Below are positions 1-64,000 of a stretch of 64,000 bases of DNA, piece after piece; the first letter of the stretch is position 1; every line of letters begins with the position of its first letter. The notes under the pieces were generated by a model. The model was not told the origin of the DNA, searched no databases, and worked only from the letters and a program-made list of their open reading frames with translations. Position numbers and translations under genes: made by a program. The stretch comes from Natrinema sp. DC36 (GTDB taxonomy: Archaea; Halobacteriota; Halobacteria; Halobacteriales; Natrialbaceae), in the NCBI RefSeq assembly GCF_020405225.1, contig NZ_CP084472.1:682001-746000 (forward strand), in the 5' to 3' direction.

Positions 1-141
1 TTCATACCCAGTACTTACCACCTATATGCCTTAAAGTTTTCGGGTATGTTTTACACGACTGTATTTTGTATTCCGCATACGTGTGTTATCAGTGGTAAGT
101 AAAACGCAAGTTTTTTGTACCTATGTGTTGAATAGTGGTGT
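1..141. promoter_or_regulatory. Promoter region with opposed TTACCA motifs
   Basis: CTTACCACCT lies at 14-23 in the forward sense, and AGTGGTAAGTAA (reverse of TTACTTACCACT) at 91-102. A T-rich TATA-like run at 110-117 sits about 28 bases before the ATG at 142. The two motif copies face each other, so the region may drive the + strand operon from 142 and possibly a - strand gene outside the window. Confidence 0.45.
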
Positions 142-321
142 ATGAAGGTAGGTACCGCGATTCCGAAGGGGCAGCGTTGTCCACACCACAACTCCATCAT
201 GGAGTTTGCAGTAACAACAATGGATGAGCCGACATGGACGTGTGACGAGTGTGAGTGTGATTACACGGTTCCAGATCTCATTCGAGAGGGCGATATCAAA
301 CCATCGTTCGTTACCCTCTAA
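142..321 (+). CDS. Small zinc-finger protein (59 aa)
   Basis: This 59-residue protein has CPHH near residue 13 and CDECEC in its second half, a plausible one-zinc fold. Its function is unknown. The ATG at 142 is chosen because a T-rich TATA-like box lies about 28 bases upstream, as for other leaderless genes of the element. A later in-frame ATG at 199 falls inside an ACTCCAT/ATGGAGT inverted repeat. It is followed after 4 bases by the next gene, probably in one operon. It belongs to a group of very small CxxC proteins scattered through the element. Confidence 0.6.
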   Translation: MKVGTAIPKGQRCPHHNSIMEFAVTTMDEPTWTCDECECDYTVPDLIREGDIKPSFVTL

Positions 322-325
322 TAAC

Positions 326-1138
326 ATGACAGAGAGTATGGAGCTTTCGAAAAGTGAGATTGCAGAGGCGGAGAACGTCTCATCACTTCAAGACCTTGCA
401 GCAATGGCATATGAGCAAGGTGCGAGGAATGTGGAAGTGTATGAACATAATGATGAAGGGACGGTTGAAATTGAAGTAACTGATCTAAGTCCCGTAGAAT
501 GTAATAACTTATCAAGGGAGTGTAACAAACACACTCGTGCTGGTGTTAAAGTTTGTATATCTTCCGTCGATAACAGTGGTGTAGATTACGGGAATGTCCA
601 GTACCAGACCACGTACCAGGGAGTAGAGATCAAGATGGATAACGACCGTCTGTTGGTCGATAACCATGATATCACTGATCAGTACGCTGGAACGCCTCAC
701 TCTGGTAGTTTAGCTAACAGCCCCCTTCTGGGTGAGTTGAAAGAGCGTATTGATGCGGGTGAACTACCACCAGAGCCGATGTTGACTGAGACCGAACACC
801 TCCCGCTTGCTGTTGAGTTAGACGAGGCAGACAGTTTTTCTGATATCGATGAGGATGTGATACAGCCGTATATTGAGAAATACGGTAGTTTCGAGAACGT
901 TCTCGAGGTGTTCGAACGCAGCACCGTAGACACATCACAGAACGACGATTGTAGTGATAATATTTTAGAGTGGGGTTGTGGCACTCCCAATGACCCGCAG
1001 AATGATTACGCGGAGAAAACGACCGTAACCACTGACTCGCTTGAGGAAGCGAAAGAGGCGTACGTGCGTGGCGACATAGACATTCTCGAGTGCGAGGAAC
1101 GTCTCGAGGATTTGATCGAGATTGAGCCGTGGTTGTAG
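326..1138 (+). CDS. Hypothetical protein with SHOCT-like C-terminus (270 aa)
   Basis: An acidic protein that I do not recognise as a whole. The last 35 residues (AKEAYVRGDIDILECEERL) fit the short C-terminal helical module SHOCT, which in other proteins often mediates oligomerisation. The central part has alternating hydrophobic residues suggesting beta strands, and there is no signal peptide or membrane segment. The start at 326 is preferred over an upstream in-frame start at 224, because 224-325 is occupied by the previous gene in another frame. Confidence 0.6.
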   Translation: MTESMELSKSEIAEAENVSSLQDLAAMAYEQGARNVEVYEHNDEGTVEIEVTDLSPVECNNLSRECNKHTRAGVKVCISSVDNSGVDYGNVQYQTTYQGVEIKMDNDRLLVDNHDITDQYAGTPHSGSLANSPLLGELKERIDAGELPPEPMLTETEHLPLAVELDEADSFSDIDEDVIQPYIEKYGSFENVLEVFERSTVDTSQNDDCSDNILEWGCGTPNDPQNDYAEKTTVTTDSLEEAKEAYVRGDIDILECEERLEDLIEIEPWL

Positions 1139-1148
1139 AACTTCGATA

Positions 1149-1176
1149 GTTTTATGTATGTACGTGGTAAGTATAC
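1149..1176 (+). promoter_or_regulatory. Promoter with GTGGTAAGTA motif
   Basis: TTTTATGTATG at 1150-1160 could act as the TATA region, and GTGGTAAGTA at 1164-1173 is the inverted form of the element's TACTTACCAC motif. The gene at 1192 follows within 20 bases, consistent with a leaderless or very short-leader transcript. Confidence 0.45.
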
Positions 1177-1191
1177 GATAGGGTAGAAGCC

Positions 1192-1491
1192 ATGACCATT
1201 ACAACAACCGATGTCCGTCAATGGACGCAGGACGAGTTTGAGGAGATCAAGGAGATGTTGCCAGAGGAGGCCGATTTCGCTGGCATTTCAAGTTCGTTCA
1301 ACCCGTCTGTGGAAGCGTCGATCGGACGTGGAAGCACGCTCGATGAAATTGAGCGAATCGCAGACGAGATCGAATCAGAATTCTGGGCGAACAACATCCC
1401 AGTTGAAGAGATAAAAGTGAAGGCTGGATACGCGGGGACGACCAGTTCTGTTCTAATCCTCGACGTGTGCCTGGAGTGGGACGATGAGTAA
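1192..1491 (+). CDS. Hypothetical protein (99 aa)
   Basis: Small acidic protein of unknown function that is mostly alpha-helical by eye, with a heptad-like stretch around residues 50-65. It is the first gene of a dense operon that runs to 3187, in which each gene overlaps the next by 4-8 bases. Its stop overlaps the start of the zinc-ribbon gene at 1484. I recognise no domain. Confidence 0.6.
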   Translation: MTITTTDVRQWTQDEFEEIKEMLPEEADFAGISSSFNPSVEASIGRGSTLDEIERIADEIESEFWANNIPVEEIKVKAGYAGTTSSVLILDVCLEWDDE

Positions 1492-1627
1492 GTACGAAAT
1501 GAGTCAGTGCCCAGAGGATGGGTGTCTCGGTCTTGTGACCGAACTTCATGTCCGAGATGGTGTGGATGCGAAGTGTACCACATGCGGAACGCGGTTCGAA
1601 GAAAAATTGGTGAGGGTAGAACGATGA
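1484..1627 (+). CDS. Small zinc-ribbon protein (47 aa)
   Basis: Two metal-binding knuckles are visible, CPEDGC at residues 9-14 and CTTCG at 32-36, separated by a short beta-rich stretch. This is a classic zinc ribbon with almost nothing else. Such proteins bind nucleic acid or protein partners; the role here is unknown. It starts 8 bases inside the previous gene and overlaps the next by 4 bases (ATGA). Confidence 0.65.
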   Translation: MSKYEMSQCPEDGCLGLVTELHVRDGVDAKCTTCGTRFEEKLVRVER

Positions 1628-1773
1628 ATAATGATATTCCAGACGGATTCGAGGAGCATGGAGTAGATGCGGAGGCGGTGAAAGAACAACTTGGGTTATC
1701 AGGACACCCACTTGATGTGAAGATGGTGGGGAGACACGTGGTGTTCACGGTTCCAGAGGAGAGAGATCAATGA
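1624..1773 (+). CDS. Hypothetical small protein (49 aa)
   Basis: Unrecognised 49-residue protein whose C-terminal half (KMVGRHVVFTVPEE) looks like beta strands. The ATG at 1624 overlaps the preceding stop codon, and its own end overlaps the next gene by 4 bases, so it is translated as part of the 1192-3187 operon. A longer in-frame reading back to 1507 exists but would overlap the zinc-ribbon gene. Confidence 0.5.
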   Translation: MNNDIPDGFEEHGVDAEAVKEQLGLSGHPLDVKMVGRHVVFTVPEERDQ

Positions 1774-2072
1774 CACGAAACAACCTACAGAAACGAATTA
1801 ACGAGTTGCTCGATTACCACGAGGAGCATCGCCACGGCAGTACCGCATTCCAACTGGGAGTGCTTATGAGGGCGAGAGAGCAGCGTGATGATGGTGGAGA
1901 TTCAATGATGGTAGAAGAGGTCAAAGCCATTGAAAAAACCGCTCTCGCGCTGCACAGACTTGTCACTAACGACGCATTCCCGTTCGAGGCGCTCGAAGAC
2001 GCACTCGATAATATGGGAGTCGTGTACGATGAGCAGATGGAGATGTTAAAGATGAGGGAAAACGATGATTAA
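1770..2072 (+). CDS. Hypothetical helical protein (100 aa)
   Basis: Predominantly charged and helical, with two likely amphipathic helices (residues 1-35 and 45-90). No recognised domain. It overlaps both neighbours (4 bases upstream, 8 bases downstream). Its size and helix content would suit a small regulatory or adaptor protein, but nothing in the sequence fixes a function. Confidence 0.55.
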   Translation: MTRNNLQKRINELLDYHEEHRHGSTAFQLGVLMRAREQRDDGGDSMMVEEVKAIEKTALALHRLVTNDAFPFEALEDALDNMGVVYDEQMEMLKMRENDD

Positions 2073-2319
2073 GACAATTCAATCATACAACAATAAACTG
2101 ATTCGGAAAGTGGTTAAATCGTGGAAGAGTATCTGGAATAAAGACGACCGTGGGATCTTAAAACTGGTGAAGGTAATGGTCTTACTCACAGTCCACGGTT
2201 CGTTGATACTAACCTGGGTGATGGTAGAGTGCCTAATTGGAATTTTAGGCTGGCTGTTGTTGCCAAACGACGAGTTTGAAGAGTTAGAAGATCCGATTGA
2301 AGAGGTGTTAGCAGAATGA
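2065..2319 (+). CDS. Small membrane protein (84 aa)
   Basis: A basic N-terminal region (residues 1-35) is followed by a long hydrophobic segment around 36-66, long enough for one or two tight membrane helices, and then an acidic tail. The positive N-terminus and acidic C-terminus suggest a hairpin or single-span membrane protein. It could be holin-like, but small membrane proteins are too unspecific to assign. It is embedded in the 1192-3187 operon. Confidence 0.55.
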   Translation: MIKTIQSYNNKLIRKVVKSWKSIWNKDDRGILKLVKVMVLLTVHGSLILTWVMVECLIGILGWLLLPNDEFEELEDPIEEVLAE

Positions 2320-2681
2320 ATAACAAACGAGAGTACATCGAATCACTCGATATCGGTGAACGAGACGTGTACGCAGACATGGTCATGCGGAGCCTTAGAG
2401 GATCGTGGGGCTCGCCTATACCGCGGGTCGAGATCCTTAAAACGATCGCTGACGTGGGTGGTCTCGTCGTTTATGACGATGATGAGTTAGCAGTAAAGGC
2501 AAGTTCATATCTGGAGACACATTACCGAGACGGGCGGTTCTTTAGATCGTATTATCAGAATGCGGATATCAACATTCCCGAGTTGGCTGGAGAGGGCAAA
2601 GTTCATCAAATGGCGTCCCACATCCCTAATGACTTGACGTGGGACGACTGGAAAATCAACAAGGTGTTCAACGACGAATGA
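2316..2681 (+). CDS. Hypothetical protein (121 aa)
   Basis: Soluble protein of unknown function. Residues 30-75 (PRVEILKTIADVGGLVVYDDDELAVKASSYL is the visible pattern) would fit a winged-helix-like arrangement, but no diagnostic motif is present. It starts 4 bases before the end of the membrane-protein gene and overlaps the following gene by 4 bases. Confidence 0.55.
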   Translation: MNNKREYIESLDIGERDVYADMVMRSLRGSWGSPIPRVEILKTIADVGGLVVYDDDELAVKASSYLETHYRDGRFFRSYYQNADINIPELAGEGKVHQMASHIPNDLTWDDWKINKVFNDE

Positions 2682-2887
2682 CGGTAGAAAACGACCGTAT
2701 GAGCGACGAAGAGTACGCTTATACCTTCGATCCTATGCATGACCTTGCAGAGCGGTGGGATATTACAATGGATGATGCTGAAGTGTTTCTCGAACGTGTG
2801 GGATACTTCAATACCGAACAGTACCACGATATAGCAGAGAAGTTCAGTCCAACGGATCCAGAGCACCACGAAAACAGGCTTGATTAG
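2678..2887 (+). CDS. Hypothetical acidic small protein (69 aa)
   Basis: A very acidic, helix-rich protein without cysteines or membrane segments; function unknown. The ATG at 2678 overlaps the preceding TGA. Its TAG stop lies within the left arm of a GATTA/TAATC hairpin that ends just before the ATG of the next gene (see repeat at 2882). Confidence 0.55.
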   Translation: MTVENDRMSDEEYAYTFDPMHDLAERWDITMDDAEVFLERVGYFNTEQYHDIAEKFSPTDPEHHENRLD

Positions 2888-2897
2888 AAAGATAATC

Positions 2898-3059
2898 ATG
2901 AGCATTCGCTGTAAACTGTTCGGTCATAAGTACCCGTGGGATGCACATCAGGAGAAGAAAGCGGAGAACAAAGCAGCCCAATACGTCTGCCAGAGGTGTA
3001 GAAGTATTATCACCCGAGACGTAGAAAATGCACTGTTCACGCCAAACGAAGGCGCTTGA
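2898..3059 (+). CDS. Small CxxC protein (53 aa)
   Basis: Residues near position 5 and 9-13 (CKLFGHKYPW) and CQRC around 37-40 give a C/H...CxxC set able to bind one metal ion. It resembles the short prophage-type zinc proteins that start with a C-x-G-H pattern. Function unknown. It begins directly after the first GATTA hairpin and ends inside the second. Confidence 0.6.
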   Translation: MSIRCKLFGHKYPWDAHQEKKAENKAAQYVCQRCRSIITRDVENALFTPNEGA

Positions 3060-3073
3060 TTACCTGAATAATC

Positions 3074-3187
3074 ATGAGTGAACACGAAACGGATTGGGGA
3101 AAACGCGCACGTATAGCCCTACTATTGGGCAATGTGGAAGACGCACGGTTATACTACTACCGTAAGGCGAACGCCGAACAGATTTGA
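3074..3187 (+). CDS. Hypothetical micro-protein (37 aa)
   Basis: A 37-codon frame starting right after the second GATTA/TAATC hairpin, in the same way as the gene before it. It is basic and helical, with a YYYRKAN segment. It is the last reading frame of the operon, and the third, incomplete hairpin covers its stop. Its position supports it more than its sequence does. Confidence 0.4.
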   Translation: MSEHETDWGKRARIALLLGNVEDARLYYYRKANAEQI

Positions 3188-3406
3188 TTATTTTACTAAT
3201 TCAGAGTGCGGCTGAAGATCGAGCGTCGTTCTAATTTTTAACCAACACTCGCCACGCAGACTCATCTCCGTTGGTTAACCCCCTAATCGAAAATCTGCGA
3301 TTTTCACCCCTAATTACATTTCTGGCGATTTTTGTGTCATTCATTTGTTGTTACCATATCCATACCAGAAGGTTTATTAACAACCCCGCATTATAGTGGG
3401 ATGTAG
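3188..3406. other. Intergenic A+T-rich region with inverted repeats and a promoter
   Basis: TTAACCAAC (3238-3246) and GTTGGTTAA (3270-3278) form a 9-base inverted repeat around 23 bases. GAAAATC-TGC-GATTTTC (3289-3305) is a compact 7-bp hairpin. TTACCA at 3351-3356 and a TATA-like GTTTATTAAC near 3371-3380 precede the gene at 3407. The repeats could be an origin of replication, an operator or a terminator, and the sequence alone does not decide. Confidence 0.5.
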
Positions 3407-3736
3407 ATGGTAACTAACGTGCAAGCCACGTCGGATGGAAACGCCTACCGTCGCGCAGACCCGCAAGAACCCGAAGTCGATGTCGAGAAACAAATCGAGA
3501 TCTCGCGTGACGATCTGCTCTACGATGGAGACCGCCTACTCGAGATGCGAGACGAGTTTGGTCCAGCCACCGAGATCAAGCGACACGTCCAGACGACGGC
3601 GATGATATACGAAATTCGGACGGCGCTCAAGTACTGGAGTGGGGAGAGTCAGACACACCGCACGTGTGGGGCTGTGTGGCGTCGATGCGAACTGGTAGAG
3701 GAAGGCGTCGATCGATCTGTTGTTTCCGAACTATGA
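3407..3736 (+). CDS. Hypothetical protein (109 aa)
   Basis: Acidic N-terminus and a likely helical middle; no known motif. Its promoter lies in the preceding intergenic region, with TTACCA at 3351 and a TATA-like box near 3375. It overlaps the next gene by 4 bases. It opens the second operon of the element. I do not recognise it. Confidence 0.55.
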   Translation: MVTNVQATSDGNAYRRADPQEPEVDVEKQIEISRDDLLYDGDRLLEMRDEFGPATEIKRHVQTTAMIYEIRTALKYWSGESQTHRTCGAVWRRCELVEEGVDRSVVSEL

Positions 3737-4245
3737 ATGCGTCAAAAATGGGAACTGTAAAGAAGATACAGTACACGACCGCCGCGCTGTTCGAAGATCC
3801 AATGCGGGATCAGAAGAACGGTCCTACGGGTGCGGGTACGAACGTCCTACGGGTAACGTTCCGTGGACCGAGTGGTGATATCCATATCCACGATCTTCCG
3901 AACGGGGATTTCACGCTCCTCAACCCAACGCTCCAATTCCTGGCCTACATCGGACGACGCCCGTCCGACCTCAATGGAACGAAACTCGAGATGTCTGGCG
4001 TGCAAATCCCAGTTGTACGGACTGGGAAAGACGATTATTCGGTGGCTAAAGGTGTTCTCGAGGTCGGTGAAGAGAGGCTCGAGGAATGTGTTTGGGGGCC
4101 GCTTGTGGGCGCTGAAACAGAGCCGATTGAGGATGGAGCGGCTGTCGAGGGGGGTAATGACGACAACGATACGGACTCTGATGTGGCTGAAATTACGGTG
4201 GAGAACGACCCAGATAGGCGTGGATTGACGATACACACCAGTTAA
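3733..4245 (+). CDS. Hypothetical beta-rich protein (170 aa)
   Basis: Residues 20-115 show alternating polar and hydrophobic residues typical of a beta sandwich, followed by a very acidic C-terminal tail (roughly 135-170). Unknown function; the make-up would suit a structural or nucleic-acid-associated protein. The ATG at 3733 overlaps the previous stop. An in-frame start at 3664 is rejected because it would lie inside the previous gene. Confidence 0.55.
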   Translation: MNASKMGTVKKIQYTTAALFEDPMRDQKNGPTGAGTNVLRVTFRGPSGDIHIHDLPNGDFTLLNPTLQFLAYIGRRPSDLNGTKLEMSGVQIPVVRTGKDDYSVAKGVLEVGEERLEECVWGPLVGAETEPIEDGAAVEGGNDDNDTDSDVAEITVENDPDRRGLTIHTS

Positions 4246-4261
4246 TCACGAATTAAAGATA

Positions 4262-4300
4262 GTAGCTTACCACTAACATACCATAACGAAACACTTTAGT
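4262..4300 (+). promoter_or_regulatory. Promoter with GCTTACCACTAAC motif
   Basis: GCTTACCACTAAC at 4265-4277 is a good match to the recurring element motif, followed by a second ACATACCATAACG stretch. The gene starts at 4301 within 25 bases. The TATA element is not clear-cut, but AATTAAAGATAG at about 4250 would be at a suitable distance. Confidence 0.4.
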
Positions 4301-4768
4301 ATGCACGTAAACTATACTCAGATGGACATGGTCGGTAACAATTTCGGAAGCAACTTGCAACATATGGCTGAACCAGACATGCCTTCAAAGCGGGAGGAGG
4401 CTGTTCACACAACGCTTCAGGACTATGAGGCGCTGTATCTCTGTCAGATGTTGCGTGAGTGGGCTGCGTACCACAGTGATGATGTGGAATCTTCGATAGC
4501 GAAGGGGTATATCGAGTGGATGCAAAAGAACGTGCGAAAACTCGAGAACAACGCCGTCGATATCTACGCGCACACGCCGAAAGCCGCCGAGACGTTGAAC
4601 AAGGCGATCGAACAGTGGGCAAACGACTATCGAGAGCAACTGAAACGGGACGTATACTCGGATATATCGTCCGCTCTCATAGATCTCTGGGGGCGACACC
4701 ACAGCGAGACCGTCAATGCGGATGCGGGGAGGCAGGAGTACGATCCTGCGCCGAGTCTCGACATTTAA
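4301..4768 (+). CDS. Hypothetical helical protein (155 aa)
   Basis: Mostly alpha-helical, with a repeated aromatic/charged pattern (WAAYHSDDVESSIAKGYIEW). No catalytic motif or membrane span. The first in-frame ATG is used; further ATGs at 4322 and 4364 are possible. A short gap with a TATA-like TATTTATAATG separates it from the next gene. Confidence 0.55.
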   Translation: MHVNYTQMDMVGNNFGSNLQHMAEPDMPSKREEAVHTTLQDYEALYLCQMLREWAAYHSDDVESSIAKGYIEWMQKNVRKLENNAVDIYAHTPKAAETLNKAIEQWANDYREQLKRDVYSDISSALIDLWGRHHSETVNADAGRQEYDPAPSLDI

Positions 4769-4791
4769 CCGCTGTCACCTCCATATTTATA

Positions 4792-5301
4792 ATGTCAGTT
4801 CAAGTCCCTAAGAAAGTGGTATCGGCATATGGATCGGATGAGTTAGTCCAGATCGTTGAATCTAACGAGTTTGGTCCAGAAATTAACAGCGACATGGCAG
4901 AGCGTCTCATCGAGTTAGCGAAACAACGGACGCAATCCCGTGGAAATCCGCTCGAAGTGACAAAGGACTACCTCCTTTGTACGACGTGGGAGAACTTCTG
5001 TTGGGACACGTTCGGCGGGTCCGAAAAGGGGGATGAGACCGTTCCAAACCGCTTCGCACTCGTCACACCGAACTTTGGTGTTTCGGGTGATGCATGGCTC
5101 TGCAAAAACGCAGTCACGGTCGATCAGTGGTGGCTCGAGGAGGAGGACGACCGACGCAGCCAGATCGAGGAGATTGACCAGAGCGATTCCGAATTCCATG
5201 ACGAATCGGGTGTCTTCTGGGCACCGAAGGATTACACCGCACTGATTGGTTTCGGAGACGGTCTCGTACAAGAATCCGCTACGGTGGCCGATGCAATGTG
5301 A
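4792..5301 (+). CDS. Hypothetical protein (169 aa)
   Basis: A helical N-terminal half (residues 1-60) and a C-terminal half rich in aromatic residues. Unknown function. The ATG at 4792 is preceded by a TATTTATA box only about 10 bases away. The frame is open further upstream to 4516, but that part overlaps the previous gene. The stop overlaps the next start (GTGA). Confidence 0.55.
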   Translation: MSVQVPKKVVSAYGSDELVQIVESNEFGPEINSDMAERLIELAKQRTQSRGNPLEVTKDYLLCTTWENFCWDTFGGSEKGDETVPNRFALVTPNFGVSGDAWLCKNAVTVDQWWLEEEDDRRSQIEEIDQSDSEFHDESGVFWAPKDYTALIGFGDGLVQESATVADAM

Positions 5302-5474
5302 GTCACCGAGTAACTGCGTGGACGTTTGAGCACGCCGATGTCCTGCTGTTGTTTATCGGGATGTTCGTCGCGTTCACGTATGGTGCGGTCAACCTCTCCC
5401 TCCGTGGTGCGGTGTTCCTTACCGTATTCACGGGGTTGTTTACGTTGTTCATCCAGCGTATTGAGCGGATCTAA
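5298..5474 (+). CDS. Small two-helix membrane protein (58 aa)
   Basis: Reading from GTG at 5298 gives a protein with two hydrophobic segments (about residues 15-30 and 35-52) joined by a short polar turn. The start codon overlaps the stop of the previous gene, a usual sign of translational coupling. It could be a holin-like or toxin-like membrane peptide, but no specific feature supports either. It ends facing the - strand gene that follows. Confidence 0.5.
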   Translation: MSHRVTAWTFEHADVLLLFIGMFVAFTYGAVNLSLRGAVFLTVFTGLFTLFIQRIERI

Positions 5475-5629
5475 CTTTTGTGATTGTGGCGGTCTCGTTT
5501 GACGTTACCACCGTGAGCACTGTTCTTTTTTAGTTCCGTTCCGCAGTCTGGACATTCGAGCATTCCACGATAGTTTTCTTTCAATTCGTCTTCCTTTCTT
5601 CCCGATTGACATACGTTGCAATATTCCAC
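5471..5629 (-). CDS. Small zinc-ribbon protein (52 aa)
   Basis: Two CxxC knuckles (CNVC near residue 4, CPDCG near 27) 20 residues apart make a compact zinc ribbon with a basic, histidine-rich tail. The GTG at 5629 is chosen because a TATA-like TTCATTAT lies about 26 bases upstream on this strand. The open frame continues upstream to 5728, but that would run through the promoter of the next + strand gene. It is one of only two - strand genes in the element. Confidence 0.5.
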   Translation of the reverse strand: MEYCNVCQSGRKEDELKENYRGMLECPDCGTELKKNSAHGGNVKRDRHNHKS

Positions 5630-5684
5630 GTCCCTACCACAGCCCAACAGGATAATGAATGTTTTGGCCTCACACAGTTGCGTG

Positions 5685-5724
5685 TTACTTACCAGATGCG
5701 TACCGAAAGGCTTTTTAATATATA
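5685..5724 (+). promoter_or_regulatory. Promoter with TTACTTACCAGAT and TATA box
   Basis: TTACTTACCAGAT at 5685-5697 lies just before the TATA-like CTTTTTAATA at 5711-5720, and TACCACCTACTAATG follows. This is one of the best examples of the element's promoter pattern with motif copies on both sides of the TATA box. Confidence 0.6.
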
Positions 5725-5766
5725 CCACCTACTAATGAGTGTGAAGTGCCCAATGAGGTTCAAAGC

Positions 5767-7137
5767 ATGAGCAACGAAGACAATAACGCGGACGACGACG
5801 GGTACACGACGTATCCCCAGGTCACTCAGCACCCCCACTCGATCGTTGTGGGAGATGAGATTGTGGATATCGTCACGAGCGCGACGATTGACAGCAACAC
5901 CGAGGATACTGGAACTGGTATTGGTGTTGTTTTCAAAAACCCGACCGTTCCGAAAGGTTCTGTCTGGAAGCAGCGAGACATTCCAGGCGATTATCACGAT
6001 TCGGCTGCGGAATTCAACGCCGATCTCAAGGTTGCATTCGCGGACGATGGTGACTACGTGAACGGTGTCGAGGTAGACGAGGTCGATATTGGCGATGCGG
6101 TAGTTCGAATCGACGCTGCACTCGGTGAAGGTAACGAACTGGATACTGAGAACGACCAGTTCCGTGATTATCGTCTCCCCGTTGATTACAAGATTGCCGA
6201 TAAGAACGACCGTGATGTGGAGGTTCAAACGGTAGAATTCGACGGTGAAACAAAGACGACGGGTATCGATGTTGGTGGGGGTTCGTTCCAATCCACCGAA
6301 GTTGAATCGTTCGACCACGATGAAGTGATGGTTTGGTACGGGGGAATGGCAGGTCAGTTCATCCTTCGAGCGCTGGATATTAACGGCCTCCCATCCGCTC
6401 GTTACAAGGACGACGGATATCTGGTCAAAGGCGTTCTTCAACACCCACTCGGTTGGTTCGACCGAGATACGGAGAACTACAACGTCGATAGTACCGACCG
6501 CTCGAAACTCGCTCGTGATGCGTCGAACGGTGGTCTCGGTCGTCCACCGCGTGTTGTTCGTCCGCTTATTCTCCAGAAAGATCTCGAGGGAGAATCGGTA
6601 TTCATCGGAATCGATCGGTATAACGGTGGTCGGATGTTGGAAGCGACGACCGCCTACAACGATTTCGAAGGTGACGACTACGAGAGCGCCACCGACATCG
6701 ACCTTCATTACGAACCAGAGATCGATGATATCATCTGTGAAGAATTCGACGTAGATGATCCGACCGAAGTCTACGAACTGTACCACGGTGATGGTTGGCA
6801 GCCGAAGATCGACGGTGGTGATGAAGGTAACGACACTGACACGTCTGGTGCCTCGTTCGACGTGAGTATGGGTGACGACGAGGATGAGTCAGACGACAGC
6901 GGTGTTGACCATCCCACTGAAGACGAGCAGCAGTTCGGTCAGATGATATCGGAGCAGATCGCTGGCCGTACGGACGCTGATCCAGACGATGATATCTTCG
7001 AGGGCGCGGATGGAAAGACCGATCTCGAGGGGCTCGTCGGACTCAACGCCGAACAGTTCTCCGTAACTCCCGACGTGGACGCGATTCGAACTGTCGTGTA
7101 TTCAAACACCGATCATCTGAACACTGGGGACTTATAG
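5767..7137 (+). CDS. Large acidic protein of unknown function (456 aa)
   Basis: One of the biggest proteins of the element. Residues about 15-330 look like a mixed alpha/beta or beta-rich globular part with several glycine turns (GIDVGGG, GGMAGQF), followed by a long acidic linker rich in D/E/G (about 345-410) and a short C-terminal tail. No Walker, nuclease or membrane motif is seen. The ATG at 5767 has a GAGGT ribosome-binding sequence 8 bases upstream; a GTG at 5746 would add 7 residues. Its size and single-gene unit suggest a main structural or replication protein, but this is a guess. Confidence 0.6.
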   Translation: MSNEDNNADDDGYTTYPQVTQHPHSIVVGDEIVDIVTSATIDSNTEDTGTGIGVVFKNPTVPKGSVWKQRDIPGDYHDSAAEFNADLKVAFADDGDYVNGVEVDEVDIGDAVVRIDAALGEGNELDTENDQFRDYRLPVDYKIADKNDRDVEVQTVEFDGETKTTGIDVGGGSFQSTEVESFDHDEVMVWYGGMAGQFILRALDINGLPSARYKDDGYLVKGVLQHPLGWFDRDTENYNVDSTDRSKLARDASNGGLGRPPRVVRPLILQKDLEGESVFIGIDRYNGGRMLEATTAYNDFEGDDYESATDIDLHYEPEIDDIICEEFDVDDPTEVYELYHGDGWQPKIDGGDEGNDTDTSGASFDVSMGDDEDESDDSGVDHPTEDEQQFGQMISEQIAGRTDADPDDDIFEGADGKTDLEGLVGLNAEQFSVTPDVDAIRTVVYSNTDHLNTGDL

Positions 7138-7165
7138 GAAGATACCGTTTCTATTAGTATAGTTT

Positions 7166-7813
7166 ATGAAATGCGATTTTTGTAGCTCGGATTATGAGAA
7201 CCTTGGTCAACACTGGGCCATGTCTTCATGTCCATATCCAGACATTTCTCATTTAGATGATTTCTTTACAGGATGTTTGATGGGGGATGGATGGATTGAC
7301 CATAGCGGTAGCAACCCATCTTTTGGGGTGGGTTCTAAAGAAAAAGAATATGTTAATTATGTAGATGGGATGTTGGGGAACGTTTCAACTAACATTCGAG
7401 TGAGAGATCTGGATGATGGGGGAGGATATGGGAATGGGACATTCTATGTACTAACCACCCGCCGACACCCACATTTAGATAAATTTGCGGGCTGGTATGA
7501 TAGTGGTGAGAAGGTTTGGCCTGATAGTGTTGATCTGACACCAACAACGCTGAAACACTGGTTTGTTGGGGACGGGACTTTTGATAATACCAACACTGCG
7601 TTTAGGGTTTCCATCGCATGTTACAATGAGAGAAAAAACGTGGACAAAATATCATCTTACTTTAGAGATGTAAGCTTACCAGAACCAAATTATTACCATG
7701 AGTCGGAGAACGCATTTAAAGTAGTCTGGTCGGCTGACGCCACTCGAGAGTTGTTTGAGTATATGGGGGACCCGTTACCTGGGTTTGAATACAAGTGGCC
7801 TGACGGGTATTAA
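7166..7813 (+). CDS. LAGLIDADG-type homing endonuclease with N-terminal zinc finger (215 aa)
   Basis: Two LAGLIDADG-like motifs are visible, FFTGCLMGDGW at about 34-43 and LKHWFVGDGTF at about 129-139, each with the catalytic acidic residue. The N-terminus carries a CDFC...H...C finger (residues 3-22). The protein is a paralogue of the one at 14421, sharing FA-WYDSG-KVW and LTPT-LKHW blocks and a C-terminal YKWP. It is free-standing and more A+T-rich than its neighbours, consistent with a mobile gene inserted after the 456-aa gene. The family makes double-strand breaks at long sites to spread its own gene. Confidence 0.85.
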   Translation: MKCDFCSSDYENLGQHWAMSSCPYPDISHLDDFFTGCLMGDGWIDHSGSNPSFGVGSKEKEYVNYVDGMLGNVSTNIRVRDLDDGGGYGNGTFYVLTTRRHPHLDKFAGWYDSGEKVWPDSVDLTPTTLKHWFVGDGTFDNTNTAFRVSIACYNERKNVDKISSYFRDVSLPEPNYYHESENAFKVVWSADATRELFEYMGDPLPGFEYKWPDGY

Positions 7814-7831
7814 TTGGACTGGGGTTGGGTT

Positions 7832-7864
7832 GTTACCATAACCTTTTTATTTACTTACCACGTA
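7832..7864 (+). promoter_or_regulatory. Promoter with double TTACCA motif
   Basis: GTTACCATAACC (7832-7843) runs directly into a TATA box (CTTTTTAT, 7843-7850), and TACTTACCACGTA (7852-7864) lies just downstream, 25 bases before the ATG at 7889. Both motif positions seen across the element are present here. Confidence 0.6.
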
Positions 7865-7888
7865 TGTACATACGGAGAAGCCCAACCC

Positions 7889-8011
7889 ATGAACGAAGAA
7901 GACAAGAACGACGCTCAACGCCAACTCGACAGCGCGGTAATGGCATTCAGCAACGATGACGAGGAGTACGGCATGTTCAACATCGGTCGGGCGTACGAAA
8001 AACTCAACTAA
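7889..8011 (+). CDS. Hypothetical micro-protein (40 aa)
   Basis: A short acidic helical peptide starting at the expected distance from a strong promoter; function unknown. It is separated by 7 bases from the next gene and forms a two-gene unit with it. Confidence 0.5.
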   Translation: MNEEDKNDAQRQLDSAVMAFSNDDEEYGMFNIGRAYEKLN

Positions 8012-8018
8012 CACAACA

Positions 8019-8594
8019 ATGACGCTAACTATTCCAGCAGAAGACGGCGAGCACAGTATCGAAGACTATGACGTGACGGTTGAACTCGACTACCAGTACG
8101 AACTCGGTGGTGGGGGCTACGACGCTGCAAAGGTCTCCACCAGAGGAGGGGTCGATATCTATCTGGATGAAGATGGGGATTACTGGATTTCGAAGAGCCA
8201 CTGTTCCGAGGATGCGATTCTCCCGCTAACCAACGGTGAGTTTGCAGACGTACTTGCCGAATTCGATGCGGAAGAGGATATCGAGGTTCCTGAAGAAGAG
8301 GGGACGTATTATCGACAGGGTCGTGAGATTACTGTCGAGGAAACTGAACCAGAGTACGAAACCGAACTGCGCGGATATCCCGCCACGCTGATTTGGGAAG
8401 ACAATCCTATCGAAGTATATGAGGATTCTGACGGGGATTACTGGATCAAGCAGTATCATCGGGATGATGATTGCGCCACTCTCATCATGGAATCGAATCC
8501 CATCTACGACGCCATTAACGATGTCGTCACGGAAAGCGAGGAAGATGGTGTGACAGCAGACGGTTGTAGCGGGTCTGACGGTCTGTTTGCATAG
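8019..8594 (+). CDS. Hypothetical protein with internal repeat (191 aa)
   Basis: Two similar units are visible: V-YLDEDGDYWISKSH (about residues 49-63) and IEVYEDSDGDYWIKQYH (about 133-149). Each sits in a beta-rich setting, so the protein probably arose by duplication. Very acidic, with no catalytic motif recognised. It follows the 40-aa gene in the same transcription unit. Confidence 0.6.
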   Translation: MTLTIPAEDGEHSIEDYDVTVELDYQYELGGGGYDAAKVSTRGGVDIYLDEDGDYWISKSHCSEDAILPLTNGEFADVLAEFDAEEDIEVPEEEGTYYRQGREITVEETEPEYETELRGYPATLIWEDNPIEVYEDSDGDYWIKQYHRDDDCATLIMESNPIYDAINDVVTESEEDGVTADGCSGSDGLFA

Positions 8595-8643
8595 CGTAGT
8601 ATAACGTCTCTTTTCGGTTATTGTTTGGTATGGAAAGTTTTAT

Positions 8644-8668
8644 AGTGTGGTAGGTACTTGGTAGTGGT
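8644..8668 (+). promoter_or_regulatory. Promoter with inverted TACC motif
   Basis: GTGGTAGGTACTTGGTAG (8646-8663), the inverted sense of the recurring motif, ends 5 bases before the ATG at 8669. A TATA-like AGTTTTATAG lies at about 8636-8645. The gene begins ATGGGA, as do several other leaderless genes of the element. Confidence 0.45.
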
Positions 8669-9106
8669 ATGGGACGAAGCCATACCCACGAATGGAGACC
8701 ATTGGACGAAGATGATCCAGTCTTCGAAGATGGTGCAGCCATTTTTCGCCAACAGTGTGACCACGTCGAAATTCTGGGCTCACAGACCAGTTCTCGTCAC
8801 GATGAGACGTTCTATGAGGAAGGCGCACAGTGCCCAGAGACGCAACACATTCGCATGGACATGCGAACCCTCGGTATTGGAGACGACACGTTCACGTTCG
8901 CTAAATGCGTGAATGACTGGTTCTCGCGGAACGAAGACCACGAGGATTTTGAGACGGTTGAGAGCGCCGTCATGGAGATCGAACAAGCAATGAGGGATGG
9001 GGAAGGGGAGATCGATGAGATCGATCCAGACGCCACTCACGGGCGTGTAGTTGCTGAGTATAACGACATTACAGCGATTTACACTCCCAACGGGGTTGAA
9101 GAATAA
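8669..9106 (+). CDS. Hypothetical Cys/His protein (145 aa)
   Basis: The N-terminal 65 residues contain HTHEW, CDH and a later C...H pair that could hold a zinc ion; the rest is acidic and helical. Unknown function. It is the first gene of an operon running to 10073, whose members overlap by 1-4 bases. Confidence 0.55.
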   Translation: MGRSHTHEWRPLDEDDPVFEDGAAIFRQQCDHVEILGSQTSSRHDETFYEEGAQCPETQHIRMDMRTLGIGDDTFTFAKCVNDWFSRNEDHEDFETVESAVMEIEQAMRDGEGEIDEIDPDATHGRVVAEYNDITAIYTPNGVEE

Positions 9107-9282
9107 TGGAACTAACCATTAAACACGCCTATAGTCAAGGCTACGAACCTATCTCAAACATCAAGTACTTCGAAGTTCTTGATGATCCAGACGAGCCTGG
9201 AGAATCGCTATACTGTGAGTTTAAAGACGGACATGAAGAGACGTTTAAAGATGTGGATATTGCGGGAGGTGACGCCGAATGA
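9106..9282 (+). CDS. Hypothetical small protein (58 aa)
   Basis: A 58-residue acidic protein with a probable small beta sheet (KYFEVLDDP, SLYCEFKDG). The ATG shares its first base with the previous stop, and the end overlaps the next gene by 4 bases, so it is clearly a member of the operon. No domain recognised. Confidence 0.5.
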   Translation: MELTIKHAYSQGYEPISNIKYFEVLDDPDEPGESLYCEFKDGHEETFKDVDIAGGDAE

Positions 9283-9611
9283 ACGATTCGGACCACAAAC
9301 TCCAGATCGGCGCACTCGAGTTAGCGTTAGAAATTCAGAAAGAGAACCACGATCTTGTCGAGCGAGTGGACGCTCATAACCAGAGCATCCACATTGTTCC
9401 GAAGGGCAACCTCACCCAAACCGAGCGAGAGATGTTGGAAGATGCAGCCGAGGAGTGGGTCGATGGGTACCCGTATACGGTTAGCGAATGGTGGCCTGAT
9501 CGACAGAACAACGAAATACCGCTCGTCATTGGGTCGTATTGGCCGACTGGCGGTCAACTGTCTGCCGAACAACTCGAAACGTATGACGAATTCGTACACT
9601 CAGAAACATGA
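9279..9611 (+). CDS. Hypothetical protein (110 aa)
   Basis: An unrecognised alpha/beta protein with an aromatic C-terminal half (SEWWPD, GSYWPTGG). Overlaps by 4 bases on both sides within the 8669-10073 operon. Nothing indicates a catalytic role. Confidence 0.55.
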   Translation: MNDSDHKLQIGALELALEIQKENHDLVERVDAHNQSIHIVPKGNLTQTEREMLEDAAEEWVDGYPYTVSEWWPDRQNNEIPLVIGSYWPTGGQLSAEQLETYDEFVHSET

Positions 9612-9778
9612 ATAAAGCCTATTGTCCAACTTGCCAGCGAACGGTCGTACCGAGTGAACACAACTGCGATTCGCCGCTGCTGACGGAGAGTGGGGGCGAT
9701 CTTCATCCATCTGGCGATGTCCGAATTACCGAATCGGACGTTCGTCCGAACGGTAAGGGGGTGAATACAGCAGTATGA
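9608..9778 (+). CDS. Small CxxC protein (56 aa)
   Basis: CPTC at residues 6-9 and HNC at about 19-21 form a possible single metal site, followed by a polar tail. Overlaps neighbours by 4 bases each. With the next gene it forms a pair of adjacent tiny zinc proteins. Function unknown. Confidence 0.5.
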   Translation: MNKAYCPTCQRTVVPSEHNCDSPLLTESGGDLHPSGDVRITESDVRPNGKGVNTAV

Positions 9779-9906
9779 GCGAGGTTGAGCAGCACGGATC
9801 GTTGTACTGTCAGTCATGTCGATGTAAGCGGTATCACCACAACCACCAGTGTCAACACTGTGGAAAAACCAATCACCGTTCGAAAAATGCAGTTATCGGA
9901 CAATGA
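9775..9906 (+). CDS. Small zinc-ribbon protein (43 aa)
   Basis: CQSCRC at residues 12-17 and CQHCG at 28-32, with several histidines between, make a complete four-cysteine site in 43 residues. The basic, histidine-rich make-up is unlike the acidic host proteins and fits nucleic-acid binding. Unknown function; translationally coupled to both neighbours. Confidence 0.55.
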   Translation: MSEVEQHGSLYCQSCRCKRYHHNHQCQHCGKTNHRSKNAVIGQ

Positions 9907-10073
9907 CAAAATACACCCTAAATCTAATTGAGGCCGAGGTCGGTGAAGAGATCGACGTTCCAGACGATGCTGAGGAAGTGGAACTGGAATATTACACGAT
10001 CAATCCGAGTATCGACGGGGAGTGGGTACGAAAGCAGATGGTTCGTATCAAATTCCTCACTCCTATAGAATAG
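9903..10073 (+). CDS. Hypothetical small protein (56 aa)
   Basis: Very acidic 56-residue protein, last gene of the operon. The ATG overlaps the preceding TGA. An upstream in-frame start at 9849 would lie within the zinc-ribbon gene and is not used. No recognised domain. Confidence 0.5.
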   Translation: MTKYTLNLIEAEVGEEIDVPDDAEEVELEYYTINPSIDGEWVRKQMVRIKFLTPIE

Positions 10074-10080
10074 ATAGGAA

Positions 10081-10110
10081 GCTTTTTATTTGCGTACCAC
10101 TTACTTACCA
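10081..10110 (+). promoter_or_regulatory. Promoter with downstream ACTTACTTACCA
   Basis: A TATA box (CTTTTTATT, 10082-10090) is followed by GTACCACTTACTTACCA (10094-10110), and the ATG stands at 10115. The motif occupies the expected start region of a leaderless transcript, so a protein bound here would block initiation. Confidence 0.6.
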
Positions 10111-10114
10111 TCGG

Positions 10115-10270
10115 ATGGAAACGATAGACGATTTCGAAGTGGTTCACCACGATGGAAAACTCGGCATTCGGGTTAAAGGGACCAATAACCCGAACACGTG
10201 GGTGGCACTACACAGTCTTCGGGTTTTGAAGGCGCGTACGAATTACGAAATTTCGAGCAAACTACCATGA
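10115..10270 (+). CDS. Hypothetical small protein (51 aa)
   Basis: A 51-residue protein with a short beta-rich middle part, first gene of a three-gene unit with the kinase and MazG-like genes. The ATG lies 25 bases after the TATA box. Its function is unknown, and it overlaps the kinase gene by 4 bases. Confidence 0.5.
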   Translation: METIDDFEVVHHDGKLGIRVKGTNNPNTWVALHSLRVLKARTNYEISSKLP

Positions 10271-10986
10271 ATGTTCAACAGAGCCAAGATGAGACAAGTG
10301 TCGAGATCGAGCAGATTCAAACGGTCAATGGGGAACCAAGCAAGATCGATGCGAACGTGTTCCTCTTTATCGGTCTGCCTGGAACGGGGAAGACGTACGC
10401 CGCTGAGGTAGCAGCAGAGACCCTCGACGGTACGTCACACGAGTTTTCGGACTACGTTCGGTATGCGTATGAAGCCGAGACGGGTGGCGAGACGGATGAT
10501 AATTCCCTTGGCGAGTGGGCCGCACAGAAGAAGGCTGAAGAAGGCGCAGACCACTTCGCTCGAGGACTTTGTACGTCTCTGTCTCAAGGCGGGATTCCGC
10601 GTTCGAAGAACATGTGCGTGGCGGGTGTGCGGTCGCCAGAAGAGGCTGAAGCGTTTCGAGAGCGGTTCACGAACGTTACTGCCGTGAGTATCTGGACGCT
10701 TCCAGACATCCGTTACGATCGTCTTGAGGAACGTGAGGGTGACTACTCCTATACGACGTTCCATGAGCGGAAGCAGCGAGAACTATGGGAGTGGAACTGT
10801 ATCAAATTCTTCACGGACGACGATTATTACGACTATATCATTCCGAACAATTTCGAGAAGGATCTGTTCGAGAACAAGGTTAATTCGGTTTGTAACTTCG
10901 TTGCAGACGGGTTCGAGTACGAACCGTACACCGAAGACCCGTTCCCAGACGGACTCAGCAGCCAACACATCGCGCAGTATCTATGA
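10267..10986 (+). CDS. UPF0200/dephospho-CoA-kinase-like nucleotide kinase (239 aa)
   Basis: A P-loop (GLPGTGKT) stands at about residues 36-43, and a VAGVRSPEEAEAFRERF block at about 118-134. The latter is the hallmark of the archaeal UPF0200 family (COG0237 relatives), small kinases related to dephospho-CoA and adenylate kinases. The substrate cannot be read from sequence; in a mobile element a deoxynucleotide or modified nucleotide is plausible. The start at 10267 is used because it overlaps the previous stop; an in-frame start at 10198 falls within the preceding gene. The next gene, MazG-like, overlaps it by 4 bases. Confidence 0.75.
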   Translation: MNVQQSQDETSVEIEQIQTVNGEPSKIDANVFLFIGLPGTGKTYAAEVAAETLDGTSHEFSDYVRYAYEAETGGETDDNSLGEWAAQKKAEEGADHFARGLCTSLSQGGIPRSKNMCVAGVRSPEEAEAFRERFTNVTAVSIWTLPDIRYDRLEEREGDYSYTTFHERKQRELWEWNCIKFFTDDDYYDYIIPNNFEKDLFENKVNSVCNFVADGFEYEPYTEDPFPDGLSSQHIAQYL

Positions 10987-11396
10987 ACGAACACGATCAA
11001 TTCATTTACGACCGTCGAGTTGATGAGGCCGTTCGACAGTGGCTTGAGAAAAGCACGTCGAACGTGGCAAAGTGGGGACTTCAGGACGTTGGAACCATGC
11101 TTCTCGCCACGCAAGAGGAACTTGCGGAGGTGGTTGAAGAGGCCGATCCTCACCTTCAACCCAGTGAATTTGGACTTAAGGCGGGGCTGAAGGAAATAGA
11201 ACGATTGGGTTTTAATATTCGAGATGTCCACGAAAATATCTACGAGGATGAGGATGGTAATCCAGTAGACGACCCACCTTCGTTCGAATTCGATCCATAT
11301 GAAGATGATCTCGATCGGATTGAAGATGAGTTAGCCGATACAGCCGCGCTCCTCATCCAGATCCAGGCCGCTATTGTTCGGGCTCGAGAACAGTAA
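10983..11396 (+). CDS. MazG-like nucleotide pyrophosphohydrolase (137 aa)
   Basis: Residues 44-54 (QEELAEVVEEA) and about 117-129 (EDELADTAALLIQ) give the paired EExxE/ELAD metal-binding helices of the all-alpha MazG superfamily, which cleaves (d)NTPs to monophosphates. Between them is an acidic insertion (about 75-110). Coupled by a 4-base overlap to the nucleotide kinase, suggesting that both act on the nucleotide pool during replication. Confidence 0.75.
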   Translation: MNEHDQFIYDRRVDEAVRQWLEKSTSNVAKWGLQDVGTMLLATQEELAEVVEEADPHLQPSEFGLKAGLKEIERLGFNIRDVHENIYEDEDGNPVDDPPSFEFDPYEDDLDRIEDELADTAALLIQIQAAIVRAREQ

Positions 11397-11437
11397 GCGT
11401 CACAAGTCTTTTCATTCAGTTCTACGTACCAGTAGCC

Positions 11438-11827
11438 ATGCGACGTAGAACATTCGTTACATGTATCGCAGTAGCATTGAGTGGTTGTTCAGCATCTGGG
11501 GACGAAGGTGACGACGAAAAAGATGTCGAGAAACAAGAGCCAGATGTAGCAGAGAACCTTGGTGTTCACAACGATCATGAAGGTCCACCAATCGTAGATA
11601 GTACCCTTGGGAGAGGTAATGCTTTGAACGTCAAAGTGTACGTCAAGCCCGAAGAAGAACCGAAAAATAAGGATCTGTGGGTCTATTTTTACGAAGGTGA
11701 TGAAATGGTACAAGAAACTGGACCAATTAGTTTCGAACTTACTGATGAAGGCGACATCCTCGAGACGTTGCAACCGACTGACGTGCCGACGTACGACGGG
11801 TATAAAGTCGCCCTCCGATCTCAGTAA
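11438..11827 (+). CDS. Putative lipoprotein (129 aa)
   Basis: The N-terminus MRRRTFVTC is followed by a hydrophobic run and LSGC, a haloarchaeal lipobox with Cys at about residue 18 and twin-arginine-like basic start, so it is probably exported and lipid-anchored. The mature part is acidic and beta-rich. Its own promoter is likely, with TCTTTTCATTC at about 11408 and TACGTACCAGTAG at 11423-11435. Function unknown; it could act at the cell surface, for instance in superinfection exclusion or host interaction. Confidence 0.65.
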   Translation: MRRRTFVTCIAVALSGCSASGDEGDDEKDVEKQEPDVAENLGVHNDHEGPPIVDSTLGRGNALNVKVYVKPEEEPKNKDLWVYFYEGDEMVQETGPISFELTDEGDILETLQPTDVPTYDGYKVALRSQ

Positions 11828-11835
11828 TTGCTTAG

Positions 11836-11862
11836 TACTTACCAGATAGGAACCTTTTTATT
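11836..11862 (+). promoter_or_regulatory. Promoter TACTTACCAGATAGGAACC plus TATA
   Basis: TACTTACCAGATAGGAACC (11836-11853) leads into the TATA box TTTTTATT (11855-11862), 27 bases before the ATG at 11889. Here the motif is upstream of the TATA box, in the position of a BRE or activator site. Confidence 0.65.
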
Positions 11863-11888
11863 GCAGCAGCGCCTATTATCTGGTGAGA

Positions 11889-12326
11889 ATGGACGGTAAG
11901 CAGTACCAGAAAAAATCGGTACTTCAGAGATTATATGTGGGGTGTGGAATGTCTGACCGTGAGATTGCCGAGAAATATGACGTTTCACGCACTCTGATTG
12001 GACATTGGAGGCGGAGACATGGCATTGAGGGTAGAAGTATGGAGGAGTATGCGGCTCTTCGTCCAGCCACCTTTGAAACCAGTGAGCAAGGCTATGAGTG
12101 GTGGAGGGCGGACACATCAGACGATGTGCTTCGTGTATATGTACACCGTCTTCTCGCGGTTTCAGAGCATGGCTTTGACGAGGTGACAAGTTCCGACATT
12201 CACCACAAAAATGGAATTAGGTGGGACAATAGGCCAGACAATATTGATGTGAAGGGTGTGAGTGAGCACCGACGCCACCATTCTGAACAGGATCGTGAGA
12301 GAAATGAAAGCGGTCAGTATATTTAA
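11889..12326 (+). CDS. HNH endonuclease with helix-turn-helix (145 aa)
   Basis: Residues about 20-50 (MSDREIAEKYDVSRTLIGHW) form a resolvase-type helix-turn-helix. The C-terminal part has IHHKNGIRWDNRPDNIDV followed by HRRHH, the His-His...Asn...His pattern of HNH nucleases with DNA-binding modules as found in phage and intron-associated homing enzymes. It sits directly before the ATPase gene with a 2-base gap. The ATG at 11889 is preferred; a GTG two codons earlier is possible. The likely role is a self-spreading or defence endonuclease. Confidence 0.8.
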   Translation: MDGKQYQKKSVLQRLYVGCGMSDREIAEKYDVSRTLIGHWRRRHGIEGRSMEEYAALRPATFETSEQGYEWWRADTSDDVLRVYVHRLLAVSEHGFDEVTSSDIHHKNGIRWDNRPDNIDVKGVSEHRRHHSEQDRERNESGQYI

Positions 12327-12328
12327 AC

Positions 12329-14356
12329 ATGGATTTCGAAATTGAAGTAAGTGACGAGACGGAGCCCGATTATAGTGTCGCAGATAACTTCGCAGAGAAT
12401 TTGGTCGATGCGATTCGGAGTGATATGGTCGGTAACGAGGGTCAGTTCCTTGCACTCAACGCAGCCTACGCGAGTGGACTTTCACGAAACCCAGATGAGT
12501 ATCTTCAGATCATCGTTCGAGGAAAGAGCGGTGAGGGGAAAACAGAACTGAAGCAGAACGTTGACAAGGGTTATCCGAACCATTGGCTTCTGCGGACTGG
12601 TTCTACGTCTGACATGGGTCTTGTTGACTCGGGTGGTATGTGGGACGGGGTCTACATCGGTGCCTTTGCTGAATTTCAGCAGATGCAAGGGAAGATGTTG
12701 GAAATGGTCAAGTCGAGTGCGGGCGACGACGCTGACGAGCGTGGTGTTGGGTTTAGCCACACACGTAACGTTGACGAAGGTGAGGATGGACGTGGGGCGG
12801 ACGAGATCGAAAAGCAGGCAATGCCCACCGTTTTCCTTTTCGCTGACGAGAATAACGCCGAAATCCCTCGGGAGTTGCGCACTCGCCAAATGACCGTGCG
12901 TGTCGAGGCAGACAAGGACATCAATCGGGCCGTCGCCAAGATGATGTTCGATTACCAAAAGGTCGAGGCGGGCGAACGGGAGTTCGAATACAACTTCAAC
13001 TTCGAAGAGGGGAAGAACGCAATTCAGAACCACATTGCGAGCATTCCTCGACCGCTCGACCCGCTATGGGAAGATGATCCAAAGACCTACTCCTACCCCG
13101 TTGCAATCCCGTATGACGAGGATATCGAGTGGCCTGTGAACGACCATCCAACGATCGACTCGTATGGGTGGGCTGCATTCAAGGTCCTCGACCCAATCCT
13201 CAATTACAATAAAACCGACAGCAAGCGTGGGGCGAAGGCGATTGCAAACCACATTCGGGCTCACGCTCGACTGAATTATCACAACCGTGAGTTGATGGAG
13301 ATTAACGGTGTAGACCACATCGTTGCGGAGCCGCAAGACATCGGGAACGTCATTTCGTATCGAGATCTGCTCCTCAATCTCACTCACGGGATGGATGAAA
13401 AGAAGTTCGCTGTAATCGAGGCGCTCACTGACCCACATAACGGGGTTGGCGGAACGGGACCAAACGGTGGTGTCCAGGCCACGCTGAAGGATATCGCAAA
13501 GTACATCGATGAGCACGCCGACATCACGGCGATTTCTAAGTCCCAACTCCATAATGCGACCACCAACAATGGTGTTCTCAATCAAATGGAGGAGGACTAT
13601 CTCATCGAGATTCACAAGGGAGATGGGCCGAACGGGGCGCACATGTTCGAATTCCTTGGCGGGAGCACGTTCGGACACCCCAATATCGGACAGTACGCCG
13701 AACTGTTCGAGCACGTCACCGATCCGATTCGAGACCAGCCTATCTCGGATACGATATCGATGTTCAAGAAGGAACTGGCAACTGAGACGACTGAAGACCT
13801 TCTGGACAGTAACAACTCGATGATCCAGAGCGACGATGGTGACGACGAGTCAGAGACCGATGAGAGCAATGAGGATGGTCTCTCAGCGTTCGGAGGTGGG
13901 GTATCCGCTGGCAGTCGCGCCAGCGACTCCACTGACCCGCAGGGACGCGGTCCCGATGGAGGCGATGGTGACGACGTGGAGTTTTCTGAAGCCGAGCACG
14001 CTGTCGCTGACGCCCTTAGAGAGACACTGGATGATTGCAGAGTTGAACCGCAGTATCTCGATGAAGACGCTGACGGTGGTCTCGCCACGTCTCACATGCT
14101 TGGTGCGAGCCCCGTTGAGAAATATACCGACGATCGTGGTCTCCCTTACGTTCGTGCGGAGCGACCGTACCAGAGTGGTGATAAGGACGATAGCCCGCTC
14201 GACCCAGACAGTCCACTGTGGGGCGATATCTCGAGTGGGCAGGCACAGAGCAACGTCGAGAACGCGATCAAGAAACTACGATCTGAGGAGGTGTTCGAAT
14301 CGCACGACGAGCCCGAGGGTGAAGGCATGTATCTCGTCGTCCACGACATCGAATAA
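12329..14356 (+). CDS. Helicase-like P-loop ATPase (675 aa)
   Basis: The Walker A motif GKSGEGKTE is at about residues 65-73. A Walker B-like region is GVYIGAFAEF at about 107-116, and a sensor-like strand PTVFLFADENN at about 166-176 is followed by arginines at 181-186. Residues about 375-450 resemble a winged helix (KDIAKYIDEH...SKSQLHNATTNNGVL). A long acidic linker (about 490-560) leads to a second C-terminal domain. The build fits a replicative helicase or replication initiator of a mobile element, but I cannot name the family. It is the largest protein of the element and is flanked on both sides by endonuclease genes. A TTTAAAC box precedes the ATG. Confidence 0.7.
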   Translation: MDFEIEVSDETEPDYSVADNFAENLVDAIRSDMVGNEGQFLALNAAYASGLSRNPDEYLQIIVRGKSGEGKTELKQNVDKGYPNHWLLRTGSTSDMGLVDSGGMWDGVYIGAFAEFQQMQGKMLEMVKSSAGDDADERGVGFSHTRNVDEGEDGRGADEIEKQAMPTVFLFADENNAEIPRELRTRQMTVRVEADKDINRAVAKMMFDYQKVEAGEREFEYNFNFEEGKNAIQNHIASIPRPLDPLWEDDPKTYSYPVAIPYDEDIEWPVNDHPTIDSYGWAAFKVLDPILNYNKTDSKRGAKAIANHIRAHARLNYHNRELMEINGVDHIVAEPQDIGNVISYRDLLLNLTHGMDEKKFAVIEALTDPHNGVGGTGPNGGVQATLKDIAKYIDEHADITAISKSQLHNATTNNGVLNQMEEDYLIEIHKGDGPNGAHMFEFLGGSTFGHPNIGQYAELFEHVTDPIRDQPISDTISMFKKELATETTEDLLDSNNSMIQSDDGDDESETDESNEDGLSAFGGGVSAGSRASDSTDPQGRGPDGGDGDDVEFSEAEHAVADALRETLDDCRVEPQYLDEDADGGLATSHMLGASPVEKYTDDRGLPYVRAERPYQSGDKDDSPLDPDSPLWGDISSGQAQSNVENAIKKLRSEEVFESHDEPEGEGMYLVVHDIE

Positions 14357-14373
14357 AGCGTTGTTGTGGTGTA

Positions 14374-14398
14374 GTTACCAGTTAGTAACCTTTTTATA
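14374..14398 (+). promoter_or_regulatory. Promoter GTTACCAGTTAGTAACC plus TATA
   Basis: GTTACCAGTTAGTAACC (14374-14390) is followed at once by the TATA box TTTTTATAT, and the ATG is at 14421, 25 bases on. The motif contains a GTTAC/GTAAC dyad, suggesting that a dimer binds it. Confidence 0.65.
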
Positions 14399-14420
14399 TC
14401 CACGACTATTATTTGTTGGT

Positions 14421-15287
14421 ATGGGAGATGTTTGTGTCACATGTGGGAATGAGTACGCGAGTTTATATCAACATTATCATACATCATTTCCCTCACACAA
14501 ACCTCAGTCGTGGGATGAATGTCATTCATGTGGTGAAAGATACAAATCGATTTCAAAACATTGGTCCAAATCCGAATGTCAACACCCTCCTTTAACCCAA
14601 CGACAGTATGAAATAATTACAGGACTTGTCATGGGTGACGGTTGTGTGGGTAGGGAGGATGGTAAATCGCCCCGACTACACGTTAGGATGATTACTAAGG
14701 AGTATCTCGAGTTTCTTGATAGTGAGTTTGAGATTCTTGGAACTGGAGTATCACTGTATAGAACGGCGGAAGAGGGGGCTAAATTGAATCGCAAATATGA
14801 TTTTCGCCCGAACGCCGATTCGAAAAACTATCATGATTGTTATTATTGGGGGGTGTCCAATACACCCCATCTCAACGAATTCGCATCATGGTATGACAGT
14901 GGTAAAAAGGTGTGGTCTGAAGGCATTGAATTAACACCAACTGTATTAAAACATTGGTATGTAGGTGATGGGTGTTATGTGGATCACGATAGCAATGATT
15001 ATATTAAAATATCTCTTTCCAACGAAGTAGATAGTGAGGAAAAGGTCGGGGGGTATTTTGAAGACGTAGGGCTACCACGACCGAATAGATGGGGAGTTGG
15101 TGAGCGAAGGGACGGAGGTGTGATATGTGATGCAGTTTGGAATATAGAAGAATCATATGAGTTGTTAGAATATATGCTTGAAGATGAGTACGGTATACCT
15201 CCTGGGTTCAAATATAAATGGCCTGAAGAATTCCACGAAGATAACATTATTGAATCGAGTCGAACCCCCGTCGAAGCTACTATTTAG
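14421..15287 (+). CDS. LAGLIDADG-type homing endonuclease with two zinc fingers (288 aa)
   Basis: The two catalytic motifs are ITGLVMGDGCV (about 66-76) and LKHWYVGDGCY (about 177-187). The N-terminus holds two related fingers, CVTCGNEY...H (from residue 5) and CHSCGERY...H...C (from residue 34), where the paralogue at 7166 has only one. The two proteins share the WYDSG-KVW, ELTPT and KWP blocks, so they arose by duplication. This one has its own strong promoter and lies directly after the ATPase gene. The frame is open upstream, but 14421 is the start that fits the promoter. It is notably A+T-rich. Confidence 0.85.
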   Translation: MGDVCVTCGNEYASLYQHYHTSFPSHKPQSWDECHSCGERYKSISKHWSKSECQHPPLTQRQYEIITGLVMGDGCVGREDGKSPRLHVRMITKEYLEFLDSEFEILGTGVSLYRTAEEGAKLNRKYDFRPNADSKNYHDCYYWGVSNTPHLNEFASWYDSGKKVWSEGIELTPTVLKHWYVGDGCYVDHDSNDYIKISLSNEVDSEEKVGGYFEDVGLPRPNRWGVGERRDGGVICDAVWNIEESYELLEYMLEDEYGIPPGFKYKWPEEFHEDNIIESSRTPVEATI

Positions 15288-15320
15288 TTACCAAGTAGAA
15301 ACCAAATAGCAACCTTTTTC
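15288..15320 (+). promoter_or_regulatory. Promoter TTACCAAGTAGAAACC ... AACCTTTTTC
   Basis: TTACCAAGTAGAAACC (15288-15303) begins one base after the endonuclease stop. AGCAACCTTTTTC (15308-15320) supplies the TATA part, 26 bases before the ATG at 15346. Confidence 0.6.
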
Positions 15321-15345
15321 TTATTCCAGTTCGTAGTATACGTTG

Positions 15346-15660
15346 ATGACGAAAGGTTTTGTCAGTGACGTGGTGAACGACGATACCGTAATGAGCAGCC
15401 CAGACGCAACTGTTTCTATCGACGTTTCAGACCTACCACCCGAACAAGCGTTAGCTATCGCTCGAGAGGGAGATATTGAGAATCAAGATCCATATGTAGT
15501 GGGTGAGGTGATGTGTGGAAACGAGTCGGCTGTGAGCGAACTGTATGACGTGGAGTTTCACCTTCCTCTCGGTGTGGCGCTCACTGTCCTCTCGAACGCG
15601 GGTGTGATCGATCTCCCGCAAGAGCCACCGCAAGAAGCACCGCCAGAGCCCGCAGAATAG
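15346..15660 (+). CDS. Hypothetical protein (104 aa)
   Basis: Acidic protein with a proline-rich tail (PQEPPQEAPPEP). No recognised domain. It is a single-gene transcription unit framed by two copies of the promoter motif. The ATG at 15346 fits the promoter distance; a TTG one codon upstream is ignored. Confidence 0.55.
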   Translation: MTKGFVSDVVNDDTVMSSPDATVSIDVSDLPPEQALAIAREGDIENQDPYVVGEVMCGNESAVSELYDVEFHLPLGVALTVLSNAGVIDLPQEPPQEAPPEPAE

Positions 15661-15671
15661 ATACACACCAA

Positions 15672-15701
15672 CAACTTTTTACGTACTTACCACTTACTAA
15701 C
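15672..15701 (+). promoter_or_regulatory. Promoter with downstream GTACTTACCACTTACTAAC
   Basis: The TATA box ACTTTTTAC is at about 15674-15682, and GTACTTACCACTTACTAAC at 15683-15701 lies between it and the ATG at 15708. It is nearly identical to the copies at 10094 and 17463. Confidence 0.65.
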
Positions 15702-15707
15702 AGATAG

Positions 15708-16172
15708 ATGGGAGACAACGAAGACGACCCACTGACCTTTGCAAAGATCATGGATGTGGCGGAGATTACCGTCGAAAACAATCGAGAGGAATTCGACGGT
15801 GAAATGCCCGATCATGGCGCTCGCCTCATCGTTCAGCGGGCGGCTGACATCCTTGGCACCCAGACCAATGTTGAGTTGGCCGAAGGTATGGATCAGCCGT
15901 TCGAAGACGAGGAGCGGAAAGAGGGACTTGAGGAGGACGTTATCGACGTAATCCTCGCTATTGGTGCATTCGTCCATGAAAACGATCTCGACGTTGAGAG
16001 TGCGTTCGAGGAGCGCATTGAACTGATGGAAGCGTACAACGAGGCTGAAGACATGCAAGCCTTCATGGAGGAAATGTTCCCAGAGGAGATGGAGGAGATG
16101 GGGGTTGACGTTGGTGACAACGTCGATGCGGAGGGGTATGAGCCCGAAAATGTCGATCGAACTTTCTCATGA
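15708..16172 (+). CDS. MazG-like protein (154 aa)
   Basis: Residues 75-105 (EEDVIDVILAIGAFVHENDL) match the second metal-binding helix and following LD-type segment of MazG/dCTP pyrophosphatases. The first EExxE helix is less clear (VELAEG near 56), so activity is uncertain. The acidic methionine-rich C-terminus is unusual. The protein starts MGDN directly at the predicted leaderless start. It overlaps a 34-aa gene downstream. Confidence 0.55.
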   Translation: MGDNEDDPLTFAKIMDVAEITVENNREEFDGEMPDHGARLIVQRAADILGTQTNVELAEGMDQPFEDEERKEGLEEDVIDVILAIGAFVHENDLDVESAFEERIELMEAYNEAEDMQAFMEEMFPEEMEEMGVDVGDNVDAEGYEPENVDRTFS

Positions 16173-16273
16173 ACAGTAACACACCAGACATCATCAGCAA
16201 TCCCGTACAGCCAGGAACGAACGTAGACGCCGAGTGGTATCGACACGACCAAGTCGATCGGTCGTTCCAGTAG
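16169..16273 (+). CDS. Hypothetical micro-protein (34 aa)
   Basis: A 34-codon frame whose ATG overlaps the stop of the MazG-like gene (ATGA). The peptide is polar with no motif. Support comes only from the overlap and codon pattern. It is followed by a perfect 10-bp hairpin at 16285. Confidence 0.4.
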   Translation: MNSNTPDIISNPVQPGTNVDAEWYRHDQVDRSFQ

Positions 16274-16284
16274 CCCGATAGTCT

Positions 16285-16306
16285 CAGACCATCAACTGAT
16301 GGTCTG
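16285..16306. terminator. Perfect 10-bp hairpin, terminator-like
   Basis: CAGACCATCA and TGATGGTCTG are separated by two bases. The hairpin lies in the intergenic space 12 bases after a stop codon and before the next promoter, where a transcription end is expected. No T-run follows directly, so an operator or RNA-processing site is also possible. Confidence 0.45.
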
Positions 16307-16334
16307 TGAATTGTGGAATTGATGTTTGATTCCG

Positions 16335-16369
16335 CAACCTTTTTACTTACGTACCTCTTACTTACCATG
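16335..16369 (+). promoter_or_regulatory. Promoter with downstream TTACTTACCATG
   Basis: CAACCTTTTTAC (16335-16346) is the TATA part. ACGTACC and TTACTTACCATG (16358-16369) follow, and the ATG is at 16375. Confidence 0.6.
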
Positions 16370-16374
16370 TAGAC

Positions 16375-16515
16375 ATGGGAGACGATACAGACAAAACCGA
16401 TGAGATACGTCAACAGATTGAAGACAGCGACTCGGTTCGTGAAGACCGTGACGCTGATCGTAGCGACAGTCCCCTACTTACTCTCGATCAAAATGAAGGA
16501 GAAATTGAAGAATGA
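16375..16515 (+). CDS. Hypothetical micro-protein (46 aa)
   Basis: Highly charged, probably disordered 46-residue protein starting MGDD at the predicted leaderless start. It overlaps the Nmad1-like gene by 4 bases and may serve mainly to couple its translation. No domain. Confidence 0.5.
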   Translation: MGDDTDKTDEIRQQIEDSDSVREDRDADRSDSPLLTLDQNEGEIEE

Positions 16516-17141
16516 GTAACACAGTTGAGTTTAGTGAGTCCGAACTGGAACGAGTAAAAGAAAGTGAAGTAGTTAAAAAAGGTGGGTATAGTTTTTCCAA
16601 AATGGGTGCTGGAAATTATGAGATTAATTCACGATATATTAGTTCATCGGGTATGGACAAACTCGAGGAGGAGGGGGTGTTGGATTTCGGTCCCGATAAT
16701 GTTACGGTCGTGTTAGAACAGACCGACGACCGTCCAGAGGCAGCCCACGTCCTTGAAGAGACCGCCGATACGGTCACGAACAAGATGGGGGATTACGGTA
16801 ATTCCTGGGAGAAGGTGGGTGTTCTCAAACGGGTCATGGCCGATGAAGATGGACCGCAGATCGTTTATCTCTACCCCGATGGGTGGTCTGAGTCTAAACG
16901 CAGTGATGACGACGTGGAGCCGTTTGAAGCGGTTATTCTTGCGGACACGCCCCAGAAGACTTCCACGTTCGAAGAAAACGCTGACGACGTGATTACGCGC
17001 CTTCTCGACAAACTCGTACGGGCGTACAACCTCCTCTTCCTCAAGGACGAACCAGACGTGGAGAACGAGAGTACCGAAGACGCAGGCAAGGATCTGACTG
17101 GCTACTCGAGTATGCTAACTTCGCTGATCCGACGAGCATGA
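16512..17141 (+). CDS. DUF1599/Nmad1-like protein (209 aa)
   Basis: Residues about 85-104 (KMGDYGNSWEKVG) and 158-202 (ITRLLDKLVRAYNLLF, then ENESTEDAGKDLTGYSSML) match the spaced blocks of the nucleotide-modification-associated domain 1 (DUF1599), an all-alpha relative of MazG found with enzymes for unusual bases in phage genomes. The N-terminal 80 residues are unrelated and of unknown role. In this element it stands among other nucleotide-pool genes, so a role in altering or protecting the nucleotide pool or DNA bases is suggested, not shown. Confidence 0.65.
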   Translation: MSNTVEFSESELERVKESEVVKKGGYSFSKMGAGNYEINSRYISSSGMDKLEEEGVLDFGPDNVTVVLEQTDDRPEAAHVLEETADTVTNKMGDYGNSWEKVGVLKRVMADEDGPQIVYLYPDGWSESKRSDDDVEPFEAVILADTPQKTSTFEENADDVITRLLDKLVRAYNLLFLKDEPDVENESTEDAGKDLTGYSSMLTSLIRRA

Positions 17142-17371
17142 CTGAAGAAAACAACATGTGGCCGTTTGAAATTGGAACGATTATCAAATTTGCCACCCCG
17201 TGTCAAGGAGATCTCTACGCCGAAGTGAAAGCGCACACTGGTGGTGTGGCTGTGGTGTGGTGGCACCCAGATTCGGTGGCTCACACGCTTGATGCGTTGG
17301 AAGGGCGTTTATTCCTCAAAGGAATTGAGGTTGAAGATAACTACCGAGTTATTCGACACCCATCTGAGTAG
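17138..17371 (+). CDS. Hypothetical beta-rich small protein (77 aa)
   Basis: A small beta barrel-like protein (IGTIIKFATPCQGDLYAEVK, GVAVVWW). It overlaps the DUF1599-like gene by 4 bases and ends its operon. The fold could suit nucleic-acid binding, but no motif confirms it. Two hairpins follow before the next promoter. Confidence 0.55.
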   Translation: MTEENNMWPFEIGTIIKFATPCQGDLYAEVKAHTGGVAVVWWHPDSVAHTLDALEGRLFLKGIEVEDNYRVIRHPSE

Positions 17372-17389
17372 AACCAAATAGTTACCCCT

Positions 17390-17409
17390 ACGGTCAACAA
17401 GTTGACCGT
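17390..17409. terminator. Perfect 9-bp hairpin, terminator-like
   Basis: ACGGTCAAC and GTTGACCGT enclose two bases, 18 bases after a stop codon. A second, looser pair (GTGGGT at about 17416, ACCCAC at about 17444) follows and overlaps the next promoter. It has the same layout as the hairpin at 16285. Confidence 0.45.
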
Positions 17410-17430
17410 TGATTTGTGGGTCCGCTGCGT

Positions 17431-17484
17431 TTTACTTACCGAACCCACACCGAAAACCTTTTACTTACTTACCACCTACTAACG
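17431..17484 (+). promoter_or_regulatory. Promoter with three motif copies
   Basis: TTTACTTACCGAACCC (17431-17446) precedes the TATA part AAAACCTTTTAC, and ACTTACTTACCACCTACTAACG (17463-17484) runs from it to 7 bases before the ATG at 17491. This is the richest arrangement of the motif in the window. Confidence 0.65.
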
Positions 17485-17490
17485 TAGTAG

Positions 17491-18135
17491 ATGGGAGAAA
17501 CTGAACTGGATCGTGAAGAGGTATTACGACGATTTCCAGAGATCGAGGACATTGACGGTTCCGAGTGTAATCCGCACTCGGAAATTGATGGGGACTCCAC
17601 CGACTCCCCATCAGATTCTGACCTCGCCGACGAGGTGGTCAACGTCCTTACTGAAGCACCAAATTACTTCTGGACGGCTCCAGCGGCGAGCAACCACCAT
17701 CAAGTTGAGCACCAGTCTCGTCACGGACTCTGGCTGCATACCAAGCGGGTGTGTACCGCGTTCGACGGACTGTATCAATCGATGGTGAATCAGGGTTTCA
17801 TGTCCGATGAAGACGTGGAATGCGGGCGAGCGGCGTGTATCATCCATGATATCCTGAAGTATGGTGAGCCGCCTACGTCCGTCGATGGGACGGTTAACAA
17901 CCATGATGTTATCGCAGCAGAGTGGCTCGAGGCAAACTTCGATTTGCCAGACAAGGTCGTTGACGCTGTCGAGAGTCACATGGGTCCGTGGGGGAAGGGA
18001 GATAATCCGACTACCCACCTCGAGCAGATGGTACACATTGCGGACATGACTGCGAGTCGTGAGGGTTGGCGCATTCCCGTTAAAGACCCACATGAAACGC
18101 TCGAAGACGCATTTCCTCGAGTTGGTTCACGATGA
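17491..18135 (+). CDS. HD-domain phosphohydrolase (214 aa)
   Basis: The HD signature is complete: H78/H83 (RHGLWLHT), H119-D120 (CIIHDILKYG), H138-D139 (NNHDV), H163 and D185 (HIADM). Such metal-dependent phosphohydrolases act on nucleotides or cyclic nucleotides. The N-terminal 45 residues are acidic and probably disordered. A single leaderless promoter drives it, and the next gene overlaps by 4 bases. In this setting a nucleotide or dNTP substrate is likely. Confidence 0.8.
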   Translation: MGETELDREEVLRRFPEIEDIDGSECNPHSEIDGDSTDSPSDSDLADEVVNVLTEAPNYFWTAPAASNHHQVEHQSRHGLWLHTKRVCTAFDGLYQSMVNQGFMSDEDVECGRAACIIHDILKYGEPPTSVDGTVNNHDVIAAEWLEANFDLPDKVVDAVESHMGPWGKGDNPTTHLEQMVHIADMTASREGWRIPVKDPHETLEDAFPRVGSR

Positions 18136-18476
18136 CAGTAGTAAACCTATTCGAATGTAATGTCAGTGGTTATCGGTTTGGTGCAAAGAACGACGTAGTG
18201 GAATTTGACATCATTCGACAGCGGAGTGGATACCCGTTCGAAACGTACAATGAAACAGTTCACATCAGTCTCGATGTACTTGATGAGAATGGCTTCATGT
18301 ACCCAAGTGGGGTTGAATACGTCGCGGTTGAGCGGGATGAGGAGAGCGAAGAAATTGTTGGGATGAAAGCAGATCTCGGGTCCACTGGTGGGCACGAGTA
18401 TTTCGAGCGAGATAGTGTCTTGATTGACCACTACGAATCGTTCTTTCGATTCGTTGAAGAGGAGATGCTATACTAA
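18132..18476 (+). CDS. Hypothetical protein (114 aa)
   Basis: Beta-rich acidic protein without known motif. It is translationally coupled to the HD gene before it and the gene after it (TAATG overlap). Function unknown. Confidence 0.55.
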   Translation: MTVVNLFECNVSGYRFGAKNDVVEFDIIRQRSGYPFETYNETVHISLDVLDENGFMYPSGVEYVAVERDEESEEIVGMKADLGSTGGHEYFERDSVLIDHYESFFRFVEEEMLY

Positions 18477-18778
18477 TGACAAAAATAAAATATCACGCCC
18501 CACGTCTGCCCGATGAACATGATGTGTACGAGGTTTATTTCACAAGTCACAGCAGTAGAACTGAAACCCACGATGGTAGCATCTTCTTTAAGCCGCTGGA
18601 TATCGGCTTCAAGGAGGTGGCATGTCGAATGCACGGCACTCGAGAACGTGAGGAATACTTGTCGAGTGCGGCAAAACGGTTGATCCGTGAGAAAAAGGAA
18701 CCTGTGGTATACGATGCTGATGGAAACATTGTAGCAGAGTTAGCAGTAAGTGAACGATACGATGGGGATAAACAATGA
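18476..18778 (+). CDS. Hypothetical protein (100 aa)
   Basis: Alpha/beta protein of unknown function with a conserved-looking aromatic N-terminus and a C-terminal strand pair (PVVYDADGNIVAEL). Its ATG shares a base with the previous TAA. It overlaps the next gene by 4 bases. Confidence 0.55.
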   Translation: MTKIKYHAPRLPDEHDVYEVYFTSHSSRTETHDGSIFFKPLDIGFKEVACRMHGTREREEYLSSAAKRLIREKKEPVVYDADGNIVAELAVSERYDGDKQ

Positions 18779-19257
18779 ACACTGTCGAAAAACACGAGAC
18801 TGACGAGACGTGCAACGTTTGTGGACGAGATAACGTGGTTAATGAATACGGTCGGAGATCGTGCAATAATCTATCCACGTGTCCAGCCGCAAAGAACAGT
18901 GCTGATATCAGTTGGAACAGCACTGACGAGGAGATAGAGGAGTGGAAAGAAGAGCAGATTAACGATTCGGTAGATAACATGGATACTGGTACGATCAACG
19001 GTGTTGACGATCTCGAGAAGGACGATGTGGTGACAATCGATCATGATGAGATTCAAGGTCTCTGGGATGTGAGTGATACCGACGAAATCGATATCGGTTT
19101 TTCGCAAATCTATGTTGCTACAATCGTAAAGGCTGGACGACCACGCGCACTCGTTGGACCATGCACCAACGGGGATGGGAATACAATTGAAGTTCGTAAT
19201 ATCGACACGGATGAAGTTCTGTTCAATATATCCCCAGACGATATCGAACATCCGTAG
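18775..19257 (+). CDS. Hypothetical protein with N-terminal zinc finger (160 aa)
   Basis: CNVCG at residues 13-17 and a later C...C pair (SCNNLSTCP, about 30-38) form a likely treble-clef-type finger. The C-terminal 90 residues are beta-rich and acidic. It closes the 17491-19257 operon. A possible role is nucleic-acid binding, based only on the finger. Confidence 0.55.
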   Translation: MNTVEKHETDETCNVCGRDNVVNEYGRRSCNNLSTCPAAKNSADISWNSTDEEIEEWKEEQINDSVDNMDTGTINGVDDLEKDDVVTIDHDEIQGLWDVSDTDEIDIGFSQIYVATIVKAGRPRALVGPCTNGDGNTIEVRNIDTDEVLFNISPDDIEHP

Positions 19258-19299
19258 TAATTCACAAGACTTTTATTACCAGATGTCGTAGAGATTATT

Positions 19300-19400
19300 G
19301 CCGTGAAAGCGGCGTTCCAACGCATTGGACGAATCACTGTAACGGGAATGGCTTCACTGTTCTGGTCCCTGGAAAGGGATCAGGCTCCGTTACTTCGCGG
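19300..19400 (+). ncRNA. Structured non-coding RNA, novel candidate
   Basis: A TATA-like CTTTTATTACC at 19270-19280 with TTACCAGATG predicts a start near 19300. From there a hairpin GCCG-TGAAAG-CGGC (19300-19313) is followed by a stem GTAACGG (19339-19345) / CCGTTAC (19387-19393). This encloses a 9-bp hairpin CTGGTCCCT / AGGGATCAG capped by a GGAA tetraloop (19362-19383). No reading frame fits. The 3' end is uncertain and may extend to about 19440. I know no matching RNA family. Confidence 0.6.
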
Positions 19401-19474
19401 GGTGGCTCTACCTCTCAATACTGTGTGGTTACAGGAATGTGTACGTAGATGTGGTTAAACCCCACACCACTCCA

Positions 19475-19509
19475 GTTACCAAATTACGACCAGATAGAAA
19501 CCTTTTAGT
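19475..19509 (+). promoter_or_regulatory. Promoter upstream of the tRNA-like locus
   Basis: GTTACCAAATTACGACC (19475-19491) and AGATAGAAACC lead into the TATA-like CTTTTAGTA (19502-19510). The predicted start is close to 19531, where ATGGGC begins a short frame. Confidence 0.6.
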
Positions 19510-19530
19510 ATACACAGTCCCTATGTATAG

Positions 19531-19632
19531 ATGGGCAAAGCACTGACCCAAACCCGCACCAGATTCGTGCCAGTCGCGGGGGCCTCGACACCATACGAGG
19601 TTAGCACGGATCAATTTGGGGAGATAGTGTAG
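19531..19632 (+). CDS. Possible leaderless micro-protein overlapping the tRNA-like gene (33 aa)
   Basis: A 33-codon frame starts ATGGGC at the expected leaderless position, like the MG-starting genes at 8669, 15708, 16375, 17491 and 21857. Its stop codon (19630-19632) lies inside the D arm of the tRNA-like structure. It may be a genuine short gene or simply the 5' part of a non-coding transcript. Confidence 0.3.
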   Translation: MGKALTQTRTRFVPVAGASTPYEVSTDQFGEIV

Positions 19633-19736
19633 TGGCAGCACGGTGGTCCCGACTCGTCTGAAAAAGCGAGCGGTCAACGGATAAAATTCGTTGGAGAATC
19701 TAACCACAAACGTGGGTTCGAATCCCACTCTTTCCA
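19618..19736 (+). tRNA. Interrupted tRNA-like gene, identity unassigned
   Basis: Acceptor strands GGGGAGA (19618-19624) and TCTTTCC (19729-19735) pair over 7 bp with two G-U pairs. A D arm GTGT-AGTGGCA-GCAC (19627-19641) and a canonical T arm GTGGG-TTCGAAT-CCCAC (19712-19728) are in place, with TA at positions 8-9. The anticodon stem would be GTGGT (19643-19647) / ACCAC (19703-19707), but 55 bases lie between instead of 7. These fold into two hairpins. No U33 and no bulge-helix-bulge intron site is found, so it may be an unusual intron-bearing tRNA, a tRNA-like RNA or a damaged tRNA. Confidence 0.45.
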
Positions 19737-20400
19737 TTCGGGAGAACGAGCTTGCAAGCATAATAGAGAACTCAAAAAGGGTGTGGGTGCAACTCCCACC
19801 ATCTCCCACTCGCGCCTTTGGGCAGCGTGTACTAAGTATCGCTCACGCCACGAAAGTGGGGCAAGGTCGATGCGTAAATCCATGATTCTTTGTAATCCTC
19901 TGGTCGCCTCGAGCAGCCCCCACGGACGTGGTTGTTACCGCCGTGTAAGACAATGATCCCTCACTGAAGGGCTCTGAGACTTACATAGTCGGATTGTGTC
20001 AACACACACGGAACACATGCTAACTGTGAATGGAGAAGGCTGACATCCTACTGTTCATCTGAGCAAGAGTATGAGCCGTTTGACAGTTTCGGCTTGAAGC
20101 CCACATGACCATGTCTGCTAACGCTGTAGGGAGGTAGTAGCTCACAACAGTATGGCGGATCAAATCATGGCCCTGGCGGATGCGACGATCCTGAAGGTGA
20201 AACTTCAGATAGTCCTCCGTATTAAGGGACGTGAGACAGAGAACGCCCTCGACTAACGGACGTGGGTGTGGGAACCAAACTGTACCAGAAGTGAGATAGG
20301 ATCCAATCATATATCGCGGGGTGATGATCGTGGCGTACTTTTCACGTGGTTGAAGCCTCTACACTATGCTGATTCCACTTTTTTAGAAAACATTATAATA
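19737..20400 (+). other. Non-coding block rich in potential RNA structure
   Basis: No credible gene is present. Right after the tRNA-like gene, GGGAGAA (19740) can pair with ATCTCCC (19801-19807) around a T-arm-like GTGGG-TGCAACT-CCCAC, like a shortened second tRNA. Further hairpins include GCGTG/CACGC with an adjacent CCAC-GAAA-GTGG (about 19824-19860), CACGG/CCGTG around GGT-TGTT-ACC (about 19920-19952) and CTGAAG/CTTCAG (about 20190-20208). A GTGATGA ... CTGA pair at about 20320-20372 resembles a C/D-box RNA. A T-run at 20378-20384 could end the transcript. Confidence 0.45.
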
Positions 20401-20535
20401 CTCGAGTAGCAACACCCACGTGCTCCTTTCGAGGAGCGTACATGGCTTCGTAGTCCCGCGACAACGGGGATTCGGAGTGCGGGAGTGCCATTCACACTCC
20501 CTTTGAATTAAACCAACAAGCTTTCTCTATCCCCA
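20401..20535 (+). other. Hairpin-rich intergenic region, probable transcript end
   Basis: GCTCCT-TTCG-AGGAGC (20422-20437) is a stable tetraloop hairpin. CCCG/CGGG follows at about 20454-20467, and GGGAGTG-CCATTCA-CACTCCC (20481-20501) ends in TTTGAATT. The last looks like a terminator before the promoter at 20538. No reading frame of note. Confidence 0.45.
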
Positions 20536-20537
20536 CG

Positions 20538-20562
20538 TACTTACCAGATGGTAACGTTTTTG
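20538..20562 (+). promoter_or_regulatory. Promoter TACTTACCAGATGGTAACG plus TATA
   Basis: TACTTACCAGATGGTAACG (20538-20556), with a TTACC/GGTAA dyad, is joined to GTTTTTGTAG. The gene starts with GTG at 20587, about 27 bases after the TATA part. Confidence 0.6.
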
Positions 20563-20586
20563 TAGCCAGAGTACCTATCAATAGAC

Positions 20587-20961
20587 GTGACTCGAATACC
20601 AATTAGACTTCGTTCTAATGAGGAGAATCAACTCGATGAGTTTGTTCCGCAAGCCATTGAGAATCTTCGAGAGATCGAACTGGAGGATGAAGCGGACGAC
20701 CTTTCGAACGTTGATATCATCGACAACGAGGATGGGACGTTCTCGGCTGAAGTGGGTGAGTGGGCGACAATTATCAGCGCCCTCCGAACGCTTCGAGAGG
20801 ATGAGTCGCTACGGTCGTGGTGGCTTCGAAAGAAGTTGGCCCGTCGTCTGTCCAAAGCGACCGAACATCTCGACCTCGATGGAGAAGAGGAGGGTTCTGA
20901 AGACTCAACCCCCACCCCTCGAGCCGAAGAAAGTGGTATCCAAACGGAGGCAACAGCATGA
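20587..20961 (+). CDS. Hypothetical acidic protein (124 aa)
   Basis: Helical acidic protein with a polar, probably disordered C-terminus after residue 95. The GTG start fits the promoter. It opens a four-gene operon (20587-21729) with 4-base overlaps. No recognised domain. Confidence 0.55.
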   Translation: MTRIPIRLRSNEENQLDEFVPQAIENLREIELEDEADDLSNVDIIDNEDGTFSAEVGEWATIISALRTLREDESLRSWWLRKKLARRLSKATEHLDLDGEEEGSEDSTPTPRAEESGIQTEATA

Positions 20962-21152
20962 TGCACGCCGAAGAGGAGATTAAACAGGAATCTGTCGAAC
21001 AGATGGAGATGGTAGCTGAAGTTCTGGAAGAATCAGCACCGTCGCTCGCCCAGGCATGTTACACGCTCTACGAAGAATTCATGGAGGCTGGCTTCAGTAA
21101 GAAACAGGCGACGATGTTGGTCGCTGAGATGGAGGCAATGGAATTAGAATGA
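20958..21152 (+). CDS. Hypothetical helical protein (64 aa)
   Basis: Entirely helical and rich in Glu, Met and Ala; two amphipathic helices suggest a small coiled-coil or helical hairpin protein. Starts in the overlap ATGATG with the previous stop. Function unknown. Confidence 0.5.
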   Translation: MMHAEEEIKQESVEQMEMVAEVLEESAPSLAQACYTLYEEFMEAGFSKKQATMLVAEMEAMELE

Positions 21153-21466
21153 GCGAGATCAAAACGCCCAACTTCCGTCTTACGACGTGTATGCCTGTAT
21201 CAACTGGACACCACTACTGTTTCAAAGACCGTCGAACGGACATGGTGGTTTACTTCGATGAGGTGAAGGTTTACGACGGTGTCGTGGACCAGATCAAATT
21301 CTACGATTCTAACGGCGATCGGGCGGGGCACATTGATGATATCGATCCGCTCCCCCAAATCGTGATTGACACCCTCGAGCACATCGAAGAGCACGACGAG
21401 TTTCTAAAAACGGCAAGTATCGTTCCGTCGAATATCATCATCCCAGACGCCGAATACAGCATATGA
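21149..21466 (+). CDS. Hypothetical protein (105 aa)
   Basis: Mixed alpha/beta protein with an aromatic beta-rich first half and a helical end; no motif recognised. Overlaps both neighbours by 4 bases. Confidence 0.55.
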   Translation: MSEIKTPNFRLTTCMPVSTGHHYCFKDRRTDMVVYFDEVKVYDGVVDQIKFYDSNGDRAGHIDDIDPLPQIVIDTLEHIEEHDEFLKTASIVPSNIIIPDAEYSI

Positions 21467-21729
21467 ACGAGAGTGAATACCTCGAGCAGTATGGCGATAA
21501 GACGTATAGCGAACTGGCTGAATTGAACGACGACAATATCAACGACGATATGCAAGAAGATCTCGAGGAAGATCGGGCTGAATTCTTCGAGATGTCGCAG
21601 ATCATGATGACCATGTTCACGCTTACCGAGATGTTCATGGCCGATCAGATCACCCTTGAGCAGTATTTTCGAATCTTGGACATCCTTGACGAGCGGGAGA
21701 CGGAAGTAGACGCCACAATGATGTGGTAG
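21463..21729 (+). CDS. Hypothetical helical protein (88 aa)
   Basis: Acidic N-terminal half followed by a methionine-rich amphipathic helix (MSQIMMTMFTLTEMFMADQI, about 45-64) that is not long or hydrophobic enough for a clear membrane span. Last gene of the operon; a hairpin follows at 21735. Confidence 0.5.
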   Translation: MNESEYLEQYGDKTYSELAELNDDNINDDMQEDLEEDRAEFFEMSQIMMTMFTLTEMFMADQITLEQYFRILDILDERETEVDATMMW

Positions 21730-21734
21730 CATTC

Positions 21735-21747
21735 GGCGCTAAGCGCC
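21735..21747 (+). terminator. GGCGC-TAA-GCGCC hairpin
   Basis: A compact G+C-rich hairpin 5 bases after a stop codon, followed by the pyrimidine-rich TCTTACTTCTC. This fits an operon end. Confidence 0.4.
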
Positions 21748-21789
21748 TCTTACTTCTCAGACAAAATTAGAGATTGTGTCTTAGAAACC

Positions 21790-21832
21790 ACTTGGTAACT
21801 AAACGGAAAGTACATCGCAACCTTTTTGTATG
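21790..21832 (+). promoter_or_regulatory. Promoter ACTTGGTAACT ... AACCTTTTTGTA
   Basis: ACTTGGTAACT (21790-21800) is a variant of the motif. GCAACCTTTTTGTA (21817-21830) is the TATA part, and ATGGGA starts at 21857, 27 bases on. Confidence 0.55.
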
Positions 21833-21856
21833 TATCTCCCGTATATAGAAGTGTAG

Positions 21857-22279
21857 ATGGGAAGAATTGCAAACGGCCTCAAGGCGCTATTCGGTATCGG
21901 TGGAACGGAGACACAGAGCGGACTCGAACAACTCGCAGACATCCTCAACAAGCGTGAATCCACGCTTGCGCTTTCGGCGGTGTACCGAGAACCACAACCC
22001 GATCAGATGGGTGAGGAGACCATCGTTTTCCCCGCTACTCTCTACCACGACGGTGAGATCTACGGGACGACGCAACGCGAATTTACCATTCCAGACGACG
22101 GGCTCGATGAGGCTGACAGTCCGCTCGCGGCCTTCGTTGCGGAGGCAAACGGTGTTGATGCGGCTGAAGTGACGTTCGACCACGTCGCCAACATCGAGGG
22201 AATGACCGCGGACGCAGACATCGATTCGTTCGGTCAGGTCGTCGTCAACACGCCAAACAGCGAAGAAGAGGAAAGCTAA
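21857..22279 (+). CDS. Hypothetical protein (140 aa)
   Basis: A short amphipathic N-terminal helix (GRIANGLKALFGIGG) may lie on the membrane surface; residues 35-130 appear beta-rich. Unknown function. It lies 1 base before the membrane-anchored HhH protein and is probably co-transcribed. The MG start fits the leaderless pattern. Confidence 0.55.
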   Translation: MGRIANGLKALFGIGGTETQSGLEQLADILNKRESTLALSAVYREPQPDQMGEETIVFPATLYHDGEIYGTTQREFTIPDDGLDEADSPLAAFVAEANGVDAAEVTFDHVANIEGMTADADIDSFGQVVVNTPNSEEEES

Positions 22280-22280
22280 C

Positions 22281-22961
22281 ATGATCGAAAACGCATCAAT
22301 CATTGGCGGGGGAGTAGTCGTTGGTGGAATTGCACTAATCGCAGCCGCAGCCCGATTCTACCGTAAGGGCGGTACTGTCGAGGGTGACGTTGATGGGGAC
22401 GGCGAGACCGAAGTTACGTTCAGTTCGCCGCCAGAAAACGACTGTCAAGCAGAAGAGGCGACTGAAGACGATGGGGCGGAAGAAGACAGTCCCGTTCCAG
22501 ACGCTATCCTCGAGATTGAGGATATCGAAACTATCACTGGAATCGGTCCTACTCGAGCAGAAACCCTCGTTGAGAACGGCTTCGAGACCGCTGAGGATCT
22601 CTACAACGCCGCTGACGAAGACCTTCTCGACGTTGATGGGTTCGGCGAACACGCCGTTTCCCAGATCCGTGGTGACATCGGGAGTGTTGAAGAGGGAAAT
22701 GGAGAATCTGACTCGGATGAGGGAAATGGAGAATCGAACGAATCCACCGAGACCGAATCCACTTCCACCGAAACGGACGAATCGAATACGTCGGAAGACG
22801 ATACGGATGGGGATGGGAGTACTGGGGATGAGGAAACTGAAACCGAAGACGACGCTGAAGACCCCGAGTCTGAAGCGGAAGCAGATTCTGAGACTGAATC
22901 GGACTCAGAAGTTGACGGAGACTCCGCTGACTCTCCGTCAGAAGCGGTAGCAGCGGAGTAA
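22281..22961 (+). CDS. Membrane-anchored helix-hairpin-helix protein (226 aa)
   Basis: Residues 7-27 form an N-terminal membrane segment. Residues about 80-133 hold a tandem helix-hairpin-helix/SAP-like DNA-binding unit (IETITGIGPTRAETLVENG ... DVDGFGEHAVSQI). The C-terminal 90 residues are an extremely acidic Ser/Thr/Glu tail. A DNA-binding domain on a membrane anchor could tether element DNA to the membrane for replication or partition. That role is inferred from architecture only. Confidence 0.65.
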   Translation: MIENASIIGGGVVVGGIALIAAAARFYRKGGTVEGDVDGDGETEVTFSSPPENDCQAEEATEDDGAEEDSPVPDAILEIEDIETITGIGPTRAETLVENGFETAEDLYNAADEDLLDVDGFGEHAVSQIRGDIGSVEEGNGESDSDEGNGESNESTETESTSTETDESNTSEDDTDGDGSTGDEETETEDDAEDPESEAEADSETESDSEVDGDSADSPSEAVAAE

Positions 22962-22995
22962 GCAGATAAAAAATTTTGGCTATAAGATTACAACA

Positions 22996-23538
22996 ATGTT
23001 AGGACTTGCACGTAGTTCGACGGTCGCTGAATTGAAAGACGAACTTGAAGAGACGGAACAGGAACTTAGTCGAGCAGAACGACGAAAGAGCACGCTGCGG
23101 CGGATGCGCGATTCGCAGCGAGAGAGGGAGCAAGACGCAGTTGAGTCGCTTAAAGCGGCACTCGAGGCAGGCGAGTTTGACAACCTCGAAGACGAGAGTT
23201 GTAAGGTTGAAGAACTGGACGAACCTCGAGTTGTCTGGAAGAAAGGCCAGTTTTATATTATCGAACTGGTGATCCCCGCTGGTGAGACGGTCGTCCATAC
23301 CACAGACTCGAAAAAGCGGGTTAGCAAAGCCTATGTCCGTGAATTCTACCACAAACACGATGGTCCAGTGGTTGAAAAAGAAACTGAAGACCGATCTATC
23401 CACGACCATTCCTTCACTTACCGTCGTGGGAGATTCGTTGAACCAGATGGAACGCTGGATACACAGACGTGGCGTGCATGTACTCGAGGAATTCACTGTT
23501 TCGCCACTCGAGAAGAGGCAGCGGACTACTTCAACTGA
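22996..23538 (+). CDS. Coiled-coil protein with DUF5758-like domain (180 aa)
   Basis: Residues 8-60 form a strong coiled coil (ELKDELEETEQELSRAERR). Residues 80-180 carry a beta-rich module ending in CTRGIHCFATREEAADYF, the C-x-x-GIHxF pattern of DUF5758-type domains often seen with pentapeptide repeats in phage proteins. The gene lies 1 base before the HAD-like gene. Biochemical role unknown. Confidence 0.55.
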   Translation: MLGLARSSTVAELKDELEETEQELSRAERRKSTLRRMRDSQREREQDAVESLKAALEAGEFDNLEDESCKVEELDEPRVVWKKGQFYIIELVIPAGETVVHTTDSKKRVSKAYVREFYHKHDGPVVEKETEDRSIHDHSFTYRRGRFVEPDGTLDTQTWRACTRGIHCFATREEAADYFN

Positions 23539-23539
23539 A

Positions 23540-24184
23540 ATGGTCCGAATCAGTCTCGACGTGGAGGGCGTGCTGTCGAACACTCACAAAGCCGTCTGTG
23601 CCCGCAGTGAGCAAGTTACTGAAGAGATGATGCAGGAGTGGGGTTTCCCCACTGAAGACGATTACAAGGAGTTTATGCATGTCTCACAGAACCTCTGGCA
23701 CAACCACCATGAAGAAATCCCACCAATGGAGAGTGGGGCAACATTCCGTGAGGTGACGAGCGGGCTTCGGGACTACGGACACACTGTCGATATCGTCACC
23801 CATCGCCACAATCTCACGGGCGAATTGGCCGATTCGTTCGAGAGTGAGTACGGGTACTCACCCGTCGAAGTCGATGAGCAAGTGAAGGCGTGGTTGGACT
23901 ACTACACTGTCGAGTACGACAATTTCCTGGCCCCATCGGAGGAAAAGGACGAATTGGACTATGACGTGTATGTGGACGACAAACCCGCCCTCGCAGAGCG
24001 CATTGCCAATGATCCAGAGCGAGTTATCGCACTGCGAGACCGCCCGTACAATCAGGATGTAGACGACAGTAGCATCCGTGTGGAACGGATCAACTCTCTC
24101 GATGAGTTGTTGTTCCAACTGACCGACCACTACACTGTCGAGGCTGTTCGAGATCTCTGCGCCCCACCACAGAAAGTAAAATGA
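23540..24184 (+). CDS. HAD-superfamily 5'-nucleotidase-like protein (214 aa)
   Basis: Motif I is SLDVEGVL (nucleophile D7; the usual second Asp is E9). Motif II is VTHRH (about T87), and motif IV is VYVDDKPA (D146-D147). This fits the NT5C-type 5'(3')-deoxyribonucleotidase branch of the HAD superfamily. The Asp-to-Glu change at the acid/base position may lower activity. The ATG at 23540 is chosen because the longer frame from 23282 overlaps the previous gene. It would belong to the nucleotide-pool genes of the element. Confidence 0.65.
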   Translation: MVRISLDVEGVLSNTHKAVCARSEQVTEEMMQEWGFPTEDDYKEFMHVSQNLWHNHHEEIPPMESGATFREVTSGLRDYGHTVDIVTHRHNLTGELADSFESEYGYSPVEVDEQVKAWLDYYTVEYDNFLAPSEEKDELDYDVYVDDKPALAERIANDPERVIALRDRPYNQDVDDSSIRVERINSLDELLFQLTDHYTVEAVRDLCAPPQKVK

Positions 24185-24309
24185 GTGGAAAATTTGAAGA
24201 ATTAGAGACGTTCATTCAAGAGAACGAGTTGGCATTGGAAATATATGCCGAAAACGGGAATGAAAGATCGGATCTCGTTGCCACGCTCCTACGGTGTCAT
24301 AGGAGTTAG
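24181..24309 (+). CDS. Hypothetical micro-protein (42 aa)
   Basis: A 42-codon acidic helical frame whose ATG overlaps the preceding stop. It meets the integrase gene tail to tail, overlapping by 4 bases at 24306-24309. It is the last + strand gene of the element. Confidence 0.45.
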   Translation: MSGKFEELETFIQENELALEIYAENGNERSDLVATLLRCHRS

Positions 24310-25535
24310 TTGCCCATCATCCTCTCTTGAATAAACTCCATTAGTTCGTCTTCGCTGAACTGGTCTAATTTTTCCTCAATATCGTCCTTATCCGCATCGA
24401 TATCTACTTTTGACCCACAGTCTGGACAGAATTGTTCTGATCCTTCCAGTGGTTTCTGACACGCTGGACAGTTGTCTGGAACAAACGGACTATCGTCCTC
24501 TTCTTCGATTAGTCCTACAGCCTGCTCAGCATTTTTCATCATATCCTCGTCAGTGAGATGGGCGTATGTTGTCTCCATGACGGTGGAATCGGGGTCATGA
24601 CCAATGATATGCTTAATCGTATCATTGTCCATTCCTTTATCTCTCTTCGCCCACGTAACAAACGTGTGTCTGAAGTTATGGGGGTTGGTAGGTTTGTCCA
24701 CCCCCGCTCTCTCACCAATATTTTGAAGCAATCTGTATATGGATGAATGGTCCATCTTGTCCCCTAAGTCCTGACCATTGTTCTGATCGACATTCTTTTT
24801 ACAAATAAAGTGAGCTTCTGGGTCGTCAGTACACGGGTGATTATTCTTCCACTTTCTTACAGAGTGCTCCGCCAAGAGCAATGATCTGGCCCCCTCAGCC
24901 CCCTTCATGTCACCATCACTTGTATTGAGATAAAACACTCCATCTTCGGGTTTCATGTCCTTAAGTCGGAGGTTGAGAATGGCTGCTATTCGCTGTCCCG
25001 TATATCCCAACAATTCGACTAACGCTTTGTCTCGAGGGTGTTGTGCGGCTTTCCGTATCGCATTGAATTCGTCTCGGGTGAGGATATCCCTCTCGTCAAC
25101 GGAGCTATCATTCGGTTCGAAGAGCATGATCTCTTCAGGATCGACGTTAAAATCATCATGGTATTTGTAGAACTTCCGTATTGTGGACTGGTGGTTCCGC
25201 ACCGATCCAGATGTGAGACCGCCCTCTTTCACACCATCGACATTCCCACGTCGTATATCATCCATGATCTTGTTTATTTTGTACTCCGATGCATCACTCA
25301 AATTAAAGTCAGATAGCTCAGGGATACGTTTTAGTGTATATGCGTACCTTGCTAATGTACCATCAGACATGGAATCACCATTGATTAACGCACTTTCTGG
25401 ATCGGCAGAATCGAGAAACTCGAGTATGGCTTCACAGTCCTCTGAGGACATGACACCGTCTTGTTCTAACGACTGGATTCTATCTCTGTATTTCTCGTAT
25501 CTCTCTCGGTTTGACTTTGCCATGTTGAGTGACAT
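24306..25535 (-). CDS. int: Tyrosine integrase with C-terminal zinc ribbon (409 aa)
   Basis: Catalytic residues of the tyrosine recombinase family are all visible: R182 (GYTGQR), H286-R289 (HNFRH), H313 (IIGHD) and Y324 (TTYAHL). An N-terminal SAM-like core-binding domain spans about 50-140. Beyond the catalytic domain is a four-cysteine ribbon, CPAC at 356-359 and CPDCG at 370-374, with an acidic helical tail. It inserts and excises the element at its attachment site. Start at ATG 25535; a second ATG at 25523 lies about 27 bases from a TTTATT box and could be the leaderless start. Confidence 0.9.
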   Translation of the reverse strand: MSLNMAKSNRERYEKYRDRIQSLEQDGVMSSEDCEAILEFLDSADPESALINGDSMSDGTLARYAYTLKRIPELSDFNLSDASEYKINKIMDDIRRGNVDGVKEGGLTSGSVRNHQSTIRKFYKYHDDFNVDPEEIMLFEPNDSSVDERDILTRDEFNAIRKAAQHPRDKALVELLGYTGQRIAAILNLRLKDMKPEDGVFYLNTSDGDMKGAEGARSLLLAEHSVRKWKNNHPCTDDPEAHFICKKNVDQNNGQDLGDKMDHSSIYRLLQNIGERAGVDKPTNPHNFRHTFVTWAKRDKGMDNDTIKHIIGHDPDSTVMETTYAHLTDEDMMKNAEQAVGLIEEEDDSPFVPDNCPACQKPLEGSEQFCPDCGSKVDIDADKDDIEEKLDQFSEDELMEFIQERMMGN

Positions 25536-25850
25536 TGCGGGGGAAGAATAAATGTATTTGGATCATGCTTACTGCCAGAACTCCTGTACCTGCGCGTGAT
25601 CGTAGTGGCTCGTCATTATCGGAGAGATCCGTTGCCTTTCACTCGGTGGGCCGGCTATATCATTGTTCGGCCGCAGACGGCGGTCTCATCGGACATCGCG
25701 GCCGCCGGCGGATCCGTCCAAGTGGTTCTCGGCCGACGCCGAGTCCGCTCGAGCAGAGCAGTGTCGTCCGTTCGACGCGCGGGAATCCGATGCCTGTAGC
25801 GCTGTGGGCTGGAATTAACAAAGCGGGTGGGTCCGGTATCGATCAGCTGA
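25536..25850. other. Element-host junction region without genes
   Basis: Composition changes here from the A+T-rich element to G+C-rich host DNA. The integrase promoter lies at the left edge (CATTTATTC on the - strand). I see no tRNA gene, tRNA fragment or obvious direct repeat, so the right attachment site cannot be placed exactly. Confidence 0.45.
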
Positions 25851-26492
25851 ATGTCAGGCAGACGTGACGACTCTCCATCGACCGTGGCGTTGCTCGCCAC
25901 CATCGCAGTCGTCCTGCTCGTGTTCGGAGCGTTCGCGATGCTTTTCGCCCCGGGCATGACGGCGGGCGATACGACCTCCTCGTCGCTCGAGTCCGACGAC
26001 GTGTCGATCACCCAGTCGAACGAGAGCGAATCCGAGACAACTACTGAAACGTCTACCGAGACAACAACCGAGTCAACCACTGAAACGTCCACTGAGACGA
26101 CTACCGAAACGTCCACCGAGACGACTACCGAGAACCGACTCGACGACACCGGCGACGACAGTTCGACCGGTGAGCCTGAAGACGATCCGTCGTCGACCGA
26201 GGACGATGGCCCAGCCGATTCCGACCTGCCGAGTGACGAGGAGTCCGCCATCGACGACTCGTCCGACGACGAACCCGATCTATTCGAGCGGGTATTCGGA
26301 GACGACGGATCGAACGACGAGGGCGACGAACCAGCCGGCGGAGCGGACGAATCCACTGATGAAGGCGACCCCGGACCGCCCGAGAACGCCGGCCCGCCTG
26401 ACGATGCGGGTCCATCGGATGGCACTGATGACGGACCGTTCGAGGGCGACGGGCCGTTCGACGGTGATGACGAACCGTTCGACGACGACTGA
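25851..26492 (+). CDS. Acidic Ser/Thr-rich membrane-anchored protein (213 aa)
   Basis: Residues 14-36 are an N-terminal membrane segment or uncleaved signal. Residues about 58-95 are a tandem Thr/Glu repeat (TETSTETT units), followed by an extremely acidic, Gly/Pro/Asp-rich tail with PFDGD repeats. This is typical of haloarchaeal surface proteins with glycosylated Thr-rich stalks. No functional domain. First host-type gene beside the element. Confidence 0.6.
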   Translation: MSGRRDDSPSTVALLATIAVVLLVFGAFAMLFAPGMTAGDTTSSSLESDDVSITQSNESESETTTETSTETTTESTTETSTETTTETSTETTTENRLDDTGDDSSTGEPEDDPSSTEDDGPADSDLPSDEESAIDDSSDDEPDLFERVFGDDGSNDEGDEPAGGADESTDEGDPGPPENAGPPDDAGPSDGTDDGPFEGDGPFDGDDEPFDDD

Positions 26493-26597
26493 TCTGCGCG
26501 TCCGTCCGCGCTTCGTCACCGGATTCGTCGCAACCCGTGACACTCCACGTACTCGACTACCGGGACTTCCTTTACCGGTGTCGTGGTAGGCCGCAGC

Positions 26598-27572
26598 ATG
26601 CCTTCGACCGCCCTCGTGACCGGCTGTTCCACCGGCATCGGCTACGAAACGGCCCGTGCGCTACTGGCCGACGGCTGGCGCGTCTACGCGACCGCTCGAG
26701 ACAGCGATCGGAACGGTCTCGAGGACCTGTCTGACCGCGGTGCCGAGATCGCGGCGATGGACCTGACCGATCCCGAGGCCATCGAGCGCGTCGTCGCTCG
26801 CGTCCGCGACGAGGACGGCGGCGTCGACTGCCTCGTCAACAACGCGGGGTACGGCCAGTTCGGGCCGGTCGAAGACGTACCGACGAGCCTGCTCGAGCGC
26901 CAGTTCGCCGTCCACTGTTTCGGGCCCCACCGGCTGATTCGAGCGGTCCTGCCGGGAATGCGCGAGCGGGGCCGCGGCCGGATCGTCAACGTCACCAGCG
27001 CCGCGGATCGCCTCGCGCTCGCCGGCATCGGCGGCTACACCGCCTCGAAGTGGGCGCTCGCGAGCCTCAGCGACGCGCTCCGACAGGAGCTGGTCGGCTC
27101 GGACGTCGAGGTCGTCGTCGTCCAGCCCGGCGTCGTCGCAACGCCGTTCTACGACGGCGCCCTGCGGGCGATCGACGACGCGGCTGCGACCGCGCGATCA
27201 CCGTCGCGCTCCGACGTCGACGCGGAGGGAACCACGGACGAACGCCGAAACAGGAGTGTCGTCAGACCCACGCAGTACACCGATCTCTATCGCGTTCTCC
27301 GGCGAGTCCGCGCCGTCGAGGGCGGCGGTCCGCTGATCAACGAGCCCGATCGAGTCGCCGCGACGATTCGGGAGGCCGCCACCGTCCCGAACCCCGACAC
27401 GCACTACCGCGTCGGTCCGGTTCCGCTCCTCGGATCGCTCTACGGCACGCTCGTTCCCGCCGCGATCCGAGATCGGCTGACGCGAGTCGGGATTCGACTG
27501 GCCGCGACCGAACCCGTCCTGGACCTGCTCGAGCGACGCACACCCGACGCCGATTCGGAGCGGTATCCGTAA
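26598..27572 (+). CDS. Short-chain dehydrogenase/reductase (324 aa)
   Basis: The Rossmann motif TGCSTGIG (about residues 8-15), NNAGYG (about 83-88), catalytic Ser in VTSAADRLALAGIGGY and the YTASK catalytic pair (about 151-155) define a classical SDR using NAD(P)H. The C-terminal 120 residues extend beyond the usual 250-residue core, including a variable low-complexity part (about 200-225). Substrate unknown. The ATG at 26598 starts at the Rossmann strand; an upstream ATG at 26583 would add 5 residues. Confidence 0.85.
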   Translation: MPSTALVTGCSTGIGYETARALLADGWRVYATARDSDRNGLEDLSDRGAEIAAMDLTDPEAIERVVARVRDEDGGVDCLVNNAGYGQFGPVEDVPTSLLERQFAVHCFGPHRLIRAVLPGMRERGRGRIVNVTSAADRLALAGIGGYTASKWALASLSDALRQELVGSDVEVVVVQPGVVATPFYDGALRAIDDAAATARSPSRSDVDAEGTTDERRNRSVVRPTQYTDLYRVLRRVRAVEGGGPLINEPDRVAATIREAATVPNPDTHYRVGPVPLLGSLYGTLVPAAIRDRLTRVGIRLAATEPVLDLLERRTPDADSERYP

Positions 27573-27678
27573 CGGAACCGCCGACAGGGTGGTGACGGAA
27601 CCGCCGACGAGGAAACGAACTCCGTTCGGTATCCGCTCGGGGCACCGCGTTCCGTCGGAGATTCCGTTCGAGCGAGGA

Positions 27679-28137
27679 TCACGTTCCGGTGGCCGCCTGC
27701 CTCGAGACCTCGCGGTCCCCGGCGTACGCGATGTACGCCGACAGTACCGCGGCCACCGACCCGGAGACGACGTTACTCCAGAGTTGGCCCTCGCTCGCTT
27801 CCTCGAGGCCGCCCAGCGCGAACTGCCCGGCGATCGCCCATTGGGAGACGACGAGCCACAGCGCTAGCAGGGCGGCCAGCGACATCACGCCGGTACTGGT
27901 GGAGTGACCGTTGGTGATCCGGTAGTAGTTGTAGCCCGCGAACACGACGATCGCGCCGCCGATCAACAGGTTGTTCCACAGCACGGAGTCGGCCGTCTCG
28001 TAGACCAGCGGCGAGACGGCCAGCCACAGCCCGATCAGGGAGACGATCCCGCTCAGCCACCGCTGGCCGGCCGGTTCACCCCGTCCGCGAGCGTGCGCTT
28101 CGCCGGTCGTCGGGTCGTCGGCCGCGGACTCGCTCAT
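27679..28137 (-). CDS. SPW-repeat membrane protein (152 aa)
   Basis: About four hydrophobic helices follow a polar N-terminus. Two halves each begin with a GLWLAVSPLVY or LWLVVSQWAI segment, as in the SPW repeat family of small membrane proteins. Function unknown. The start at 28137 is taken because the longer frame to 28281 adds a sequence unlike the family. Confidence 0.7.
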   Translation of the reverse strand: MSESAADDPTTGEAHARGRGEPAGQRWLSGIVSLIGLWLAVSPLVYETADSVLWNNLLIGGAIVVFAGYNYYRITNGHSTSTGVMSLAALLALWLVVSQWAIAGQFALGGLEEASEGQLWSNVVSGSVAAVLSAYIAYAGDREVSRQAATGT

Positions 28138-28392
28138 AGCGTCTCCCGATACTCCATTGACCGGACTGAAAAACCGCACCGACCGTTCCGTCTCGTCTGG
28201 GGAAATCGGCTGTGAGATCGCCCCGCTCAGTCTCGAGTAAGCGATCACGACTGGCCCCAAATCGGCGTTACGGGACGCCAACCGGAGACTGGCGACAGCC
28301 GCAGATGCCGGGTGAGATGCGGATGGCTGGTAAGACGGGATTACTCTCGAGTCTGACGCGAACGCCCCGGGTCCAGCGAGACGGTACCGGTC

Positions 28393-31300
28393 GTGAGTGA
28401 GCGGTGGCGGCCCGACGAACCGACGGGGAGGAACCCCCGTCCGGGGGAACAGCTATATGCCGCGACTCGGATCACGCAAAGGAAAGCGGTGTCCCGGAAC
28501 CGAGTCGGCGCTCCCATCGACAGCTCCCGTCGCGAGGGGTGCAACTACCGGACCAGCCACGACGTGTTCTCGAGCGCATACCTCGAGGATCGCCTCCCCG
28601 AAACGGACGTGTGGGAGGAGATCGACGAAGACGAACTCCGAATGGCGTTCGAGGAAATCCGCACGTGCTGGGAGCGAGTCGGCAAATCGACCGCAAGCGA
28701 AAGCCGCACTCGACTCGAGGAAACGTTCGTTCGACCCGTGTTCCAGGCGCTGGGACACTCGTTCGTGCGCACCGAGCGGCCCGATCGAACGCGATATCGG
28801 CCGGACTACGTTTTCCTCGAGTCCGACGACGCTCGCGACGCGTTCGATTGCACCGAAGATGGCGATAGCAGTGACAGTGATGAAGACGAAGGCAGCGGTG
28901 ACGGTGATGAAAACGGCGACAGCGGCGACAATGACAACAGCGGTGACGAAGCCATCGTCGCGATCGCCGACGTCAGGCACTGGGAGCGCGCGCTCGAGGC
29001 CCGCGGAGGCAGTGAGCGCGAGCGCGACGCCGAGACCCCGTGCTACCGGATCCACGCCGCTCTGCGCGAGTCGTCGGTCGAGTGGGCCGTGCTCACGAAC
29101 GGCCGACGGTGGCGACTCTACACCGAGCGGACGGGCCATCGCCTGGACGCGTACTACGAGATCGATCTGCCGGCCGTGCTCGAGACGGGGGACCTCGAGA
29201 CGTTCAAATACTTCTACCTGTGTTTCCGCCGCGACGCCTTCCGCGACGACGCCGAGGGAAACTGCCTTCTCGACGACCTCTACGACCGGTCCGCCGAGTT
29301 CAGCCGTGAGATGGGGGCGACGCTCGAGGAGAACGCCGCCGAAGCCCTCGAGGTCCTCGCGCGGGGATTCCGTCGATATCCCGGGAACGATCTCGGAGAA
29401 GACCGCACCGAGACCGACTCCGACGACGCTCCCGGTCACGGGGAGCTCGACCTGCTCTACGACGCCTCCCTCGTCGTCCTCGTTCGGCTCATCGTCGCGT
29501 TCGCTGCGGAGAGTCGGCGTCGGCGACTCACCGAACTGCCCGACGAACGCGGGAGCAACGAACACGGGGACGACAAACATGGGGACGACGAACAGAGAGG
29601 CGCGGAGAGCGGTACCGAGCCTGTCCAGTCGACAAGCCTCCGGTCGATCGCACGAGCCGTCGCGGCCGAATCCGACGGTTCGGGTCCGTCGTACACCGAT
29701 CGAACGGCCGAGCTCTGGTCGCGACTCGAGGACCTCGGTTCGCCGATCGGCCGACGAAATCGAGCCGACGAGGACGACAGTCGTACCGCACGGTTTCTCG
29801 AGAACCACCGCGTCGGCGACGCGTCGCTGGCGAGAGTTATTGACCTGCTAGCTCGAGAGCGGACTGACAGCGGCGGGAAACCGTTCGTCGACTACTCGTC
29901 GCTCGACGGTCGCCGCCTCGGCGGCATCTACGAGGGACTGCTCGAGTACCGGCTCGCGATCGCCGACGAACCGCTGGCGCTCGCGGACGGTGAGTACGTT
30001 CCCGCGAGCGACGGCGACACCGTCGCGGTCGCGGCCAACGAGGTGTATCTAACCGCGGACGGCGACCAGCGGAAGGCCTCGGGGTCGTACTACACCCCGG
30101 AGCACGTCGTCGAACACGTCGTCGAGGAGACGGTCGGACCGCTCCTCGAGGAGATACGGACGGAGTTCGCCGCCGTCGATGCCGACCGTGACGACGGGCT
30201 CGCCGACGCCGATCTCGACCGGACGGACGGAGTCGCCGAGCGCGCGTTCGAACTCTCAGTCCTCGACCCTGCGATGGGGACCGGCCACTTCCTGACGTGC
30301 GCGCTCGAATACCTGACGCGGGAGATCGTCGCCGCCGAAGACGCGGCGGCTCGAGCGGGGCTCGAGTCCGTGCCGGCGGATCGCGGCGTGGACGAGGTGC
30401 GGCGGCGGGTCGCCCGGCGCTGTCTCTACGGCGTCGACCGGGATCCCCTCGCGGTCGAGCTCGCGACCGCGTCGCTGCAACTCCGAACGCTGTCCGCCGA
30501 GGGGCCGCCGGCGGCCCTCGATCACCACCTGAAAACCGGTAACGCGCTCGTCGGGAGCGACCTCGAGGCGGTCGCTGACTGCGCGTCGAGAGCCGATCTC
30601 ACCGGCGATGACGCAACGCGTCTCGAAACCGAGCCGACTCGAGGCGGGGTATTCGGGCGGACGGACGGTCGAGAGTGGCGCGACCGGCGACAGCGCCTCG
30701 AGGCGATGGCGAACGTCCACACCGCTCGCGAGTTCGGGCTCGAGGGGGTCCCTGACGACGCGCTCGAACGGCTCGCTGCCGCGCTCGAGAGCGACGACGA
30801 CTGGGACCCGCTCTCTCGAACGGAGTGGTTCACCGCGGCCCAGAAGCGGGCCAGCGCTGAGGGCTTCTTCCACTGGGGACTCGAGTTTCCGGAACTCTAC
30901 GCCGACGCCAACGCCAACGGGGACGACGACCGGGTCGAGGCCCCCGGCTTCGACGCGGTACTCGGCAACCCGCCCTGGGTCGCGACCGCCGGGCGCGGGA
31001 CGATCAGTGCGACCATCGACGCGAGCCTGCGCTCCTACCTCGAGGACGCGTTCAGCGCGACCGAGAACCAGTTCGATCTCTACGTCGCGTTCTACGAACG
31101 GTCGATCCGACTGTCCCGGGACGGACGGGTCGGCATCGTCGTCCCCGATTCGATCCTCGCTCGCGAGGGGAACGAGCCGATCCGGGAGTACGTCCTGAGC
31201 GAGACGTCGCTCGCGGAAATCGTCAGGCTCGGCACCGCGTTCGACGGCGTCGAAAGCGGCGCGGCGATCCTCGTGAGCGGCGGTGACGGAACTGACGTCC

Positions 31301-32586
31301 GCTGTGCCGACGCGACGACGGCGGCGGACCTCGCGTCGCTCTCCGCCGACTCGGATCGCGTGAATTCGATCCCCGCGAGCGTGTTCGAAGCAGCGGATGC
31401 GAACCGGTTCCTCATCTATCTCGACCGCGAGACGCGGTCGGTCTGCTCGACCGTCGCGGCCCACCCGCCGCTGGGGGACGCCGTCTCCGTCTCTCGCGGC
31501 GAGGAGATCAGCAAGCGAGCGGACGTCCTTCGGGAGCGGCCGGGGCCGACGACGCGCCCGATCGCCCCCGGGAGCGCGGTGTGCCGATACGGGATCGACG
31601 CCGACGAACTCCGGTTCGTCGAGCCGACCGACCTCGAGAAAGTCGCCTCCAACTACGAGAGCCCGAAGCTGCTCGTCCGGCAGACCAGCGACTCGCTCGT
31701 CGGGACCTACGACGCCGACGACCTCGCTACGATCAAGTCGACCTACAACGTCCGCAGCGACGCCGAGTCGCCGGCCGAGTTGAAACACATCCTGGGCGCG
31801 TTGCACTCGTCGGCGCTCGCGTTCTACCACCACTACACGCACGCCGCGTACCGCGCCGTCTTCCCGCAGATCAACCAGTCGACGCTCGAGGGGCTCCCCA
31901 TCCCGATGGCCGCCGGTCCCGACGACGAACTCGTCGCGGCCGTCGAGAAACGGCTCGCGCTCACCGCCGAACGGTCGGCGATCGACCTGCACGTCCCCGA
32001 CTATCTCGGTCGGGATCTAAACGGGCCGTCGCTCGGCGATCTCGACGCCGCTCGACGGACGGACGGCGTCGCGGCGACGAAACTCGCGTCGACGACCGAG
32101 GAGTGCCCGAACCTGCGGATCGGTTCGGTCGCGGTCGACTCGAGCGATTCGGACATCGTCCGCATCTCGGCGACCGTCCGGTACAAACCCGACCCCGCCG
32201 CGGCCGCCGAGACCGATCGGTGGGGCTACGCGGAAACCGATCCGATTCCGGCCGTCGAACTCGTCGATGTCGAGACCCGACTCGCGGCGCTCGTCGAAGC
32301 CATCGTCCCCTACGCTACCGAGGCGGGCGACGGCGTCGCCGGCTTCAGACCGACCGCCGCGAAGACGATATCGCCACTCGATCGCCTCGAGGCGCTGACG
32401 CTGCCCCGTCCGAACGAGGTCGAAGACGGGCTTTGCCGGTTTCTCGACGCCCGAGACCGGGCCGCGGAACTCGAGGCGGCGATCGATGCGACCGATCGGC
32501 GGATCGACGATCGCGCGTGCTCGCTGTACGGACTGACGGACGTGGAGCGCGAGATCGTGCGTCGCGAATTCGGGGGCCAGTGGTAG
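28393..32586 (+). CDS. Eco57I-type (type IIG-like) DNA methylase/restriction protein (up to 1397 aa)
   Basis: One very long chain. An N-terminal nuclease-like domain (RPDYVFL near residue 137, AIADVRHWERA near 190) has Arg where the PD-(D/E)xK family needs Lys, with a very acidic insertion between. The central Eco57I adenine methylase has SGSYYTPEHVV (about 560), motif I DPAMGTGHFL (about 627) and motif IV NPPW (about 859). A C-terminal TaqI-like target-recognition part follows. It would methylate adenine at a specific site; restriction is doubtful. The start is uncertain: 28393, 28489 or 28564 (both GTG), the last just before the first conserved-looking segment. No separate restriction gene is adjacent. 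Confidence 0.8.
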   Translation: MSERWRPDEPTGRNPRPGEQLYAATRITQRKAVSRNRVGAPIDSSRREGCNYRTSHDVFSSAYLEDRLPETDVWEEIDEDELRMAFEEIRTCWERVGKSTASESRTRLEETFVRPVFQALGHSFVRTERPDRTRYRPDYVFLESDDARDAFDCTEDGDSSDSDEDEGSGDGDENGDSGDNDNSGDEAIVAIADVRHWERALEARGGSERERDAETPCYRIHAALRESSVEWAVLTNGRRWRLYTERTGHRLDAYYEIDLPAVLETGDLETFKYFYLCFRRDAFRDDAEGNCLLDDLYDRSAEFSREMGATLEENAAEALEVLARGFRRYPGNDLGEDRTETDSDDAPGHGELDLLYDASLVVLVRLIVAFAAESRRRRLTELPDERGSNEHGDDKHGDDEQRGAESGTEPVQSTSLRSIARAVAAESDGSGPSYTDRTAELWSRLEDLGSPIGRRNRADEDDSRTARFLENHRVGDASLARVIDLLARERTDSGGKPFVDYSSLDGRRLGGIYEGLLEYRLAIADEPLALADGEYVPASDGDTVAVAANEVYLTADGDQRKASGSYYTPEHVVEHVVEETVGPLLEEIRTEFAAVDADRDDGLADADLDRTDGVAERAFELSVLDPAMGTGHFLTCALEYLTREIVAAEDAAARAGLESVPADRGVDEVRRRVARRCLYGVDRDPLAVELATASLQLRTLSAEGPPAALDHHLKTGNALVGSDLEAVADCASRADLTGDDATRLETEPTRGGVFGRTDGREWRDRRQRLEAMANVHTAREFGLEGVPDDALERLAAALESDDDWDPLSRTEWFTAAQKRASAEGFFHWGLEFPELYADANANGDDDRVEAPGFDAVLGNPPWVATAGRGTISATIDASLRSYLEDAFSATENQFDLYVAFYERSIRLSRDGRVGIVVPDSILAREGNEPIREYVLSETSLAEIVRLGTAFDGVESGAAILVSGGDGTDVRCADATTAADLASLSADSDRVNSIPASVFEAADANRFLIYLDRETRSVCSTVAAHPPLGDAVSVSRGEEISKRADVLRERPGPTTRPIAPGSAVCRYGIDADELRFVEPTDLEKVASNYESPKLLVRQTSDSLVGTYDADDLATIKSTYNVRSDAESPAELKHILGALHSSALAFYHHYTHAAYRAVFPQINQSTLEGLPIPMAAGPDDELVAAVEKRLALTAERSAIDLHVPDYLGRDLNGPSLGDLDAARRTDGVAATKLASTTEECPNLRIGSVAVDSSDSDIVRISATVRYKPDPAAAAETDRWGYAETDPIPAVELVDVETRLAALVEAIVPYATEAGDGVAGFRPTAAKTISPLDRLEALTLPRPNEVEDGLCRFLDARDRAAELEAAIDATDRRIDDRACSLYGLTDVEREIVRREFGGQW

Positions 32587-32613
32587 ACCGCGCTCGCTCG
32601 GCCAGTCGGGTGA

Positions 32614-33339
32614 TTACTGCTCGTCCTCGAGTCGCTCACTCCGCGACGCGACGACGTCGAGGCCCGGACTGTAGAAGTAGACCGGGTCGGTCTCCGGGTG
32701 CGCGAAACCGTTCGCGGCCAGCACCGTGTTCGATTCGATGTCGGCGGTCGCCGGATACAGCGTCCAGGGCTCGTGCTCGATGTCCGTATACCGGACCGAG
32801 CCGTCGGGAGCCTCCGTGTAGAACCGGTAGCGCTCGACGAGAAACCCTCCCAGCGAGTCGTCGGGAGCCGAAAACGGCTCGTCGGTCGGCCGATAGGTCG
32901 CCTCGTACTCGGCCGGTCGGTTACCGGGGTGGCATCGCCGACTGCTGAATCGAATCCGGCCGTCGGCCCCGTCCCCCTCCGGGGTCGCCTCGACGTCGAG
33001 CGAGATGCGAGCGTAGTAGTACGGCAGGTGATGAAACAGGCGCGCACCGAGGACGCTCGCGAGTCCCTGTGCGTCGAGGCTAAAGAAGTAGACGCTGGGC
33101 ACTCCGTCGCGGGTGACGTACGTCCTGACGTTGAGTTCCGGCAATCGGATCCCGGCCCGTTCGGGAAACCCCTTCGGCCGGACGGCGACGTTCGTGAACG
33201 GAATCACCGACAGCCACGCGGCACCGTCGTGTTCGTCGACCTCGAGCGCGTCGGGGAGATGCGCGTCCATCATCGCCGGATCGACCGGCCAGTTCTCGAA
33301 CAGCAGGTGTCGCCAGCCCATCTCGAGCGGAATAGCCAT
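32614..33339 (-). CDS. YqjF/DUF2071 family protein (241 aa)
   Basis: The sequence has the DUF2071 pattern: an N-terminal WRHLLFENWPVDP, then a beta-rich body with VYFFSLDAQG and ARLFHHLPYYYA, ending near YSPGLDVVA. The family folds like acetoacetate decarboxylase, but its reaction is unknown. The ATG at 33339 is preferred; a GTG at 33360 would add 7 residues. Converges with the long methylase gene. Confidence 0.8.
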   Translation of the reverse strand: MAIPLEMGWRHLLFENWPVDPAMMDAHLPDALEVDEHDGAAWLSVIPFTNVAVRPKGFPERAGIRLPELNVRTYVTRDGVPSVYFFSLDAQGLASVLGARLFHHLPYYYARISLDVEATPEGDGADGRIRFSSRRCHPGNRPAEYEATYRPTDEPFSAPDDSLGGFLVERYRFYTEAPDGSVRYTDIEHEPWTLYPATADIESNTVLAANGFAHPETDPVYFYSPGLDVVASRSERLEDEQ

Positions 33340-33407
33340 CGTTGTCTCGTCGGTATCCACGCAAAAAACAGCTTCCGTTTCTCGAAAGCGATGCTCGTTG
33401 CGGCGGG

Positions 33408-35672
33408 TCAGGAATCACTGGCAGTCGGTGCCGGCAGGGTGAACGAGATCGTTGTCCCGTCACCGGACTCGGATTCGACCCAGATCTCGCCGCCGACAGA
33501 CTCCCTTCGCTCGTCCGTCGAGCCCGGCCTCACGCTGTTCGGCCGGACGCCGTGGCGCTCGACGATCCGCCGACAGAGCGCGAGGCCGATCCCGGTGCCG
33601 GCGTGGTCCTGGTGAGTGTGGAGTCGCTGGAACACCTGAAACACGCGGTCGGCGTCGTCGGAATCGATACCGATCCCGTCGTCGTGAACCGAGATGACCC
33701 ACTCCGTGTCGCGTTGGTCGGCCTCAACGTGAATCCGCGGTGGCTGCTCCCCGCTGTACTCGATGGCGTTATCGAGCAGGTTCTGGAACACCTGCCGGAG
33801 CTGGCTGGCATCGCCCTCGACCGTGGGCAACGACTCGATCCGAATCTCCGCGTCGCTCTCCTCGACCTGAAGGCGAAGGTCCTCGAGCACGTCGTCCAGC
33901 ACCGTCTCGAGGTCGACCGGCTCGAAGGGATCACCGCTGGCTTCGATCCGCGAGTACTCGAGGAGGCCCTCGATCATCTCGCGCATCCGGTCGGCACCGT
34001 CGACCGCGAACTCGATGAACTCCCGGCCGTCGTCGTCGAGTTCGTCGGCGTACCGTCGCTCGATCAATCGGAGGTAACTCGAGACCATGCGCAGCGGCTC
34101 CTGGAGATCGTGCGAGGCGGCGTAGGCGAACTGTTCGAGGCGTTCGTTCGACGCCTCGAGCTGCTGGCGGTACTCCTTGCGCTCGGTGATGTCTCGGACG
34201 ACGCCGACGCGTTTCTCCTCGCCGTCGTCGGTCCGAAGCGTCGCGAAGGTCCCTTCGGCCGGGACGGGGTCGCCGGCCGCCGTTCGAATGGTCGCCTCCA
34301 TCGCCGAGTCGGACTCGTCCGTCTCGGCCGCTCGCATCGCTCGCGATTGTTGGATCGTCTCCTCGTCGACGACGAGCGAGGCGTGCTCCCCGATGAGCTC
34401 GTCGCAGTCGTAGCCCGTCAGTTCCGCGTACGCCTCGTTGACCATCGTGAACCGGCCGTCCTCGTCTTTCACGTAGATTCCGTCGTCGATCGTCTCGACG
34501 ATGGTCTCGTACTTCGACAGCTCCCGCTCGCGTTCCGTGCGCTCGGTGACGTCCTGTGCCATCGCCATCCCCGCGAACACGTCCCCTCGCTCGTCGGTGA
34601 TCGGCACCGCGCGAAGGGTCCAGTCGTGATCGGCGTACTCGACCTCGAGCGACCGTTCGTCGCCCTCGAGCGCCGCCTCGAACGCGGGCTCGACCCCGGC
34701 GGTATCGCCCCAGATATCGCCGACGGACCGCTCTTCGACCGCCGCCGGTTCGACGGGAATCCGGTCGAATCCCTGTCCGGCCGCCAGCGTGTACTCGAGG
34801 CCGCGGTCGAACAGCGTCACGATCCCGTTCGGGACGGACTCGGCGAGCGCGCGGTAGCGCCGTTCGGACTGCTCGAGGGCGCGCTCGTGCTCCCTGCGCT
34901 CGGTGATGTCGACCAGATAGCCCAGATAGTGCGTGATCTCGCCGCTCTCGTCGCGGACGATCTTGGTGGTGTCTTTCACCCACCGAACGTCGCCGTCGCT
35001 CGTCCGGACGCGGTAGGGGTCGTGGGTGAACCGCTCGGTCGTCTCGTCGCTGTTCGCCGCGACCTCCCCGGCGATGCGGTCGCGCTCCTCCTCGAGGAGC
35101 AACTCGGCGTAGGAGACGGCCCCGGACTCGAGTTCGGTCGGCGCGTAGCCGAGCACGTCTTCGACGTTCGCGGAGACGTACTCGACCGGCCAGCCGTCCT
35201 CGGTCGCCCACCTGAAGACGACGGCGGGCCCCTGTGCGAACATGTCGCGCTCTTCCGCGAGGCGGTTCCGGGCCCGCTCGCGCTCGGTGCTGTCGTGAAC
35301 GATACCGACGGTTCCTCGCACGTCGTCCGCGTCGATCGGACTGACGCGGACTTCACAGCGAACCCCGGTTCCTGCGGCGGTCCGGACGGTGAACTCGAGC
35401 AGGTCGCTCTCGGTCGGATTCGTGAGCGAGCGCTCGAGCGCCCCAGTCTCGTTCTCGAGCAACACGGAGACGTGTTCCTCGAGTAGTTCCTCGCGTGCGT
35501 ACCCCGTGAGGTCGGCGAACGCGTCGTTGACCGCGGCGAAGTGACCGTCGGCGTCGAGCCGGTAGATCCCGTCGTCGGTCGTCTCCACGAGTGTTCGGAA
35601 CCCCTGGAGGGCAGCGGCATCATCGGCCGCCCCCCAGAAAGTCGCGTCCGCCGTCACCCGCTGATCGCTCAT
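33408..35672 (-). CDS. Multi-PAS sensor histidine kinase (754 aa)
   Basis: Four PAS/PAC units in order (about residues 20-145, 150-275, 280-395, 400-520), each ending in a DxTER-type sequence. A dimerisation domain follows with the phospho-acceptor His in ASHDLQEP (about 535), and an ATPase domain with N (NLLDNAIEY), G1 (DDGIGI) and G2 (GTGIGL) boxes. No membrane helix, so a cytoplasmic sensor of redox, light or small molecules is likely. An 18-residue Arg/Ser-rich insertion separates VERHG from the GEIWVES strand. No response regulator is adjacent. Confidence 0.9.
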   Translation of the reverse strand: MSDQRVTADATFWGAADDAAALQGFRTLVETTDDGIYRLDADGHFAAVNDAFADLTGYAREELLEEHVSVLLENETGALERSLTNPTESDLLEFTVRTAAGTGVRCEVRVSPIDADDVRGTVGIVHDSTERERARNRLAEERDMFAQGPAVVFRWATEDGWPVEYVSANVEDVLGYAPTELESGAVSYAELLLEEERDRIAGEVAANSDETTERFTHDPYRVRTSDGDVRWVKDTTKIVRDESGEITHYLGYLVDITERREHERALEQSERRYRALAESVPNGIVTLFDRGLEYTLAAGQGFDRIPVEPAAVEERSVGDIWGDTAGVEPAFEAALEGDERSLEVEYADHDWTLRAVPITDERGDVFAGMAMAQDVTERTERERELSKYETIVETIDDGIYVKDEDGRFTMVNEAYAELTGYDCDELIGEHASLVVDEETIQQSRAMRAAETDESDSAMEATIRTAAGDPVPAEGTFATLRTDDGEEKRVGVVRDITERKEYRQQLEASNERLEQFAYAASHDLQEPLRMVSSYLRLIERRYADELDDDGREFIEFAVDGADRMREMIEGLLEYSRIEASGDPFEPVDLETVLDDVLEDLRLQVEESDAEIRIESLPTVEGDASQLRQVFQNLLDNAIEYSGEQPPRIHVEADQRDTEWVISVHDDGIGIDSDDADRVFQVFQRLHTHQDHAGTGIGLALCRRIVERHGVRPNSVRPGSTDERRESVGGEIWVESESGDGTTISFTLPAPTASDS

Positions 35673-35823
35673 ACTGGCGGAAATGATCAGCGAGTCAAAT
35701 AAGTCCCCCGCACGGTCTCCTTCGAGAGATTGGTATCTCTCGGTCGCTGAAAGACGATCTCTCCTGGTCCGCTACCCCAAATACAGGCTAGTAATGCCTG
35801 AAATCGCACCCTTCTAGGAGATA

Positions 35824-36021
35824 CTATTTGAAGATTGGTTCTCCTGGTAGATCGAATACGATCGCAATGACATTGGCAATCAGGTAGATTGGTATTCCAA
35901 ATAGAATGACTATAATGGAAATTGCGATAAAGGTGGGAGTAGTGTTACCTTCTGCGGTCAGGTATATCTGTGCTGCTAAAAGATATGTAATCAACACAAG
36001 GAAAAAGTCGGTACGGACCAT
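35824..36021 (-). CDS. Small membrane protein (65 aa)
   Basis: Two hydrophobic helices (about residues 4-22 and 33-58) with a short polar loop. The gene is clearly A+T-richer than its surroundings, hinting at foreign origin. ATG 36021 chosen; an upstream TTG would add 8 residues. Function unknown. Confidence 0.45.
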   Translation of the reverse strand: MVRTDFFLVLITYLLAAQIYLTAEGNTTPTFIAISIIVILFGIPIYLIANVIAIVFDLPGEPIFK

Positions 36022-36180
36022 ATATGCGTAAAAGCGTATTTTCAATTTAATTCTATCGTCGCAAAGGAAATAGATAACTACGCAACAAGCAGCTGTAAGC
36101 CTCGACTCATGGATAGTCTTCAGAACACCCTCATATAGTCGTATTCAGGAACAAGAAGGGTTGAAACACCAAAATCGCAG

Positions 36181-36252
36181 TGGACTCGGCGGGATTTGAA
36201 CCCGCGGCCTCTCCCATGCCAAGGGAGTGATCTACCCCTGATCTACGAGCCC
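36181..36252 (-). tRNA. tRNA-Ala (anticodon GGC)
   Basis: A complete cloverleaf on the - strand: acceptor GGGCTCG/CGAGTCC containing the alanine-specific G3-U70 pair, anticodon arm CTCCC-TTGGCAT-GGGAG, T arm GCGGG-TTCAAAT-CCCGC, discriminator A. No intron and no encoded CCA. Confidence 0.95.
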
Positions 36253-36455
36253 TCGAGCGCATCTCTCACTTTCCGACGGGAATAGATAAACCCCTCGAAT
36301 TCCTCGAGACCCCGTTACAGTCCCGCATTCACACGAATCCAACTGCCTCTTTCTCGAGCGAATCCGAACCGACTCGAACACCCACCAACGCGCCGAAACA
36401 CGACGCAGACCGTTTATTCCAGCAGCTATAAGTTACAGTACAAACAGTATCGAAA

Positions 36456-36553
36456 CGGAAGCGACGGTTCCGAACGCGGGGGCGTGCGCTAAAATGCCCC
36501 GGGTGTTACAGCACCCGAAGCGTGGCTTCCAAACGGCGCGGTTTGCAAGCCAT
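36456..36553 (+). ncRNA. Candidate structured ncRNA with four hairpins
   Basis: Four consecutive hairpins occupy a region with no gene: CGGAA/TTCCG (36456-36472), GGGGCGT/ATGCCCC (36479-36500), GGGTG/CACCC (36501-36516) and a long one, GTGGCTT-CC-AAAC / GTTT-GC-AAGCCAT (36522-36553), about 12 bp with one mismatch. A TATA-like CTATAAGTT at about 36424-36432 lies 25-30 bases before the first hairpin, supporting + strand transcription. No known family recognised. Confidence 0.5.
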
Positions 36554-36661
36554 GATTCAATTCATTCTACCGAGACATAAACGTCTCGCACGACGACACC
36601 AGTACCGCCGCGATCGCCGACCCTCGAGTAACAACGCCCGAAACACGAACGGAGAGCCGCG

Positions 36662-36859
36662 ATGACCGACCGCGACTCGAGCTCGAGCGGGCCCGAAGCC
36701 GCCGGTGACGGCGACGACGATCGAGACGAGCGCTCGAGCTTTCCGCCGTGTCCGAAGTGCGACGACGCGGTGATCACGGTGACGACTCGCGGGCCGATGG
36801 AGCATATCGCGGGTCCGTGTGGCTGTCGGCTCAGCCCCGGCCAGGTCCAGCGGCTCTGA
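36662..36859 (+). CDS. Small zinc-ribbon protein (65 aa)
   Basis: A disordered acidic/Ser-rich N-terminus (residues 1-28) precedes CPKC and, 23 residues later, CGC, a compact metal site common in haloarchaeal micro-proteins. Function unknown. Confidence 0.6.
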   Translation: MTDRDSSSSGPEAAGDGDDDRDERSSFPPCPKCDDAVITVTTRGPMEHIAGPCGCRLSPGQVQRL

Positions 36860-36915
36860 TACGGACCGTTGTAACGAGTTCTCGGAGCGACCGCAGAGAC
36901 GGGCATGACCGAAAC

Positions 36916-37084
36916 CACCACGAAAGCCCCTTTCAGTCCCACCCGCGGTGGCATCCCGAGCAGCCGATACGGGTGGGACTGAAAGGGGCTGCTGGCTCCG
37001 GGAAGACGGACGACGCAAGCACGCGACCGACGGGAGCGCGCACAGCGAGTCCCTCGACCGGAGCCAGCAGGGGCTTTCGTGGTG
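36916..37084. repeat. Nested inverted repeats forming a three-way junction
   Basis: Three perfect pairs fit together: outer CACCACGAAA (36916-36925) with TTTCGTGGTG (37075-37084); a 20-base arm GCCCC...CACCCG (36926-36945) with its complement at 36970-36989; and CTGCTGGCTCCGG (36989-37001) with CCGGAGCCAGCAG (37058-37070). Together they draw two hairpins on one closing stem, as DNA cruciform or RNA. GGGGC copies at the junctions are shared between arms. The region is the 5' side of the methyltransferase gene. Confidence 0.8.
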
Positions 37085-37178
37085 TTCGTAGTGGGTGGAG
37101 AATACTCACAAGAGACCGATATGCAACTCCTCGATGGGTTACGAACATTTTTTGCGGGTTCACCGACGAAAGCCGACG

Positions 37179-37886
37179 ATGGCCGGGGATCAAGGTCGCG
37201 ATCGCGATCGAACACACAGCCACGACGACGAGTGCACCCGCCGCGCCGACGTGCGCGACACCTACGACCGGATCGCGACCCACTTCGCATCCACGCGGGA
37301 GTACGCCTGGCCCGAAGTCGAGGCCTTCGTCGACGCCCACGCGACCGAGCGCGCCGGCGTCGGACTCGATCTCGGCTGCGGCAACTGCCGCCACGCCGAA
37401 CTCCTCGAGCCCCGCCTCGAGTCGGTGATCGGCCTCGACGTCAGCCGCGGCTTGCTTGAGACGGGCCGGGAGCGCGCGCTCGAGCGCGGGTTCGACGTCG
37501 AGTTGGTTCAGGGGGACGCGTCGACGCTTCCGCTAGCCGACGACAGCATCGACATCGCGGTTTACGTTGCCACGCTGCACCACCTACCGACGCGGGCGGC
37601 CCGCCGGGCGAGTCTGGACGAACTCGCACGAGTGCTCGCCCCCGACGGCCGCGCGCTGGTCAGCGCGTGGTCGACCGCACACGACCGGTTCGAGGAAACC
37701 GAGGGATTCGATACGACGGTCGAGTGGACCCTTCCAGGCGGCGAGCCGGTCGATCGATTCTACCACATCTACGCCCCCGACGAGTTCGAGGCCGATCTCG
37801 ACGAGAGCGACCTCGCACTACTCGAGTGGGAACTCTCGAGCGGGAACTGTTACGCGACGGTCGCAGGTGCGGAGACGGGCGACTGA
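37179..37886 (+). CDS. Trm9/ALKBH8-like SAM-dependent methyltransferase (235 aa)
   Basis: Motif I GLDLGCGNCRH (about residues 63-73) binds S-adenosylmethionine. Just before it, TYDRIATHFASTREYAWPEVEAFV matches the signature of the Trm9 family, which methylates the wobble-uridine side chain of tRNA in eukaryotes and has archaeal relatives. Usual length for the family. The ATG at 37179 is used, since the upstream extension to 37095 runs out of the inverted repeat and lacks similarity. Confidence 0.75.
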   Translation: MAGDQGRDRDRTHSHDDECTRRADVRDTYDRIATHFASTREYAWPEVEAFVDAHATERAGVGLDLGCGNCRHAELLEPRLESVIGLDVSRGLLETGRERALERGFDVELVQGDASTLPLADDSIDIAVYVATLHHLPTRAARRASLDELARVLAPDGRALVSAWSTAHDRFEETEGFDTTVEWTLPGGEPVDRFYHIYAPDEFEADLDESDLALLEWELSSGNCYATVAGAETGD

Positions 37887-37992
37887 TCCCGTTTCGGAGA
37901 TCGCTAATTTCCCACTCGGCGACGCTGATCGCCAGCGGGCGGTCACGAGGAAAAGGAAGAGCCTTAAACGTGGAACGAAAATTCGAGAATGC

Positions 37993-38063
37993 GCGCGGAT
38001 GGTCTAGTGGTAGGACCTGAGCCTTCCAAGCTCATGGCCCGGGTTCAAATCCCGGTCCGCGCA
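37993..38063 (+). tRNA. tRNA-Gly (anticodon TCC)
   Basis: Cloverleaf: acceptor GCGCGGA/TCCGCGC, D arm GTCTAGTGGTAGGAC, anticodon arm TGAGC-CTTCCAA-GCTCA, T arm CCGGG-TTCAAAT-CCCGG, discriminator A. No CCA encoded, no intron. Its 3' part (38044-38060) is repeated at 49435-49451. Confidence 0.95.
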
Positions 38064-38285
38064 TCGCCGTTCTCCGCATCGTCAGCGTCCACTCGAGCGA
38101 AGACCGTATCAGTACAGTACGTCTCTGCCTGCGATAAGTATCCAGACCGTCAGTACTGAGGCAACGGCGCCAACGAGTCACCCACTGTCCGAGGGAGTGT
38201 GAGGAGAAAATATCGTGCCCGTAGACAGGGGGTATTTCTTCACCCCGAATGTGACGGTGAGTACATTCACCTAGTTTGAGGCACA
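38064..38285. other. Intergenic region after tRNA-Gly
   Basis: No gene or RNA structure recognised. If 38044-49451 is an island, this is its left edge. The promoter of the transporter gene at 38286 should lie in the last 60 bases, but no clear TATA box stands out. Confidence 0.3.
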
Positions 38286-39020
38286 ATGACTAGTAGAATG
38301 GCTGGGACCCTAGTTCAAGCGCTTTCGTACACGATGTTGGCGGTCGTCGCTGCGCTCGTCGGGGGTATTGTGGCTATCTACCGTACGCCAGGACCACAAA
38401 TGGAGAGTAACGTCCAGCACTTCGCGGCCGGCGTCGTGTTCGCCGCCGTCGCTGCCGAACTGCTCCCGGATGTCCATACACGGGCTCCGGCCGTGGTTGT
38501 CGTTGGATTTGCGATCGGTGTCGCCACCATGCTTGGCATCCATCGACTCAGTAAGTACGTCGAAAAGCGGGGTATCGGCGGAAAGATGGCGGGTGCTGCT
38601 GGCCTGCTGATCACCGTGAGTATCGACATGCTGATCGATGGCGTCCTGATCGGCGTAACGTTCCTGGCGGAGGCGGCCACGGGCGTTCTCATCGCAGTGG
38701 CACTCGCAATCGAGGTCCTCTTTCTCGGCGTTACCGGCGTCATAGCACTCCCGGAAGAGACGAGTACGCCGAAGAAACTCGCCGTCCCCGCCGGGTTCGG
38801 AATTCTACTGCTGAGCGGAGTGACCGCTGGCGTACTCGTGTTCGACGGCGTTACGGGCGCTCCGATCGCGCTCGTACTCGCGTTCGGATCTGCTGCCCTC
38901 CTGTATCTGGTGACCGAGGAACTCCTCGTCAAAGCCCAGAAGGTTCCGGAAACACCGACATCCACGACGCTGTTCTTCGTCGGATTTCTTCTCATCTTTC
39001 TCCTCGATATGTTGCACTGA
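38286..39020 (+). CDS. ZIP-family-like metal transporter (244 aa)
   Basis: Seven to eight hydrophobic helices fill the chain. AAGVVFAAVAAELLPD and ITVSIDMLIDGVLIG match the positions of the ZIP metal-binding helices, though the usual histidines are replaced by Asp/Glu-type residues. This form is frequent in haloarchaeal metal-resistance clusters. Transport of a divalent metal is inferred. Divergent from the arsenic genes on the other side. Confidence 0.7.
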   Translation: MTSRMAGTLVQALSYTMLAVVAALVGGIVAIYRTPGPQMESNVQHFAAGVVFAAVAAELLPDVHTRAPAVVVVGFAIGVATMLGIHRLSKYVEKRGIGGKMAGAAGLLITVSIDMLIDGVLIGVTFLAEAATGVLIAVALAIEVLFLGVTGVIALPEETSTPKKLAVPAGFGILLLSGVTAGVLVFDGVTGAPIALVLAFGSAALLYLVTEELLVKAQKVPETPTSTTLFFVGFLLIFLLDMLH

Positions 39021-39090
39021 GCTCCAGGAGTGTACGTACCGCTGACTCAGGTCCAGTACCGCCCACGAAGGTGGGAATAGTCGTCGCTTT

Positions 39091-39561
39091 CTACGCCTCT
39101 CCCGAGTAGTCGTTCGGATCGAGTACACACATTTCGTCGAACAGGTCCTTCACACGTCGTTCGATCTCGTCACGTGTCTCCCGCACTCGCTCGAGGTCCT
39201 GGCTATCCGGATCCTCGAGCGCCCAATCACGGACATCGACCGCTTCGCCAACGTCACCGACGTCGAGTGTCGAGCAGCCCATCGTAGCGACGTAGTCGCA
39301 GGAGCGCAATTCGTCGAGCGTGATCTCTCGTGGCGTCCGGTCGGAGAGGTCAAATCCCGCTTCGTCCATCACGTCGACGACTTCGTCGTGCACGTGGTCG
39401 GCCGGGTGGGTTCCTCCAGTGAGGATTTCGACGCGGTCCTCGAGACCACGTCGCTCCCGTTCCCGCTCCGCAAAGGCCGTGGACATCTGGGAGCGACCAG
39501 CGTTCTGGACGCACATGAAGGCGATGCGAATCGGATCGTCTGCTTCAGTATTGGATGACAT
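39091..39561 (-). CDS. arsC: Arsenate reductase, low-molecular-weight phosphatase type (156 aa)
   Basis: The P-loop CVQNAGRSQM (C17, R23, S24) and a C-terminal Asp-Pro (LDPNDY) mark the low-molecular-weight tyrosine phosphatase fold used by thioredoxin-type arsenate reductases. The enzyme turns arsenate into arsenite, which Acr3 then exports. It lies 12 bases downstream of acr3 on the same strand. The acidic surface is haloarchaeal. Confidence 0.85.
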   Translation of the reverse strand: MSSNTEADDPIRIAFMCVQNAGRSQMSTAFAERERERRGLEDRVEILTGGTHPADHVHDEVVDVMDEAGFDLSDRTPREITLDELRSCDYVATMGCSTLDVGDVGEAVDVRDWALEDPDSQDLERVRETRDEIERRVKDLFDEMCVLDPNDYSGEA

Positions 39562-39573
39562 TGTTCTTGGTGG

Positions 39574-40734
39574 TTAGTCGTCAGTCGTCGGCTCAGGTGC
39601 GGACGAATCGAGACTCCCGGTATCGAAGCCGCCCCAGTCGAACGTTCGCTGGAAGTACAGTGCAACGTTGACCAGCGCAAGCAAGACGGGGACTTCGATA
39701 AGCGGGCCGACGACGGTCGCGAACGCGACGCCGGAGCCGACACCGAATACCGCGACCGCAACCGCGATCGCCAGCTCGAAGTTGTTCGACGCCGCCGTGA
39801 ACCCGATGGCGGTCGTCGTCGAGTAGTCCGCGCCGATACCGCGCCCCATCCCGAAGCTCACGAGGAACATCACGACGAAGTAGATCGTCAGCGGTACCGC
39901 AATCAACAGGACGTCGCCCGGCGAGGCGACGATGGCGCCCCCTTGCGTGGCGAACATCACGATCACGGTGAACAGCAGCGCGACCAGCGTTAGCGGGTCG
40001 ATCTTCGGAATGAACTCATCATCGTACCAGGCTTCGCTTTTGACGCGGGTCCCAACGTAGCGGGTCAGGAAGCCGCCTGCGAACGGAATTCCAAGGAAGA
40101 TGACGATTGCCTCGAACACCTGCATCGGCGTGATGTCGAACGTCGTGATCCCGGCGGCGAGTGACTCCATACCGAGCAGCGGTGGGAGGAACAGCGCGAA
40201 GAACCAGACGTACACCCCGTAGGTGATGATCTGGAAGAGACTGTTGAACGCGACCAGCCCCGTCACGTACTCGGTCGACCCTTCGGCGAGTTCGTTCCAG
40301 ACCAGGACCATCGCGATACAGCGAGCCATCCCGATGAACACGAGCCCGAGGAAATATTCGGGACGCGCCGGCAGGCCGGGAACGAGCCCGCTGAAGAAGA
40401 CGACCGCGAGCCCGAACATCAGCGTCGGGCCGATGAGCCAGTTCTGGATGAGACTCAACCCGAGGACGCGCCAGTTGCTGAACACGGTCCGGAGTTGCGA
40501 GTAATCGGCCTTCGCCAGTGGCGGATACATCATCGCGATGAGGCCGATCTCGACGAGATGGAAGTCCTGAATCGGTTGGGTCACCGACGGGGCGACGAAG
40601 CCGAGGCCGACCCCGAGCGCCATCGCGACGAAGATCCAGACGGTCAGGTACTTGTCCAGAAAGTCCATCGACCGCGGATCTCCACAGTCCGGACAGTCAC
40701 AGTCCGGTCCGTGCTCGTGTTCGACGTTACTCAT
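39574..40734 (-). CDS. acr3: Arsenite efflux transporter Acr3 (386 aa)
   Basis: Ten predicted membrane helices of the bile/arsenite/riboflavin transporter superfamily are present. Acr3 signatures are MYPPLAKADY (about 91) and FIGMARCIAMVLVWNELA (about 153-170), including the conserved Cys. A short extra N-terminus with HGPDCDCPDCGD looks able to bind metal. The gene overlaps arsR by 8 bases and precedes arsC, giving an arsR-acr3-arsC operon that reads leftward. Confidence 0.92.
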   Translation of the reverse strand: MSNVEHEHGPDCDCPDCGDPRSMDFLDKYLTVWIFVAMALGVGLGFVAPSVTQPIQDFHLVEIGLIAMMYPPLAKADYSQLRTVFSNWRVLGLSLIQNWLIGPTLMFGLAVVFFSGLVPGLPARPEYFLGLVFIGMARCIAMVLVWNELAEGSTEYVTGLVAFNSLFQIITYGVYVWFFALFLPPLLGMESLAAGITTFDITPMQVFEAIVIFLGIPFAGGFLTRYVGTRVKSEAWYDDEFIPKIDPLTLVALLFTVIVMFATQGGAIVASPGDVLLIAVPLTIYFVVMFLVSFGMGRGIGADYSTTTAIGFTAASNNFELAIAVAVAVFGVGSGVAFATVVGPLIEVPVLLALVNVALYFQRTFDWGGFDTGSLDSSAPEPTTDD

Positions 40735-41128
40735 CGGTGGTTACACTGCCTTCGAGGACAGTGACGAGTGCCACCGCGCGGTTGGTCGCCCGGTACTTCT
40801 TCCAGCGGCCGTCCTTCCAGCTCTCGACGAGGCCAGCGTCGACGAGCGACGAGAGCGCGTGACTGAGCCCGCTCTCGGTCACGTCGACGACCGCGTTCAG
40901 TTCACAGACGCAGAGTTCTTCCTGCGCGGCGACGAGAACGCGGACAAGCGTGTAGCGTGTCTCGTTAGAGAGCGCCGATAAGACGTCGAGTTCGGCCGCA
41001 GCCTGTGCCGTCCCGAGTCCGGCCTCGAGCGTGGACAGTTCATCGAGTCGGCGCTCGACGTCCTCGTCGCGACACTCCCCGAGTTCGTCGTCGAGGTACC
41101 GCTGTAGTCGTTCGGTCGCTTGAGCCAT
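40727..41128 (-). CDS. arsR: ArsR-type transcription regulator (133 aa)
   Basis: A winged helix (residues about 50-125: LDVLSALSNETRYTLVRVL, ELCVCELNAVVDVTESGLSHAL) with the C-x-C pair in ELCVCEL at the start of the recognition region, the arsenite-sensing site of ArsR. Binding of arsenite releases the operator and derepresses the operon. First gene of the arsR-acr3-arsC unit. Confidence 0.88.
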   Translation of the reverse strand: MAQATERLQRYLDDELGECRDEDVERRLDELSTLEAGLGTAQAAAELDVLSALSNETRYTLVRVLVAAQEELCVCELNAVVDVTESGLSHALSSLVDAGLVESWKDGRWKKYRATNRAVALVTVLEGSVTTDE

Positions 41129-41357
41129 CAACAGCCACTTGACTATATCATCAATTAACTATTGCGGAAGATGCCCGGAAGACATACCGATTCGCCCCCA
41201 AATAGAGAGTCTGGCGTGCAGGAGTGTGCATATTTCGCTTCGAAGTATTCGTGGACTCACCTGAGTAGACTTTCAATTGGATTGTGAGTGAACCGAAGAT
41301 GGTGTGCGCTGACCACCACGCCGCTGTTAGTCAGAACGACAATCGAGGCTATCACGA
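41129..41357. other. Divergent regulatory region between arsR and arsD
   Basis: The arsR operon (left) and the arsD remnant (right) start from this 229-base gap, so both promoters and the ArsR operator should be here. No clear dyad was identified by eye. Confidence 0.35.
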
Positions 41358-41784
41358 ATGACGGAACGTACACTGTACGAAGAGGCAATGTGCTGCTCGA
41401 CGGGCGTCTGCGGTCCTGATCACGACGATGAACTCCTCGAGGTCAGCGCCGCGCTCGACCAACTGGAAGAAGCGTTCGATATCGAGGTATCGAGAGCGAA
41501 CATGCAACACGATATCGACCGATTCCTCGAAACCGAGCGTATCGCCGATCTGGTCGACGAACACGGACCTTCGATTCTTCCGATTACGGTTCTCGACGAC
41601 GCAGGGCTCGCTCGAACGGACGACGAACGACGAGACCGCCATAGAAGCGCTCGAGGGACTCGAAGGAGTCACGATTCCGTTCGTGGATCTATTCGGTGAT
41701 CGACCCGCAGATGTCGACGTTTCGTTCTATCGGCTCGTTCCAGAGACGCTCACCGGACGCAAAGAGGCCACGACGGGGCTGTGA
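41358..41784 (+). pseudogene. arsD: arsD, probably frameshifted
   Basis: The first 70-75 residues are ArsD-like: EEAMCCSTGVCGP with the vicinal Cys pair plus third Cys, then a thioredoxin-like body to SILPITVLDD. After about 41590 this frame turns into an Arg-rich sequence typical of an out-of-frame reading (stop at 41699). From about 41620 another frame shows coding-like sequence (ALEGLEGVTIPFVDLFGD) up to a stop at 41784. A frameshift or a deletion fusing two genes would explain this. ArsD is an arsenite metallochaperone and weak repressor. Confidence 0.6.
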
Positions 41785-42052
41785 CACAGAATAGAGCGCA
41801 TACCTCCGCCTTCCCGTGAAGCGGGATCGGTCGACCGAATACTGCAACCACCATGCTGCATACGTTCTGTCTCTCTCGTGCGGAGTTTCTGCCAACTACC
41901 GTGACGATGTGGACGACGAACGGGTTCCGCTGTGAATCCCGCTCAGTCGACAGAATCGTCGATCCACGGCAGGGCCGCGAGCGAACGCGACCGTCTTCGA
42001 GCAGACTTCAACCGACTCGGCCCCGAACGGGGCCACCGGCAGTGACGAATCG
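41785..42052. other. Intergenic, nothing recognised
   Basis: A 268-base stretch after the arsD remnant. Short open frames exist, but none has a haloarchaeal codon pattern or a recognisable product. Confidence 0.3.
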
Positions 42053-42304
42053 CTAGCTCTCGAGGTAGCCAAGCGACTCGAGGCGCGCTTCGACTTCGTC
42101 CTGCGCTTCCGCCTCGTAGTCGTCCGTTTCGGTTTCGGCCTCAACGGTGGCCAGGACTTCTTCGACGACGAACGTCACGTACTCGGCGGCCGAGTCGAAG
42201 TCGCTTCTGGGGACTCGAGATTCGATCCGGGAGACGAGTTCCGACGGGAGTGCGATCGATTCGTGGTCGTCGCGGTCCAGCCCAACGGTCTGATTCGAAG
42301 CCAT
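42053..42304 (-). CDS. Ribbon-helix-helix-like small protein (83 aa)
   Basis: ESIALPSELVSRIESRV followed by FDSAAEYVTFVVEEVL has the strand-helix-helix pattern of CopG-type DNA-binding proteins, with an acidic C-terminal tail. Haloarchaea often place such a gene next to sulfatase/phosphatase genes, as here (divergent from 42414). Confidence 0.6.
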   Translation of the reverse strand: MASNQTVGLDRDDHESIALPSELVSRIESRVPRSDFDSAAEYVTFVVEEVLATVEAETETDDYEAEAQDEVEARLESLGYLES

Positions 42305-42413
42305 GACGCGACTATCGGAGCACGAGCTAGATTATTACCCGGCGTATAAACGGTTGAAACTGCCGAATACGACACCTGTATTAATCACCGTGGCCGAATA
42401 ACGTCCCGACAGA

Positions 42414-43661
42414 ATGGGCGATCAACGGAACGTTATCCTACTGACTGTCGACAGTCTTCGACTCGATTACTGTGGCTATGCGGACGACTCGTCGGGATCG
42501 ATGCCGACCCTCGAGCGACTCGCCGACGAGGGACTCGCGTTCGAGAACGCGATCGCGACGGGGCCGGCGACCCACGAGTCGGCGACGACGTTCATGACGG
42601 GATCGCACGCCGTCGAGCGACCGGGCAGCACCGAATTAACTAAAGCGCAGATGCGGACCCACATCCAGTCGCACCTCCGCTCGCAGCGGACGATAGCCGA
42701 GCAGCTGTCGGCGGCCGGGTACGACACGGCAGGGTTCACCGCGAATCCGTGGACCTCGAGTCATTTCGGCTTTGATGCCGGTTTCGACCGCTTCGAGGAC
42801 TTCATGGACGAGGACCTCTCGTCGGGGCTCATCGAGGGCGGGAAGCCGGATAACTCGATCCGCTACGCGCTCGTCCAGGCCCTCAACTGGTGGCAGGGCC
42901 AGGACATGTTCATGTCGTGGGAGACGTATTACGACGAGATGGCGTCGTGGCTCGAGAGCGCCGACGAGCCGTACTTCATGTGGTCGTTCCTGGTCGATCC
43001 ACACCTCCCCTACATCCCGGGCGACGAGTATCGCTCGCGCTCGAGAGTGATGACGTATCTGGCGAACATGTGGATGTACGCCGGCCGTCCGGACTGGTTC
43101 GACGAGCGGTTCCGCGCGGCGCTCCTGGACGCGTACGAGGACACGGTTCGACACACCGACGCGTTCCTCTCGCAGTTGCTGGACGATCTCGACGAGATGG
43201 ACGAGGATCCGCTGATCGTGATCCACGCGGATCACGGAGAACTGTTCGGCGAACACGGCCGATACGGCCACGGCGGGTACCCGCACGAAGACCTCGCCCG
43301 GGTCCCGCTGGTCGTCGCCAACGGGCCGACCGATACCGTGACGGAGCCGTTCTCCCTGCGCCGGCTGCCAGAACTCGTCTCGACGCTGGCGGCGGGCGGC
43401 GACTACGAGGCGCTGACGGATCCCTGGGTAGTCGCGCGGAACCGGAATCCGACCACGTGCGTTCGCGGTGCGAACTGGAAGTACGGCAGAACGCACACGG
43501 GTGAGGAGCGGCTTCGAGCGCTGCCGGGGGAAGAGCCACTGGAGAACGAGGAACTGCGCGCGATCGGCCGTCAACTGGTCGACGACTGGGAGGAGGCGAA
43601 GTCCGAGCGCGAACGGATCCTCGGGGCCGTCGACGATCTCCCGATCGCCGACAAAGTGTAG
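42414..43661 (+). CDS. Sulfatase / alkaline-phosphatase superfamily protein (415 aa)
   Basis: The metal-binding TVDSLRLDYCGY at the N-terminus, the nucleophile region GPATHESATTFMTGSH with Thr/Ser where sulfatases carry the formylglycine Cys, and the C-terminal metal ligands IHADHGELFGEHGRYGHGG define the superfamily. Without the CxPxR motif it is probably a phosphatase, phosphotransferase or phosphodiesterase rather than a classical sulfatase. No signal peptide, so it is cytoplasmic. Confidence 0.8.
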   Translation: MGDQRNVILLTVDSLRLDYCGYADDSSGSMPTLERLADEGLAFENAIATGPATHESATTFMTGSHAVERPGSTELTKAQMRTHIQSHLRSQRTIAEQLSAAGYDTAGFTANPWTSSHFGFDAGFDRFEDFMDEDLSSGLIEGGKPDNSIRYALVQALNWWQGQDMFMSWETYYDEMASWLESADEPYFMWSFLVDPHLPYIPGDEYRSRSRVMTYLANMWMYAGRPDWFDERFRAALLDAYEDTVRHTDAFLSQLLDDLDEMDEDPLIVIHADHGELFGEHGRYGHGGYPHEDLARVPLVVANGPTDTVTEPFSLRRLPELVSTLAAGGDYEALTDPWVVARNRNPTTCVRGANWKYGRTHTGEERLRALPGEEPLENEELRAIGRQLVDDWEEAKSERERILGAVDDLPIADKV

Positions 43662-43715
43662 GCAACCTCGAGCGACATCGCGCATTTAATTGAGTGATAA
43701 AACAGCAGATGGCGC

Positions 43716-44486
43716 TCAGACCGCCTCGACGCGCTGGAACAGCGCCGCGCCGATCGCGACCATCGCGATCGACGAGACGACGAGCGCGCCGAGGTCGAAC
43801 AGCACCGAAAACGACGAGGTGCCGACCAGCACCCCTCGCAGGCCGTCGACCCCGTACGTCAGCGGGTTCACGTACGCCAGATACCGCACCGAACTCGGGA
43901 GCCCCTCGAGCGGGTACAGCGCCCCGGAGAGGAAGAAAATCGGGAAGATGACGAACTGAACGATCAGACCGAACCCCTCGCTGTCGCTGAACTGGGAGGC
44001 GAGCGCGATCCCGAAGCCGACGAACGTGATCGCGAGAAGCACGAGGAAGACGGCCGCGATCGGAAGCGAGAGCAGGCTCACGGGCGCGAACCCGAGCGGA
44101 ATCGAAAGTCCGAGGATCAGGAGAGCCTGCACGAGCGCCGTCGTCGACCCGCCCGCGATCCGACCGAGGACGATCGAGGTGCGACTCACGGGCGCGACGA
44201 GGATTTCCTTCAGGAAGCCGACATCCTGATCCGCCAGGATCGAGAGGCCGGCGAACGAGGCCCCGAACAGCATCGTGAAGCCGACGATTCCGGGCACGAG
44301 GTACTGCAGGTAGTCGACGTCCTCGGGAAGGCCCGGGATCGCTGCGCCCTGAAACCCGAACCCCATGAAGACGAGGAACAGCAGCGGCATCGCCAGCGAG
44401 CCGACGAGACGCGACGGCGACCGGAGGAATCGCTTCGTATCGCGCAGCCAGAGCCCGTAGATCGCCTGTCCGTCGACCAGCTTCAT
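43716..44486 (-). CDS. ABC-2 type exporter permease (256 aa)
   Basis: Six hydrophobic helices. The FKEILVAPVSRTSIVLGR segment (about residue 95) and ALYPLEGLPSSVRYLAYVNPLTYGVDGLR near the end are ABC-2 signatures of the DrrB/daunorubicin-type permeases. It overlaps the ATPase gene by 4 bases and together they form an exporter for lipid-like compounds or drugs. Confidence 0.88.
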   Translation of the reverse strand: MKLVDGQAIYGLWLRDTKRFLRSPSRLVGSLAMPLLFLVFMGFGFQGAAIPGLPEDVDYLQYLVPGIVGFTMLFGASFAGLSILADQDVGFLKEILVAPVSRTSIVLGRIAGGSTTALVQALLILGLSIPLGFAPVSLLSLPIAAVFLVLLAITFVGFGIALASQFSDSEGFGLIVQFVIFPIFFLSGALYPLEGLPSSVRYLAYVNPLTYGVDGLRGVLVGTSSFSVLFDLGALVVSSIAMVAIGAALFQRVEAV

Positions 44487-45643
44487 GGCCGCTCCTCCGT
44501 GGAAACCGCGCTCGAGCGGTCGTCTAACTCTGCACTCGAGCGGTCGTCGCCTCCCTTTCCCCCCGAGCGACCGCTCGAGTCCATCGAATCGCTCGCAGTC
44601 CCTCCGCCTGCCTCACTGCCGTCGCCGGACTCGAGCGGTTTCCCCGTCCGGCCACCGCTCGCCATCACGGTCCGATCCCCGGTGGCCGCCCCGTTCCGGT
44701 CGCTGCCCGCCGCCGAACGATCGGTCAGTTCGAGGAAGACGTTCTCCAGCGTCGGTTCGCGGAGATCGACCGAAGAGATGCGGACGCCCGCATCGTCGGC
44801 CAGTCGAACGAGGTCGGCGATCCGTGCGTCACCGTCGTCGACCGTGACCCGGACGCCGTCGTCGCTCGCGGTGTACTCGCGGCTCCACGACTGCTCCTCG
44901 AGCCGATCGAACAGCGCTGTCGGCTCGTCGTCGCTCGCGAACTCGAGGGCGACGACGTCGCCGCCGAGCGACGCTTTGAGCGCCGACGGCGAGTCCATCG
45001 AAACGATGTCGCCGTCGTCGACGATCGCCACGCGATCGCAGAGGTGGTCGGCCTCCTCGATGTAGTGGGTCGTCAGGACGATCGAGACGCCGGCCTCCGC
45101 GTTCAGTCGTTCGATGTACTCCCAGGTGTCGCGGCGGGTGCGCGCGTCGAGTCCCACGGTCGGCTCGTCGAGGAAGAGGACGGCGGGTTCGTGCAGCAAC
45201 CCGCGGGCGATCTCGAGGCGGCGTTTCATCCCCCCGGAGTAAGTGCCGACGGGGTCGTCGCGCTCGGCGGAGAGCCCGACCAGTTCGAGCACCTCGTCGA
45301 TTCGCTCGGCGCGTTTGGCCCGATCGAGCCCGTACAGTCGCGAGTGAAACGCGAGGTTCTCCGCGCCGGTGAGCTCCTCGTCGAGAGCGGGTTCCTGGAA
45401 GACGATGCCGAGACTGGACCGAACCGCTCCTTTCTCGGTTCGAATGTCGTGGCCGTTGACCGTCGCCGTGCCGGCACTCGGCGGGAGAAGCGTCACGAGC
45501 ATGTTGATCAGCGTGGACTTGCCCGCGCCGTTCGGGCCGAGCAGTCCGAACAGTTCGCCGCGCTCGACCGCAAACGAGAGATCGTCGACCGCGGTAACGC
45601 CGCCAAATTCCTTGGTAACGCCGTCGACACGTATCGCATCCAT
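44483..45643 (-). CDS. ABC exporter ATPase, DrrA type (386 aa)
   Basis: Walker A GPNGAGKST, signature YSGGMKRRLEIA, Walker B VLFLDEPTVGLD and the H-loop THYIEEAD are complete. After the 310-residue core, a C-terminal extension of about 75 residues is Ser/Gly/Asp-rich and probably disordered. First gene of the two-gene exporter operon; the start at ATG 45643 is preceded by about 230 bases without a gene. Confidence 0.9.
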   Translation of the reverse strand: MDAIRVDGVTKEFGGVTAVDDLSFAVERGELFGLLGPNGAGKSTLINMLVTLLPPSAGTATVNGHDIRTEKGAVRSSLGIVFQEPALDEELTGAENLAFHSRLYGLDRAKRAERIDEVLELVGLSAERDDPVGTYSGGMKRRLEIARGLLHEPAVLFLDEPTVGLDARTRRDTWEYIERLNAEAGVSIVLTTHYIEEADHLCDRVAIVDDGDIVSMDSPSALKASLGGDVVALEFASDDEPTALFDRLEEQSWSREYTASDDGVRVTVDDGDARIADLVRLADDAGVRISSVDLREPTLENVFLELTDRSAAGSDRNGAATGDRTVMASGGRTGKPLESGDGSEAGGGTASDSMDSSGRSGGKGGDDRSSAELDDRSSAVSTEERP

Positions 45644-45874
45644 AGCGGGTCAGCTCTACTACTGAATGGCTGGTCAGTCGATAAACAGTCATCGGTTGGG
45701 AGACTGTCAGCTGTTACAACCGGCCACACGCCGAGACGGTTACTGGGGCGACGTTCGAAGCCGGTAGCGGGTAGTAACGGTCGCGGCAGACAGTCGAAGG
45801 GGACCAGCGTGACGAGACGAAACGCACCGGTCGAGAGGAGACGACAGGCGGGGCGAGACAGCGGTGCCGTCCCG

Positions 45875-46417
45875 CTACAGCGGCGTCTCGGGAGTGCGAT
45901 CGCGGAGATCGACGACTGCGGCGAAGACGGCTCCGAGGACGACGCCAAACAGCGCGTGCCCGAGCAGGCTGCCGGCGGCGACCGACGAGAAGGTCTGCTC
46001 GCCGACGCCGAGCGTGGACACCCAGACGGGGAGGACGATCAGCGGGAGAATCGCCCAGACCGTGAGTCCGAAGACGAGTCCGGCTCCGATCAGCCGGATG
46101 ACGATTCCGGTACGAGAGAGCGCATCGGTCTCGACGTCGGTCCGGAGCACCCCGAGGATCCAGGGGCGCGTGACGAGCAGGCCGAAGAGCAGCCCGAGGA
46201 CGATTCCGTGGGCGATGTGGATCCCCCAGCCGAGGGGGCCGGCAGGCTCGAGGCCGTAGATCGCGGGGATGGCGGCCTCGAGGACGCCCGGCTCAAGGAG
46301 CACCATGACGATGCCAAAGGCGATCGCGCCGATCGCACCACCGAGTGCGCCGCCGACGAACCATCCGGTGGTGCCGCCCAACCCGAACGCAGCCGTCGTG
46401 TCGGATTCGCCGCTCAT
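45875..46417 (-). CDS. Membrane protein (180 aa)
   Basis: Four or five membrane helices with several Gly-rich segments and a histidine (GWGIHIAHGIVLG) in the middle. A haloarchaeal hypothetical membrane protein family. Start at 46417; divergent from the acetyltransferase gene 16 bases away, so the promoters overlap. Confidence 0.65.
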   Translation of the reverse strand: MSGESDTTAAFGLGGTTGWFVGGALGGAIGAIAFGIVMVLLEPGVLEAAIPAIYGLEPAGPLGWGIHIAHGIVLGLLFGLLVTRPWILGVLRTDVETDALSRTGIVIRLIGAGLVFGLTVWAILPLIVLPVWVSTLGVGEQTFSSVAAGSLLGHALFGVVLGAVFAAVVDLRDRTPETPL

Positions 46418-46432
46418 CGTGGGCAGGCTATC

Positions 46433-47092
46433 ATGAACGAGTCCAAAAGTGTTCGTCACGGTAGCTATTCGGAACACTCACCCGTCGTGGACCGTTCGAA
46501 ACCGGACATTGTAGTGGGTTGCCCGCCAAGGGATCTCGTGGAGTACGAACTGCTCGGCTGGCCGCCCGACGGCCCCACACTCCGGCTCGATCACGAACGG
46601 TTCAGCTACGCCGGCAAGTTCGTCATGACGAACACGGGCAAGGCGGTAGCTCGAGCCCCCGACGGCCGGATCGTCGCAGCGGTGGCGTTCAACGAGGATC
46701 GCACCGACGCGGACACGCTGTGGCTGCGCTACGTGACCGTCGACCGAGAATTGCGCGGTGAGGGGATCGGCCCCCGCCTCTGCCGGCTGGTCCGCGATCG
46801 CGCCGTCGAACGGGGCTACGACCGGCTTCGGATCGCCGTCAACAACCCCTACGCTTACGAAGCGCTCTACCGAACCGGCTTCGCCTACACCGGCGAGACG
46901 ACAGGCATCGCCGAACTGATCCTCGAGTATCCGGGCCCGAACTCGGATCCGGACGCCGACGCGGACTGGGATGAACGCGAGCGCTATCAGGCCGGTCTCG
47001 AGGAGTTCCGCGAGCGCGACCTCTCCGACGAGGAGGAGGCGTTCCTCGAGTCGCGGGAGGGCAGCGGGCCGCCGGAGACCGGCTGTGAGTGA
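46433..47092 (+). CDS. GNAT-family N-acetyltransferase (219 aa)
   Basis: Acetyl-CoA-binding motif A is LRYVTVDRELRGEGIGPRLCRLV (about residues 102-124, seen as R-x-x-G-x-G), followed by the motif B region YAYEALYRTGFAYTGE. The C-terminal 45 residues are acidic and helical and outside the GNAT core. Substrate unknown. Start at 46433; a GTG at 46487 is an alternative. Confidence 0.75.
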   Translation: MNESKSVRHGSYSEHSPVVDRSKPDIVVGCPPRDLVEYELLGWPPDGPTLRLDHERFSYAGKFVMTNTGKAVARAPDGRIVAAVAFNEDRTDADTLWLRYVTVDRELRGEGIGPRLCRLVRDRAVERGYDRLRIAVNNPYAYEALYRTGFAYTGETTGIAELILEYPGPNSDPDADADWDERERYQAGLEEFRERDLSDEEEAFLESREGSGPPETGCE

Positions 47093-47108
47093 GTGTATAG
47101 CGAGACTA

Positions 47109-47966
47109 CTACGATCCAACCTGATACAGCGCGGCGACCGCGACGGCGTGGGCCGTCCCCGCGACGGTCGCGCTGACGACGGTCGCCAGCGCGGCCCCGA
47201 CGGTCGGCGACGACGCGAGCCGCGAGACGCCGGTCAGCGCGTAGCCGACGTAGCCGAGGCCGACCAGCATCACTAGAATGGCGCCGGGACTCGCAACCGC
47301 GTAGTCGAGGCTCTCGATCGCGGCCGCGATCGGTCGTTTCCCGTCTAATACGATGAGCGCCGGAGCGACGAACAGCCAGACGAGGAACGGAGCGAGCACG
47401 AGCAGCGCCACGAGCGCGAGTCCGACGCCGGTACTGGCCCACTGGCCCGACAGGAACAGCACGCCGAACAGGACGCTATCGATGACGACGACGTACGCGA
47501 CGAGCCAGGCGACCCGGTCGAGCGGCGGCATGATCCCGTCCGTGTCGGCGGCCGCCAGCCACAGGCAGCCGGCGAACGCGACCGCCGTCGCGGCGCTTAT
47601 CGCGACCTGCCAGCCGACGAAGGCGACGAGAAACCGCGGTTTCATTCCGGTGAGAATCGCGGGACCCATTTCAACCGTCGGCTCGATCTGCGGGATGAAC
47701 GGCAGCGAGAGCCGAACCAGACCGCCCTCGGGAAACGGCGCGAGGCCGACGGGATAGGGCGACGCGAGCCTGACGGCCGTGCTCGCAGCGCCGAGCGCAC
47801 CGGCGACGGCGAACGGGACGAACAGCAGCGGCCGCCCGCGGAGCAGGGCGAGCGCGGTCGCGAGGATCGACGTGAGACCGGAACCGCTACTGGGACTCGA
47901 GACTCCCGACTCCGATGTCGTCTGGCTTCCGTTCGCCGAGTCCGAATCGGAGTCGTCAGTCGCCAT
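47109..47966 (-). CDS. Polytopic membrane protein (285 aa)
   Basis: A polar Ser/Asp-rich N-terminus (about 28 residues) is followed by six membrane helices, resembling the haloarchaeal family with DUF7847-like organisation. Only 1 base separates it from the propeller-protein gene upstream, so both probably form an operon. Function unknown. Confidence 0.65.
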   Translation of the reverse strand: MATDDSDSDSANGSQTTSESGVSSPSSGSGLTSILATALALLRGRPLLFVPFAVAGALGAASTAVRLASPYPVGLAPFPEGGLVRLSLPFIPQIEPTVEMGPAILTGMKPRFLVAFVGWQVAISAATAVAFAGCLWLAAADTDGIMPPLDRVAWLVAYVVVIDSVLFGVLFLSGQWASTGVGLALVALLVLAPFLVWLFVAPALIVLDGKRPIAAAIESLDYAVASPGAILVMLVGLGYVGYALTGVSRLASSPTVGAALATVVSATVAGTAHAVAVAALYQVGS

Positions 47967-47967
47967 C

Positions 47968-49341
47968 TTATCCGAGCCCGTAGAGCGTCAACGTCGTTCC
48001 GATGACGATTCGATCGCCGGCGACGACCGCCGGCGTCAGTCCGGCGCGTTCGGTCTCGCTGCCGCCGGCCGTCCCGACGGTTTCGGTGAACGTCCACAGC
48101 CGTCCGCCGTCCGCCGTCGCGAGGGCGTGAAGCCCCTTACCGCCTGGGACGAGCAGGAGGTCGCCGGCGACCGTCGGCGGCAGGCCGCCGCCCGACAGGG
48201 AGTGTCCCGGCGTATCGTCGACCGTCTCCGTCCAGCGAACGCTGCCGTCCCCGCGGTCAAGGGCCGCGACGCCGATCGGGTCCGATCCCTCGTCTGCCTC
48301 GATCGTGCCGACGTGATAGACCGTCGTCTCGTCGACGGCGAGTCCGGCGTGGGAGTCGCGCTCGAGCAGCTGAGTCCAGCTACGATTCCCCGACGACGCG
48401 TCGAGTTCGCGGATCCGAACCGCCCGTCTCGAGTTCGATTCCGTCCGTCCGACGGTGTAGACCGCCCCGTCGCGTGCCGCCATGCTGTCTCCGGCCTCGA
48501 CTCGCCACTCGAGGGTCCGCCCCTCGCCGACGGTCCACTCGCGAGTGCCGTCCGCGAGGTCGAGACCGACGAGTACTGGCCCGCCGAGGACGCGCCCTTT
48601 CACGACGACGGTCCCGGTCGCGGCGTCGACGACGTGGCCGACGGGAACGAGCGAGTACTCGTCGTCGGGGTTGGCGGCCGCAATCCTGTATCGCCAGTGC
48701 TCGCTACCGTCGTCGGCCGCGACGGCCGAAACGGTTCCCCGCGGATGGAGGCTAACGACGGCCCCGTCCGCGACGACCGGTGCGCCGAGCCACGCCACTT
48801 CCGAACCGAGCCCACCCGGTGGCGCCGTACTACTGCCCTCGTCGTCGATCCACCAGCGCGCTCGGCCCTCGCCGAGTCCCGAGACGCTCTCGGGCCAGCC
48901 GTCGGGTTTGGCGGCGTAGCCGGCGATCACGTCGCCGTAGGGGACGAGCAACACGCCGTCCCGGTAAACCGTTGTTGAGGCGAACGCCATCGGACCGACG
49001 CCCCGGCCGAAGCCACCGTGGGTATCGGAAACGTCACCGTCGCCGGTCTCCGCGTCGACGACGAACAGGCCGTTGGTGTACTGGCAGTAGACGGCCCCGT
49101 TCGCGACCACCGGCGGGAGCCACCCAGACGCACTGACCGAGCGCGACCAGGCGATCTCGACGCCGTCACGGGGAAGATCGGCGTCCGGGACGAACCGCGT
49201 CCGACCCGGATCGCGGCCGTACATTCGCCAGTCGGCCTCGGTTGCGGCCGGCGTCCGGTCGGCGCCGAGACAGCCCGCGCCGAGCAGCGTTCCCACTCCG
49301 GCGAGCACCGTCCGGCGACGCGATCTCGGAACGCGATTCAT
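47968..49341 (-). CDS. PQQ-type beta-propeller lipoprotein (457 aa)
   Basis: The N-terminus [19 protein letters not shown] is a Tat signal with lipobox (Cys about 24). The mature part shows repeated blades with [29 protein letters not shown] and similar strands typical of PQQ/BamB-like propellers. Probably a surface-anchored binding or scaffold protein. Co-transcribed with the membrane protein downstream. Confidence 0.8.
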
Positions 49342-49434
49342 CGAATACGTTAGTAGACACTCATTTCAGTATCGGAATAAATGCTTCGTGTCGCCGTCGA
49401 ACGACCCGGGGCGGTGGCGGGTCGAAGCCAACTA

Positions 49435-49451
49435 TTCAAATCCCGGTCCGC
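49435..49451 (+). repeat. 17-base copy of the tRNA-Gly 3' end, possible attachment-site remnant
   Basis: TTCAAATCCCGGTCCGC is identical to 38044-38060, that is the T loop, 3' T stem and part of the 3' acceptor strand of tRNA-Gly(TCC), in the same orientation. The flanks do not match a tRNA, so only the 3' end is duplicated, as left by integrases that recombine at tRNA 3' ends. The copies are 11,391 bases apart. Confidence 0.6.
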
Positions 49452-49465
49452 CCAACTACCCTCCA

Positions 49466-50443
49466 ATGGGAAACGCTGCACTTCGGGATATCGCCGTCAT
49501 CGAGGAGATTCCCTTCGACGACATCGAAGGCGTCGTCGCCGTGGACGCACACAACTGGCTCTACCGGTATCTGACCACGACGGTCAAGTGGACCAACAGC
49601 GCAAAATATACGACCGGCGACGGAACCGAGGTCGCCAACCTCGTCGGCATCGTCCAGGGGCTCCCCAAGTTCTTCGAGAACGACGTGACGCCGGTGATGG
49701 TCTTCGACGGCGGCCCCTCCGAACTCAAGGACGACGAGATCGAATCCCGCCGCGAACAGCGACGGAGCTACGAGGAACAACTCGAGACCGCCCGCGAGGA
49801 AGGTGATGCAGTCGCAATCGCGCAACTCGAGTCGCGAACCCAGCGGCTGACGCCGACGATTCAGGAAACCAGCCGGGAACTGCTGCGACTGCTCGACGTG
49901 CCGATCGTCGAAGCGCCCGCGGAGGGGGAAGCCCAGGCCGCCCACATGGTCAAGCGGGGCGACGCCGACTATGTCGGCTCGGAGGACTACGATGCCCTGC
50001 TCTTCGGATCCCCGCTCACCCTCCGCCAGCTGACGAGCAAAGGGGATCCCGAACTGATGGATCTCGAGGCCACCCTCGCACACCACGAGCTGACCCTCGA
50101 GCAGCTGATCGACGCGGCGATTCTCATCGGGACGGACTTCAACGAGGGGGTCTCCGGCATCGGCCCCAAGACGGCTATCTCGGCGATCACCGAACACGGC
50201 GACCTCTGGAGCGTGCTCGAGGCCCGCGGCGCGCACATCGAGTACGGCGACCGCGTGAGACAGCTGTTCCGCGATCCGAACGTGACCGACGACTACGAGT
50301 TCGACGCGGCCGTCGATCCGGATCTCGAGGCCGCGAAATCGTACGTCACGGAGGAGTGGGGCGTCGACGCCGACGAGGTCGAACGCGGCTTCGAGCGGAT
50401 CGAGGAGAGCGTCACACAGACGGGGCTGGACCGCTGGACGTAG
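49466..50443 (+). CDS. fen: Flap endonuclease FEN-1 (325 aa)
   Basis: An N-terminal XPG domain ([24 protein letters not shown]), an internal domain with [13 protein letters not shown] and [10 protein letters not shown] metal-binding acids, and an H3TH region ([17 protein letters not shown]) are all present. It removes 5' flaps in Okazaki-fragment maturation and repair. Usual length for haloarchaea. The C-terminal PCNA-binding tail ends with TGLDRWT. The ATG at 49466 is the start with the conserved MGNAALRD sequence. Confidence 0.95.
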
Positions 50444-50503
50444 CTCGACGGATGACACTCGGCAGTCCAGCACAGAAGCGTTCGATCACCGTGGCCGGGA
50501 GCG

Positions 50504-50705
50504 GCGATCAGCCGCAGTACGCGGCTGATCGCGCGACCCGGGGAAGGGCAGGCGGTTAAACGATTACAACCGCGAGCGAGTGTAACGAGCGAGCGGGCCG
50601 ACGACTGACTCGGAGTGAACAACGTGAACGGAGAGGAAGGAGGAGTGCTTTTCATCGACGTTTTGCCGAGGGCGCGCCTATGGCGCGCCCGCAGAGCAAA
50701 ACGTC
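50504..50705. repeat. Strong hairpins between convergent genes
   Basis: GCGATCAGCCGC / GCGGCTGATCGC (50504-50532) is a perfect 12-bp hairpin with a 5-base loop. GACGTTTTGC (50657-50666) pairs with GCAAAACGTC (50696-50705) around GGGCGCGCC-TAT-GGCGCGCCC (50670-50690). They lie between the ends of fen and the decarboxylase gene and probably end transcription from both sides; their length also suggests a dispersed repeat. The rest of 50444-50723 holds no gene. Confidence 0.6.
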
Positions 50706-50723
50706 GGAGCTAAAACTTCGTTC

Positions 50724-51707
50724 TTAGAACAAGTGCTTGTCTTCCTCGAGGAGTTTCGCGGGACCCCCGACGTTCCAGGTGGTGGTGGAGACGCCGCAGT
50801 CGGAGACCGCTTCCTCGACTTCCTCGGCGTACTCGTCGGTGGTGTTGACGTAGACGCTGGCACCGGTGTCGGTCGAGAAGTAGACGGGAATATCCTCTTC
50901 CTCGCGGAGTTCGCGCACTTTGTTGAAGACGGCGAGCGTGGCCGGCTGCCAGTAGACCCAGCCCGAGGGGCCGGTCATCGTGGTCGCCGCGAGCGACAGC
51001 GAGTCGTGTTCGGCGAGTTCGAACGCGCCCTCGAAGTCGTTGTTTCGCAGCGCGTCGCGCATCTCCGCGATCTGGCCGTGAATGTGGGCGTTGCGCGCCT
51101 GAAACATGTGACTGTCGGCGGCCTCGCGGTGAGCGTCCTCGGTCTCCTTGTGATAGGGGACGAGTCCGACGATGATCTTGAGGTTCTCGTGGAGATCGGA
51201 CGGAATCCGCTTCGAGCGGCAGTCCTCGTCGTTCATCCCGGTGTAGAGCTGGGAGAACGCGCCGGTGACCGCGCGCGCGGCCGACGCCGAGCCGACGCGG
51301 GCGATCGTCGAGATCTCCTGTTTGCTGGCGTCGAGTTCGGCGGCCTCTGCCAGCGCCATCGCCGCCGCTGCGAAGCCGGACGACGACGAACCCAGACCGA
51401 CGTTCGAGGGGAAACTGTTCTCGCTCTCGAGGCGCACCGGATACACCGTGTGGGCGGCGTCGGAGCGCGAGCGGGCCTTCTCGACGACGGCCTCGACTCG
51501 TTCGTACGCGCGGCCGTCGAGTTCCTCGCCGTCGACGACGAAGGTGTCCTCCTCGTAGTCCATCGAGAACTCGACGGTCGTCCGGGTGTGGCTGGGGGCC
51601 GTACAGACGCTGATACTGTCGTGATACGGGAGCCGCTTGATATCGTCGCGCATCCCGTGGTACTTGACCAGCCCCTGAATCGGGTGGGCCATCGCCGTGG
51701 CTTTCAT
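50724..51707 (-). CDS. mvaD: Phosphomevalonate decarboxylase (327 aa)
   Basis: A GHMP-family decarboxylase: MAHPIQGLVKYHG at the N-terminus, the phosphate-binding SNVGLGSSSSGFAAAAMAL loop and a C-terminal FSTDTGASVYVNT segment. In Haloferax the orthologue acts on 5-phosphomevalonate instead of the diphosphate and feeds isopentenyl phosphate to the archaeal mevalonate route for lipid synthesis. The ATG at 51707 is chosen; the longer frame to 51968 adds unrelated sequence. Confidence 0.88.
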   Translation of the reverse strand: MKATAMAHPIQGLVKYHGMRDDIKRLPYHDSISVCTAPSHTRTTVEFSMDYEEDTFVVDGEELDGRAYERVEAVVEKARSRSDAAHTVYPVRLESENSFPSNVGLGSSSSGFAAAAMALAEAAELDASKQEISTIARVGSASAARAVTGAFSQLYTGMNDEDCRSKRIPSDLHENLKIIVGLVPYHKETEDAHREAADSHMFQARNAHIHGQIAEMRDALRNNDFEGAFELAEHDSLSLAATTMTGPSGWVYWQPATLAVFNKVRELREEEDIPVYFSTDTGASVYVNTTDEYAEEVEEAVSDCGVSTTTWNVGGPAKLLEEDKHLF

Positions 51708-52013
51708 ACCCACATAGGTGGCTGAGGACCGCTTAAAGCTCACGCATCCTATCGATTCCACAGAGCTGGAAGCGCAGCGGTGCGCCCACCGGTTCGTCGG
51801 ATATCCGCCGTGACATCGGGCAGGGAATCCGATTCGTGGCGATCGATTCCGGCCCCCGGATTCTCGGCGCGACTCCTCGAGTTGTTTCCCGAGACACTCC
51901 CTGAAATATAGTACCCACTGAAAGTCACTGCCCCCTGATCGCACGAAACCGATGCGATCAGCGTACAAATCGTTTCGGTGAGTACGATGGTCGCCGTGCG
52001 ATATCGGACGATA

Positions 52014-52643
52014 CTACGCGTCAGTCTCGAGTTTCGCGTCGACCTCCGTCTCCTCCTCGAGCGTCTCGAGTCGCCGCTCGAGCGACGCGATATCGTCCCG
52101 CAGGGCGATCTGTAACCGTTCGAGATCGGTCTCGAGGTCCGACGTGACCGCGTCGAAGGCGGTCGCGATCGTTCGCTCGAGGGCCTCGAGGTCGTCCGCG
52201 AGCGCGTCCAACTGGGCGGCATCGATGTCGGTATCGGTGCCGGTGTCGGCGTGCGCGTCCGTAACTGAATCACGGACAGCGGTGAGCTCCGATCGGAGCC
52301 CCCTCGTCTCCGATTCGAGTGCCGTCAGTCGGTCGTCGAATCCCTGCAAACGACGCGCGAGAGACTCGAGTCGCGGTTCGAGGTCGCTCTCGATCGCGGC
52401 CTGCAACTCCGCATCGGCCGCCGCGCGGTCGTCGACGTCCGCCCGCAGCGTCTCGAGATCGTCTTCGATATCCGCGACTCGGTCCGTATTGGCCGTTCGC
52501 TCGAGGTCGAGCGCCCGACGGAGCGACGCCGCGTTCGGTCCGTCGTCGGCCTCGAGTTCGGCGAGCAGTACGTCGAAAAGGCCGGTGCTCCGCCCCTCCC
52601 CTGTCCGGTCGAACTGCGTACGAGTGTCATCATCCCCTGTCAT
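52014..52643 (-). CDS. Coiled-coil protein (209 aa)
   Basis: After a 25-residue polar N-terminus nearly the whole chain has heptad periodicity (LERRLETLEEETEV, LESLARRLQGFDDRL). Very acidic, no other domain. Typical of haloarchaeal coiled-coil proteins near gas-vesicle, chromosome or surface functions, but without a specific sign of any. Confidence 0.6.
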   Translation of the reverse strand: MTGDDDTRTQFDRTGEGRSTGLFDVLLAELEADDGPNAASLRRALDLERTANTDRVADIEDDLETLRADVDDRAAADAELQAAIESDLEPRLESLARRLQGFDDRLTALESETRGLRSELTAVRDSVTDAHADTGTDTDIDAAQLDALADDLEALERTIATAFDAVTSDLETDLERLQIALRDDIASLERRLETLEEETEVDAKLETDA

Positions 52644-52863
52644 TGTCGAAATTCGACCCCGGTCGAACTCTCTTCATACTAGTACACCGGCACATGATAA
52701 TAATATCCCTTCAGTCGCCCTCCCGATGTATCCAACTCGCGTGCCTCTGCTCGGCATCGATACAGCCGGCCATCGAAATCGAGAGTGCTGACGGATCACC
52801 GCGGCGCGGACGGACCGTCTCGAACCGAACGGCTCAAATGCGCGCTCTCGCAACGGTTTCAGC

Positions 52864-53547
52864 ATGGGAACACCCCTCGAGACCCGCGCCGACCAGGCCG
52901 AGGCGATCGTCGACCGCCTCGAGGACGCCTATCCGGACTCGACGATTTCGCTGCGATACGCGAATCGCCTGGAGCTGCTGATCGCGGTGATCCTCTCGGC
53001 GCAGTGCACGGACGAGCGGGTGAACGAGGAGACGAAACACCTCTTCGAGAAATACGACGGAGCCGAAGACTACGCGAACGCGGACCAAGAGGAACTCGCG
53101 GAGGACCTGAACTCGATCACCTACTACAACAGCAAGGCCGAATACATCCGCACCTCCTGCGAGACGATCCTCGAGGAACACGACGGCGAGGTGCCGGATA
53201 CGATGAACGAACTGACCGAGCTCTCGGGCGTCGGTCGGAAGACGGCGAACGTCGTCCTCCAGCACGCTCACGACATCGTCGAGGGGATCGTGGTCGACAC
53301 GCACGTCCAGCGGCTCTCGCGCCGGCTGGGGCTGACCGAGGAGGAGCGTCCCGAGAAGATCGAACAGGAGCTAATGGAGATCGTCCCCGAGGACGACTGG
53401 CAGCAGTTCACTCACCTCTGTATCGATCACGGGCGGGCGACCTGTACGGCTCGGAACCCCGACTGTACCGACTGCGTACTGGCGGATATCTGCCCCTCGG
53501 AGAAGGGCGACGGCGAGATCGATCTCGCCTCCGGAGAACCCTGGTAA
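52864..53547 (+). CDS. nth: Endonuclease III (227 aa)
   Basis: The helix-hairpin-helix ELSGVGRKTANVVL (about 120-133) with catalytic Lys, the catalytic Asp in VVDTHVQRL, and the iron-sulfur loop C-x6-C-x2-C-x5-C near the C-terminus (CTARNPDCTDCVLADIC) are complete. It removes oxidised pyrimidines and cuts at abasic sites. Normal length. Confidence 0.95.
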   Translation: MGTPLETRADQAEAIVDRLEDAYPDSTISLRYANRLELLIAVILSAQCTDERVNEETKHLFEKYDGAEDYANADQEELAEDLNSITYYNSKAEYIRTSCETILEEHDGEVPDTMNELTELSGVGRKTANVVLQHAHDIVEGIVVDTHVQRLSRRLGLTEEERPEKIEQELMEIVPEDDWQQFTHLCIDHGRATCTARNPDCTDCVLADICPSEKGDGEIDLASGEPW

Positions 53548-53636
53548 TCGTCCGAGATAGTGAGATAACCGACATGCCGACTGTCGCAAGCCCAATTCCT
53601 TTTCAGCGACCGACGGTATCCCCATCCGGGATCACT

Positions 53637-53897
53637 ATGTCCGACAACACTGACGAGCGCGAGAACACCGGCACGGACGAACACGGGCGGGACGTGCAAC
53701 TCGAGCACGAGAAAACGGATCCCGAGGAAGCGCGGGACGGAGAGGAACTCACCGAGGAAGAGAAGGAAGCCCGCGAGCGACAGGACGAGGAGCAGCGTCG
53801 GCAGGACATCGAACACAAGTCCGACGATCGAGTCGACGACGCCCTCGAGAATACGAACCCGGATAACCACCGGGACGAGGAGCCGCACAACAGCTGA
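53637..53897 (+). CDS. Hydrophilic acidic protein (86 aa)
   Basis: Almost entirely charged and Gln-rich residues with a helical middle (EEEKEARERQDEEQRRQDIEH). Probably disordered or a single helix. Widespread type in haloarchaea, unknown function. Start ATG at 53637; possibly from its own promoter 90 bases after nth. Confidence 0.5.
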   Translation: MSDNTDERENTGTDEHGRDVQLEHEKTDPEEARDGEELTEEEKEARERQDEEQRRQDIEHKSDDRVDDALENTNPDNHRDEEPHNS

Positions 53898-53930
53898 GCG
53901 AGGATCGAGTCGAGGCGATCCGGGTTCCGC

Positions 53931-53960
53931 CCGCTGACAACCGCTGACAACCGCTGACAA
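53931..53960. repeat. Three tandem copies of CCGCTGACAA
   Basis: Three perfect 10-base units in a row, followed by a decayed CTGCCGATA. Between two convergent genes; probably a slippage array. Confidence 0.85.
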
Positions 53961-54000
53961 CTGCCGATACCGCGGTTTTCGAACTCGTTCTGCCGATTCC

Positions 54001-54861
54001 TTACCCCTCGAGCCGGGCGTCCGGAACGACCAGCGTCGGGAGCGTTCCGGCGAGGGAGACGGCGACCCGCGAGTCGACGGAAACCGTGCCGACCGCTCGG
54101 CCGTCGACGACGAGGGTGACGTCGCTCTCCTCGCGTTCGACCGTGAACGCCAGGTCGTCGTTCGGGAGTACCCACCGACGGGTTTGCGTCACGAAGGGGC
54201 CGATCGGTGCGACCGCGGCCGCGTCGACGCCAGCCGAGAGGGACGGCGCGTCGACCGCGCTCGCGTAGCCGTGACTCCCCGCCGGCGTCGCCGCGACGAC
54301 CCCGTCGGCTCGAAAGGTCGCGACCGACGCGTCTCGGCTTCGCACGCCGTACTCGGAGATCCGTGCCGGTTCCTCGGTGACCAGCATCACGTCGAACAGC
54401 GCGCGCTCGACTCCGTCGATGTCGTTCCGATCGGTCCTCGAGTCCGTTCGATCGGTCTCCGATTCGGTATCGAGTTCCGTCTCGGGCGTCGATCCCGACT
54501 CGAGGCTAACGCCGAAGACGGGCCGAGAGCGCTGGACGGCGCATCCCTCGAGCGTCGCCCCGACCGCATCGGGAAGGCGATCGCGGTCGACCGACTCCAT
54601 TCCTGTGACGGGGCCGACCGGGAGAACGGGCGTTTCGACGCCGGCGCGAGCGACCGCCGACAACGCCGCTTCGTCGACCGTCACGAGCACCGACGGCTCC
54701 GCCGCGAGAACGGCATCGAGACCGCCGGTGACGACCGTCCCGTCCGTATCGGCGAGCACCGACTCGAGATCCTCGACGGTCTCGCTGGCATCGCTCGGAT
54801 CCGCTTCGCGGTCGACGACGCCGACGACGGGTAAATCGCCCGCGCTCCACGCGGCATCCAT
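54001..54861 (-). CDS. NAD-kinase-like protein (286 aa)
   Basis: The C-terminal half (ADGVVAATPAGSHGYASAV, RWVLPNDDLAFTV, VTLVVDG) matches the beta-sandwich domain of NAD/sphingosine-type kinases, including the TGS-Y loop in the form AGSHGY. The N-terminal half is diverged and lacks the catalytic GGDGT motif. An Asp/Ser/Thr-rich insertion lies near residues 140-160. It is probably a non-canonical or inactive paralogue of the NAD kinase. Confidence 0.65.
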   Translation of the reverse strand: MDAAWSAGDLPVVGVVDREADPSDASETVEDLESVLADTDGTVVTGGLDAVLAAEPSVLVTVDEAALSAVARAGVETPVLPVGPVTGMESVDRDRLPDAVGATLEGCAVQRSRPVFGVSLESGSTPETELDTESETDRTDSRTDRNDIDGVERALFDVMLVTEEPARISEYGVRSRDASVATFRADGVVAATPAGSHGYASAVDAPSLSAGVDAAAVAPIGPFVTQTRRWVLPNDDLAFTVEREESDVTLVVDGRAVGTVSVDSRVAVSLAGTLPTLVVPDARLEG

Positions 54862-55063
54862 AGACGGCAGTTCACGCGGCCCGCTCAAAAGCGTACGGTT
54901 GTCGGTCGGCGACCGCGCGCCGGCGGCCGATTGCAGTCGGCGGCGATACCCACAGAGCAGCGAAAACCGTTCACACGGCGATGGCACAGTCCCCGGTTCT
55001 CGCTCACTGCGTTCGCTCCGAACCGCGCTCGCTCTCCTCGTGCGATCGGGCGTGCGCTGCCGG

Positions 55064-56386
55064 TCAATTGCTCCCGGACTCGTCGTAGGGCCAGTCGCCG
55101 GTGATCCGCATTCCTTCAGCGAGGTCCTGCGATTCGAGGTCGGCCGCGATCGCGTCGGGATCCCGGTGGTCGATCGTCACGTCCTCGCGGGCGAGTGCGA
55201 CGACGTACTCGGTCAGGAGGATCGCCTGTTCGGACAGGGTCCGGGACTCGAGTTTCTCGATCGTGTCCGCGAAGGTGTGGCCCCAGCCCCGTCCCGCATC
55301 GTCAGACATGGATTTGACGTGACAGCCAGGAACACCCCATTTCACGAACGACCAGTGGTCGCTGTGAGGGCCGAGTTTCGGCACGGTGCCGATCGGATGG
55401 TCGTACCGGTCCGCGACGTCGTTCGCCACGTTCCGGAGCGCGTCGAATCCGTGGGTAACGATCGAGAGCGTCCGATCGCGGACGACGCCGTCGTTGTTGA
55501 CCACCGCTTTGATCGATTCGTGATCGATCCGCTCGGCGGCCCGCGTCGAGCCGACTAGTCCGACCTCCTCCGCACCGAAGCCGACGAACTCGACGCGGGT
55601 CTCGAGCTCCGCCTCGCGATCCGCAAGGGCGTTCGCGATCTCGACGATCATTGCGGTTCCCGCCCCGTTGTCCATCGCTCCCTCGGCGATGTCGTGAGCG
55701 TCGACGTGGCTCGTCACGAGGACGCGCTCGTCGGTGTCCGGACCGAGTTCGGCGCGAACGTTCTGGCTCGTCGCGGAGTGGATATCGGCTTCGACGGAGA
55801 GCGTGATCGACTCCCCGTCGAACCGGCGGGCCAGCCGCGACCCGACCTCGCTCGAGACGCCGATCGCCGGAATCTCACCGACGGGTTCCTCGTCCGTTCC
55901 TACGCTACCGGTCGGCGGGAGACAGCCCTCGACGTGATTTCGGTAGACGAACCCCACCGCGCCGTTCTCGACGGCGTGATAGTACTTCTCCCGGCGGTGG
56001 AGATACCGGTCGTAGTAGTCAGGCACGTCGCTGCGGACCATAACGACGGCGTCCTCGACGTCGCTCTCCTCGAAGTCCGCGGGGAGGCCGTAGCCGAGAT
56101 CGATCAGCGGCGCGACGACGCGTTCGGACGGACTGCGCGGCAGCGCGATACAGTCCTGCGTGGTGTCGCCGGCCGTGATCGCGCTGTCGCCTCGGGTCCA
56201 GCCCTGAATCTCGAACGATTCGAGTCGGGCGTTTCGCGCGCCGACGTCGGCCAGCGCGTCCCGCGTCAACTCGGCGGCTTCGCGTTCGCCCTCGCTGCCG
56301 GCCATGCGATTCCCCACGTCGACGAGGGCCTCGAGGTGGTCCCAGCCGACGTCGCTCTCGAAGACGGAGCCGATCCAGGCGGTCAT
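55064..56386 (-). CDS. M28-family zinc aminopeptidase (440 aa)
   Basis: Zinc-ligand motifs in order: TSHVDAHD (His-x-Asp) at about 230, EGAMDNGAGTAM (Asp), GFGAEEVGLVGS (Glu-Glu) and a late LGPHSDHWSF / GWGHTFADT (His). A PA-type insert domain lies in the first half (about 90-200). No signal peptide, so probably cytoplasmic or secreted by another route. The ATG at 56386 is chosen because an extension to 56434 lacks similarity. Confidence 0.85.
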   Translation of the reverse strand: MTAWIGSVFESDVGWDHLEALVDVGNRMAGSEGEREAAELTRDALADVGARNARLESFEIQGWTRGDSAITAGDTTQDCIALPRSPSERVVAPLIDLGYGLPADFEESDVEDAVVMVRSDVPDYYDRYLHRREKYYHAVENGAVGFVYRNHVEGCLPPTGSVGTDEEPVGEIPAIGVSSEVGSRLARRFDGESITLSVEADIHSATSQNVRAELGPDTDERVLVTSHVDAHDIAEGAMDNGAGTAMIVEIANALADREAELETRVEFVGFGAEEVGLVGSTRAAERIDHESIKAVVNNDGVVRDRTLSIVTHGFDALRNVANDVADRYDHPIGTVPKLGPHSDHWSFVKWGVPGCHVKSMSDDAGRGWGHTFADTIEKLESRTLSEQAILLTEYVVALAREDVTIDHRDPDAIAADLESQDLAEGMRITGDWPYDESGSN

Positions 56387-56523
56387 GACTGGTACGTGGA
56401 CCGATGGACTGGTAACTGTACCGCTCGATCGCAACGGATTCCGAGAACTGTCCGACGGTTTGCAACCGTTGGTGACACGACAAACTACGAATCTTTTTCA
56501 CGCCGCTCCCTCTCGGTCTCGAT

Positions 56524-57588
56524 ATGCGGGAGACGCTAGCCGACTGGCGGCCGGCCATCGACGAAGCGATCGCCGACCTGGTTCCGCGCGAGATCGACGC
56601 CGACTACCTCGAGTCGTTCTTCGGGTCCCCGACGTACGACTACGATCCCCACGGCATCCAGCGCGCGCTGGCGACGCCGCTGTGGGATCTGCTCGATCGC
56701 GGCGGCAAACGGTGGCGTGCGATACTCTTTCTCGTCTTCGTCGAGGGGTTCGGCGAGGACCCGGCCGAGTATCTACCCTACGCCTGCATTCCGGAGATAC
56801 TGCACAACGGGACGATCATCGTCGACGACGTCGAGGACGGGGCCACGATTCGACGCGGCGAACGGGCGCTCCACCGCCTCTACGGCCGCGATATCGCGCT
56901 CAATGCCGGCAACGCGATGTACTTCCTGCCGTTGAAGGTCATCAGCCGAAATCCGGCCGACCTCCCTGCCGATCGGCGGCTGGCCGCCTACGAGATGCTG
57001 ATGGACGAACTCAACCGCACCCACCTCGGCCAGGGGATGGACATCTGCTGGCACAACGAACGCGACGTCCGGATCAACACGGCACAGTATCTGGAGATGT
57101 GCGCGTGCAAGACGGGCTGTCTCGGCCGGATCGTGGCTCGCCTCGCCGCGATCATTACCAACCAGCCCGACGACGTCGAGGAAGCGATCGCCGAGTACGC
57201 CGAACTGACCGCGATCGCCTTCCAGATCGGCGACGACATCCTGGACGTCGAGCACTCGCTGGGCCGGGCCGGCGCGTTCGGCAAGGAGTTCGGTAACGAC
57301 ATCCGCGAGGGAAAGAAGACCCTCATGGTCATCCACGCCATCGAGGCGAGCGAGCCGGAGCGCGCCCGACGGCTGCAGGCGATCCTCGAGGCCGACGACA
57401 ATACCGACGAGGAGATCCTCGAGGCCCTGGAAATCCTCGAGGCCGCCGGCAGTATCGAGTACGCCCGCGAGCGCGCACTCGAGCTGGCCGCCGATGCGCG
57501 CGCGGCGATCGACGGCGTGGACTTCGACGCGGAGACGACCCGGAAGCTCGAGGAGTTCACGGAGTTCGTCATCGAGCGCGACGAGTAG
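56524..57588 (+). CDS. Polyprenyl (geranylgeranyl-type) diphosphate synthase (354 aa)
   Basis: The first Asp-rich motif appears as IIVDDVEDGATIRRG (about 99-113) and the second as FQIGDDILDVE (about 238-248), with GGKRWRA at about 60 for diphosphate binding. The first motif is DDxED instead of DDxxD. It makes C20 or longer chains for archaeal lipids or quinones. Length is typical. A CTTTTTCA box lies 25-30 bases before the ATG. Confidence 0.88.
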   Translation: MRETLADWRPAIDEAIADLVPREIDADYLESFFGSPTYDYDPHGIQRALATPLWDLLDRGGKRWRAILFLVFVEGFGEDPAEYLPYACIPEILHNGTIIVDDVEDGATIRRGERALHRLYGRDIALNAGNAMYFLPLKVISRNPADLPADRRLAAYEMLMDELNRTHLGQGMDICWHNERDVRINTAQYLEMCACKTGCLGRIVARLAAIITNQPDDVEEAIAEYAELTAIAFQIGDDILDVEHSLGRAGAFGKEFGNDIREGKKTLMVIHAIEASEPERARRLQAILEADDNTDEEILEALEILEAAGSIEYARERALELAADARAAIDGVDFDAETTRKLEEFTEFVIERDE

Positions 57589-57725
57589 TCACCCCGCGGG
57601 ACCCGAGTGAGTCGTTCACGCGGTGGCGGCAGGTGATATTCTGATCCTTCGGATCAGGATACGAGAAGGTCAAGAACGGTGAACAGTAGGGGCAGATACT
57701 ACAGTCTCGAGGTGGAACCTCGGGT

Positions 57726-58145
57726 ATGGCCGACCACTCGAGGCGAAGCGAGACCGATCGCACGGACGCCGCGAGACCGTGGCCAGTCCTCGTCGCCCTC
57801 GGACTCGTCGGCTCGGAGGTCGGGATCGTCGTCGATCTCGTCCCGGTCGCCGTCGTCGGACTCGTCGTCTTCGCCGCGAGCGTCGCTGGTATCCTCGCGG
57901 ACGCCGACTACGTGGACCGGCCGCTCGCGTTCGCAGCCAAATTCGGCGCGGCGTTCGTCCTCGTCGGCGCGATATTGGCCGCCCATGGCACCGGAACCCT
58001 GCCGATCGCCCCTCTCGAGCCCCTCACCGGTCTGGCGAGTCGCGGCGCGGCGCTCGTCGTCGCCGGCGTGGTGACGATCGGCGGGGCCGGCCTCGTGCGG
58101 TCCCGCCGAGCCGAGCGCGGCGAGAGCCGGGGAATCGAATCGTGA
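57726..58145 (+). CDS. Membrane protein (139 aa)
   Basis: Three or four hydrophobic helices with polar ends. Haloarchaeal hypothetical membrane protein. Followed after 55 bases by another small membrane protein, possibly co-expressed. Confidence 0.6.
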   Translation: MADHSRRSETDRTDAARPWPVLVALGLVGSEVGIVVDLVPVAVVGLVVFAASVAGILADADYVDRPLAFAAKFGAAFVLVGAILAAHGTGTLPIAPLEPLTGLASRGAALVVAGVVTIGGAGLVRSRRAERGESRGIES

Positions 58146-58200
58146 ATCGGAACCGTTCACCGAACGACTCGCTCGAGACACCACAATCTAACAGCTACCG

Positions 58201-58449
58201 ATGAGCCGACCTGCCTTCGACGCGGAAGTAGCGCTCGACCTCGCAGTCAACACGATCCCCTTCCTGATTATGGCGTTCTTCGTCGCGGTCTTCGCGGTGT
58301 TCAACCCGTGGGGGTTCGATCCGCTCCAGTCGACAATCCAGTTCGCCGTCCTGCTGTCGACGATGGGGACGCTCGCGTTCGTGACCTACCTCGCGGCTCG
58401 AGTGATCGAAACCGACGATCGGACGCGATACGACACCGGCGAGCCCTGA
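58201..58449 (+). CDS. Small membrane protein (82 aa)
   Basis: Two membrane helices (about 18-38 and 46-65) with FNPWGFDPLQ between. Similar small proteins accompany respiratory-oxidase genes in haloarchaea, but no such gene is adjacent here, so the function stays open. Confidence 0.6.
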   Translation: MSRPAFDAEVALDLAVNTIPFLIMAFFVAVFAVFNPWGFDPLQSTIQFAVLLSTMGTLAFVTYLAARVIETDDRTRYDTGEP

Positions 58450-58478
58450 TCGCGGCCGAGAGCCGACCGCCGTCGCGA

Positions 58479-58613
58479 TCAGTTGATGATGAGCACGAAC
58501 CCGGTCACCGCCATCATACTCGAGATTCCGACCAGGAGGAGCAAGAACAGTTCCTTTTCTGAGAGCCGGCGCTGTGGTGTCGGTCGGTCGGACTCAGTCT
58601 TATCGGAGCTCAT
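58479..58613 (-). CDS. Single-span membrane micro-protein (44 aa)
   Basis: A polar N-terminus (SDKTESDRPTPQRRL) and one strong membrane helix up to the C-terminus give a short tail-anchored protein. The ATG at 58613 and a haloarchaeal amino-acid bias before the helix support it. Function unknown. Confidence 0.5.
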   Translation of the reverse strand: MSSDKTESDRPTPQRRLSEKELFLLLLVGISSMMAVTGFVLIIN

Positions 58614-58893
58614 AGACGACCACTATCGGCGAGATACACGGCAGGCGGGGAAGAGCGTTTCCCAGCTTGGCTCGGCAGACGAAGAAGCGACCGGTGCCGT
58701 GCGGGGGTGTCACCGATCGAGACTCGGCCGCAGACTCGATCGAGCCCTCTACCGGCTGGACCCACGAGACGACAAACCGAAATAGGATACCGGCAGTGTA
58801 GACGAGAGCGATCGCTCGCATCGGCCGAAACGGTTTGCCACCGATTGCACAGCTATCGTGCGATCGAGCGCGTCCAAGCTGTAGTGAGAAATA
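58614..58893. other. Intergenic, nothing recognised
   Basis: About 280 bases between two - strand micro-protein genes. Only short, unconvincing open frames; no RNA structure noticed. Confidence 0.3.
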
Positions 58894-59037
58894 CTACTGA
58901 GTAGACATCGTCGGCTCCCGCTCGAGCTGCTCTGCAGTGCGTGGATCGACGCAGTTCGAACATCGAGCGGGACCAGCGATTCGAGCAAATAGCCGCTCAC
59001 CACAGTCGGGACAACTTCCATCAGGATACCGAACCAT
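58894..59037 (-). CDS. Small zinc-ribbon protein (47 aa)
   Basis: CPDCGERLF (from about residue 9) and CSNCVDPRT (about 26) make a four-cysteine ribbon, with MVRYPDG at the start. The longer frame to 59250 is rejected because its upstream part lacks haloarchaeal acidity and similarity. Common haloarchaeal micro-protein type. Confidence 0.6.
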   Translation of the reverse strand: MVRYPDGSCPDCGERLFARIAGPARCSNCVDPRTAEQLEREPTMSTQ

Positions 59038-59282
59038 ACACCTAGAAGACAAGAACGGGACCATAGGTTTTGCGGCTCTCCCTTTCCGGTGGGAAACAGC
59101 GGGGAATGCACGCGTTGTGTCATCAGTGAAACGAGCTTCAAATGGATTATGTGTGGCGGTAGCAGCCACGGGACGTGTATCGCTCGCCAGAGCGCAGGAT
59201 TCACTCGTGGTCCCGGCGTCGCTAGTCGACCCGGCCTCGCTACAGCACAAAACCCACTATCCGAGGCGACGTATCGAGAGTC

Positions 59283-59549
59283 GTGATCGACGACCGAACG
59301 ATCGGTGGCCGAGGCGCCGTCGCCGGCCTCGGCCTCGCGCTGATCGCCGCGACCGCCGCGTTCGGGGCGCTACTCGGTGCGACCTTGCCCGGCTACACCG
59401 GACTCGAGGAAATCGTCGTCTATACGCTCGCAGTGCCCGTCTCGCCGCTCACGCTGGCAGTTTACGGTGCCGTCGCGGTCGGCACCCTGCTGGCCTCACT
59501 CGGCATCGTCGTCAACGTGTTCTCTCGATTCGACGACGACGCGCTGTAA
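59283..59549 (+). CDS. Small membrane protein (88 aa)
   Basis: Two long hydrophobic segments (about residues 11-33 and 47-78). GTG start at 59283. Haloarchaeal hypothetical protein that lies tail to tail with the mutase gene. Confidence 0.6.
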   Translation: MIDDRTIGGRGAVAGLGLALIAATAAFGALLGATLPGYTGLEEIVVYTLAVPVSPLTLAVYGAVAVGTLLASLGIVVNVFSRFDDDAL

Positions 59550-59567
59550 CCTCCTCCACAGCTCGAC

Positions 59568-61268
59568 TCAGGCCAGCCCGATATTCTCGCTGTACGCCCC
59601 GTACTGCTCCTCGAAGACCGCCATGATCTCGCCCATCGTCGCGTAGGCTTTCACCGCGTCGACGATGTACGGCATCGCGTTCTCGCCGCGCTCGCTGGCC
59701 TCGCGCAGGGCCTCGAGCGCGTCCGCGACCGCCGCGTCGTCCCGATCCGATTTCACCTCCTCGAGGCGGCCGAGCTGGCGTTCAGCCGTGGTCTCGTCGA
59801 TCTGGAGGATCTCGGGACTGGTATCCTCCTCGAGCGTGTACTCGTTGACGCCGACGACGACCTCCTCGCCGCGCTCGACGCGCTCCTGGTACTCGTACGA
59901 GGCGTCCTGAATCTCCCGGAGGAAGTAGCCGTCCTCGATTCCCGTGAGAACGCCGTCGCGGACCGAGCCGTCGCCCATCTCCCGGACCTCCTCGATGTAG
60001 CGCATCGTCCGCTCCTCGATCTCGTTCGTGAGCGTCTCGACGGCGAAGGAACCGCCCATCGGGTCGACGATGTCCGCCGCACCTGACTCCTCGGCGATGA
60101 TCTGCTGGGTTCGCAGCGCGACCCGGACTGCATCCTCGCCAGGCAGGGCGAGCGCCTCGTCGAAGCTGTTAGTGTGCAACGACTGGGTGCCGCCGAGGAC
60201 GCCGGCCAGCGCCTGCATCGTCACCCGGGCGACGTTGTTCAGCGGCTGCTGAGCCGTCAGCGACTGGCCCGCAGTCTGGGTGTGGAACTTGAGCTGTTTG
60301 GACGCCTCGGCCTCGGCGTCGTACCACTCGTCCATCACGCGCGCGTAGATTCGCCGGGCCGCCCGGAACTTCGCGATCTCCTCGAAGAAGGAATTGTGAC
60401 AGTTGAAGAAAAAGGAGAGTCGCGGCGCGAACTCGTCGATGTCGAGCCCGCGCTCGATCGCATCCTCGGCGTAACCGAAGCCGTCCGCGAGGGTGAAGGC
60501 GAGTTCCTGAACCGCCGTCGAGCCAGCCTCGCGGATGTGATAGCCCGACACCGAAATCGGGTGGAACTTCGGCGTCTCTGCCGTGCTGAACTCGAGGACA
60601 TCCGTCACGAGATCGAGCGACGGCTCCGGCGGAATCACCCACTCCTTCTGGGCGATGAACTCCTTGAACATGTCGTTCTGGAGGGTCCCGCGAAGCTCCG
60701 CGCGGGGAACGTCCCGCTGATCCGCCAGCGCGACGTACATCGCGTAGATCACCGGCGCGGAGGGGTTGATCGTAAAGGACGTCGAGATGTCCGCGAGGTC
60801 GATCTCGTCGAAGAGGATCTCCATGTCCCGGAGCGTGTCGACGGCGACCCCCTCCCGACCGATCTCGCCCTCACTCATGGGGTCGTCCGAATCGAGTCCC
60901 ATCAGCGACGGCATGTCGAACGCCACCGAGAGGCCGGTCTGTCCCTCGTCGATCAGGTAGTGGAAGCGCTCGTTGGTCTCCTCGGCGGTACCGAAGCCGG
61001 CGAACTGGCGCATCGTCCACGTCCGCCCGCGGTACATCGTCGGGTACGGTCCCCGAGTGTAGGGTTCCTCGCCCGGAAAGCCCAGGTCCTCGAGATAGTC
61101 GAGTTCCGAGACGTCCTCGGGGGTATAGAGCCGATCGACCTCGTGGTTCGAAACCGTCGCGAACCGGTCCTTCCGCTCGCCGTGGCGCTCGAGAACCGGC
61201 TCGAGCGACTCAGTCTCCCATCGCCGGCCTTCCTCGCGGATTTCCTCGAGCTCCTCGTCGTCGTACAT
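59568..61268 (-). CDS. Methylmalonyl-CoA mutase, large-subunit type (566 aa)
   Basis: The chain covers the substrate-binding TIM barrel: YTRGPYPTMYRGRTWTMRQFAGFGTAEETN (seen in parts from about 75), FDMPSLMGLDSD, ISVSGYHIREAG and GGTQSLHTNSFDEALALP. The B12-binding domain is absent and should be a separate small-subunit gene elsewhere, as in other archaea. It interconverts methylmalonyl-CoA and succinyl-CoA in propionate and odd-chain metabolism. Start ATG 61268. Confidence 0.92.
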   Translation of the reverse strand: MYDDEELEEIREEGRRWETESLEPVLERHGERKDRFATVSNHEVDRLYTPEDVSELDYLEDLGFPGEEPYTRGPYPTMYRGRTWTMRQFAGFGTAEETNERFHYLIDEGQTGLSVAFDMPSLMGLDSDDPMSEGEIGREGVAVDTLRDMEILFDEIDLADISTSFTINPSAPVIYAMYVALADQRDVPRAELRGTLQNDMFKEFIAQKEWVIPPEPSLDLVTDVLEFSTAETPKFHPISVSGYHIREAGSTAVQELAFTLADGFGYAEDAIERGLDIDEFAPRLSFFFNCHNSFFEEIAKFRAARRIYARVMDEWYDAEAEASKQLKFHTQTAGQSLTAQQPLNNVARVTMQALAGVLGGTQSLHTNSFDEALALPGEDAVRVALRTQQIIAEESGAADIVDPMGGSFAVETLTNEIEERTMRYIEEVREMGDGSVRDGVLTGIEDGYFLREIQDASYEYQERVERGEEVVVGVNEYTLEEDTSPEILQIDETTAERQLGRLEEVKSDRDDAAVADALEALREASERGENAMPYIVDAVKAYATMGEIMAVFEEQYGAYSENIGLA

Positions 61269-61463
61269 GGTCGTAATATTTGCCGACAACGCAATGAAGG
61301 TTCGGGGAGGATGGATCGGAGTGAGAGATGTCCAGCGTTCCGAACCGAGACGGACGGATGGGTTCGGCAACGGAACGGCCCGATCGTCAGACGATCGTCG
61401 GCCCTGGCAAGTAGCGTCAGACGAGCGTAAGACACCGCTGCGAGCGGCGGGCTAACGACGGCG

Positions 61464-62291
61464 TTACTTCGTCTCCCCACTGTTTCCGCCGTCGGACTGC
61501 AGCCGTTTCGTCGTCTGAACAAGCGGATGTCGGGCGTAATCGACGACATCGATGTCGTTGATACGCTCGAGGCCCTCCTTTTCGGCCGTGCGTGCCATTC
61601 CCAGATCGATTTCGGTGTCGACGACGATAACGTAGGCGTCCATCTCGTCGATTCCCAGCCGGTCGGCCGCGAGCACGCGGTGGTGGCCGTCCGCCAGCAG
61701 GAGGGTGCCGCCGTTGTCGATGACGACCAGCGGCTCGGCCAGCCCCCGCTCGAGTTCGTAGCGCCGCCCCTCGAGTTCGTCGGCGTAGACCCGTCCCTGC
61801 GTGGGCGTCAGGTCCGAGAGCGGAACCGTCCGGCGCTCCTCCGTCAGATCGATCTCGTGAATCTGCTCTAAGGTCCGCATCAGCTTGCCGACCTTCTCGG
61901 GGGTGGCGCGCTCGATCTGACTGCGGATCACGTCCGCGTTGGAGATGATCCCCACCAGATTGCCCGCGTCGTCGACGACGGGAAGCTTCTGGATGCCCGA
62001 GCGAAGGATGACCCGGGCGGCGTCGGTCACCTTCATGTCGGGGTGGGCGACGAGCAACTCGGTGGCCATGACCTTGAAGATCGGATCGCCGTCGTCGGCC
62101 AGCAGCAGGTCGCGGGCACTGACGAAGCCTTCGACGCGGCGTCGCTCGCAGACTGGAAAGCCGCTGTGCTCCTCGCTCTCGGCGATCCGCGTCGCGACGT
62201 CGCCGACGGTCTCGTCCGGCGACACCGTCGCCACATCGCGCGTCATGTACTCCTTGACCTGGGGTTTCGTTCGGTCCGACACGACGTCCAT
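61464..62291 (-). CDS. CBS-domain protein with ParB-like nuclease domain (275 aa)
   Basis: Two CBS units (about residues 10-65 and 70-130; YMTRDVATVSPDETVGDVA and VILRSGIQKLPVVDDAGNLVG) bind adenine nucleotides. A ParB/sulfiredoxin-like domain follows, with LLADGHHRVLAADRLG (about 205-220). It is a haloarchaeal fusion with a likely regulatory role. Start ATG 62291, while the longer frame to 62381 is unlike the family. Confidence 0.82.
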   Translation of the reverse strand: MDVVSDRTKPQVKEYMTRDVATVSPDETVGDVATRIAESEEHSGFPVCERRRVEGFVSARDLLLADDGDPIFKVMATELLVAHPDMKVTDAARVILRSGIQKLPVVDDAGNLVGIISNADVIRSQIERATPEKVGKLMRTLEQIHEIDLTEERRTVPLSDLTPTQGRVYADELEGRRYELERGLAEPLVVIDNGGTLLLADGHHRVLAADRLGIDEMDAYVIVVDTEIDLGMARTAEKEGLERINDIDVVDYARHPLVQTTKRLQSDGGNSGETK

Positions 62292-62608
62292 ACACGGGAA
62301 CACGGGAGCGGCGCGCAAAAGTACTGTTACTGCCGGCTGTCTCCGTCCGCGGGAGTCACCGAAACCGATCGGCGACTCCACGTCACTGACTGACAGGTGA
62401 TAGGCCGCCGCGACCTCCCGCCGCGTCGCTCTCGTGTCTCGCCCTCGGGGTCGCTCACAGCGGTGAGTGCGACGGGTTCGGTATCCACCGTGGAGGGGAG
62501 GGCTGAACGACTCGGTTCGCTCCGGCCCGCACGAAGTCGTCCGCTATCACGGCGACGCTATTCCGCTGCCGGCATCGGATTCAACAGGGAAGCCGTCGTA
62601 CGGAGTGT

Positions 62609-63385
62609 ATGTCGTTCGTCGGATCCGTAGTCGCCCTCGCGAGGGATCGAAATCTCACGTTCTTGGCGGCGGGTATCGCCTACTACGCGTTCGTGTCGAT
62701 ACTACCGCTGATACTGCTCGCCGTGGCGGTCGCGTCGTTCGTCGGCGGGCAGGACCTGGCCAATCGCGTCACGAGTCTGCTCAGCCAGCACCTCTCGTCT
62801 TCGGGGCAACAGATCGTAACGCAGGCACTCACCAACACCACCGGTCGAGCGGCCGCGTCCGTGATCGGGTTCCTCGCGCTAACGTGGAGCGCCCTGAAGC
62901 TCTTTCGCGGCCTCGACCAGGCGTTCGACGAGGTGTACGCTGACGAGGTCGACACGTCGCTGCTCGGCCAGCTCCGAAACGCCCTCATCGTCGTCATCGG
63001 AATCGCACTTGCCGTCGCGCTCGTCGTCGCTATCGGCGCTGCACTCTCGATACTACGATTACAAATCCCGTTCGTCAACGTCCTCGGAACGGTCGTGTTG
63101 ATCGCCGTGCTCGCGATCGCATTCCTGCCGATATACTACGTGCTCCCGCCCGTGGACGTGTCGCTGGGTGGGGTCATACCGGGGACGGTCGTCGCCGCAG
63201 TCGGCTGGGTAATTCTGCAGATCGGATTCCGGATCTACGCGGCCAACGCCAGTCGGTACGCGGCGTACGGCGTAATCGGTGCCATCCTGCTGTTCGTCAC
63301 GTGGCTGTACTTCGCCAGCATCGTGATACTGCTCGGCGCGGCGGTCAACGCCGTTCGTCGGGGGACGAGAACGGAGACGGTGTAG
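62609..63385 (+). CDS. YihY/UPF0761-family membrane protein (258 aa)
   Basis: Six membrane helices and family hallmarks: FLAAGIAYYAFVSILPLILL at the N-terminus, ALTWSALKLFRGLDQAFDEVY (about 88-108) and SRYAAYGVIGAILLFVTWLYFAS (seen in parts near the end). The family was once misnamed ribonuclease BN; its function is unknown. Usual length. Confidence 0.88.
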   Translation: MSFVGSVVALARDRNLTFLAAGIAYYAFVSILPLILLAVAVASFVGGQDLANRVTSLLSQHLSSSGQQIVTQALTNTTGRAAASVIGFLALTWSALKLFRGLDQAFDEVYADEVDTSLLGQLRNALIVVIGIALAVALVVAIGAALSILRLQIPFVNVLGTVVLIAVLAIAFLPIYYVLPPVDVSLGGVIPGTVVAAVGWVILQIGFRIYAANASRYAAYGVIGAILLFVTWLYFASIVILLGAAVNAVRRGTRTETV

Positions 63386-63474
63386 GTACCCGCTCACCCG
63401 TCCACCGCTGGTCACCCGTCCCTCGATGGGGTTCACTATCGGTTCTGAACACCGAAAATCGCGTTCTTACCGCC

Positions 63475-64000
63475 TCACGCCGACTCGCCGTCTTCCGGCT
63501 CGCCCCGCTGGGTGAACAGCCACTCGCTTGTTTGCGTGTAGGCACCCACCGGGACCCCGGGCCGCGTCTGGATCGCCTCGAAGAACCGGTTCGTGATCAC
63601 CTCCTCGACGACGCTGACGATCGATTCGACCTCCACTTCGTGGTCGGCGCTGCCCAGGATCCCGATCTCGAGTTGCGCGCCGGCCATGTCCGCGTGGCCG
63701 CCGGCGCTGCCGATCCGATCGAACCCGTCCCGGAGCGTCTCGCCGAGGTCGACGTCGGCGGCTCGCGAGCGGGCCGACAGGAACACCATCTCGTCGTCGA
63801 ACCCGAACACGAGCGTCGTCTCGATGCCCTCCATCGCGAGCAACTGATCTGCCGCCTGGGGTAACGCGTCCCGATCCCCGATCCGCCCGACGCTGGCGAC
63901 GGCCACCGAATCGCGCTGGACGCGGTTCTTGATCGCGCGCGCGATCGTCTCGAGGGTCTCGCCCTCGAGCGAGGGGTGTTCGATCTGGCGCAGAATCGAC
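63475..64000 (-). CDS. DHH-family phosphoesterase, C-terminal part (cut by window end)
   Basis: Only the C-terminal 174 residues are in the window. They include SVGRIGDRDALPQAADQLL, FLSARSRAADVDLGE and GSAGGHADMAGAQL, the DHHA1 substrate-binding domain with its GGH motif, as in haloarchaeal RecJ-like/bifunctional oligoribonuclease proteins. The N-terminal DHH catalytic domain should lie beyond position 64000. Confidence 0.75.
   Translation of the reverse strand, partial: SILRQIEHPSLEGETLETIARAIKNRVQRDSVAVASVGRIGDRDALPQAADQLLAMEGIETTLVFGFDDEMVFLSARSRAADVDLGETLRDGFDRIGSAGGHADMAGAQLEIGILGSADHEVEVESIVSVVEEVITNRFFEAIQTRPGVPVGAYTQTSEWLFTQRGEPEDGESA

What the first reader, a model, noticed from the sequence alone, without database searches (positions are those of the whole stretch)
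36916..37084. Three perfect inverted repeats making a three-way junction
Outer stem, a 20-bp hairpin and a 13-bp hairpin fit without conflict in 169 bases. The shared GGGGC/GCCCC boundaries mean that arms can also pair alternatively, so the structure could switch or branch-migrate. The GTGGGACTGAAAGGGG core is reminiscent of short dispersed sequences in haloarchaeal genomes, a recollection that needs checking. Possible roles are a mobile palindromic element, a recombination or replication site, or a regulatory RNA for the methyltransferase at 37179.
Basis: partly seen in the sequence, partly recalled or inferred. Interest (0 to 1): 0.72.

Follow-up and report, generated by a model that had tools for sequence, protein, structure and literature searches.

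The report
Ancient haloarchaeal transposon hitchhiker, structured core
The three-way fold is an old pair of copies of a short non-coding DNA element found between genes across salt-loving archaea; relatives of it still show the marks of being copied by an IS6-type transposase, while its core sequence is kept nearly unchanged long after those marks have decayed.

Summary
The repeats are real (fold z = -11.7). They are two head-to-head copies of one repeat family. The right copy is complete: core GGTGGGACTGAAAGGGGC, an 80-nt hairpin, box GGGGCTTTC. The left copy has lost its hairpin between GGGGC repeats.

The family is order-wide: 236 of 293 Halobacteriales genomes, none found outside the order in a phylum sample, and not in Rfam. 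25 of 32 base pairs show two-sided changes.

In other lineages, copies (about 211 bp single, 339 bp doublet) carry terminal inverted repeats GGTAGTGTTCAGATAAG and 8-bp target duplications. IS6-family transposons of about 693 bp have the same ends. I therefore read the family as MITEs moved by IS6 transposases. This copy's terminal repeats have decayed, so it is a relic and not an intact MITE.

At orthologous sites in congeners (Natrinema), core and box stay 95-98% identical while flanks fall to about 60%. The hairpin is lost, swapped or pair-compensated, and the centre between the cores is flipped in two species. So the core seems constrained in place, for an unknown purpose.

A dedicated methyltransferase regulator is not.

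The parts
36916..37084 (.). Whole feature: decayed head-to-head doublet of the repeat family (two cores facing each other, both 3' boxes pointing outwards)
   Evidence: same doublet at the orthologous site in G018 and G015; intact doublet with terminal repeats and 8-bp duplication elsewhere (L123)
36926..36943 (-). Core GGTGGGACTGAAAGGGGC of the left copy
   Evidence: Exact match, G000:C1:718926-718943
36922..36930 (-). 3' box GGGGCTTTC of the left copy, sharing GGGGC with its core: the hairpin has been deleted between the two GGGGC repeats
   Evidence: Sequence; in G018 this arm still carries a full hairpin
36944..36971 (.). Centre between the two cores; lies in the opposite orientation in G015 and G010
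36972..36989 (+). Core GGTGGGACTGAAAGGGGC of the right copy
   Evidence: Exact match, G000:C1:718972-718989; covariance model match 36948-37094, 134 bits
36990..37069 (+). 80-nt hairpin of the right copy (outer stem about 13 bp, then short helices with conserved internal loops)
   Evidence: the same hairpin sits in the left arm in G018
37070..37078 (+). 3' box GGGGCTTTC of the right copy; its CTTTC pairs with GAAAG of the core
   Evidence: Sequence; compensated pairs in other copies
37179..37886 (+). Neighbour, not part of the element: SAM-methyltransferase-like gene; its ATG is 100 nt after the right box, a typical spacing for this family

Best explanation
The feature is an old, decayed head-to-head doublet of a non-coding mobile element family of Halobacteriales. 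Shown for family members elsewhere: the unit (about 211 bp single, about 339 bp doublet) is bounded by 17-bp inverted repeats of the type GGTAGTGTTCAGATAAG and flanked by 8-bp target duplications, and about 693-bp IS6-family transposons have the same ends. Inferred: an IS6 transposase moves the short elements in trans, which makes them MITEs. Shown in Natrinema: copies stay at the same intergenic sites between species; their hairpins are deleted between GGGGC repeats, exchanged, or altered in a paired way; the centre of the doublet inverts; the terminal repeats are unrecognisable; yet core and box are almost unchanged. Inferred: the inverted arms recombine or template-switch as DNA hairpins, and core and box have some in-place role, probably through the fold of the + strand. 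What that role is remains open (low confidence); the confidence given is for the IS6-MITE origin.
For: Dispersed family. Terminal repeats over-represented, up to 58 per genome with reversed control near 0. Family copies with terminal repeats and 8-bp duplications: single L309/L139 GTCCGGCC, doublet L123 CAACGATC; 4 of 25 copies with both ends at most 5 mismatches have duplications with at most 1 mismatch, against 0.17% expected. IS6 transposons with the same ends and 8-bp duplications, transposase named IS6 by NCBIfam at 196.6 bits, cutoff 125. Homology between copies in one genome stops near those ends. Empty site at L003 lacking core, hairpin, box and 50-60 nt on each side. Same-site deletion, swap and inversion. 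In-place constraint: core 94.9%, box 97.7%, flanks 63-69% identity.
Against: The window copy and the other own-genome copies tested have no recognisable terminal repeats or duplications, so their origin by IS6 transposition is by homology of core, hairpin and box only. Movement in trans is not shown. IS6 transposition does not obviously need a folded strand, so the conserved internal structure is not explained by it. Genomes G206 and G053 have many copies but no IS6 found at 1e-20.
Confidence: 0.8

Rival explanations
1. A structured non-coding RNA (own gene or untranslated-region element) with a host function, merely carried by MITEs in some lineages. The + strand RNA folds and is bound or processed.
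For: Strong covariation with conserved internal loops, G-U 54 against A-C 19 in the outer stem, so one strand matters; core and box constrained in place; present in 236/293 genomes.
Against: No conserved promoter upstream in Natrinema copies; 62 of 117 copies have an upstream gene pointing away, so they are not read through in + sense from it; boxes persist around a plain short hairpin (L019) or no hairpin (L002 in G018/G021); few one-sided intermediates at orthologous sites.
Confidence: 0.25
2. A DNA-structure site (protein-bound hairpin or cruciform, recombination or chromosome-organisation site) that the cell keeps, independent of transcription.
For: Centre inversion and hairpin loss or swap at the same site; copies occur in all gene orientations with core and box kept; own copy L006 lies at a synteny breakpoint.
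Against: The G-U over A-C bias is not expected of a symmetric cruciform. No binding protein identified. Copy number varies from none to more than 70 per genome.
Confidence: 0.25
3. A palindromic element moved by a Y1 (HUH) transposase: a REPIN/RAYT pair or an IS200/IS605-derived PATE.
For: Near-terminal palindromes and head-to-head doublets resemble REPINs; repeat-mediated core deletion is described for PATEs (PMC3119063).
Against: Has inverted ends and 8-bp duplications, which PATEs lack by definition. No Y1 transposase in the window genome nor in G028, which has at least 10 copies.
Confidence: 0.04
4. A cis-regulatory RNA dedicated to the methyltransferase at 37179.
For: Lies 100 nt upstream in the same direction.
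Against: The same spacing occurs before unrelated genes; the doublet is absent or degenerate at the same site in G009, G043, G012, G003, G017, G023 and G010 although the methyltransferase is kept.
Confidence: 0.03

Closest known systems
[quoted passage not shown]
   Same: Short, non-coding, inverted ends shared with a known transposon, target duplications, intergenic.
   Different: Order-wide; carries a conserved structured core-hairpin-box module; exists as singles and head-to-head doublets; old copies keep the module after the ends have decayed.
SMR-A short mobile repeats of Haloquadratum (PMC3119063)
   Same: About 100 bp, prominent inverted repeats, prone to sit within palindromes of other elements.
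   Different: SMRs have no target duplications and ends unrelated to transposons; here 8-bp duplications and IS6 ends are seen. Their sequences could not be compared.
PATEs / IS605-type elements of Haloquadratum (PMC3119063)
   Same: Near-terminal palindromes; core deletion between direct repeats leaving a terminal-only copy.
   Different: PATEs lack inverted ends and target duplications; both are present in this family.
REPINs/BIMEs, ERIC and BOX elements of bacteria (from memory, not tested)
   Same: Intergenic, structured, inverted doublets or modular hairpins, long-lived at the same sites.
   Different: REPINs depend on RAYT (Y1) transposases; this family shows IS6 ends and 8-bp duplications, and lies in archaea.

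Membership tests
MITE of an IS6-family transposon (the repeat family) | Short and non-coding | tested here: met
   Units of about 211 bp (single) and 339 bp (doublet); longest frames in the short units are small; 0 of 117 copies inside genes
MITE of an IS6-family transposon (the repeat family) | Terminal inverted repeats matching an autonomous transposon | tested here: met
   GGTAGTGTTCAGATAAG-type ends on L309/L139 and L123 and on about 693-bp IS6 elements
MITE of an IS6-family transposon (the repeat family) | Target duplication of the size typical of the transposon (8 bp) | tested here: met
   L139 GTCCGGCC, L123 CAACGATC, exact; 4/25 with at most 1 mismatch against 0.17% expected
MITE of an IS6-family transposon (the repeat family) | Mobilised in trans by that transposase | not testable with these tools
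   Needs a transposition assay
Intact MITE (the window copy itself) | Recognisable terminal inverted repeats and target duplication | tested here: not met
   9 and 10 mismatches of 17, random median 9; no duplication
IS200/IS605-derived PATE or REPIN/RAYT | Y1 transposase available; no inverted ends or target duplication (PATE) | tested here: not met
   No Y1 transposase in the own genome or in G028; family has inverted ends and duplications
Any Rfam RNA family | Match at the gathering score | tested here: not met
   Only tRNAs in the window at gathering; below-threshold chance hits to the perfect hairpin

The most novel reading that the evidence does not exclude
An IS6-borne module (core, looped hairpin, box) was domesticated early in Halobacteriales and now serves a host function at many intergenic sites through the fold of one strand, with hairpins that can be exchanged or regenerated while the boxes stay fixed. 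It persists in lineages without recognisable terminal repeats or IS6 (for example G053).
Probability: 0.3. Interest if true: 0.75.

Novelty: new variant of a known kind. Interest (0 to 1): 0.5.

Why it matters
It explains a sequence scattered through most haloarchaeal genomes that Rfam does not hold and that I found in no paper available here. It also gives a natural test of exaptation: many copies in which transposon ends have decayed but a structured core has not. The same-site hairpin swaps and centre inversions would let one study palindrome instability in high-salt archaea directly.

Tried and rejected
Rfam at gathering and loose thresholds: nothing but chance hits to a perfect hairpin. 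Viral contigs: no exact core; phage records: chance hits only. G-quadruplex made by the G-tracts (GGGTGGG...GGGG...GGGG): ViennaRNA with quadruplexes allowed did not choose it in four copies, and the sister family lacks those tracts. Y1 transposase partner: absent from the window genome. Terminator or insulator: flanking gene arrangement roughly matches intergenic background. Specific methyltransferase regulator: absent at the same site in several congeners. Resemblance of GTGGGAnTGAAA to the 3' end of some haloarchaeal CRISPR repeats is from memory and was not tested. Papers: a search for the core sequence found only two unrelated papers; the IS6 + MITE + haloarchaea search gave one Sulfolobus plasmid paper.

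Full report
Observation. The three inverted repeats are present at 36916-37084 as described, and the 169 nt fold far better than shuffles (z = -11.7). The three-way junction is best read as two copies of a single repeat, head to head. The right copy (+) is core GGTGGGACTGAAAGGGGC (36972-36989), an 80-nt hairpin (36990-37069) and box GGGGCTTTC (37070-37078). The left copy (-) has the same core running straight into the box, with the hairpin missing between the GGGGC repeats. The centre is 36944-36971. The doublet lies between a 65-aa Zn-ribbon-like ORF (36662-36859) and a methyltransferase-like gene (37179-37886), in a stretch bounded by tRNA-Ala and tRNA-Gly.

Genome. The window belongs to the genus Natrinema. 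This is inferred: relative G017, of the same genus, carries a match at C2:168163-168235, the same coordinates as on the Natrinema caseinilyticum record NZ_CP100446.1.

Repeat family. A covariance model from 60 copies (R1) matches 236 of 293 Halobacteriales genomes and 71 of 87 genera. In a 295-genome phylum sample, all matching genomes fall inside the order. No Rfam family matches. The exact core is absent from viral contigs but similar copies lie on many haloarchaeal plasmids, almost always in unannotated stretches.

Structure. The consensus is a GAAAG/CTTTC helix, a GGG/GGG internal loop, a variable 10-13 bp stem, then short helices separated by conserved internal loops. 25 of 32 pairs show changes on both sides. 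Cells paired are 94.3% against 73.6% in shuffles, and the covariation score is 0.508 against 0.150; slid controls give 0.05-0.08. The basal helix itself is compensated (GGAAG/CTTCC, CAAAG/CTTTG). Among 154 full copies, the outer stem has 54 G-U against 19 A-C mismatches, under a filter that treats both alike, which points to the + strand as the one that folds. These copies are not independent, so the ratio is indicative only.

Context. With a home-made gene finder, 0 of 117 copies lie inside genes. Where a start codon faces the box end, 50 of 76 lie 80-140 nt away. The frequencies of gene orientations are close to those of ordinary intergenic gaps. This does not suggest a role tied to one gene or to termination.

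Mobility. Within the MAG QS_9_67_17, homology between copies starts at about -43 to -48 before the core in most pairs, and for the pair L043/L050 it ends about 44 nt after the box. That is where GTGTTCAG and CTGAACAC lie. The 15-mer TAGTGTTCAGATAAG is present up to 58 times per genome, with a reversed control near zero. Loci fetched by it include about 693-bp transposons with a 211-aa transposase. NCBIfam names the transposase IS6 (NF033587, 196.6 bits, cutoff 125); Pfam gives DDE_Tnp_IS240. IS copies carry 8-bp target duplications (L308 AGCAGACG, L313 CCCGTTCG; L320 GTCGAGCG, L321 GTCGATCG). Copies of this family carry the same kind of ends and duplications. The single L309 (the same site as L139) is about 211 bp with GTCCGGCC on both sides. 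The doublet L123 is 339 bp with CAACGATC on both sides. Of 25 copies whose two ends both match with at most 5 mismatches, 4 have duplications with at most 1 mismatch, against 0.17% expected from mispaired flanks. A sister family with core CCTGGCGGAATGAAAGGGC and the same ends also shows 8-bp duplications (L303, L305, L307). I read the family as MITEs moved by IS6 transposases. Movement in trans is inferred, not shown.

The window copy. It has no recognisable terminal repeats (9 and 10 mismatches of 17; random median 9), nor do the other own-genome copies tested. It is therefore a relic by descent of core, hairpin and box, and fails the defining test of an intact MITE. The own genome does hold IS6 elements, including L331 with an 8-bp duplication GATTTAAA.

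Same-site evolution. At the window site the doublet is present in G000, G018 and G015, degenerate in G010, and absent in G009, G043, G012, G003, G017 and G023. G018 carries in its left arm the hairpin that G000 has in its right arm, with a different hairpin on the right. The centre is inverted in G015 and G010 relative to G000 and G018. At other own sites the element is at the same place in most of six species. There the hairpin may be swapped (L007, G000 against G018/G021) or cleanly deleted (L002 in G018 and G021). At L003, G043 and G009 lack the whole insert, including about 60 nt upstream and 55 nt downstream of the boxes. Across orthologous comparisons the core is 94.9% identical and the box 97.7%, against 63-69% for aligned flanks (54-59% counting gaps) and 45% for unrelated sequence. 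Site-specific variants (AATG at L003 in both G018 and G021) argue against homogenisation by gene conversion. Stem changes at orthologous sites are 23 on both sides, 2 on one side with pairing kept, 8 broken. Many double and few single changes fit palindrome correction by template switching at least as well as slow RNA compensation.

What it does. Family-level transposition is well supported. The in-place role is not known. Arguments for a constrained role are the identity of core and box after the ends have decayed, and genomes such as G053 with 10 or more copies but no terminal-repeat 15-mer and no IS6 at 1e-20. Arguments against a standard RNA gene are the lack of a conserved promoter, the mixed gene orientation and the survival of boxes around a plain hairpin (L019) or none (L002). 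I do not choose firmly between an RNA role and a DNA-hairpin role; I give each about one in four.

Comparison with the literature. The closest description is the Haloquadratum catalogue of MITEs, PATEs and SMRs (PMC3119063). PATEs are excluded by the terminal repeats and duplications; SMRs have inverted ends not related to transposons and no duplications. REPIN, ERIC and BOX analogies are from memory. Supplementary sequences of that paper could not be read here, so overlap with a named HqIRS family cannot be excluded.

Limits.

Noticed in passing
L302, L303, L305, L307 (loci): A sister element family with core CCTGGCGGAATGAAAGGGCGAG...GAGGGCTTTC, also as singles and doublets, with the same terminal repeats and 8-bp duplications.
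   Followed up: partly
own copies in L003, L007, L010, L013; also L055, L066, L068, L080: Extra hairpin arrays are nested inside the element, often at the same point (GCGC|AGCGAG) in different genera.
   Followed up: no
L006 (G000:C1:1695443): This own-genome copy sits at a synteny breakpoint: its two flanks are adjacent in G000 but far apart in five congeners.
   Followed up: no
G000:C1 about 336/343 kb, 811/815 kb, 1905.7/1907.2 kb, 3802.6/3804.4 kb: Own-genome copies cluster in pairs a few kb apart, some of them facing each other.
   Followed up: no
upstream of cores in L040, L059, L069 and others: A second type of upstream sequence (GAGTCGGCTGGGGAGG...TGAGGCTGCGGTGC) precedes many copies, with its reverse complement downstream in L076 and L086; possibly another dispersed repeat.
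   Followed up: no
window 39091-41131, - strand: Neighbouring genes look like an arsenic cluster by their translations (ArsC-type phosphatase, ACR3-like permease, ArsR-like regulator) (not tested against family libraries).
   Followed up: no
window 19618-19736, + strand: Rfam finds a tRNA stretched over 119 nt that ARAGORN does not call, perhaps a tRNA with an intron.
   Followed up: no
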